A stretch of 35,593 nucleotides of DNA from assembly GCA_012031345.1 (NCBI GenBank), contig JAAUTS010000011.1, positions 1 to 35,593 on the forward strand, read 5' to 3'. Of this stretch, positions 1-35,593 are shown in pieces; the stretch's first letter is position 1, and every line of letters starts with the position of its first letter. Below the pieces are notes generated by a model that saw nothing but the letters and a program-made list of their open reading frames with translations, had not been told where the DNA came from and ran no database searches. Source of the stretch: Blastochloris sp. (GTDB taxonomy: Bacteria > Verrucomicrobiota > Verrucomicrobiia > Methylacidiphilales > JAAUTS01). Position numbers and translations under genes: made by a program.

Positions 1-842
1 AGGCATCGCCCGCGCCAGTGGTGTCCAAGGCGTGGGTGACGTTTTGGGGGTGGGATGGGCGTGACTTGGGCATCGCGGGCGATGAAGGAGCCGTCCTTAC
101 CGACTTTGACGGCGGCGACCTGACAGAGTTGATTCAATTCCAGAGCGAGGTCCGGGTAAGTTTTGTCCGGACCGAGAAAGGCTTTGGCTTCGTCTTCGTT
201 GGCGAAAACGATGTCGATGTAGGTTCCGAGGATGTCGGTCAGTTGTTCGCGCGCGGCTTGGACGACTTCGAACGAGGCCAGGTCAAGGCTGATGGTGCAG
301 TGGGCTTGTCGGGCGAGCTTGAGGATGTGGAGGGTGAGTTCCGGGTTGAAGAGAAGATAACCTTCCAGATGCGCGTGGCGACAGTCCTGGAAGTCGGCGA
401 GGGTGATGTCCTGTGGGGAAAGAGTGAGGGCGGCTCCGAGGTTGGTGCGCATGGTGCGTTGGGAGTCGGGGGTGACGAGGGAGAGGCAACGGGCGTTGGG
501 GAGATCCCCTTGTTTGAAGCGGGAGACATCGCCTCCGGCCTGTTGGAAGTGGTTGCGGTAGATTTCGGCGGCTGAATCATTTCCGAGTTTACCGAGGAAG
601 GTGACGGGCTGGCCGAGCTGGGCGAGGGCCTGAGTGGTGTTGGCGGCGGAACCGCCGGGGACGTGATGGAGCTGGCCTTGGAGGGAGAGGAGGGCTTTTT
701 CCATGGCCGGAGTGTCGAGGTATTCCATACCGCCCTTGGCGCCACCGACCTGGCTGAGAAAGCTGTCGGGGACTTGGGCGAGGGAATCCATGATGGGGGC
801 ACCGATACCGATGCAGGCGAAGGGACGGGATGAGCTGGACAT
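1..842 (-). CDS. PfkB-family sugar/nucleoside kinase, adenosine-kinase-like (3' end outside window)
   Basis: Ribokinase/PfkB-family kinase that phosphorylates a sugar or nucleoside hydroxyl with ATP in the cytoplasm. The ATG at 842 opens a protein with the early glycine motif of the family (PGGSAANTTQALAQLG, about residues 50-65) and the C-terminal signature DTTGAGDA at the window edge, which holds the catalytic Asp and anion hole. Overall pattern (GIGAPIMDSLAQV at the N-terminus, NEDEAKAF in the second half) resembles bacterial adenosine kinase-like PfkB proteins, but the substrate cannot be fixed from sequence. One extra base in the G5 run at 46-50 breaks the frame just before the DTTGAGDA motif; removing it restores the family sequence. 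It lies 32 nt downstream of mnhG on the same strand and may be co-transcribed with the Mrp operon. The C-terminus is missing. Confidence 0.85.
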   Translation of the reverse strand, partial: MSSSSRPFACIGIGAPIMDSLAQVPDSFLSQVGGAKGGMEYLDTPAMEKALLSLQGQLHHVPGGSAANTTQALAQLGQPVTFLGKLGNDSAAEIYRNHFQQAGGDVSRFKQGDLPNARCLSLVTPDSQRTMRTNLGAALTLSPQDITLADFQDCRHAHLEGYLLFNPELTLHILKLARQAHCTISLDLASFEVVQAAREQLTDILGTYIDIVFANEDEAKAFLGPDKTYPDLALELNQLCQVAAVKVGKDGSFIARDAQVTPIPPPKRHPRLGHHWRGRC

Positions 843-874
843 AAGATTTTTTGGCTTGGGGCGGAGAGAGGTGG

Positions 875-1177
875 TTATTTTTTATGGGTCCAACGGGGCA
901 CTTCATGCTGCCGGGCGATGAGACAGAGAAGGTGACTGCCGATGGGGATGGTAAGGAATTGGAAACAGATGGCGAGGACGACTTTTAATCCGGTTTGAGC
1001 GAGGCCGAGGTCCACGAGGAGAGCCAGGAGCAGACTGCTGATGCCGAGGGTCATGGCCTTACCGATGGCGTGGGAGCGGCAATAGATGTCCGGGAGACGA
1101 ATCAGGCCGATGGCGGCCAGGAGGATGAAGAAGGCGCCGCTGAGCAGGAGGGTGGCGGTGAGCAGGCTGGTGATCAT
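875..1177 (-). CDS. mnhG: Na+/H+ antiporter subunit G (MnhG/MrpG)
   Basis: Small membrane subunit of the Mrp multi-subunit cation/proton antiporter, 100 aa, close to the usual MrpG length. Starts at ATG 1177 (MITSLLTATL), giving three hydrophobic segments. The family motif RLPDIYCRSHAIGKA sits between the first and second segments and is the clearest identifier. A longer open frame upstream reads through mnhF in another frame and is not used. It is the last gene of the operon A-B-C-D-E-F-G. The preceding mnhF, as written, overlaps this gene out of frame by about 120 nt, which is best explained by a one-base deletion at 1197-1202 that removed the mnhF stop. Confidence 0.93.
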   Translation of the reverse strand: MITSLLTATLLLSGAFFILLAAIGLIRLPDIYCRSHAIGKAMTLGISSLLLALLVDLGLAQTGLKVVLAICFQFLTIPIGSHLLCLIARQHEVPRWTHKK

Positions 1178-1191
1178 TCGTCTTTTCCTGG

Positions 1192-1448
1192 TTAGGTTTT
1201 TTCCCGAGGTAATAGGTGAGGGCCACAGTGCCGACAAAACCGAGGAGGGAAAAAAGGAGAATGAGTTCGAGGAAGAGGGTGGTGTGCCACTCGATGGAAA
1301 GGATAACCATGAGGCCGACGGAAGAGACGGCGATGAGGTCAAAGGCAAGGATGCGGTCAAAGACGCTGGGGCCTTTAACCAAGCGCCAGAATCCGGCCAA
1401 GATGGCGAGAATGATCATGATTTCCGCGAGGCTGAGGATGTGATTCAT
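1192..1448 (-). CDS. mnhF: Na+/H+ antiporter subunit F (MnhF/MrpF), frame broken near its stop
   Basis: Three-TM small subunit of the Mrp antiporter. The ATG at 1448 overlaps the mnhE stop in an ATGA. Family hallmarks are visible: an early GPSVFDRILAFD motif after TM1 and the hydrophobic LLGFVGTVALTYYLG near the end. As written, the frame runs on to 1059 with a Pro/His/Arg-rich tail that is merely mnhG in the wrong frame. Adding one A in the A6 run (T6 on the plus strand, 1197-1202) gives a stop at 1192-1194 and an 85-aa protein, the normal size, ending 14 nt before mnhG. I therefore annotate the repaired end. Confidence 0.88.
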
Positions 1449-1921
1449 CGGGTGAATGCCAGGATGGCCTCCTTAAGGGTGCGGTCGATTTGGCGGCATA
1501 GTTCCTCGGGTTCAGCGGCGTCGAAGGCGTGGAGGTGAAGTTCCTGTCGGTCCAGGTCAACCTGGACGGTGGTGGTGCCGGGAGTGAGGCTGATGCATTG
1601 GGAGAGGAGAAAGATTTCGAAGCCATTGAGTCCGGGAACCGGGTAGATGAGGAAGTCGGGCTGCATTTTTTCGGTGGGTTGAAAAAGAACGGAGCGAGCG
1701 ATGGTGATGTTGGCGAGGGCGAGTTCACGGAAGAAGACCAAGATAAAGCGGAGGAAGCCGTGGAGTCGGCGGAGGTAAGTGGAGACGGGAAGAACCTTTT
1801 GGAAAAGGAGGAGAAGGACGTAGGAGCCGAGGGCACCGAGGCAGAACTCCGGGAGGGAGCCTTGGGCGAGGAACATCCAGGTCAGGGCCAGGCTGAGGTG
1901 GAGCAGAAATCCGGCAAACAT
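1445..1921 (-). CDS. mnhE: Na+/H+ antiporter subunit E (MnhE/MrpE)
   Basis: 158-aa membrane subunit of the Mrp complex. N-terminal hydrophobic segments (about residues 1-45) are followed by the conserved region around residues 60-120: RFILVFFRELALANITIA, then ISLTPGTTTVQVD, the characteristic SLTPGT turn of MrpE, and a C-terminal cytoplasmic domain ending in KEAILAFTR. The start overlaps the mnhD stop by one base (TGATG) and the stop overlaps the mnhF start (ATGA), which implies translational coupling. No irregularity is seen. MrpE is generally needed for complex assembly rather than carrying the antiport path itself. Confidence 0.95.
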   Translation of the reverse strand: MFAGFLLHLSLALTWMFLAQGSLPEFCLGALGSYVLLLLFQKVLPVSTYLRRLHGFLRFILVFFRELALANITIARSVLFQPTEKMQPDFLIYPVPGLNGFEIFLLSQCISLTPGTTTVQVDLDRQELHLHAFDAAEPEELCRQIDRTLKEAILAFTR

Positions 1922-3422
1922 CAGAAGCCTCCTTTTCCTGGGGTGTCCATGACAGCTTGGATGTAGGCGGATTGGTCCAGGGCCATATCCGCTGCGATGG
2001 TGGCGAGGCGGAAGACGCCTTCCACCCCGAGTCCGATGCCAAGAGAAATGAATGTCACGCCGAGGATGACGGCGGTGAGAGGTTCCAGCGGGGATCTTCC
2101 AGACGCAGGGGTTGGGCTGGGGTGGGGTTCCAGAAGGCGCCGAGCCAAATTTTCAGCATACTGTAGAGGGTGAGTATGCCGGCGACGAGGGCAGCGGCGA
2201 TGAGGATGTATTGTTGCAGGTCGATGCCTTCGACAAAGATCAGATATTTACCCCAAAATCCGCTGAGAGGCGGGATGCCGGCGAGGGAGAGGGCTTGAAA
2301 AAGAAAACAAAGGCCCAGGACGGGAGCGGCTTTCCAAAGACCTCCGGTGCGCTCGAGATGGTCGGTTCCGTTGAGGCAGGTGACGGTGCCGCCAATGAGG
2401 AAGAGGGTGGCTTTGACGAGGATGTGGTGGATGATGTAGAGGACACAGGCGGCCAGCGAGAGAGGAGTAAAGAGACCGATCGCGAGAACCATGTAGCCGA
2501 TCTGACTCAAAATGTGGAAGGAGAGAATGCCGCGGATGAAGTTTCTGGAGACGGCACCGATGACGCCAAAGATCATGGTGGCACCAGCGACCCAGGCGAG
2601 GGTCAGGTGGAGGCCGGAGTAGTCGTGGGGGAGCACGGTGGTAACCATGCGGAAAAGGACATAAACACCGACCTTGGTCAGCATACCGGCAAAAAAGGCG
2701 GCGAGCGGTGTGGGGAGGATGGGATAACTGTTGGGCAGCCAATAATAGAGGGGGAAGAGACCGGCCTTGATGGAGAAGACCAACAGTAGGAGGGTGGAAA
2801 AAAGAAGGAGGCGGGGATCGGCGGCCAGAGAGTCCGCTTGGGAGGCCATGTGGGCGAAGTTGAGGGAACCGTAGAGGGCGTAGGCTATGCCGCAGGCCAA
2901 GAGAAAGAGGGTGCTGCCGACGAGGTTGATGGCGAGGTAGGGGAAGGCTTGTTTGACATCCCAATCATTGGATTCGAGGGTGAGCAGGGCGTAGGAGGAA
3001 ATGAGCATGATTTCAAAGGCGACGAAGAGGTTGAATAAATCGCCAGTGACAAAGGAGAGGTTGATTCCGGTGAGGAGGAAGAAGAAAAGGGGTTGGCGCA
3101 GGGGATGTTCGGAGCGGGCGGAGAGTTCGAACATGCCGTAGAGGAGGGCGGCGAGGGCGCTGAATCCCGAAAGGAAGAGCATGATGGCGGCGAGAGGATC
3201 GAGAACCGAGGTAATGCCGACGGGGGCTTTCCAGTCTCCAAGATTGAGGACGAGGCGTTCGGAATCCAAAGCCAGCGTGATGGCGTGGTAAAGGGCCAGG
3301 ACAGTGAGCAGGGAGGCCATGCTGAGGGCAAAGCTGCGACGGGCAAGGGAGGGCTGTCGCCAGAGGAGTCCGATGATTCCGACGAGCAAGGGTAGGCAGA
3401 CGTAAACGATGGGCCAGTTCAT
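1921..3422 (-). CDS. mnhD: Na+/H+ antiporter subunit D (MnhD/MrpD), one frameshift near the C-terminus
   Basis: Proton-translocating subunit of the Mrp antiporter, homologous to the NuoL/M/N subunits of complex I. It starts at ATG 3422, overlapping the mnhC stop. The proton-conducting-membrane-transporter domain is clear: FELSARSEHPLRQ, NLFVAFEIMLISSYALL, a long run of TM helices, SIKAGLFPLYYWLPNSYP (with the conserved Lys) and AAFFAGMLTKVGVYVL. As written the frame stops at 2055, but the remaining C-terminal part (EPLTAVILGVTFISLGIGLG to the stop at 1921) continues in another frame. One missing base in the G4 run at 2090-2093 restores a 500-aa protein of normal length. Confidence 0.94.
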
Positions 3423-3790
3423 GAGGGGGCGTCTTCTCCTTTTGAGGTATCGCCGGATTTGGGGTGATAGAGTTCACAAGCGTTGGTGACGCCGTGATCG
3501 AGGAAGAGGCGGTAAAGGAGCACGACGAGATAGGCACTGACGCCAAAGCTGATGACGATGGCGGTGAGAATGAGGGCCTGGGGGAGAGGATCCACGTAGG
3601 AGCTGGAGTTGGGGGAGATGATGGGGCTGTCTTTGCCATCCGGCGGGCCGGACATGGCGAGGAGGAAGAGGTTGACGGCATTCGACAGCAGCACGAAGCC
3701 GAAGAGCATTTTGACAAAGCTGCGCTGCAGGATGAGGTAAAGGGCGACGCTGAAAAGGGTGCCGACGAGCAAGGCGGTATCAAGTTGCAT
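3419..3790 (-). CDS. mnhC: Na+/H+ antiporter subunit C (MnhC/MrpC)
   Basis: 123-aa NuoK-like subunit with three TM helices. Diagnostic stretches are the N-terminal TM followed by [19 protein letters not shown] and the [17 protein letters not shown] motif near residues 68-85, shared by MrpC and NuoK. ATG 3790 lies inside the end of mnhB (11-nt overlap) and the stop overlaps the mnhD start. The frame is intact. It is essential in known Mrp complexes and sits in the normal gene order. Confidence 0.95.
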
Positions 3791-4313
3791 GGGGATTGTC
3801 CTCCTTGGTCAGGGCAGTTTCTTCGATGGGGGATTCATGGAGGCTGGAGTATTCGTGGACTTCGTTAGGCAAAAGACCGCAGCGACCGGAGGTGGAACGG
3901 GCCATGATAAAAATCACTTTGGTGCTGATGCCGATGACCAGAAGATAAATTCCTAGGTCGTAAACCAAGGGCGTGCCGAGGGGGACCTGACCCAGGTAGG
4001 GGACGCTGACGTAGGTGTTGTAGTGTTCAAAGAAAGGTCGATTGAGGAGCAGCGGAGCCAGGCCAGTGAGCACGGCGAGGAGCAGACCAAGAGCGGCGAT
4101 GCGGATGGGGTCGAGTTTGAGCTGGGCTTCCATTTCATCAAATCCATGGGCCAAACCATGCAGCAAGATGCCGATGGTGGCGGCGAGTCCGCCGATGAAT
4201 CCTCCGCCGGGTAGATTATGACCACGCAGCAACAGATAGACGGAGAAGAGGGCGACGACGAAAAACACCAAGCCAGTGGCGATGCGCAGGAGGAATGAGC
4301 CGGGGTTGTTCAT
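3780..4313 (-). CDS. mnhB: Na+/H+ antiporter subunit B (MnhB/MrpB)
   Basis: 177-aa membrane protein with the MnhB domain: an N-terminal TM, then the family motif [16 protein letters not shown] (about residues 30-45) and [15 protein letters not shown] before the last TM. It is a separate gene that follows mnhA; mnhA itself also carries an MrpB-like C-terminal region, as in other seven-gene Mrp operons. The start overlaps the mnhA stop (ATGA) and the stop overlaps mnhC. A polar C-terminal tail of about 35 aa follows the last helix. No irregularity is seen. Confidence 0.94.
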
Positions 4314-6767
4314 GACTGGGAAGGTTCCTTGGGTTGAATGGGCTGGCTTGATTCAAGGGGCGGGAGTCCGAAGCCGACGGGTCCGAATTCTGCCAGGCGC
4401 CGTTCTTCCGAGCTGCGTTTGTATCGCATGACTAAACCGATAGCACCGAGCACGGCGATGAGCAGGACGGTGATCTCACCCAAGGTATCGAAGGCACGGA
4501 AGTCGATGATGACGGTATTGACGGCGTTGGTTCCCTTGGCCAGAGGAAGGGTTTGTTCCAGGACGAGTGAGCCGACATTGGCGGAGGAAGGCCGAACCTG
4601 GGTGATGAGAACGAGGCTGGTGACAAGGAGACCGGTGCCCAGGGCGATGCCGAGGTTGAAGAGGTTGCGGGGAGTGAGTTGTTGGTCATCGCGTTCCCCT
4701 TGCTGAGCGGACTTGGGGAAGCGTGAGAGGAGCAGGAGGATGAGCAGAAGCATGGCGGACTCGATCAACATCTGGGTCAGAGCGAGGTCGGGGGCGCGGT
4801 AGAGCACGAAATAAAAGGTGATGAGAAACCCTGCGGCGGAGAGGGAGAGCAATTGTTGGGTCCAGCGTTTGAGGTAGAGTGGGCCGAGGGCGGCGAGGAT
4901 GATGAGTCCGGCGGTGAGGCTGCGGAGGAAGTTGGGTTTCCAGAGGGTGAGTTGAGCCCAGATTTCCGGTCCCCAAAATAGCAGGGTGGCCCAGAGTGAA
5001 CTGAGCAGACTGAGGAGGAGGGCGCAGATGAGGATGGGGATGTAGTGGAGGGGACGATCGGCGCTGAGAGCCTGGGTGAGAAGTTTGGTGGACTTGTTGA
5101 AGAGGAGGATGCCGTGTTCAAAGTGTGAGTCGAAACGGAGCAAGGGAGGGATGCTTAAGTCCCAGCCGAGTCGGGATTTGAGATAATACAAGGCGAAACC
5201 CAAGAGGAGGATGGCGGTGCTCAAAGCCAACTCGGGGGTGAAGCCATGCCAGAGATAAAGAGCTTTGGGCTCTTTGAGGTGCAGGCCCAGGACTTGATAG
5301 TCTTTTAAGGGTTGATCCAGGAGGCCGGGAAAGAGTCCGAAGAGGAGAATGAGGCTGGCGAGAAACATCGGCACGGCCTGGATGGCGGCACTGGGTTGAT
5401 GCCAGTGATGAGAGACGGGTTCGGGGAGGGGGCCGCGGAAGAGATGAAGAAAGAGCCGGGCGGAGAAGGCGACTTTGATCAGGGAGGCGAGCACGATGGC
5501 CAGGATCAGGAGAGTGACGGTGCTTTGGTGTTTGTCCCAGAGGGCGAAGAGATCCATCAACATAAGTTCCTTACTGATGAATCCGAGGGTTCCGATGAAA
5601 CCTGCCATGCTAGAAACGGCGATCAGACAGGCGGCACCGAGCCAGGGTGTTTTTTTTCCAAAGCCCACCGAGTTGACGGATGTCACGGATACCGCAGGAG
5701 TGATCGACAATGCCGACGATCATGAAAAGGCAGGCTTTATACAAGGCATGGCTGAGGATGTGGATGAAATCGAAATGAACGCCGACGCTGGAGCCCATGC
5801 CGTAGAAGCCGATGAGGAAGCCAAGTTGACTGACGGTGGAGTAGGCGAGGATGGCTTTGAGATCGTGGGAGCGGAGGGCGAGCCAAGCGCAATAGAGCAT
5901 AGTTCCGAATCCGATGGAGCAGAGCAGGGGGAACCAGAGTTCGGCCTGATGAAAGACGGGGAAGATGCGGGCGCAGAGATAGACGCCGAGTTTGACCATG
6001 GTGGCGGAGTGGAGGTAGGCACTGACCGGGGTGGGGGCGGCCATGGCATTGGGCAACCAAAAATGGAAGGGGAACTGGGCGGACTTGCCCATGGCACCGA
6101 GGAAGATGAGGACGAGAGCGGCGTTGAACCATGGGCTGGAATGTAGGGAGTTGAGATCTGAGGTGATCAGATCCGACCAGAGCCAGGTGCCTGTTCCCAG
6201 TCCGAGCATGATGAGGCCGAACAACATGATCAGACCTGTCAGGCCGGTGATCAACAGAGCCATCCGTGCTCCGTGGCGTGAGCCTTCTTTTTCGTGGGAA
6301 AATCCGATGAGGAGGAAGGAGGCGATGCCTGTTAATTCCCAACAGATGAACATGGTGATGAGATTGCCTGCGAAGACCGTGCCGAGCATGGCGGTGAGGA
6401 AGAGCAGGAGGTAGGAGTAGAAACGGCCGAGGGCGGAGTCCTGATCCCCTTCAAAGTAAGAGCGGGCATAGAGAAAGATGAGGGTGCCGATTCCGGTTAC
6501 AATCAACCCGAAGAAGAGGGAGAGTCCATCCACGAGAAAGGTCAGGTTGATGGAGAGGGAAGGAACCCAGGGAAGTTCGAGCAGGGTTTGGGATGAGCCC
6601 CTGGTCTGGAGAGCCAGAGCGAGGAGCAGGGCGAAGGAGATGAGCGGAATGAGGGGGAGAAGAAGGCCGGAGTTGCGGCGGAGTTGTTGATTAAAAAAAG
6701 GCACAAGCAGGGCGCTGCCCAAAGGCAGCAAAAGTGCAGACAAGATTAGGACCAAGGGTGTTTCCAT
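4310..6767 (-). CDS. mnhA: Na+/H+ antiporter subunit A (MnhA/MrpA), one frameshift
   Basis: Largest Mrp subunit, NuoL-like, about 818 aa after repair. ATG 6767 (METPLVL) is chosen because the upstream extension is not hydrophobic and would run over the promoter region. Visible features: [12 protein letters not shown], the ion-channel core [34 protein letters not shown] with the conserved Lys, [15 protein letters not shown], and [17 protein letters not shown]. The C-terminal third has further TMs ending in the MrpB-like section with [15 protein letters not shown]. One extra base in the T8 run at 5650-5657 breaks the frame at GLWKK; the downstream half resumes at [14 protein letters not shown]. 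First gene of the operon. Confidence 0.95.
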
Positions 6768-6778
6768 GCTCGTCGTCA

Positions 6779-6806
6779 AATAAAGGCGCAAAAAACCTGA
6801 TGACAA
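6779..6806 (-). promoter_or_regulatory. Possible sigma70-type promoter of the mrp operon
   Basis: On the minus strand TTGTCA (6806-6801) lies 16 nt from TTTATT (6784-6779). The -35 matches 5 of 6 consensus positions and the -10 matches 4 of 6. Start of transcription would be near 6772, only about 5 nt before the mnhA ATG, so the message would be almost leaderless. This is a pattern match only. Confidence 0.3.
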
Positions 6807-6843
6807 GCTTCTTGAGAAAAAAACCTTGTGAGTGTGGGGAAAA

Positions 6844-6885
6844 AAGCCCAGAAGAAGCGCCAACCAACAGTGCATGGCTGGGCTT
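6844..6885 (+). promoter_or_regulatory. Inverted repeat in the nhaD leader
   Basis: AAGCCCAG (6844-6851) and CTGGGCTT (6878-6885) form an 8-bp perfect stem with a 26-nt loop in the divergent mnhA-nhaD intergenic region, about 40 nt before the nhaD start. There is no U-run, so it is not a simple terminator. It might be an RNA leader structure or an operator between the two antiporter transcripts. Function is unknown. Confidence 0.3.
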
Positions 6886-6927
6886 CGTTGGAATTGGAGC
6901 AGAGGCCGGAGAGCAGGAAAAAACAAC

Positions 6928-8233
6928 ATGATCGACACGACACTTATTTTAGCCAGTGCGGGAGTGGAGCCTCACCCGCTGATGATGATTCCCTTTGCTC
7001 TGCTGCTGGGGGCCATCGCGGTCATGCCCTTTATCAACAAGCACTGGTGGGAGCATCATTATCCGAAGGTGGCGGTGGGCTTGGGTTTGATCTGTGTGGT
7101 TTATTATCTATTGGTGATTCATGCCGGGGAGAGGATGTTGCATGTGGCGCATGAGTATGTGACCTTCATCTGTCTGATCGGCTCACTTTTTGTGGTGGCC
7201 GGGGGCATTCATATCCGGGTCAAGGGAGAATCCACGCCTGCGATCAATTGTTTATTTTTGGGGATTGGTGCGGTGCTGGCCAACATCATCGGCACGACGG
7301 GTGCCTCCATGTTGTTGATCCGGCCCTGGATACGGATGAACAAATACCGCATCACGGCCTTTCATATTGTTTTTTTATCTTCATTGTCAGCAACGTGGCC
7401 GGGAGTTTGACGCCGATTGGGGATCCGCCCCTGTTTCTGGGTTATCTCAAGGGTGTGCCATTTTGGTGGGAGTTGGAATTTCTCTGGCAACCCTGGGTGG
7501 TCACGGTGAGTTTGTTGATGGGAGTGTTTTATGTGCTGGATCGTCGTAATTTTATGCGTGCGCCCAAGGAGGTGAGGGAAAGCCAGACGGAGCATGAGGA
7601 GTGGCGTTTTGATGGGGCATGGAATCTGCTTTTTTGGGGTGATTTTGGGGCGGTGTTTCTGGCTTCACCCTGGCGAGAGGTTTTGATGGTGGGGGCGGCG
7701 CTGGGTTCGTATTTGAGCACGTCCAAGCAAATCCATCTTTCCAACCATTTCAGTTTTGAACCGATCAAGGAGGTGGGTTGGTTGTTTCTGGGAATTTTTG
7801 CCACCATGGTGCCCGCTTTGGATTATCTGGCGGGACATGCCGGGGAGTTGGGGGTGGATACGCCCATGAAGTTTTATTTTCTCACGGGCGGACTTTCCGG
7901 GTTGTTGGATAATGCTCCGACTTACCTGACTTTTTTAACGGCATCAGTCAGTCAGCATGTTTCGCTGGTGGATGGACATACGCTGAACGTGGATAAGCTG
8001 GCGGATCTGCGGGAGTATATTCAGCTTCACGGGATTGAGTTGATGGCGATTTCGCTTGGGGCGGTTTTTTCGGTGCCATGACTTACATTGGCAACGGGCC
8101 GAACTTCATGGTCAAGTCGATTGCGGAACAGGCCAAAGTAGAGACGCCTAGTTTCTTCGGATATATCGTGAAATTTTCTCTTCCGATACTCTTGCCGATT
8201 TTGATTCTGGTGGGTTGGCTGTATTTTCGTTGA
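6928..8233 (+). CDS. nhaD: NhaD-type Na+/H+ antiporter (ArsB/NhaD/citrate-transporter superfamily), two frameshifts
   Basis: Integral membrane sodium/proton antiporter of the ion-transporter superfamily, about 435 aa after repair. ATG 6928 is preceded by AGGA at good spacing. Recognisable parts: an N-terminal multi-TM half with [24 protein letters not shown], then [22 protein letters not shown] (the re-entrant TPIGDPP motif), a middle loop, [15 protein letters not shown] (equivalent to the second substrate-binding hairpin) and a C-terminal [12 protein letters not shown]. The frame breaks twice, at T7 (7370-7376) and T6 (8065-8070), each by one missing T; repaired joins match the family exactly. 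Divergent from the Mrp operon, so both sodium systems probably share control. Confidence 0.9.
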
Positions 8234-8260
8234 TTCGATGGGCGGGCTTGCTGCTAGATT
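8230..8260 (+). promoter_or_regulatory. Possible promoter of the tRNA-Arg gene
   Basis: TTGATT (8230-8235) and TAGATT (8255-8260) with a 19-nt spacer lie just upstream of the tRNA, giving a start near 8267. The spacer is long for sigma70, so this is tentative. The -35 overlaps the nhaD stop codon. Confidence 0.3.
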
Positions 8261-8271
8261 CGAGGTGGAAA

Positions 8272-8344
8272 GGTCCCATAGCTCAAATGGATAGAGCAGC
8301 GGTTTCCTAAACCGTAGATCCCAGTTCGATTCTGGGTGGGGCCA
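8272..8344 (+). tRNA. tRNA-Arg(CCT)
   Basis: 73-nt cloverleaf. Acceptor arm GGTCCCA pairs with TGGGGCC; D-arm contains AGCTCAAATGGATAGAGC; anticodon stem GCGGT/ACCGT encloses loop TTCCTAA with anticodon CCT (reads AGG, Arg); T-arm is CCCAG-TTCGATT-CTGGG. Discriminator base is A and the CCA end is not encoded. It lies 38 nt after nhaD. No integrase or duplicated 3' end is seen nearby, so it does not look used as an attachment site. Confidence 0.95.
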
Positions 8345-8403
8345 GGTCTTTGGGATTGGAGCTTGTGGCTTGTGTTTGGGTGAGGGGTGTTTAAACTGAC
8401 TCT

Positions 8404-9234
8404 ATGAAGATGTTGAGGGTGACCTTGTTGTTTTTGATGTCTCTATTCAGTCTTCAGGCGGAATCGGTGGATCGTGTCTATGAGATGGGTTCGGCGGACC
8501 CGGCAGAGTTGGAGTTCATGATCAGGCAGGTTTTGAGCAAGGAGGGGAAAGTGGTGGTGTTGAAGGATCGGGGCAAATTGTTAGTGCAGGATCGAGCCTC
8601 GGTGCATGAGACGGTGGCTTTGATTCTCGCGGATGTAAACAAGCCCCGGCCCAATGTGAAGGTGGAAGTGATTTTTAATGAAGAGACCAGCACCCACGAT
8701 CAGTCTGCGGATGTGGGATTCCGGGTGGGTGGACGGGATGTGCAGGTGGGAAATCGGCCTGGGCCGAACAATTCGGTGGATTTGAATTTGAGAAATCAAC
8801 GCACCACGACCAGTCGGAGTTCCGGTCAATTTCTGGTGGTGCAGAGTGGCATGTCGGCTTCCCTGCGGGTGGTGACGGAGCTACCCTTTGTGGATTATTT
8901 TTATCAATTTGCGCGGGGACGGGGTTATGTGGTGCAGGAGACGCGCTGGCGGGACATTGGTTCGCAGATGTCGGTGCGCCCGCTGGTGCGGGGAAATTTG
9001 ATTGAAGTGGAGTTGATGCCGCAGATTACCGCTTTGGTGGATGGACGGCGGGAGATTATTGATTATCGGGATTTGGCGACAACGGTGGTGGTGGCGGATG
9101 GGCAGGAGGTGGCCTTGGGAGGGTTTCAGGGGGCGGGGGATGAGTTCAATCGGAATTTTTTCTCCGGGGGCGGGAGCAGCCGTCGCAGTCAATCCTCGGG
9201 ATTCAAGTTGAGGGCCAGCATTTTCAATTATTGA
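8404..9234 (+). CDS. Small exported secretin-like protein (N1/NolW-type domain plus short secretin-like C-terminal part)
   Basis: 276-aa protein with a signal peptide (MKMLRVTLLFLMSLFSLQA). After it, about residues 22-95 resemble a secretin N-domain (AELEFMIRQVL, LLVQDRASVHETVALILADV), the fold used in GspD/PilQ to build periplasmic rings. The C-terminal half has secretin-like strands, ending in MPQITAL and TTVVVADGQEVALGGFQ, which resembles the DGQ-LGG turn of the secretin domain. It is about half the length of a true secretin, with no pore-length beta domain obvious. It stands alone between a tRNA and coaE. It could be an accessory ring component or an independent periplasmic protein; function is not established. 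Confidence 0.6.
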   Translation: MKMLRVTLLFLMSLFSLQAESVDRVYEMGSADPAELEFMIRQVLSKEGKVVVLKDRGKLLVQDRASVHETVALILADVNKPRPNVKVEVIFNEETSTHDQSADVGFRVGGRDVQVGNRPGPNNSVDLNLRNQRTTTSRSSGQFLVVQSGMSASLRVVTELPFVDYFYQFARGRGYVVQETRWRDIGSQMSVRPLVRGNLIEVELMPQITALVDGRREIIDYRDLATTVVVADGQEVALGGFQGAGDEFNRNFFSGGGSSRRSQSSGFKLRASIFNY

Positions 9235-9353
9235 ATCCTGTTGAAAGTTTCAGTGGCAGCGGCTAGCAAACAAGGATTGTTCCAATTCTGGGAGCGGGAC
9301 CGGGTGCGGGTTGAGCTGCCTTCTTTTTTTAAACATTATCCTAACAACTAAAA

Positions 9354-9944
9354 ATGAATCGTTTTGCAATCACCGGAGGTATTGCCTGTGGGAAGTCCAC
9401 GGTGGGGGCAGGGATGGAGCGGTTGGGTTGGCAGGTGATCGATACGGATGTGTTGGCCCGCAGGTTATTGGAGCCAGAGGGTGCGGCTTACGAAAAAGTT
9501 GTTGACTCTTTCGGTCAATCCATCCTTAATGAATCAGGTTTAATCGACCGTTCCCTTCTCGGTGAAATCGTTTTCAATGATCCCGCGAAAAGGAGTTTGT
9601 TAAACTCAATCCTTCATCCCCTCATACGCGCAGAGTGGCAGTCCTCGCATTCTCTCTTCATCCAGCATGGTCCGACGCTCATCGTCATTCCGCTGCTTTT
9701 TGAAACCGGAATCGAGACATGGTTTCAGTCCGTGGCGTGTGTGGGATGCTCACTTGAAAGGCAGCGCGAACGCTTGGCCGGACGGGGCCTGAAAAACAGG
9801 CAAGCGGAGCAGAGGATCGCAGCGCAGTGGCCGATGGAAGAAAAACTTAAACGAAGTCATTTGGTCCTTTGGAATGACGGCAGCATGGAGCTGCTTGAAC
9901 AACAAATCCGGCTTTTGGACAGCCGGTGGAAACGGAATCTGTGA
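9354..9944 (+). CDS. coaE: Dephospho-CoA kinase
   Basis: Catalyses ATP-dependent phosphorylation of dephospho-CoA, the last step of coenzyme A synthesis, in the cytoplasm. The 196-aa product has the P-loop GGIACGKS (residues 8-15), the DTDVLARRLLEP motif that binds dephospho-CoA, HPLIRAEW in the lid region, and PLLFETG, all typical of CoaE. Length is normal. The ATG at 9354 follows an A-rich leader; no strong Shine-Dalgarno is seen. It sits directly before rho, whose start may overlap its end (GTG 9926 or 9941) or lie 57 nt downstream (ATG 10001). Confidence 0.95.
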   Translation: MNRFAITGGIACGKSTVGAGMERLGWQVIDTDVLARRLLEPEGAAYEKVVDSFGQSILNESGLIDRSLLGEIVFNDPAKRSLLNSILHPLIRAEWQSSHSLFIQHGPTLIVIPLLFETGIETWFQSVACVGCSLERQRERLAGRGLKNRQAEQRIAAQWPMEEKLKRSHLVLWNDGSMELLEQQIRLLDSRWKRNL

Positions 9945-10000
9945 TCCCCAAAATTTTGAAGAAACTGGTCCCCCGGACCGAAAATGCAGAAAGCCAAGTT

Positions 10001-11595
10001 ATGTCGAACGAAGAATCCAGCCCGAGTGCCGCGCCTGATAAGAGCGGCGGTAGCCAAGAATCCCGTGAACCCCGCGAATCCCGCCAGCCCCTGGATACGG
10101 GCGAACCCAGAATGCGCCATGACGGAGGGGCAAGACAGGGAGGGGGACGCAACAAGGGACGTTTTTTCCGTCGTGGTCGCCGTGGCGGCAACGGAGGTCC
10201 GCAGCGTGGCGGACCAGGTATGGATTACCAGATGACCCCGGTCATCGGGATGAATACATGCCCGCAGTGGAGCCAGCGGCCCCTGCGGCGAATGGTGAGG
10301 AAGGCGCGGAACCTCTGCCCTTGCCTCCCGGTAAGGACTTCCATCTGGCGGATCTGCAAAAGATGAAAATTCAGGAACTGGCTGAGTTGGCCGTTTCCTA
10401 TCACATTGAGAACATCGGTTCCCTGCGCAAGCACGAGGTGATTTTTGAAATTTTACGCCGCAACGCCCGCAGCGGAGGACGCATGTATGGGGAGGGAATT
10501 TTGGAAATTTTGCCCGACGGCTACGGCTTCCTGCGTTGGCCGACCAACAGTTACACTCCTTGCCCGGAGGATATTTATGTATCTCCGTCCCAGATTCGCC
10601 GCTACGGCCTGAAGAAAGGCGATCAAATCGGTGGTGAGGTGCGTCCTCCCTTGCAAAAGGAACGTTACTTCGCCCTGCAATCCGTGGACAAACTGGAGGG
10701 TGAAGCACCGGAAAAAGCGAAGAGCGTGATTCACTTCGACAACCTGACTCCGCTTTTCCCGAATCGTCGTATTTTGTTGGAAACCAAAACCAAACCGGAC
10801 ATGGCCATGCGTGCGGTGGATTTGGTGACGCCTATTGGCTTCGGTCAGCGTGGGTTGATCGTCGCTCCTCCCCGCACCGGGAAGACGGTGCTGATGCAGA
10901 AGGTGGCCAATGCCATCTCGGAAAGTCATCCCGAGGCGTATCTCATCGTTTTATTGATCGATGAACGACCGGAGGAAGTGACGGACATGAAACGTTCGGT
11001 CAAGGGTGAGGTCATCAGCTCCACCTTTGATGAACCGCCGGAGCGTCACGTGCAGGTGGCGGAGATGGTGATTGAGCGGGCCAAGCGACTGGCCGAACGC
11101 AACATTGATGTGGTGATCCTGCTGGACAGCATCACCCGTCTGGCGCGGGCTTACAACACCTTGCAACCGCACAGTGGCAAGATTCTCTCGGGTGGGGTCG
11201 ATGCCAACGCCCTGCACAAGCCACGCCGCTTCTTCGCTGCAGCGCGAAATTTGGAAGAGGGAGGCAGCCTGACCATCATCGCCACGGCCTTGGTGGATAC
11301 GGGAAGCAAGATGGATGAGGTGATCTTTGAAGAGTTCAAGGGCACGGGCAACATGGAGGTCAACCTGGACCGGGCCCTGGTGGACAAGCGAGTTTACCCA
11401 GCCATCAACATTCCCAAATCCGGCACGCGCAAAGAGGAGCTTCTCTACCACACGGACGAGATGCCCCGCATTCACATGTTGCGTAAAGCCCTCAGCTCGC
11501 TGCCTCCGGTGGAGAGCATGGAAATTTTGTTGGATCGTTTGAAAAAGACGAAAAACAACATCGAGTTCCTGCTGGCCATGAACTTAAAGGATTGA
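10001..11595 (+). CDS. rho: Transcription termination factor Rho with Arg/Gly-rich N-terminal extension, one frameshift
   Basis: Hexameric RNA/DNA helicase that ends transcription. The core is complete: Rho N-domain ([23 protein letters not shown]), cold-shock-like RNA-binding domain ([37 protein letters not shown]), Walker [22 protein letters not shown], Walker [17 protein letters not shown] and the Q/R loops [20 protein letters not shown]. In front is an arginine/glycine-rich, low-complexity segment of roughly 120 aa containing RRGRRGG and similar runs. One missing base near 10227-10236 splits this extension from the core; adding it gives [19 protein letters not shown] chose ATG 10001; GTG 9926 and GTG 9941 are in-frame alternatives. 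About 531 aa. Confidence 0.92.
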
Positions 11596-11708
11596 TCCCG
11601 ACTTAACCAGGGTTGGGTCATGCTTGCCTCTGTTCCGAAAATGGAGCAGGGGCGGCACGAGGATTTTCTGCTTAACAGGCGCGGGGCTTTTGCTACGTTC
11701 CTCACTTT

Positions 11709-12939
11709 ATGTCGTTGATTGTTCAAAAGTATGGAGGCACCTCGGTCGGCAATCCTGAACGGATCCGTAACGTGGCCCGCCGGGTGGCGGAGTGGCATCG
11801 GCAAGGGCACCAAATTGTCACCGTGGTTTCCGCCATGTCCGGGGTGACGGATGGCTTGATCAAACTGGCCAAAGAAGTTTCCGATGAACCCTCCGAGCGG
11901 GAGATGGATGTGCTGCTTTCCACCGGGGAACAAACCACCATCGCCCTGCTGGCCATGGCGCTTCATGCGGCGGGAGTTCCCGCCGTTTCCCTCACGGGGG
12001 CGCAGGCGGGTATCGTGACCGATGGCGTTCACACCAAGGCTAAAATTTCCAACATCACCCCTGGCAGGTGAAAGGTTTTTGGACGAGGGACAAGTGGTCA
12101 TCGTGGCCGGCTTTCAAGGTCAAACTTTGGAAGGTCAGATCACCACTCTAGGCCGGGGCGGATCGGATTTGACTGCCATCGCTATCGCCGCTGCGGTTAA
12201 GGCGGATCTTTGTCAAATTTACACCGACGTGGACGGCGTGTACACGGCGGATCCACGCATCGTTCCGCAGGCCAGGAAAATCGAGGAAATCTCCTACGAC
12301 GAAATGTTGGAGATGGCCAGCTCGGGCTCCAAAGTCATGCAAGCTCGCTCGGTGGAGTTTGCCAAGAAGTTCAACGTGATTTTTGAAGTTCGATCCAGTT
12401 TCAACACCAACCCAGGGACCCTAGTGAAAGAAGAAAACCAGTCGATGGAACAAGTCGTCGTGCGCGGCGTGAGCGTGGAAAAAAATCAGGCCAAAGTCAC
12501 CATCTCGGGAGTGCCGGATCAGCCGGGCATCGCGGCCAGGTTGTTCCAGGCCATCGCGGATGCCAGCATCAACGTGGACATGATTGTTCAGAACGTTTCC
12601 AACACCGCCGCGGGTGGGGGCAGGGGACAGACGGACATCACCTTCACCATCAATAAAGACGACATGGTCAAGGTGAAGAAAATCACCAGTTCCATGACGG
12701 AACTTTCCTCCGCCCATGGGGTGGATATCCAGGACGGCATCGCCAAACTTTCCGTGGTCGGCATCGGGATGCGCAGTCACACGGGAGTTGCGGCGAATCT
12801 ATTCAGCGCACTCTCGGAGGCGGGGATCAACATTCAAATGATCTCCACCAGTGAGATCAAGATCGCGGTGGTGATTGACGAAAACAAGGCGGCGGAAGCG
12901 GCTTTGGCCGCGCATACGCGCTTTGGTTTGGGGGAGTGA
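11709..12939 (+). CDS. lysC: Aspartate kinase, one frame break
   Basis: Phosphorylates aspartate, the first step to lysine, threonine, methionine and diaminopimelate. Starts with MSLIVQKYGGTSVGN, the kinase signature, followed by VVSAMSGVTDGLI, LSTGEQTT and, after the break, VAGFQG, TLGRGGSDLTAIAIAAA and TDVDGVYTADPRI. Two ACT domains follow (about residues 265-410), including VPDQPGIAARLF and GMRSHTGVAANLFSAL. Length about 410 aa fits the single-function LysC type. The frame is off by one between 12062 and 12076 (two missing or one extra base), between ISNITPG and FLDEGQVV. The second piece is not an independent beta subunit, because it lies in a different frame. Confidence 0.93.
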
Positions 12940-12973
12940 GGGTCGGGTTCTGCCGTTGATGTGTAACAATTGA

Positions 12974-14719
12974 ATGACATTTTCCGGTTGGACTTCCCAA
13001 GCCGAATCCTCCAGACATGATGTCAGGGTGAAAACTTCCATAACACTGGGTCTGGGGTTCTTGGTTTGCTTCCTTCTCATCTCCTGCGGAAATCAGGAGA
13101 TCCAACCTGTGGACGGGGGTGGTTCCCCGCAAGGTTCATCCGGCAATGTGCTCGAACTGGTCTTCACCTACGGCTCGGAAAAAGAGGAGTGGTTGAGGGA
13201 GGTTACGGCCGATTTCAACGCGCAGAAAAACAAGACGGGGCAGGGACGAGTCATCTCGGTCAAGGCACTGCCCATGGGTTCGGGAGAATCCATTCAGGAG
13301 GCCTTGTCCAGCAGCCGTGAGGTGCACCTGGTAAGCCCGGCTTCAGGAGCTTTCATCAAGTTGGGAAACGCCGAGTCACGGGTCAAGACAGGGAAGGATT
13401 TGGTGGCCAGCACGGATAATTTGGTTTTGTCGCCCGTGGTGATCGCAATGTGGAAACCGATGGCAGAGGCTTTGGGTTGGGGTAAAAAGCCGATTGGTTG
13501 GGAAGAGATTCTCGGCATGGCCAAAAATCCGAAAGGTTGGGCCTCCCAGGGTTTTCCGCAGTGGGGCAGTTTTAAATTTGGTCACACTCATCCGCAATTC
13601 AGCAACAGTGGATTGATTTCCCTGTTTGCCGAAGTTTATGCGGCCACGGGGAAAACAACGGGCCTGACCCTGGAAGACATCGCCAAGCCCTCGACGGCTG
13701 CTTATCTGGGAGGCATTGAAAGATCGGTGGTGCACTACGGCAGCTCTACCGGCTTTTTTGGAAAAAAGATGTTTGCCAACGGACCACGTTACCTGAGCGC
13801 GGCAGTGCTTTATGAGAACATGGTGATCGAGTCCACCTCGGATAAATACACGCTGCCCTTTCCCGTGGTGGCCATTTATCCCAAAGAAGGCACGTTCTGG
13901 TCGGATCATCCGGTGGGGATTGTAGAGCGTGAATGGGTCACGGCGGAGCACCGGGAGGCGGCACAGACTTATATTCGTTTCCTGCTGGCCCGGCCCCAAC
14001 AGGAAAAGGCGCTGCCCTACGGCTTCCGGCCCAGTGATGTGGAGATTCCTTTGGGTGCGCCTTTTGATGCGGCCCACGGGGTGGACCCAATGGAGCCGAA
14101 AACCACGCTGGCTGTTCCTTCGGTCGAAGTCATGGATGCCATTCTAAAGCTTTGGGATGAGCACAAAAAACATTCCGCCATCAGCCTGGTTTTTGACATC
14201 TCCGGCAGCATGAACGAGGACAGTAAATTGGCCAATGCCAAGGAAGGGGCCTTGCAGCTTCTGGGGATTTTGAATGAACGCGATACCTTTTCCTTCCTGC
14301 CTTTCAGTTCCAAACCGAACTGGGCGGCGGAAGATATTTCCATCAAAACAGGCCGTGAGCAGATGCGGAAACTCATCAGCTCGCTTTATGCGGAGGGTGG
14401 GACGGCTCTTTACGATTCCATCCAAACCGCTTACGAGAAACATTTGCGGGATCGGGAAAAGAATGGGGATAGAATTTCTGCCATCATCGTTCTCACGGAT
14501 GGGGCGGACACGAACAGCGCGGTCAAATTGGATCAACTTCTGGAGGCAATCCGTTTCGACCACGAACTCCGCACCATCCGGGTCTTCACCATTGGGTACG
14601 GAAAAGGCGCGGAAAAGGAAAAGCTGAAGAAAATTGCGGACGCCACCCAGGCGAAGTTTTATGAGGGGACGCCGGAGAACATCCAGTCGGTATTCCGTGA
14701 CATCTCCACATTCTTCTAA
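12974..14719 (+). CDS. Substrate-binding and VWA domain lipoprotein
   Basis: Secreted lipoprotein of the 'substrate-binding and VWA domain' type. Read from ATG 12974, a type II signal peptide ends in lipobox LISC with Cys38. GTG 13028 (VKTSITLGLGF) gives a cleaner signal peptide (563 aa) and is probably the true start. Next is an SBP_bac_11-like solute-binding domain (about residues 60-370; GSEKEEWLREVTADFN, SPASGA, FKFGHTHPQFSNSGL). The C-terminal von Willebrand A domain (about 400-575) has an intact metal site: DISGS at 408-412, GGTALYDS and LTDGAD. It is the first gene of a five-gene same-strand cluster with a PspA protein and an AAA+ ATPase. Likely an envelope sensor or adhesion/assembly factor; its ligand is unknown. 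Confidence 0.85.
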   Translation: MTFSGWTSQAESSRHDVRVKTSITLGLGFLVCFLLISCGNQEIQPVDGGGSPQGSSGNVLELVFTYGSEKEEWLREVTADFNAQKNKTGQGRVISVKALPMGSGESIQEALSSSREVHLVSPASGAFIKLGNAESRVKTGKDLVASTDNLVLSPVVIAMWKPMAEALGWGKKPIGWEEILGMAKNPKGWASQGFPQWGSFKFGHTHPQFSNSGLISLFAEVYAATGKTTGLTLEDIAKPSTAAYLGGIERSVVHYGSSTGFFGKKMFANGPRYLSAAVLYENMVIESTSDKYTLPFPVVAIYPKEGTFWSDHPVGIVEREWVTAEHREAAQTYIRFLLARPQQEKALPYGFRPSDVEIPLGAPFDAAHGVDPMEPKTTLAVPSVEVMDAILKLWDEHKKHSAISLVFDISGSMNEDSKLANAKEGALQLLGILNERDTFSFLPFSSKPNWAAEDISIKTGREQMRKLISSLYAEGGTALYDSIQTAYEKHLRDREKNGDRISAIIVLTDGADTNSAVKLDQLLEAIRFDHELRTIRVFTIGYGKGAEKEKLKKIADATQAKFYEGTPENIQSVFRDISTFF

Positions 14720-14739
14720 GCGGGAAGTTTTAAAACATT

Positions 14740-15980
14740 GTGAATGCACCCTTTCAACCTCGGCCACCCTCGGACGGACCCAAAATCACTTTTTTGGGAA
14801 AACTCGTGGTGGCCTTTTTTGCCGGAGCCTGCCTCTATGGGGCTTGGTGGCTTTATGACAACAACCAACTGGGTCGCGGCAGCACCAGTTCCCCGGCTGC
14901 GACGGACAAGCAGAATTCCTCGGGTTTTTTGGGTTTGGGCGGAGGACCTGAGATCGAGGTGGGAATTGCGTATGGGACGGAAAAAAAACGTTGGTTGGAA
15001 TGGGCGGTGGCTGAGTTTGCCAAACCCGGGAAGGTTCCCGGATCAAGATCAACCTGATCCCGATGGGTTCCTTGGAAGGGGCGCAAGCTCTGTTGGGGGG
15101 AGACACGCGCATTCATGTGTGGAGTCCGGCCAGTGCGCTTTACAAGGACACTTTTGTTCAGGATTGGCAGGTCAAACATTCCAGTAATCCGATTTTACGG
15201 GAGGAGCCCCTGGCCTTGAGTCCTATGGTTTTTGTGTTCTGGGATGATCGTTACGAAGCCTTTATTAAAAAATACAACACGGTCAATTTTGACACCATCG
15301 GTCAGGCTTTATCGGCACCGGGAGGCTGGGACGGCATCGCGGGCAAGCCTGAGTGGGGGCTGTTCAAGTTTGCCCACACCCACCCGAACGAATCCAACAG
15401 CGGACTGATGACGCTGGTTCTGATGGCGCATGAGTTTTATAAAAAACCCCAGGGCCTCAGCATGAAAAACATTCTGGCACCCGAATTTCAGACCTGGATG
15501 AATGGAATCGAGCGGGGAGTGAGTGGTTTTTCCAACAGCACCGGGAACATGATGCGGGAGATGGTGCTCAAGGGCCCCGCTTCTTATGACGCTCTTTTCG
15601 TTTATGAAAGCGTGGTCATTGATTACCTGAAAAGTGCGCGGGGTCGTTGGGGGGAACTGCGGGTGACCTATCCCCAGTTGAACATGTGGAATGACAATCC
15701 CTATTATGTGTTGGATACACCCTGGAGCAGTAAGGATCATCAGAAAGCGGCGGGGATCTTTTTGGATTTTCTGGTGAGCGAGCCGATTCAGAAACAGTCT
15801 TTGGTTCATGGCTTTCGTCCGGGCAACCCAATCGTACCGATCATGGAGCCGGACAGTCCCTTCGTGGTCCATGCTGCGTCCGGGCTGAAAATTGACATCG
15901 GCCAGAATTGCGAAAGCCCGAAGGCGGAAACCATCAACAACCTGTTAGCCTCCTGGCAGCGGAGTCAGGGTTCGCGTTGA
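14740..15980 (+). CDS. Membrane-anchored substrate-binding-like protein, paralogue of the preceding gene without VWA; one frameshift
   Basis: About 413 aa after repair, from GTG 14740, 20 nt after the upstream gene. A short basic/proline-rich N-terminus is followed by one TM helix (about residues 22-40, LVVAFFAGACLYGAWWLY), a Ser/Gly linker and a solute-binding domain clearly related to the previous protein: YGTEKKRWLEWAVAEF, LIPMGSLEGAQ, VWSPAS, FKFAHTHPNESNSGL and HGFRPGNP correspond block by block. It ends where its paralogue's VWA domain would begin. There is no lipobox and no obvious cleavage site, so it should stay as a signal anchor with the domain outside. One missing G at about 15036-15041 breaks the frame (GKVPGIKINLIPMG when restored). 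Confidence 0.8.
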
Positions 15981-16053
15981 AAAACCTGGTTCAACGAAGA
16001 TTGAAACTTTTCCTTACAACTCCTAAAGTGTCCTGACCAACGAAAGTTCAACC

Positions 16054-16806
16054 ATGCTCAAACGTATCAGTAATCTCGTCCGTGGTTTCCTCGGACTGTT
16101 TATCTCCGGTCTGGAACGCCAGAATCCTGAAGCCTTGCTTGAAGTGGAGAAGGAGAACCTGCGGAAGCAGATCGCTAACTACAACCAGGGTCTGGCGGCT
16201 CATGCCGGGCTTTGTGAGCGCTTGATGAGTCAGGTCAAGAAGCTGGAAAATGACGAGCGCGAGCTGCGGGCCAAGGCTGCGGCCAATCTGCGGGCAGGCA
16301 ACCGTGAGGCTGCCGGACAGTATGCTCTGCGCCTGCAAACGGTGACGCGGGAACTGGCGGAAAACCGGGAGCAGTTGGCTCAGGCGGAAACCACTTACAA
16401 GGAATTGATCCAGGCGCGGGATGTTTCCATCAAGGCGGCCAAGAGCAAGATCGAAGCCCTCAAATCCAGCCTGGACGACCTCAAAATCAAGCGGGCCACG
16501 GCGGAACTGACGGAAATGGCCAGCGGCATGATCAGCAGCATCGGCGGTTCCGGAGACACCTTGAATCGTCTGCATGAGATGGTGGAGGAGGAGCGGGAAA
16601 AGGCCAGCGGCCGGGCTCGCGTCGCGCGCGACTCTTTGAACACGGAAGATTTTCAAATGAAGGAAGCCGAGCAAGGCGCACTGGCGGAGCAGGCTTTGGC
16701 TGATTTTGCGGCTAAGGAGGGAATCACTCTGGAAGCAGCGGCGACTCCTGAAGTTCCGAGCGCAGAGGTCACACCCAGCAAAACCATGGGACCCCAGGCG
16801 CAATAA
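16054..16806 (+). CDS. PspA/IM30 (Vipp1) family protein
   Basis: 250-aa, almost entirely helical protein of the PspA/IM30 family, now placed with ESCRT-III as membrane-remodelling proteins that polymerise on the inner face of the membrane. The N-terminal amphipathic helix (MLKRISNLVRGFLGLF) would bind lipid; LERQNPEALLEVEKENLRKQIA opens the long coiled-coil hairpin, running to about residue 215 (ERELRAKAAANLRAGN, AGQYALRLQTV, GGSGDTLNRLHEMV). A Pro/Ala-rich tail closes the protein. It lies between two substrate-binding-like genes and a coiled-coil/AAA+ pair, not beside pspBC or a PspF-type regulator, so its partners here appear different from the enterobacterial phage-shock system. Confidence 0.9.
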   Translation: MLKRISNLVRGFLGLFISGLERQNPEALLEVEKENLRKQIANYNQGLAAHAGLCERLMSQVKKLENDERELRAKAAANLRAGNREAAGQYALRLQTVTRELAENREQLAQAETTYKELIQARDVSIKAAKSKIEALKSSLDDLKIKRATAELTEMASGMISSIGGSGDTLNRLHEMVEEEREKASGRARVARDSLNTEDFQMKEAEQGALAEQALADFAAKEGITLEAAATPEVPSAEVTPSKTMGPQAQ

Positions 16807-16880
16807 GAAAGTGATGTCATTCCCGCTCAAGCTGGGAGTTCCGTCGAATTTCTGACGCCAAGGAAGCCTGAGCTGCCATC

Positions 16881-17698
16881 ATGTTCCGCTTTCTTAAAGC
16901 CGCTTTTTTTGCCCAACCGGAGATCCCCGGTCTGGGTCGGATTCCGCTCAACCTCCTGTTTGTTTTGGTTTTCTTGTTCTGGGCTTGGGGCATCCGGCCT
17001 TTTGGCTGCTGGGTTTGGGAGTGGAAATTCTCTACCTGTTGCTCCTATCCACCAACCCACGATTTCATAATGTGGTTATCGCTCTGGACAAGGTGGGGGA
17101 ACGTCAGAGCGAAAGCAGACAGAGCCAGGCTTTGATGCAACAACTGGACCCGGAGGAAAAGAGGCAGGTCCTGGGCATCTCGGAAAAGTGTCGTCGCATC
17201 CTGCGGGCCTATCAGGATTTGCGTTCCGAGCAGTTTTTGATTGATGCCAACGTGGAGGCTTTGGAGAAGTTGCAGGAAATTTATCTCAAGCTGATGATTT
17301 CCCGACATTATCTCAGGCAACATCAGGAGGAGGCGGATGAGGAGTCCCTGCGGAAACAGATCCATAAAATCAAAAATGAATTGGCGGAATCGACAAGTTC
17401 CAGTTCGCTGCGGGACTCACGGGAAGCCACTTTGCATATTCTAAGTCAACGTCTGGCCAACATTGGCAAGCGCAGCGAGGCCATGGAGGAGATGGAGAGT
17501 GATTTGACCCGGATCGAGGCGCAGATCGATCTGGCTTTGGAGAACGCCACCATGTCGGGTAAGACGGAAGTGATCTCAGGGAAAATCGATCTGGTCAGCC
17601 GCTTGTTGGATGACGCGATTTACGAGGATTCCGAGGCCATGGCGCGGGTGGTGCATGATACGTATCCCTCGGGTGGAGCGGTGAAGGAGCCGGGTTGA
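16881..17698 (+). CDS. Two-TM coiled-coil membrane protein of unknown family; one frameshift
   Basis: About 272 aa after repair. Read as written, the frame from ATG 16881 dies after the first TM because one G is missing in the G4 run at 16987-16990; the restored join reads FLFWAWGHPAFWLLGLG. Layout: short N-terminus (MFRFLKAAFFAQPEIPGLGR), two adjacent TM helices (about residues 23-57), then a long charged helical region with heptad-like spacing to the C-terminus (EKCRRILRAYQDL, ANVEALEKLQEIYLKLMI, QRLANIGKRSEAMEEMESDLTRIEAQIDLALEN). Both ends are expected in the cytoplasm, which would let the coiled coil contact the PspA protein or the AAA+ ATPase encoded 4 nt downstream. I do not recognise the family. 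Confidence 0.75.
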
Positions 17699-17702
17699 AG
17701 TC

Positions 17703-19373
17703 ATGAAAAGCACCGAAGTCAGATTGTTGCCATGGGCGCGGGAAATTATTGCGTTGTATCAAAGCAGCGCGGGCAATCAATTCATCCTGCACGGCAATTT
17801 GCAGGATCGTTTTCTTCTGCCGGAGGGGGAGGCAGGCAGGCTGGGTGAACTCCAGGATTATCTCAGGCAAACCTTGTTGCCCGGATTCGATGTCATCCTC
17901 AGTTATGATTTGGGGAACGGGGTTCGGGTGGAGAAGGGTGGGGAACTGCTCAGTCAGTGGCCCGCGTATAAGGAACGTCCAGAATTGCCCAAGGCACCGC
18001 GTCAGGCGGTGGAATTTCTCACACGATATTTCCGTTATTGTGCAAATTTGGCGCGTTTGGGGCAGAAGCATCATCAGGTGGCCTGCCTGATTCCGGCGGT
18101 TCATTTACTGGCTCCAGCAGTCCCAGGTTCGCTCAACTACGACTTGAATGCTCTGGCTTTGCTGATGCGTGAGTGGGCCACGGACCCGCTTCTCACCTCC
18201 CATAGTCTGGCCACCTTTCTGTTGACGGACACCCTCAATGACCTGCATCCGCTTTTGGTTCATAATCCCCGGGCCACTTTGTGCAAGGTGCCTCTGCCGG
18301 AGGAGGCACAGTTGGTGGAAGCTTTTCGGGTTTTCTTCAAAATGTATCCACAGGCATTGCAACAATTTCAAGATGAGCTTGAGCCGCTGGCCCGACAAAT
18401 GAAGGGGGCGTCCTTGGGTGCCTTGGAAACTATGCTGCGGCGCAAAGATTATCTCAAAGAAGCGCTGCAAGCCGGGGATGTGGCCGGCCTGAAGAAGGCC
18501 ATGGTGGAACGCGACAGCAATGATTTGATTGAGTTTATTGAGTCTAAAAAAACGTTGGACGATTTGCACGGGCAGGAAGTTCTGAAAACCCTGCTGCGTC
18601 AGGATTTTCAATTATGGAAAGAAAACGATCTACAGGCCATGCCGATGGGTTATTTGATTTGCGGTCCGGTGGGCACGGGTAAGACCTACATGGTGGAATG
18701 CCTGGCGGGGGAGGCGGGTGTGCCGGTGCTTAAGATCAAGAACTTCCGGGACAAATGGGTGGGCACTTCCGAGAGTAACCTGGAAAAAATCTTCGGGTTG
18801 CTGCAAGCCCTGGGTCGTTGCTTTGTTTTTATTGATGAAGCGGATCAGGCTTTGGGTCGGAGGGATTCCGGGGCGAATGATTCCGGTTTGTCAGGACGCA
18901 TTTATTCCATGTTTGCCAAGGAAATGAGCAATTCGGCGAATCGCGGAAAAATTGTCTGGGTGCTGGCTTCCAGCCGTCCGGATTTGATTGAAGTGGATTT
19001 GAAACGTCCTGGGCGTCTGGATGTCAAGATCCCGATCTTTCCCGCCAGCACACCGGAAGAGGCTTTTGGATTGTTGCGAGCCCTGTGCAAACGGAGGTCG
19101 GTGGTTTTGGTTCCGGAGGATTTTGAAACGCTGAAACCCCTGTTGCCGCAGTGGTTGACTCCGGGTGCGGCGGAGGCTTTGGCCGTAAAGATTTATCGGA
19201 ATGTGAAAGTGAACAAAAGCAGTCCCTTGGTCGCGGCACAACTTTGCCTGAAGGATTATCAGCATCCGGTGCCGATGGAGGTTTTGCGGGCTCAGATTCT
19301 GTTGGCGGTGAAAGAAAGCACGGACATTGAGTTCGTGCCGAAGGCGTTTAGGGGATCAGAACTTGATTCCTGA
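17703..19373 (+). CDS. AAA+ ATPase with a long N-terminal domain
   Basis: 556-aa cytoplasmic ATPase. The C-terminal half is a classical AAA module: Walker A GPVGTGKT (321-328), a pore-loop-like NFRDKWVGTSESNLEKIF, Walker B CFVFIDEAD (about 372-380), sensor/arginine-finger region SSRPDLIEVDLKRPGRLD (from 423) and a C-terminal lid. This sequence type is close to the Vps4/FtsH/Ycf46 group rather than to MoxR or PspF. The first about 300 aa (AREIIALYQSSAGNQFILHGNLQD) lacks a P-loop and looks like a degenerate nucleotide-binding or regulatory domain. It is the last gene of the cluster; its end overlaps the convergent HIT gene by 26 nt. Likely drives remodelling or disassembly of a partner, perhaps the PspA polymer; this is inferred. 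Confidence 0.85.
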   Translation: MKSTEVRLLPWAREIIALYQSSAGNQFILHGNLQDRFLLPEGEAGRLGELQDYLRQTLLPGFDVILSYDLGNGVRVEKGGELLSQWPAYKERPELPKAPRQAVEFLTRYFRYCANLARLGQKHHQVACLIPAVHLLAPAVPGSLNYDLNALALLMREWATDPLLTSHSLATFLLTDTLNDLHPLLVHNPRATLCKVPLPEEAQLVEAFRVFFKMYPQALQQFQDELEPLARQMKGASLGALETMLRRKDYLKEALQAGDVAGLKKAMVERDSNDLIEFIESKKTLDDLHGQEVLKTLLRQDFQLWKENDLQAMPMGYLICGPVGTGKTYMVECLAGEAGVPVLKIKNFRDKWVGTSESNLEKIFGLLQALGRCFVFIDEADQALGRRDSGANDSGLSGRIYSMFAKEMSNSANRGKIVWVLASSRPDLIEVDLKRPGRLDVKIPIFPASTPEEAFGLLRALCKRRSVVLVPEDFETLKPLLPQWLTPGAAEALAVKIYRNVKVNKSSPLVAAQLCLKDYQHPVPMEVLRAQILLAVKESTDIEFVPKAFRGSELDS

Positions 19374-19841
19374 TCTGCTCGTAAACGGTGGCCAGGTCAC
19401 TGGGATGGATGCGGGTATCGGCAGTGGAGGTCATGAAGTTGGCGTCGTTGGTCCAGCGCGGGACGAGGTGAACGTGAAGATGTTCGGGAATCCCCGCTCC
19501 GGCAGCGGCACCGATATTGAGGCCGATGTTGAATCCGTGGGATGGTAGAGTTTCTGGATGGCTTTTTTTAAGCGAAGCACGGAGGCCCAGAGATCGGACT
19601 GTTCCTCGGCGGACAAGAGGTCGAGGTCATCGACCTTGCGGTAGGGAACGATGAGGAGATGAGCGGTGTTGTAGGGGTAACGATTCAGCAGGGCGAAGCA
19701 GGACTTCGAGCGCAGGACAACGAAGTGGGTGGCGTCGTCGTTGGATTGGCCGATGAGTTGGAAGAGCTGCCCTTTGTCAAAGGAGGCTTCCCCGAGGGTT
19801 CCGACATAACTGTTGCGCCATGGGGCCCAAAGGTGTTCCAT
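19348..19841 (-). CDS. HIT-family nucleotide hydrolase/phosphorylase; one frameshift
   Basis: Histidine-triad protein acting on nucleotide phosphates such as AMP conjugates or Ap4A. ATG 19841 gives MEHLWAPWRNSYV, the standard opening of the Ap4A phosphorylase-like HIT subgroup, followed by FALLNRYPYNTAHLLIVPYRKV. The catalytic triad HLHVHLVPRW appears only after repairing a one-base deletion in the G3 run at 19541-19543, when the sequence becomes LYHPHGFNIGLNIG and continues to a stop at 19348-19350. Repaired length 164 aa, normal. It converges on and overlaps the AAA+ gene end by 26 nt, and its start is only 15 nt from that of divergent holA. Confidence 0.9.
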
Positions 19842-19856
19842 AAAGGCATTAGACCT

Positions 19857-20956
19857 ATGCCTGAAGCTGCGATCAAGCTGAAACAAAAACACCTGCTCAT
19901 CAATGGAACGGATGATTTCCAAGTGAAGGCCCGTGGGCTGGAACTGGTTGCCCAGTTGGCGCCGGAAGACCCGATGAATTTGGAGACGCTGGACGGGGCG
20001 GCTGACTCGGTCGGGAATGCTCTGGAGGTGATTGACCGGGTGAAGGAGGCTTTGTTGACCCTGCCCTTTTTCGGAGGGGGGAAACTGATTTTTTTAAAGA
20101 ACTGCAATTTTTTGGCAGACTCGGTGGTGGGTAAAAGCGAGTCGGTTCTGGAAAAGCTGGCGGAGATTTTGGAGATCTTGGGGCGGGTGGGGCCGGAGTC
20201 GGCCCAACTCTTGATTACGGCGACCTCGGTGGATCGGCGTCGCAGTTTTTACAAACAATTCGAAAAGCTGGGCTACTGCGAGCAATGGGATCTGCCGGAG
20301 TTGAAGAACAGTCATGCGATCCAACAATGGATGGATCAGGTGGAGAGAATGATGCGCGAACGGGGCATGAAACCGCAGGCCGGGGTGGTGGAGCGCTTGG
20401 TGGAATTGTTGGGAAATGACACGCGCGCGCTCCAGAATGAGCTGGAAAAATTGTCACTCTACACGATGCCGCATGGTGAGGTGACGGAGGAGGATTTGCG
20501 GCGGATAGTGTCCAGCACGCGTGAATTGTTGATCTGGGATTTATGCGATGCGGTGACGGAGAACAAAACTTCGGAATCGTTGCACATACTCCGGCAGCTT
20601 CTTGCTCAGGGAGAGTCGGAAGTGGGGATTTTGATTTTGTTGGCTGGTCAAATTCGTTTGGCCGCTCTGGGCACACATCTTCTGGAGAATCGCAAACTCA
20701 GCCTTAAAAAGAGTGGCACTTTTTTGAATGCCAGTTGTCTGCGGATGCGGAGGATTTGTTGCCGCAGAATAAAAAGGGGGAGAAGCCGAATCTGTTCCGT
20801 TTGGCCCGGGTGGTGGACAAGGCGCGACGTCACCCTTCAAGTTCCTGGTTTCGGGCATTGGATGTGTTGTATCAGACCAATCTGGCTCTGGTCTCTACGG
20901 GGAGTGATCGGCAGAAGACTTTGGAGACGGCGGTGTTGAGAATTTGCCAAGGCTGA
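19857..20956 (+). CDS. holA: DNA polymerase III delta subunit; one frameshift
   Basis: Clamp-loader subunit that opens the beta sliding clamp. Repaired length about 366 aa, normal for HolA. Visible are the N-terminal domain (KHLLINGTDDFQVKARGLEL), LPFFGGGKLIFLKNCNFL, the middle AAA-like region ending in LLGNDTRALQNELEKLSLY and EELLIWDLCDAV-type motifs (here TRELLIWDLCDAVTENK), and the C-terminal domain FRALDVLYQTNLALVST. One T is missing in the T6 run at 20720-20725; the restored join is GTFFECQLSADAEDLLPQN. ATG 19857 is chosen because upstream sequence in frame is antisense to the HIT gene. It starts a plus-strand operon with the rhodanese, pta and DRTGG genes. Confidence 0.88.
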
Positions 20957-20960
20957 TTTT

Positions 20961-21290
20961 ATGGTGAACGTGAAGGAGATCAAAGCAGCGGAGCTGGCCC
21001 GGAGGATTCGTGAAGGACTGGGAGCCTGTCTGGTGGATGTCCGGGAGGAGTCCGAGTGGGCCCTGGCCCGACTGCCCGAGGCGCGGCTCATACCGCTCTC
21101 CGTTTTTGGGGCGAGAGCATTGTCTGAATTGAATACCTCGGATGAGATCATTGTTTATTGTCATCATGGGGTGAGATCGGAACGGGCTTCGATGTATTTG
21201 ATACAGAACGGTTTCGATAAGGTCTCGCATTTGGCCGGGGGAATTGATGCCTGGTCCTTGGAAGTGGACTCTTCCGTAAAACGCTATTAG
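20961..21290 (+). CDS. Rhodanese-like domain protein
   Basis: 109-aa single-domain rhodanese. The fold is evident from CLVDVREESEWALARLPEARLIPL and the active-site loop YCHHGVRSERA, where the Cys would carry a persulfide; GGIDAWS closes the domain. Such proteins move sulfane sulfur or act as sulfur carriers or regulators, and the exact partner is not evident here. It starts 4 nt after the holA stop and ends 14 nt before pta, so it is co-transcribed. No signal peptide, so cytoplasmic. Confidence 0.93.
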   Translation: MVNVKEIKAAELARRIREGLGACLVDVREESEWALARLPEARLIPLSVFGARALSELNTSDEIIVYCHHGVRSERASMYLIQNGFDKVSHLAGGIDAWSLEVDSSVKRY

Positions 21291-21304
21291 GATGGGGGCA
21301 CAGT

Positions 21305-22381
21305 ATGTCACCGTTTATCCAGAGTGTTTACGAAAAGTTGCAGCGACATCCCAAGCGGATTGTGTTTCCCGAGGGCTCGGATCCGCGGGTCTTGCAGGCG
21401 GCGGCGGAATTTGTACGTTTAAAGTTGGGGCCGGCCATTGTTTTGGGCGAGAAGGAAAAAGTGGCGGCCCTGGCGGCGGAGCATAAAGTTTCGCTGGAAT
21501 ACATCCTGGTGATCGACCCGCTTAAAGCCCAGGATTTGCCACTGTTTGTGCGCCGTCTGGAATCACTGCATCGCTACAAGGGAATCAAGGACGCGGATGC
21601 GGAGAAGATTCTGCATAACCCGAATTATTTTGCGGCGATGATGTTGCAGAACGGTCAATGCGACGGCTTGGTGGCGGGAGCGAGTGAGTTTTCCGGCAAC
21701 ATCCTCAGGCCGCTTTTTCAATTGATCAAACCCTTACCGGGGATCAAAAGCATTTCCAGTTGCATGGTCATGGATGTTCCGAATTGTCCCTACGGGGATG
21801 ATGGGGTCTTTTTCTTTGCGGATGCCGGGGTGATCCCGGACCCCACGGTGGAACAACTGGCGGACATTGCGGTGGAGACCGCCCGCTTGCGTCGTCAATT
21901 GACCGGAAAAATTCCCCGCGTGGCCATGCTCTCCTATTCGACGAAGGGCAGTGCCCAAAATAAGCATACGGAAAAAATCATCGCCGCGACGGCTCTGGCC
22001 AAGCAGAAGTTGAAGGAGCTGGATATCAAGGCGGAGATTGACGGGGAAATGCAGGTGGACGCGGCATTGTTGCCGGAGGTGGGGAGTTTAAAAGCTCCCG
22101 GAAGTCTGGTGGCGGGTCGGGCGGATGTTTTGGTTTTCCCGGATTTGAACTCGGGGAACATCGCCGCCAAGCTGGTGCAGCGATTGGCCAAGGCCACGGC
22201 TTATGGGCAAATTTTGATCGGCCTCTCCAAGCCTGCTGCGGAGTTGTCCCGGGGTTCGGCTGTGCAGGACATCCTGGGGGTGGCGGCTCTGGTGGCTTTG
22301 CAGGCGATTGAGTATCGTAAGCTGTATCCCGAGCAGGATTTGACGACGGAAGATTGGATTCCGCAGGCGCTGCGTTCCTGA
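21305..22381 (+). CDS. pta: Phosphate acetyltransferase (catalytic domain only)
   Basis: Converts acetyl-CoA and phosphate to acetyl phosphate and CoA. The 358-aa protein is one PTA_PTB domain: RIVFPEGSDPRVLQAAAEF at the N-terminus, GLVAGASEFSGNILRPLFQLI, SSCMVMDVPN, LSYSTKGSAQ, GEMQVDAALLPEVG, and LVFPDLNSGNIAAKLVQRLA. This is the short class I form; the N-terminal BioD-like and DRTGG domains of the long enterobacterial enzyme are absent but are encoded by the next gene. The partner acetate kinase is not in the window. Frame intact; 14 nt after the rhodanese gene. Confidence 0.95.
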   Translation: MSPFIQSVYEKLQRHPKRIVFPEGSDPRVLQAAAEFVRLKLGPAIVLGEKEKVAALAAEHKVSLEYILVIDPLKAQDLPLFVRRLESLHRYKGIKDADAEKILHNPNYFAAMMLQNGQCDGLVAGASEFSGNILRPLFQLIKPLPGIKSISSCMVMDVPNCPYGDDGVFFFADAGVIPDPTVEQLADIAVETARLRRQLTGKIPRVAMLSYSTKGSAQNKHTEKIIAATALAKQKLKELDIKAEIDGEMQVDAALLPEVGSLKAPGSLVAGRADVLVFPDLNSGNIAAKLVQRLAKATAYGQILIGLSKPAAELSRGSAVQDILGVAALVALQAIEYRKLYPEQDLTTEDWIPQALRS

Positions 22382-22396
22382 AGTGGGTGGTTGATC

Positions 22397-23528
22397 ATGC
22401 TGCAAAATTACACCACGCCCCGGATATTTATTGCAGCCACCCGTCAGGATGATGGCAAGACGACGACCTCACTGGGTCTGACGGCGGTTTTACGGAAACG
22501 ATTTCAACGTGTGGGTTACATTAAGCCCATAGGTCAGCGTTATGTGGACGTGGACGGACAGAAGATTGATGAAGATTCCGTTCTGATTAACGATACCTAC
22601 AACCCTGGCCTGCCTCTGGACGCGATGAGCCCGATCGCGGTGGATGCGCACTTTACGCGGGATTATTTGGATGCGGCAGATCCGGTTTCTTTGGAGTCGA
22701 GGATTGAGAATGCCTTCAATCGCGCGGCTTGGGAGCAGGACTTTGTGGTGATTGAGGGATCGGGTCATGCCGGGGTGGGCAGTGTTTTTGATATGTCCAA
22801 TGCCCGGGCAGCCAAGCTGCTCCATAGCAAGGCCATCATTGTCAGTCAGGGAGGGGTGGGCAAACCGATTGATGAAATCAGCCTGAATTTGGCGCTTTTC
22901 GAGAAACACAAAGTTGAGGTGGTGGGTGCCATTTTGAACAAAGTGATCCCGGAAAAAATCAGCGATCTTTGGCCCTATGCAGAAAAAGGTTTGGCCCGGC
23001 TCGGACTACCTTTGTTGGGCATTGTGCCCCTGCACTTGGAATTAAGAAAACCGACTTTGAACCAGATTGCCCAGGCTTTGGACGGGGAATTTGTGGCGGG
23101 AGAAAAATTCAAACGCCCGTCGGGTCGGTCGCTTCAGCATCGCCTCCTCCTCGTCGCGGAATGCGGAGGTTTATTTTGAGCCGCAAAGTGTGCTCATCAC
23201 GGCGGGGGATCGTGAGGACATGATTTTGGCGATTCTGGGCGGAGCCGGGGAGGGGAGTGAGGCGAAGATTGCGGGGGTGGTCTTGACGCAAGGTTATCTG
23301 CCGCAGCCTGGCTTGTTAAAAATCATGAGGAACAAACAGGTTCCCTTCATCAGCGTCAAACACGACAGCTTCATGGTGGCTTCCCAGATCAGTCAGATGT
23401 CAGTGAAAACGGAACCGGGCGATACAGAAAAAATCAGCCTGATTCAGGAATTGATTGAGGCCAACGTGAACATTGAACGCATTATCCAGATGGCCATGCC
23501 CATTCCGATGGTGCCGGGCACGATTTAA
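22397..23528 (+). CDS. BioD-like P-loop plus DRTGG domain protein (stand-alone counterpart of the Pta N-terminal region); one frame break
   Basis: About 376 aa. Residues 1-220 form a dethiobiotin-synthetase-like P-loop domain (AAK-like TRQDDGKTT, YIKPIGQRYVDVDG, VVIEGSGHAGVGSVFDMSNA, SQGGVGKPIDEISL). The C-terminal third is a DRTGG domain (FEPQSVLITAGDREDMILAIL, KQVPFISVKHDSFMVASQI). In long Pta enzymes these two domains precede the catalytic domain and regulate it; here they follow as their own gene. ATG 22397 is preceded by GGTGG; a TTG at 22391 is also in frame. The frame is off by one between about 23112 and 23135 (one extra or two missing bases), joining EKFKRP to GRFSIASSSS. Confidence 0.85.
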
Positions 23529-23579
23529 ATTTAAAACTCTGAATTGTCGTTAGACAAAGATGGGTGAGAGCAGGAGAGC

Positions 23580-24680
23580 TTAGCTGCCTGGTTTCTTGGC
23601 GATGGTTTCGCCTCCGGTTTCGGCGGCCATTTCGGCGATGTCTGGTGGAACGGGTCGGCCTGAGAAGTTGTGAGCGATGACTTTGACCATTTTATTTTTG
23701 AGCCTGCGGGTGAGGGATTTGACGTCGCTCGGGTCGTTTTTATCCTCAAAATCGGCAAACCAATAAATGGTGTCGCAACCTTCCTCCATCAATTTTTCAA
23801 AGGCCAGTTCTGTAGCATAGACATCTCCTCCGTAAACGACCCAGGCATTGGGACGGGCGCGGAGAGAGTCCATCATGTTTTTCACAGAAGGGAATTTTTT
23901 TTCTGCATTCATAATTTGTCCCAATGAGGTTCTTGAAGCTTTGTTTTCAGGTCCACCTTCGGCAAAGTCAACTTCGGGATTAGGCTGTTTCTCGTTAAAG
24001 AGATAAAGTTTGGGCCTGTCTTCGCGCATTAATTTATGATTCTTGTCCAATCCGCAACCGAAGGCGAGCACGGTGGGGCTGCCCGCGAAGCTCCTGTTCA
24101 GCTCAGCCGCAGCCAAAGGAAGATAGGCATGAGCCGAGCCGGAGATGTCCATGATGACACCGAGTTTCGAGGCACTGACTTGTTTGCCGAAAAGGTTACC
24201 CACGGTTTTTCCTGTGCCGATTCCTCCTCCAGAACCACCACCCGATCCTCCGCCAGAGCCGCGGGTGAGACCCACGCTTGGTGTTCCCAAACTGGAGCCG
24301 ATATTCGCTGACCAGGTGACACTCGACACTGAAGAGTCCACAGCGATGGCATCCAGCGGGCTTTCCGAAGAAAAGGCATCGGGAACAGGAACGCTGTCCG
24401 CCGGAATGTCCATGCTGGTTCCTCCGCCTGGATCTTGAAGTTCATCCGTGGGAGGATCGTTGTTGTCGAGCACCTGATCGATATTTTCACCCAAAACCGT
24501 CGGTTGAAAACTGGTTTTGGGAACCACTCGTTCGATAATCACCACCCCGCCGATCACAAAGAGCAGGGCCAAATGCAGCAGCAGGGAAATGGAAACGGGC
24601 CCTACTTTCAGTATGGTGTTGTTGCTTGGAGTGGGAGTGGGCGAGGAGGAGTTGGCCATGAATAAAGATGCCATGTTCAT
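23580..24680 (-). CDS. Membrane-anchored VWA-like domain protein with Gly-rich linker
   Basis: 366-aa protein. One TM helix near residues 29-52 (VGPVSISLLLHLALLFVIGGVVII) is followed by an acidic/proline-rich stretch, a Gly/Ser-rich linker (about 140-155) and a C-terminal VWA-like domain opened by LGVIMDISGSAHAYL, with the DxSxS metal-site motif. ISLLLHLALLF is reminiscent of TonB/ExbD-adjacent anchors, but no proton-channel genes are beside it. Similar anchored VWA proteins are common in PVC bacteria, with no assigned function. The start may be ATG 24680 or ATG 24659. It is divergent from ileS (110-nt gap) and its 3' end faces the DRTGG gene (51-nt gap with no clear terminator). Confidence 0.75.
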   Translation of the reverse strand: MNMASLFMANSSSPTPTPSNNTILKVGPVSISLLLHLALLFVIGGVVIIERVVPKTSFQPTVLGENIDQVLDNNDPPTDELQDPGGGTSMDIPADSVPVPDAFSSESPLDAIAVDSSVSSVTWSANIGSSLGTPSVGLTRGSGGGSGGGSGGGIGTGKTVGNLFGKQVSASKLGVIMDISGSAHAYLPLAAAELNRSFAGSPTVLAFGCGLDKNHKLMREDRPKLYLFNEKQPNPEVDFAEGGPENKASRTSLGQIMNAEKKFPSVKNMMDSLRARPNAWVVYGGDVYATELAFEKLMEEGCDTIYWFADFEDKNDPSDVKSLTRRLKNKMVKVIAHNFSGRPVPPDIAEMAAETGGETIAKKPGS

Positions 24681-24790
24681 TATGTGCTGACAAGGGGATT
24701 TCCGCAGAATACCAGCTTTCGATGAGCCTGAATCGAGGTGGATTTCAGTGATGACTTTGGGCGGCTGACTGATAGTCTTTCCCCTTTGCC

Positions 24791-27486
24791 ATGGACTATA
24801 AAGAGACGATCAAACTACCCAAAACTGATTTTCCCATGAAGGCGGATCTTCCCAAGCGGGAACCTGCCATGGTGAGCCGTTGGAGGGACGGGAAGCTCTA
24901 TGAAAAGCTTCAGGAGGAACGTCGGGAGGCTCCTCCGTTTATTTTTCACTTGGGCCCTCCTTTTGCCAATGGAGATGCCCATATTGGTCACGTTCTGACC
25001 TTCACATTAAAGGACATCGTGGCCAAATCCCGATCCATGGCAGGTTTCCGCGTTCCCTTGATTCCCGGCTGGGACTGTCATGGACTGCCCATTGAGCACA
25101 AGGTCATGGTGGAGAACAAGGACAAGGCGGATGATCCTGTCTTAATCCGTGAAAAGTGTGAGGAAATGGCCCGGAAATATATCGGGATTCAAAAGGAACA
25201 GTTTCGTCGGCTGGGGGTGATCGCAGATTGGGATCAGCCCTACATCACCATGGAACCGGCTTACGAAGCGGAGGAGCTTCGTTCCTTTGCTAAAATTGTG
25301 GGTCGGGGTTTGGTTTATCAGGGATTGCGTCCGGTTTCCTGGAGCACAGGCTGCCAAACCGCTTTGGCCGAGGCGGAGGTGGAATACCATCAGAAAACGG
25401 ACCCGGCGGTTTATGTAAAATTTCCGCTCAGCCCCGCCAGTTGTGAGAACTGGCGCTGGCACAGGGCACATCACTTTTGATTTGGACGACAACTCCCTGG
25501 ACTCTGCCCGCCAACCTGGCGGTGGCTGTTTCCGCGTCCTTGGATTACGGGGTTTACCCCTCCGACTCAGGAGATTTGTTAGCAGCCGTCGCTTTGCAGG
25601 ACAAAATCCCCAACCTCAATCCCAAACCCAAGGCTGTGATCTCAGGTCAGACCTTGCTTGGCCTGGATTATCAACACCCTTTTCTGGAGCGGAAAGGTCA
25701 AATCCACGCGGCGGATTTTGTCACAGCAGATGCCGGGACCGGCATGGTTCATATTGCTCCGGGACATGGAGCGGACGATTATTTTCTGGGGATGCAACAT
25801 GGATTGGAAACCCTTTCTCCCGTGGATGACCGTGGTTGCCTGACTGCGGAATGTGGCGTGCCTGAGTTGGTCGGTCACTATGTTTTCAAGGCCAACCCTC
25901 TCGTGATCGACCTGCTGAAATCCCGCGGAATGTTCTGGGCGCAGGAAGATTACGTCCACGATTATCCTCACTGTTGGAGATCGAAAACACCGATTGTCTT
26001 CCGCTCGGTCAAACAATGGTTCATCAAGGTCGATGCCTTCCGTCAACAGGCACTCGATGAAATCAAAATAGTCCGCTGGATTCCGGCCTGGGGCGAGAAC
26101 CGCATCTCGGGAGCCATTGCCAATCGTCCGGATTGGTGCATCTCGCGGCAACGTTCCTGGGGGGTGCCGATCCCCGTTTTCTATGATGAGCAAGGTCAGG
26201 CCATCATGACGGAGGCTTCAGTTTCCGCTTTTGCTGACATCGTGGAAAAAGAAGGCACGGGGGTGTGGTTTCAATCGGATGCGGATGAGTTGGCGACCAG
26301 ACTGGGGCTGCCCAAGGGCTTGCGCAAAGGCAAGGACACCTTGGACGTCTGGATCGACTCCGGTTCCAGTCAGGTTGCGGTGTTAAAAAAACAGAATCTG
26401 TTTCCGGCGGATCTTTACCTGGAAGGCAGTGACCAACATCGGGGTTGGTTCAACTCCTCCCTCAGTCTTTCCACCCTGGTTCATGGCGTGGCACCTTACA
26501 AGGCGGTGCTGACCCATGGTTTTATCGTGGATGAACATGGTAAAAAATATTCCAAATCCAGCGGAGCCACCGACTCCACCACGCTGCTGAATGAATATGG
26601 TGCCGATGTGCTGCGGCTCTGGGTTTCGAGCCAAGAATACACCAATGACGTGCCTTTTTCCAAAAACATCGTCTCACGTGTGGCGGACTCCTACCGGGGC
26701 ATACGCAACACACTGCGTATTCTTTTGGGAAATCTGCACGGCTTTGACGCCAGCCGTGATGCGCTGGCCCCTGCCCGGTGGACTGAGGTTGATCGTTACA
26801 TGGATCAACAGCTACAGGAAGTGATCCGGGGCTGTCGTCAGGCTTATGATCAATACGAGTTTCATCAGGTCTATCAAATCATCAACCGCTTCTGCACCGT
26901 CCAGCTTTCCGCCTTTTATGTCGATGTGTTGAAGGACCGCATGTATTGCGATGCACATGACTCCGTGGCCCGTCTCTCCGCGCAAACGGTCATGCATGAG
27001 ATCCTCGGTGCGCTGTTGAAACTCCTGGCTCCCATACTTCCCTTCACCACGGAAGAAGCCTGGTCCGCGCTCGGCCACCAGGATTCCATTCACACCCGGC
27101 TTTTCCCGGAAATCAAGAAACCGCAGCCTGACTCTCAAACGGGCGTCGCTTGGGAGGAGTTGCTCACCCTGCGTGATGCCGTCAATGAGCAGTTGGAGCA
27201 GGCCCGGCAACGCAAGGAGATCGGCAAAAGTTTGGAAGCGGAGTTGATCCTGCCCCAAGGTCAATGGCAGGAAGGGGACAGGACCTTCCTGGAGGAAATT
27301 TTCATTGTTTCCCGCGTGCACCTTGCTCCGGTGGAGAGTATTCAGGTCAAACGCTCGCAAAATCCAAAATGTATCCGTTGTTGGAAGTATGTAGAGGATT
27401 TGGGGACGGATCCCGAGCATCCTGAACTTTGTCCGCGCTGCACCACGGCCGTGCGTTCGCATCTCGCGGCTTCTGCCATCGCCTGA
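24791..27486 (+). CDS. ileS: Isoleucyl-tRNA synthetase; one frameshift
   Basis: Charges tRNA-Ile with isoleucine and edits valine. Repaired length about 898 aa, bacterial type: N-terminal PFANGDAHIGH (HIGH motif, about residues 56-66), GWDCHGLPIEHKV, the editing domain with IWTTTPWTLPAN and ADFVTADAGTGMVHIAPGHG, WCISRQRSWGVPIP, KYSKSSG (KMSKS loop), the anticodon-binding region, and a C-terminal zinc finger with two CxxC pairs (CIRC and CPRC). One missing base near 25445-25448 breaks the frame before the editing domain (restored: CEELALAQGTSLLIWTTT). Such a break in an essential, otherwise perfect gene argues for an assembly error. Followed immediately by lspA. Confidence 0.96.
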
Positions 27487-27487
27487 C

Positions 27488-27994
27488 ATGAGTTCTTCCT
27501 GGCCCCAACCCCGCCTCATCTTTTGGGTGCTTCTGCCTTCGCTTCTCTTGCTGGATCAAGGCAGTAAGCACTGGATCCGCTCTGAGTTTTGGGTGGGTCA
27601 AAGCCGTGAAATTGTCCCAGGTTTTCTCAATCTCACCTATGTGTTGAATGATGGCATGGCCTTTGGATTGTTTCAGGGCAACAATCTGCTTTTGGGACTG
27701 ATCGTGCTGGGAATCCTTTGCGTCATGCTCTGGTGGAGTCGCCAACTCAATTGGCGCAGTTGGGAAGTGAATCTTGTCGGTGCCATGATTTTATCCGGTG
27801 CCTTGGGAAACTTGACCGACCGGATTCGCTTCGGACACGTGATCGATTTTGTCGATGTGTATTATCGCAATTTCCACTGGCCCGTCTTCAACGTGGCGGA
27901 CTCCTGCATTTCGATCAGCATGGTCTGGGTTCTAATCCGGATGTGGAAACAACCCGCAGCTTCCGAGTCCGACGCAAGAACTCCTCGCAGCTAA
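27488..27994 (+). CDS. lspA: Lipoprotein signal peptidase (signal peptidase II)
   Basis: Inner-membrane aspartyl protease that removes signal peptides from lipoproteins. The 168-aa product has four TM helices and the LspA motifs: LLLDQGSKHWI, NDGMAFGLF (equivalent of NxGaaFG), NLTDRIRFGHVIDFVDVYY with the first catalytic Asp region and FNVADSCI with the second. It begins one base after the ileS stop, a gene order seen in many bacteria. Its TAA shares bases with the stop of convergent oppF (4-nt overlap). Clients in this window would include the VWA lipoprotein and OppA. Confidence 0.95.
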   Translation: MSSSWPQPRLIFWVLLPSLLLLDQGSKHWIRSEFWVGQSREIVPGFLNLTYVLNDGMAFGLFQGNNLLLGLIVLGILCVMLWWSRQLNWRSWEVNLVGAMILSGALGNLTDRIRFGHVIDFVDVYYRNFHWPVFNVADSCISISMVWVLIRMWKQPAASESDARTPRS

Positions 27995-28782
27995 AACCTC
28001 GGGACAGCTTCCAACAGCTTGCGGGTGTAGGCGTGCTGGGGATCGCGATAAAGCGATTCCGGGGGGCCTTGTTCCACGATCCGACCTTCGTTCATGACCA
28101 AAACCTGGTCACTGATATGTTCCACCACGGCCAAGTCATGGGAAATGAAGAGGTAGGTGAGTTTGAACTCCTTTTGAATGTCCTGCAGGAGATTGACAAT
28201 CTGAGCCTGCACAGAAACGTCGAGGGCACTCACGGGTTCGTCACAGATCAGAAACTCCGGCTCTACGGCCAAAGCGCGGGCAATGCCGATCCGCTGCCGC
28301 TGGCCTCCACTGAATTCATGAGGATAACGCGTCAGGTGTTTGGGTTCGAGACCCACCAAATTCAACAGTTCTGAAATGCGTTGGCGACGCTGTGCCTTGT
28401 TTTTGTTTGGAAAATGAATTTCCAAGGCTTCACCCACGATCTGCTCCACACTCATGCGGGGATTGATGGAGTTGTAAGGATCTTGAAAAATCAGTTGAAT
28501 CTTTTTTCGATAAGACATGAACGCATTGCGGTCCAGGTTCGAAATTTCCGTGCCTTGATACCGGATCTGTCCCGAACTGGGATCCACCAGACGGATGATG
28601 CATTTTCCGATGGTGGATTTTCCGCTGCCACTTTCCCCCACCAAACCCACCGTGCTGCCAGCCTCAATGTCAAAAGAAACGCCATCCACCGCCCGAACCT
28701 GATCCGTAACGCGCTGTAGCAGCCCGGAACGAATGGGGAAGTGGACCTTAAGATCAGTAACAGAAAGCAGGGGGGTGTTCAT
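27991..28782 (-). CDS. oppF: Oligopeptide/dipeptide ABC transporter ATP-binding protein (OppF/DppF)
   Basis: Cytoplasmic ATPase of a peptide importer. 263 aa from ATG 28782; a TTG-started extension upstream would lie in the inverted repeat of the inserted unit and is not used. Motifs: Walker A GESGSGKST, Q-loop FQDPYNSINPRM, signature FSGGQRQRIGIARALA, Walker B FLICDEPVSALD, H-loop ISHDLAVV, and a short oligo_HPY-type end (PQHAYTRKLLEAVP). The LQRVTDQVRAVDGVSF N-terminal insert is typical of OppF versus OppD. It is the last gene of the opp operon, separated from oppD by the GxxExxY unit, and overlaps the convergent lspA end by 4 nt. Confidence 0.93.
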   Translation of the reverse strand: MNTPLLSVTDLKVHFPIRSGLLQRVTDQVRAVDGVSFDIEAGSTVGLVGESGSGKSTIGKCIIRLVDPSSGQIRYQGTEISNLDRNAFMSYRKKIQLIFQDPYNSINPRMSVEQIVGEALEIHFPNKNKAQRRQRISELLNLVGLEPKHLTRYPHEFSGGQRQRIGIARALAVEPEFLICDEPVSALDVSVQAQIVNLLQDIQKEFKLTYLFISHDLAVVEHISDQVLVMNEGRIVEQGPPESLYRDPQHAYTRKLLEAVPRF

Positions 28783-28783
28783 T

Positions 28784-28815
28784 TTAACAGGAAGATCGCA
28801 AAGCAACGCCAAGTT
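28784..28815 (+). repeat. Left terminal inverted repeat of the GxxExxY unit
   Basis: Begins TTAACAGGAAGA (28784-28795) and ends CGCCAAGTT (28807-28815). Both blocks match the right repeat perfectly, and 5 of 11 bases match between them. The oppF ATG lies 1 nt outside it and the GxxExxY stop codon begins at its inner edge. Confidence 0.75.
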
Positions 28816-29219
28816 CAGCGTGAATCAGAACCTTTTAAGATTAGTCGGCGTAAGCCCTTTTTAAGAAGTGGATCGTGAAAATTTATTAATAAACCTATGG
28901 GAATATCCATTAGTTTCATATAGCTGAGAAGTTGAGCGACGTGGATTGGCAGCAGGGCTTCGACGGATTTTGTCTCCACCAGCAGACAGTCATCCACCAA
29001 AAGATCAAATCGTAGTTTCTCTTCGAACACATATCCTTTGTACTCTATGGGAATTTGTTTTTCTCTGATACACGGAATTTTCCTGAGAAAAAGCTCCCTG
29101 TAGAGACATTTTTGGTAAATAGGCTCCAAAAGTCCAGGCCCTTTGAGTTTGTGGACTTCAATGGCAGCACTAATCACCTCATGGCTTAGTTTGTCGGCTT
29201 TAATGAAATTCAAATGCAT
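28815..29219 (-). CDS. GxxExxY protein (PD-(D/E)XK nuclease superfamily, PDDEXK_3 type)
   Basis: 134-aa protein from ATG 29219 (MHLNFIKADKLSHEVISAAIEVHKLKG). The family-defining GLLEPIY (GxxExxY) is at about residues 30-36, after the SHEVISAAIEVH helix. A PD-(D/E)XK-like core follows: KLRFDLLVDDCLLVETKS, giving an Asp and an ExK (ETK) at the expected spacing, and a C-terminal LINFHDPLLKKGLRRLI. The family is common and often multi-copy in PVC bacteria; its biochemical role is not established. The gene sits inside the opp operon, filling exactly the space between two 32-bp inverted repeats. A longer start at 29315 would overlap oppD by 67 nt and cross the repeat, so I reject it. Confidence 0.88.
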   Translation of the reverse strand: MHLNFIKADKLSHEVISAAIEVHKLKGPGLLEPIYQKCLYRELFLRKIPCIREKQIPIEYKGYVFEEKLRFDLLVDDCLLVETKSVEALLPIHVAQLLSYMKLMDIPIGLLINFHDPLLKKGLRRLILKGSDSR

Positions 29220-29220
29220 A

Positions 29221-29252
29221 AACTTGGCGAAACTTCGTGTTCTTCCTGTTAA
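29221..29252 (-). repeat. Right terminal inverted repeat of the GxxExxY unit
   Basis: On the minus strand it reads TTAACAGGAAGA (29252-29241) and later CGCCAAGTT (29229-29221), matching the left repeat. The oppD stop codon TAA (29251-29249) is part of its TTAA tip and the GxxExxY ATG begins one base inside its inner edge. Confidence 0.75.
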
Positions 29253-30082
29253 GAAATCTCGGAGTAGTCGATGGTGGTCAGGCGCTGTTTTTTCTGGCCG
29301 AGGCGGGGGATGCAATCAATCAAGGCGCGGGTGTAGGGATGTTGGGGTTGGTGCAGGACATGGGAGGCGCTGCCTTCCTCCACGATTTTCCCTTTGTACA
29401 TGACCAGCACACGATCAGCAAAGCCTGCCACGATGCCGAAATTGTGGGTGATGAGAATCACCGACATGGAAAGACGGGCCTTTAAATCCTTGAGCAAATT
29501 CATGATCTGAGCCTGGATGGTCACGTCCAGGGCCGTGGTGGGTTCGTCCGCCACCAGAATGTCAGGCTGACAAGCCAGTGCCATCGCGATCATGACACGT
29601 TGTTGCATCCCTCCACTCAATTGATGCGGGTAGTCGTGCAGACGCTTGCGCGCGTCACGGATTCCCACCAGATCCAGCAAACGGACAATCTCCGCATCGT
29701 GGTCCTTGATTTCAGGGCGATGCAGCGCAAGCACTTCGGCAATCTGGCTGCGGATACTGAAGACTGGATTGAGGGAGGTGGAAGGTTCCTGAAAGATATA
29801 GGCAATACGTTTACCGCGAATCTTCATCAATTCCTTCGCGGACAGCTTGAGAATGTCTTGGCCTTCCAACTCAATGGCACCTTCAATCTGGCAGCTCGGA
29901 GGGGAGGGGAGCAGTCGGGTCAGGGCCAGCGCAGTCACGCTTTTGCCACTGCCACTTTCCCCGACGATGGCCAGGGTCTCTCCGGCTCCGAGGCTGAAAC
30001 CAATCTGATCCACCGCCAGAAGGGAGTCGTTGGCGCTGTGGAAGCGGATGCTGAGTTGTTCGACTTTAAGCAGTGTTTTCAT
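29249..30082 (-). CDS. oppD: Oligopeptide/dipeptide ABC transporter ATP-binding protein (OppD/DppD)
   Basis: First ATPase subunit of the peptide importer. 277 aa with Walker A GESGSGKS, FQEPSTSLNPVFSI, signature LSGGMQQRVMIAMALA, Walker B ILVADEPTTALD and H-loop ITHNFGIV. The ATG overlaps the oppBC stop (ATGA). The oligo_HPY end is short: after HPYTRALIDCIPRL it stops within about 20 aa (TTIDYSEIS), without the Pro/Cys-rich tail (PxGCxFxxRCP) usual in OppD. The stop codon lies in the TTAA that borders the inserted GxxExxY unit, but the rebuilt empty site keeps the same stop, so the short tail may be native. Confidence 0.93.
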   Translation of the reverse strand: MKTLLKVEQLSIRFHSANDSLLAVDQIGFSLGAGETLAIVGESGSGKSVTALALTRLLPSPPSCQIEGAIELEGQDILKLSAKELMKIRGKRIAYIFQEPSTSLNPVFSIRSQIAEVLALHRPEIKDHDAEIVRLLDLVGIRDARKRLHDYPHQLSGGMQQRVMIAMALACQPDILVADEPTTALDVTIQAQIMNLLKDLKARLSMSVILITHNFGIVAGFADRVLVMYKGKIVEEGSASHVLHQPQHPYTRALIDCIPRLGQKKQRLTTIDYSEIS

Positions 30083-32281
30083 GAGCGTTGTTCGGATTGG
30101 AATTTGGGATCAATGATGTCGCGTAATTCATCGCCCAAAAGATTGAAGGCGATGACGACGAGGAAGATCATGAGACCGGGAATAAAAAACCAGCCAAAGC
30201 CCAGCATAAGAACCTTCATTTCCTGGGCCTGCGACAACATGAGTCCCCAGGAGGCGGACGGTTCAACCACACCCAAACCGAGAAAACTGAGCGAAGCTTC
30301 TCCCAGAATGTAGCCGGGATGCTGAGGGTGGCACCGATGACCAGATAACTGGCAATGTTAGGCAGGATGTGTTTGAGCAGAATGTTCAGGCGGGATTGGC
30401 CCATGGCTTCAGCGGCCAGGACGAAGGATCTTTGGCGGATGGATAGTGTCATACCTCGAATCACCCGGGCCGTGCCTGTCCATCCGATGAAGGAAAGCAC
30501 AACCACGATGAGCAGAAAAATTTCTCCAGGATCAAAGAAGGGGGAGAGTGCGGCCCGCAGCGCTATAAGAAGGTAAAGTCCCGGAATGGACATGATGATT
30601 TCCGTGATCCGCATGGCCACGGAGTCAAAGCTGCCGCCCAAATAACCCGAGAGCGCTCCGATGAGAAATCCCAAGGTCATGGTGATGCTGACGCCGATCA
30701 ATCCGAGCGAGAGCGAAATTTGTGAACCGACCAGGATTCTGGAAAAAAGATCGCGTCCGGTGGAGTCGCTGCCCAGCAGGTAAATGCGATCCGGGGCATC
30801 CACTCCAAAGAGCCGGACGGAACTGGGAATCAATCCGAACAGCTTATAAGGTTCACCCTGCACCCACCAACGAATCACAGCGGTTTCACCGGGAATACTT
30901 TCGTAACGCGCCACGGTTTTGTCTGCATTGACGTAGCGTTGAACCTGAAGTTTTCCATCTTTCCAGAGTAGGGCAGTGGGGGATGGTAGGTGTGTTCCAG
31001 ACTTTGATTCGAGACGGAGTAAGGGGAGAGGAACGGCGCCAACAAGGCCAGGATATACAAAAGAACGAGCAGGAGAAGAGAGCTGAATCCGATGGGGTTG
31101 CGCAAAAGTTTGGGCAAGATACGACGCAGCACGGGCAGGCTGGTCCAGAGAACAAACAGGGCGGAAATGACGAGGAAGATCAGACCACCAGTTTTGAGGT
31201 TTTGCCAAAAGACTTTGCTCGTCCAGGGCAGGAGGCTCAACAAGTAGCAGAGCAGGGCGATGGCGAACACGGAAGTGATGATGTGAAGGACACTTTTACG
31301 GGATTGGTTGGAGGCTTGTTCCAGACGTATGCGGGGATCGGAGGCGGCCAACAAAAGATCGGCCAATAGATTGCCCAGGATCAACATGGTGGCACCAAGG
31401 ACCACGGCGGCTAAAACGAGGTAATGATCCTGTCGTAGAAAGGCTTGGTAGGTGAGTTGTCCCAGGCCGGGGTAGTTGAAGATGTTCTCAATCATGAGAG
31501 AACCACTGAGCAGTCCGGAGAAGGCAAAACCGAGTGAGGTGATGAAGGGATTGATGGCGTTGCGCAGCGCATGTTTGAACATCACACTGAATTCGCTCAG
31601 TCCTTTGGCCCGGGCCGTGGTGACGTATTCAGCCCGGATGTTGTCCAGAAAAGTGGCCCGCATGATACGCATGGTCCCGGCCACACTTCCCAGTCCGAGC
31701 ACAAGCGTGGGAAGCGCCAGATGCCAAAGATAATCCACCACACGCTGCCCTGCGGGGTCGAAATCGGAAGTGATCGAACTCAAGCTGCCGACCGGAAACA
31801 GTCCGGTGCTGGCAGCAAAATAGAGTGCGATCAAGGCCAGGAAAAATTCCGGCAGGGAAATAGCGGCATAAGCCAGGAAAGCGGAGATGCGGTCGAAGAT
31901 GGAATTTTTATACATGGCGGCCAGAACGCCCAGGGGCAGAGCCACCATCCAGGATAAAAGCAAGGAAGCGATGGCCAGGCCGAGCGTGGCTGGAACCCGT
32001 TGCTTGAGAAGTTCGGTCACCTCCAGTTTGTAGGTCCAGGAATAACCGAAATCCAGGGTCAGGGCATTTTTCAACCAGAGCACATATTGGGTGGTCCAGG
32101 GTTGATCGAGGCCGTAGTCCTTTTCCAGCTTCGCAATGACTTCAGGGGAGATATCGCGCTGGGCGCGGGCCGTGTCTAAAAAATCGCCCGGAGCCAAATC
32201 CATAAGAAAAAAGACCAGGAAAGAAATGACCGCCAAGATCGGCAGAGTGATGAGGAGACGACGCAGAATGTAGGCGATCAT
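30079..32281 (-). CDS. Fused OppB-OppC peptide ABC transporter permease; two frameshifts in the OppC half
   Basis: Both permease subunits of the peptide importer on one open frame, about 734 aa after repair. The OppB half runs from ATG 32281 (MIAYILRRLLITLP) through the binding-protein-dependent transport domain (LGSVAGTMRIMRATFLDNIRAEYVTTARAKGLSE, the EAA loop) to about residue 330. A linker with two extra predicted TMs (about 340-395) leads without stop or internal ATG into OppC (RNPIGFSSLLLLVLLYILALLAPFLSPY, then LLGSDSTGRDLFSRI and AEAMGQSRLNILLKHILPN). Breaks: one missing base in G5 at 30978-30982, and one at 30314-30318 (restored SIPGYILGEASLSFLGLG). An ATG at 32302 is an alternative start. 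Confidence 0.82.
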
Positions 32282-32359
32282 GGGGTGGATTCTTCGGCCC
32301 ATAACTCATCAACTTTGAGTGTAAGGAAACCTCGGGCATTGGTGAGGGTATTTTTCCAT

Positions 32360-34075
32360 TTATTTTTTTAAACCCAGATACGTATCCGGGGTGACTAGAA
32401 ACAGCAGAGGTCGCTCCTCGGCCAGAATGGATTGGATTTCATCGACGTAAGCCTTGCGTTGGGCTGGGTCGAAGCTTTTTTCCTGCAACTCCATCAGGGT
32501 GTCGATGCGCGCCTCCCAAGGAGTGGCGGGCTTGGGTTGATTGGGGTTCCAGAGGTGCATGCGTCCAGAACTCAGATAAATGGCCTTTCCCCCGGAAGGG
32601 TCGCCGCCGCCTGTGAAACCCATGATGGAAGCCTCGTAATCAAAAGTTTGGCTCACGCGCGCGATCAGGGTGCTGAATTCAATGGGGCTGATTTTTACGA
32701 AGATGCCCAATTTTTTCATGTCTTCACTGAAACTATTGATGATTTGTGGCGCGGTGGCGGAGCCTTGGGGCAGGAGCAGTTCAAATTGAACCTGGTTCCC
32801 TTCTGCATCGTAAAGCAGGGAGTCTTTGAATTGGAACCCCGCTTCCCTGAGCATCGCTTTAGCTCGTTCGGGTTGATAGTCAAAGCGTGGTGTCCCGGCA
32901 TAGTGCCATTTCAGGTTGGCCTCGCTGATCATGCTGTGCAGGGGGCGGGCACGACCAAAAAAGACGCCTTGAATGATGCCTTCCCGATTGAATCCATAGG
33001 CCAGCGCTTGACGGAAACGGCGATCCTGAAACCATTTCAGCTTGTAAGGAGGCAGATAAGGTTTGCCGTTGGCGTCCTGACCGGGTTTCTGGTTGAACCA
33101 AATGAAACTGATACCGGTGGAGGGACCTCGTTCATGCACCGTGTAGTCATAGGTTTTTTCTCCACGCTTCACCCAACCCACATCCGGGGCCGGGATGGGA
33201 CTGTAGTCGCTCTGACCTGTGGCAAAGTTGACCAGTTCGGCGTTGGCGTCTTTGACGAATTTTACCACGTAGAGATCCAGGTAGGGGAGGCGTTGTCCGG
33301 ATCGGTCCGCCCGCCAATAGTGAGGATTGGGTTGGAGAATGAGTCGATCCCCCGGACGGTAGGAAAGAAGGGTAAAAGGTCCACTGCAAACCAGTTCCTG
33401 CGGTTGTTTGATGGCGGTTTCCACTGTCCACTGCTTGAGCAGGGAACCATCCAGAAACGAGGCGTGGAGTTTGTGTTTGGGGAGAATGTTGATGAATCCG
33501 ACGTCGTTGATAAATGGCGCGTAAAGCTCCGGGGTGATGAAGCGAACCGTCAGGTCGTCGATTTTTTCATAACGAATAGGTTTGCCCGCCAGGGTGTATT
33601 GTTGGATGTAACGGTTGGGGAAGCGGGGTAAGGCCTGGCCGGTTTTGGGATCAATCTCCGTGGCCATGACAGCGTCGAAGGTGAAAATCACATCGTCAGC
33701 CGTGAGGGGTTGGCCATCACTCCAACGCAGTCCCCGGCGCAGGTGGAAGGTATAGGTTTTGCGATCCGGGGAAAGTTCCCAGGACTTGGCCAAGGCGGGA
33801 ACGGTCTCCTGAGTGACCGGGTCCTGGGTGGTCAGACCACTCAACATCAGCTCGGAAATCTCGGCGGTGTCGGCGTCTTCAATGACCAAGGGATGAAAGC
33901 CGGTCGGTTCACCGCTGTTGGTGGCGACCAAGGTCCCTCCGTAACGGCCCACTTCGTTGCTGGAAATTTCGACATCTTCCGGCAGCGCTTTCTGACTGCG
34001 CTCAGGGATGCTCAAACGTTGACAGGAGGCGAGACTGATAAGCAATCCAACAAAAATGAGCCGTGCGTTAACCAT
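32360..34075 (-). CDS. oppA: Peptide ABC transporter substrate-binding lipoprotein (SBP family 5)
   Basis: 571-aa periplasmic binding protein for peptides or a similar solute. Lipoprotein signal peptide with lipobox LASC (Cys18). Family 5 SBP signatures are clear: GGTLVATNSGEPTGFHPL, SWELSPDRKTYTFHLRRGLRWSDGQPLTADDVIFTFDAV, GPFTLLSYRPGDRLILQPNPHYWR, DRRFRQALAYGFNREGI and YQPERAKAMLREAGF. Length and order are normal. The frame is unbroken. It heads the opp genes, 78 nt before the permease, and lies 48 nt after the Mpv17-like gene. Confidence 0.94.
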   Translation of the reverse strand: MVNARLIFVGLLISLASCQRLSIPERSQKALPEDVEISSNEVGRYGGTLVATNSGEPTGFHPLVIEDADTAEISELMLSGLTTQDPVTQETVPALAKSWELSPDRKTYTFHLRRGLRWSDGQPLTADDVIFTFDAVMATEIDPKTGQALPRFPNRYIQQYTLAGKPIRYEKIDDLTVRFITPELYAPFINDVGFINILPKHKLHASFLDGSLLKQWTVETAIKQPQELVCSGPFTLLSYRPGDRLILQPNPHYWRADRSGQRLPYLDLYVVKFVKDANAELVNFATGQSDYSPIPAPDVGWVKRGEKTYDYTVHERGPSTGISFIWFNQKPGQDANGKPYLPPYKLKWFQDRRFRQALAYGFNREGIIQGVFFGRARPLHSMISEANLKWHYAGTPRFDYQPERAKAMLREAGFQFKDSLLYDAEGNQVQFELLLPQGSATAPQIINSFSEDMKKLGIFVKISPIEFSTLIARVSQTFDYEASIMGFTGGGDPSGGKAIYLSSGRMHLWNPNQPKPATPWEARIDTLMELQEKSFDPAQRKAYVDEIQSILAEERPLLFLVTPDTYLGLKK

Positions 34076-34123
34076 CGGTAATGCTGTCCAGTCAACGGCC
34101 TCGTTCCGTTTTTGTCCAGTATT

Positions 34124-34835
34124 TCAAGGAAGAGCCTGCGGGATGTCGCGGCTGGGCTGTTTGGCGATGGCGACAAAAATCAGGCTCCAGGCGGCCAGCG
34201 CAGTGAGGAAGAGAGGGAACTGCAAATCCGGCGGGAGGGAATAGATGCAAGCGGTCATGGGAATCCAGTAAACCCAGTTGGGGAAGAGCAGGGGCAGGGA
34301 TCGTTCGATCATGAGACGCGGAGTCAGGCGGGTCCAGGTTCGGGACAGCGAGCGTTCTTCCTCCAGCCAAAGAAAATAGAGCACGGCATAAGGAAGTGAC
34401 ATGAACGGTGAGAACAAAAACTGATCCACTAAAACCTTGGTCAATACGGTTACTGGTCCGATGTCATGGCTGAAAATCAAGCCCTGCAACCAATAAAAAC
34501 GTTCCACTAAAATACCACTGCACACAAACATGAGACAGATCCAGAACACATGGGAGACATAGGCATTGAAGCCCTGGCTCAAATCCAGCTTACCTGTCAA
34601 CGCCTTGGCCACTTCCGGCAGAATTCCCCCAGCCAACACGGTGCTCAAGGCGGCAAAGAGCAGACCTCCACGCACTTTCCACTCCGCCAAAACCAAACAG
34701 AACTCCTGGAAAGCGGGCAGATGATAATAGCTGATGACGATTGAGACCGAAGCAAGTTGCACCAAAATGAAGGGGAGATAAAAACGGCGGATGGCCGCGA
34801 GACCGGGCCGCAAATAAAACCATAAGCCACGACAT
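34124..34835 (-). CDS. Mpv17/PMP22-like small membrane protein; N-terminus uncertain
   Basis: About 230 aa with four TM segments. The pattern fits the Mpv17/PMP22 family, best known from mitochondria and peroxisomes: WKVRGGLLFAALSTVLAGGIL after TM1, then GILVERFYWLQGLI, KVLVDQFLFSPF (the K-x3-DQ-x4-P motif), and, before the last TM, LLFPNWVYWIPMTACIYSLP. The open frame as written has only a TTG start (34813). An ATG at 34833-34835 (MSWL) is out of frame by one base, and one indel near 34822-34826 would give MSWLWFYLRPGLAAIRR, so I extend to it tentatively. It may be co-transcribed with the A-type carrier upstream and oppA downstream. Function unknown. Confidence 0.6.
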
Positions 34836-34885
34836 AAAACAGGGGGGCTGAGGAAAGTCAGGGGAGAACTGGCAAGGCCAGGCGA

Positions 34886-35206
34886 TCAGGCCTCAAACGA
34901 GGTTCCGCACCCACAGGTCTGTTTGGCATTCGGGTTGCGGATGCGGAATCCGGTGCTGGTCAGCGAATCTTCAAAATCGATGGTGGAGCCTTTCAGATAA
35001 TCGTAGCCTTCCTTTTCGACAAAAACACTCACCCCATGGGCTTGGAACACCTGATCTCCCTCCATGGCGGGATCCAGACTCATGTTATATTGCAGCCCGG
35101 AACAGCCTCCCCGATCAATGTAGAGCCGCAGGCCCAAGTCCGATCTTCCGTCCTGGGAGACGAGTTCCTTGATGTGAAGTGCGGCCGCTTCAGTGATGTC
35201 GATCAT
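34886..35206 (-). CDS. A-type iron-sulfur cluster carrier/assembly protein (HesB/IscA/ErpA family)
   Basis: Carries and inserts Fe-S clusters into target enzymes. 106 aa from ATG 35206 (MIDITEAAALHIKEL), preceded by GGGAG; the longer open frame to 35260 is not conserved in style. The three conserved cysteines are present: GGCSGLQY near residue 35 and CGCG near the C-terminus (KQTCGCGTSFEA). STGFRIRNPNAKQTCGCG is the usual family end. No isc or suf genes are adjacent, so ErpA versus IscA versus SufA cannot be told apart here. Confidence 0.93.
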   Translation of the reverse strand: MIDITEAAALHIKELVSQDGRSDLGLRLYIDRGGCSGLQYNMSLDPAMEGDQVFQAHGVSVFVEKEGYDYLKGSTIDFEDSLTSTGFRIRNPNAKQTCGCGTSFEA

Positions 35207-35349
35207 GCTCCCAATCAAGGTGACTTGCCACCGCTTGTCAAATGACAGTTTGGGAGGCAAAGCCCTGTTGGGACCTCTCTTTGGCCTGATTTACCAATTC
35301 GTGACCTTTGTGAATAACTCGGCGCAAATGTTAAAAATAAGCTTGAATG

Positions 35350-35378
35350 TTGCATTTATCGTAATCGTGACCTAGGAT
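35350..35378 (+). promoter_or_regulatory. Sigma70-type promoter for the gene at 35410
   Basis: TTGCAT (35350-35355) and TAGGAT (35373-35378) with an ideal 17-nt spacer, in an A+T-rich intergenic stretch. The start site would be near 35385, leaving a 25-nt leader that contains AGGG (35401-35404) at about 5 nt from the ATG. Confidence 0.5.
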
Positions 35379-35409
35379 CATGAATCGGACACTTTATTTC
35401 AGGGTAGGT

Positions 35410-35593
35410 ATGAAACGGGTCATAAAAAACAAAAAACCTGTGGGGCTTCAGGTCAGACTGGTGGATGGCAAGCCAGTGCTGCAGGTGATTCCAGACTCTG
35501 CTCTAGTTGGTAAGGATGAGTTTGAAGCTTGGCAGGAGCTTAGACAAGGTGAGATACAGACTCTTGAGCAGTTCTCAAACGAGACGATAGAGT
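35410..35593 (+). CDS. Hypothetical protein, 5' part only
   Basis: Open frame from ATG 35410 with a Shine-Dalgarno-like AGGGTAGG immediately upstream; runs off the window after 61 codons. The visible part is basic at the start (MKRVIKNKKPVGLQVRLVDG) then acidic (KDEFEAWQELRQGEIQTLEQF). Its size is unknown. The short strand-rich start followed by an acidic helix could suit a small DNA-binding or antitoxin-like protein, but no family is recognised. Confidence 0.55.
   Translation, partial: MKRVIKNKKPVGLQVRLVDGKPVLQVIPDSALVGKDEFEAWQELRQGEIQTLEQFSNETIE

Follow-up and report, generated by a model that had tools for sequence, protein, structure and literature searches.

A GxxExxY nuclease-fold gene between terminal inverted repeats at an oppD-oppF junction: a candidate minimal mobile element with gene-less hairpin relatives

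The window, by which is meant the whole 35,593-nt stretch of DNA analysed, belongs to a fragmented genome (G000; 87% complete, 3.2 Mb in 236 contigs) that contains four GxxExxY genes. One of these lies on the minus strand between two genes for ABC ATPases: an oppD-like gene upstream (29249..30082, minus strand) and an oppF-like gene downstream (27991..28782, minus strand). The space between the two host genes is taken up by a 469-bp unit (28784..29252, minus strand; ends certain to a few bases) that consists of a terminal inverted repeat (TIR), the GxxExxY gene and a second TIR. The gene itself (28815..29219, minus strand) runs from an ATG at 29219-29217 to a TGA at 28817-28815 and encodes a protein of 134 aa. 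The initial annotation had described a minimal TIR-bounded element of one gene, with the start codon just inside one repeat and the stop codon touching the other. This description holds: the ORF read from 29219 to 28815 starts one base inward of the right arm, and the final base of its stop codon doubles as the innermost position of the left arm. A separate gene for a transposase is lacking within the unit. Elsewhere in the window, two reading-frame disruptions were seen. The ileS gene (24791-27486) is split into two overlapping frames (24791-25480 and 25477-27486), a frameshift that is probably an assembly or sequencing error. At 30216-32302, a 475-aa frame (30875-32302) corresponds to OppB plus the N-terminal part of OppC, and the remaining OppC is found in the overlapping frame 30216-31208, which represents an OppB/OppC frameshift or fusion.

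Each of the two arms (28784-28815 and 29221-29252) has 32 nt; they are complementary at 26 of 32 positions (81%) and enclose 405 nt. The 5' arm, upstream of the GxxExxY gene, reads TTAACAGGAAGAACACGAAGTTTCGCCAAGTT on the minus strand (29221..29252); the 3' arm reads TTAACAGGAAGATCGCAAAGCAACGCCAAGTT on the plus strand (28784..28815). Between 28600 and 29500 they form the only inverted repeat of at least 12 nt, and they stand first among the nine inverted repeats listed across the window. The match reported earlier between these ends is real by two measures: when the two flanks were shuffled 1000 times with dinucleotides preserved, no shuffle scored above 12, against 14 for the ungapped arms, and the 12-mer TTAACAGGAAGA occurs within the window at both element ends only, where 0.15 matches are expected at up to one mismatch. 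The arm can be written as (AA)CAGGAAG(AA)CACGAAG(TT)TCGCCAAG, a layout that fits the plan of three 7-mers found at other loci (see below). The right arm also contains the oppD stop codon TAA (29251-29249), and thus the element supplies the oppD stop. The ATG of oppF lies one base beyond the left arm.

GxxExxY genes are common and often multi-copy, and their role is undefined. The protein encoded in the window matches two profiles over its full length: GxxExxY/TIGR04256 (E 1.9e-38; 131.4 bits, cut-off 35) and PDDEXK_3/PF13366 (E 3.4e-37; 127.8 bits, cut-off 22). Its AlphaFold2 model is a confident single domain (pLDDT 93.8), for which the top fold match is the Cas4 protein SSO0001 (4ic1; Foldseek E 1.3e-3, TM 0.53). 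Fold matches to PD-(D/E)XK nucleases reach a probability of up to 1.00, yet their E values are never better than 1e-3, and the match to 4ic1 at the level of sequence has an E of only 0.44. Weaker fold matches include lambda exonuclease, R2 endonuclease, splicing endonucleases and Holliday junction resolvases. Relative to the Cas4/lambda-exonuclease branch of the superfamily the fold is alike, but the GxxExxY protein is much shorter and gives no sign of exonuclease function. The PD-(D/E)XK-like core that had been read from the translation is consistent with both profiles, with the fold model and with the intact side chains D72, E82 and K84. By its modelled fold and its D...ExK residues, the protein is a member of the PD-(D/E)XK superfamily, with nuclease activity predicted. 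Across 134 GxxExxY proteins the catalytic residues are kept almost throughout (D in 132, E in 128 and K in 132), and dN/dS is 0.03-0.11 in those pairs for which dS could be estimated. The predicted nuclease is evidently under selection.

In the majority of relatives, oppF overlaps oppD or almost touches it, and the empty junction that the initial annotation anticipated is found in G003, G014 and others. In G003, which belongs to the same genus as G001, the overlap of the two genes is ATGA. The junction is filled by a GxxExxY element in three genomes of the family (G000, G001 and G002), in each of which the oppD TAA comes from the TTAAC end of the element. In G024, the junction is occupied instead by a unit of 151 bp that has perfect 26-bp arms and no gene, and the junction of its sister G014 is empty.

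One account of these occupied junctions is an old resident gene, inherited vertically between oppD and oppF, with the repeats having arisen around it as terminator or stability hairpins. This would agree with two further genomes of the family, in which this junction likewise contains a GxxExxY gene, and with copies elsewhere that were inherited together with their flanks (for example L254/L255, 98.7% identical). A deeply conserved oppD-GxxExxY-oppF order with diverged repeats had also been named at the outset as evidence against a mobile unit. Two relatives do share the arrangement, yet the copies do not descend from one insertion. The window protein groups as sister (support 100/97) with a copy from another family of the order, which sits between exbD-like and peptide-deformylase-like genes (both named from reading sequences); the copies at the opp site of G001 and G002 are sisters of each other, not of the window copy. 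A tree holding all three opp-site copies together is rejected (AU p=0.026), a moderate p value for a group that was named after the tree had been seen and that includes long branches. A single ancestral insertion is accordingly disfavoured by both the tree and the AU test. By this comparison the junction holds at least two, and probably three, separate insertions: the window copy; the other GxxExxY lineage in G001 and G002; and the gene-less copy in G024. Vertical residence is further opposed by the empty junction of the sister genome G003, by arms that track protein lineage across loci, and by gene-less copies that bear the same arms. We regard it as very improbable.

Filled and empty states can also be aligned at other sites. 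At the L304 site, which separates the stop codon of one gene from the ATG of its neighbour, G003 has an insertion where G004 and G006 have none; at the L300 site, G001 has one, whereas G003, G004 and G006 are empty. No clear target-site duplication is seen in the filled/empty alignments, in which intergenic alignment is imprecise and element ends are certain to a few bases. The TTAA that had been offered as a possible target duplication belongs to the ends themselves: arms at unrelated sites have it in their consensus (TTAAC or TTCAC; TT[A/C]AC...). In several cases (L294/L342, L296/L343, L307/L356 and L300/L344) related genomes have different hairpin families in one and the same intergenic slot, although the flanks align well. 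Between G001 and G005, the flanks of slots with differing hairpins are 90-99% identical, which points to quick turnover or to repeated use of tolerated slots.

The initial annotation had pointed to other GxxExxY genes as the place to look for inverted repeats, and had named a lack of them in close relatives as evidence against a mobile unit. At these other genes the repeats are in fact frequent. At a threshold score of at least 14, TIRs are found at 53 of 80 GxxExxY loci as compared to 1 of 408 shifted control windows; the remaining 27 loci fall below the threshold. The 80 loci span many phyla (Verrucomicrobiota, Planctomycetota, Bacteroidota, Cyanobacteria, Chloroflexota, Acidobacteriota, Pseudomonadota, Omnitrophota and others), and within the order of the window the same score is reached at 39 of 53. 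Most arms are laid out alike, with TTnAC ahead of three 7-mers that approximate CRCRRAG at a spacing of 8-9 nt. An example from Burkholderiaceae (L209), CTAACCGCAGAGACGCAGAGAACGCAGAG, matches at 29 of 29 positions. Some lineages have another repeat unit, such as GACGGAATTAACGGAATTACGGAATT. Arm similarity tracks protein identity (Mantel r=0.62, 0 of 2000 permutations), and unrelated copies within one genome have an arm similarity of 0.25, against 0.24 for unrelated copies across genomes. The arms therefore belong to the gene lineage and not to the host. No phage records were found, and the eight plasmids that were found are all below 60% identity; carriage by phage or plasmid is rejected on these counts. 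As a group, the GxxExxY genes look to be the core genes of a TIR element family with a wide distribution. Such a core role would explain both the scatter of the family and its frequent place inside operons, and it would also account for a class of intergenic CACAGAG-type hairpins.

These hairpins are gene-less pairs of arms, and they are most abundant in G024, where a single GxxExxY gene is accompanied by 124 arms of its type, divided almost equally between the strands. The G024-type arm is present in 59 copies in G039 and in 2 copies in the sister G014, which has no GxxExxY gene; the gene-less pairs with this arm that were fetched are 109-172 bp long. In G001 and G003, hairpins of about 75-132 bp bear the arm variant of the genome's own GxxExxY element (TTCAACGC versus TTCACCGC). 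In the window genome, the window arm recurs once, in a gene-less hairpin of about 90 bp (C73:7009) between ftsY-like and nusB-like genes; about 20 copies of another gene-less hairpin are also present. The gene-less copies in G024, G001, G003 and G000 are short, bounded by TIRs and share the ends of a resident gene-bearing element, features that they have in common with MITEs. Across 60 genomes, arms are found in 19 of 21 with a GxxExxY gene and in 6 of 39 without one (606 versus 22 arms). Controls with the reversed pattern gave zero, and the Fisher p value of 1.3e-8 is optimistic, as related genomes are not independent and the co-occurrence is confounded by shared ancestry.

Two features of the G024 hairpins were noted in passing. 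In most of the gene-less copies (noted at L069, L146, L161 and L162) the arms enclose a further inverted repeat (AATCAGGAACTCAGGAAA...TTTCCTGAGTTCCTGATT), which looks like the insertion of one hairpin family into a second. Outside the arms, at positions -1 to -14, TTTT followed by a purine-rich stretch precedes the arm, on the same strand and on both sides. This may represent either extended ends or a target preference.

The closest known kind of element is the REPtron or TIRtron, in which a RAYT or TIRYT gene for a Y1 transposase is flanked by REPs or TIRs and gene-less REPIN or TIR copies are also present (PMC3733652, PMC3116915). The likenesses are: a single small gene enclosed by inverted repeats; arms whose type is particular to the gene lineage; inverted pairs that lack a gene and are scattered over extragenic sites; and mobilisation proposed to occur in trans. 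In contrast to REPtrons and TIRtrons, the sole gene here encodes a PF13366 PD-(D/E)XK protein and lacks the HUH/Y1 domain (PF01797) that defines them, and the arms consist of three degenerate 7-mers at 8-9-nt spacing, rather than GTAG or GGGGWSAS motifs. GxxExxY elements co-occur with TIRYT-like genes in the same genomes, yet the two are distinct. Of the homing-like or transposon-like spread that had been suggested earlier, the TIR-bounded mobile unit is retained; homing is not, as insertion is not confined to a cognate allelic site and copies occupy many unrelated intergenic sites. No description of a mobile-element context for GxxExxY was found in the open-access literature searched.

The genomic comparisons, which are of sequence throughout, demonstrate the structure of the unit, the co-inheritance of arm and protein, independent arrival at the junction and the spread of gene-less copies. 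From these we infer the mover to be the GxxExxY nuclease itself. The reading that we consider probable is that of a minimal mobile element whose nuclease recognises the arms and mobilises both its own element and the gene-less hairpins. If so, the process likely involves: a gene, apparently promoterless and read together with its neighbours, held within TIRs of three degenerate 7-mers each; insertion at the stop/start junction of oppD and oppF, which removed neither gene and provided oppD with its stop; recognition of the paired arms by the nuclease, either as duplex DNA or as extruded hairpins; and a cut at the arms or at the target, by which the element would be mobilised. Gene-less hairpins could be mobilised by the same nuclease in trans, as is thought for RAYT/TIRYT with REPINs/TIRs. 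Host enzymes of recombination or replication may assist the nuclease, or it may act by itself.

A different enzyme could, in principle, move the same DNA. Here, the element and its gene-less copies would still be mobile, and the mover would be a Y1 transposase, a reverse transcriptase or host replication and repair acting on the hairpins; the GxxExxY protein would bind or process the arms, or protect the element. One comparison comes from PF05635 genes, at which a TIR plan of the same kind is found at 21 of 28 loci, as compared to 0 of 101 controls. PF05635 is thus another gene family, unrelated to GxxExxY, in which this element plan is seen. As the PF05635 protein has no nuclease fold, the element plan does not need the GxxExxY nuclease, and a mechanism common to both families and supplied from outside becomes possible. 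The direction in which GxxExxY genes are read (with both neighbours in 25 cases, against both in 3) fits a promoterless gene expressed by read-through, or an RNA step, and a different mover would also be in keeping with the lack of a visible target duplication in the filled/empty alignments. To our knowledge, moreover, no stand-alone PD-(D/E)XK transposase is known.

Against an external mover stands the fit between arm type and the resident GxxExxY lineage. In addition, Y1 transposase genes of the same genomes lie outside the GxxExxY elements and mostly carry a different TIR, GGGGTCAG..., and Y1 transposase was not found in arm-rich G003 or G039; a RAYT is disfavoured as the mover on both counts. 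Arm-rich G024, G001 and G048 yielded no reverse transcriptase, which is disfavoured likewise, though as several of these genomes are incomplete the absences of either enzyme are weak evidence. Movement by another enzyme is on balance unlikely, if well short of negligible. The Y1 genes at L244, L246, L247, L249 and L251 also have long TIRs, which at three of these loci are of the GGGGTCA type, fitting the TIRYT class (PMC3733652).

Movement might also be set aside altogether, with the arms pairing in the operon mRNA, RNase III cutting the stem and the unit persisting as a harmless RNA-level intervening sequence. The anatomy of the window element resembles that of the intervening sequence in Coxiella 23S rRNA (428 nt, with a 28-bp stem and an S23 ORF; PMC4990558) in its size, its single small ORF and its long terminal stem. 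PF05635 is moreover the family of the intervening-sequence (S23/IVP) proteins and has periodic TIRs here, and the sense bias of GxxExxY genes would be expected. However, the GxxExxY protein is unrelated to that family, the site is oppD-oppF and not rRNA, and selection on RNA pairing is not apparent: arm mismatches comprise 32 G-U and 42 A-C (p=0.30), with no excess of G-U. RNA processing alone does not explain tens of dispersed gene-less hairpins. This explanation seems to us scarcely tenable. The relatives' PF05635 genes (23S_rRNA_IVP, four-helix bundle; L036-L065) apparently lie outside rRNA and have TIRs with a period of 7-8 nt, such as GTGATGAGGTGATGGAGTGATGGGGTGATG. The plan shared with these genes bears on the spread of rRNA intervening sequences, a question of long standing.

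Known transposases are of the DDE, HUH, tyrosine and serine types or are casposases. If the GxxExxY nuclease is the mover, a catalytic type would be added to these. A broader proposal, which we advance tentatively and which could well prove wrong, is that GxxExxY constitutes a transposase class of its own: a stand-alone PD-(D/E)XK nuclease that, in many phyla, moves its gene, and gene-less hairpins in large numbers, by means of arms built from tandem 7-mers. The lineages of arm and enzyme can be matched in silico.

The repeats also affect the annotation of starts and stops in the GxxExxY family. Several C-terminal tails of GxxExxY proteins (such as ...SASSAPLR; L003, L005, L006 and L026) are translated right arms.
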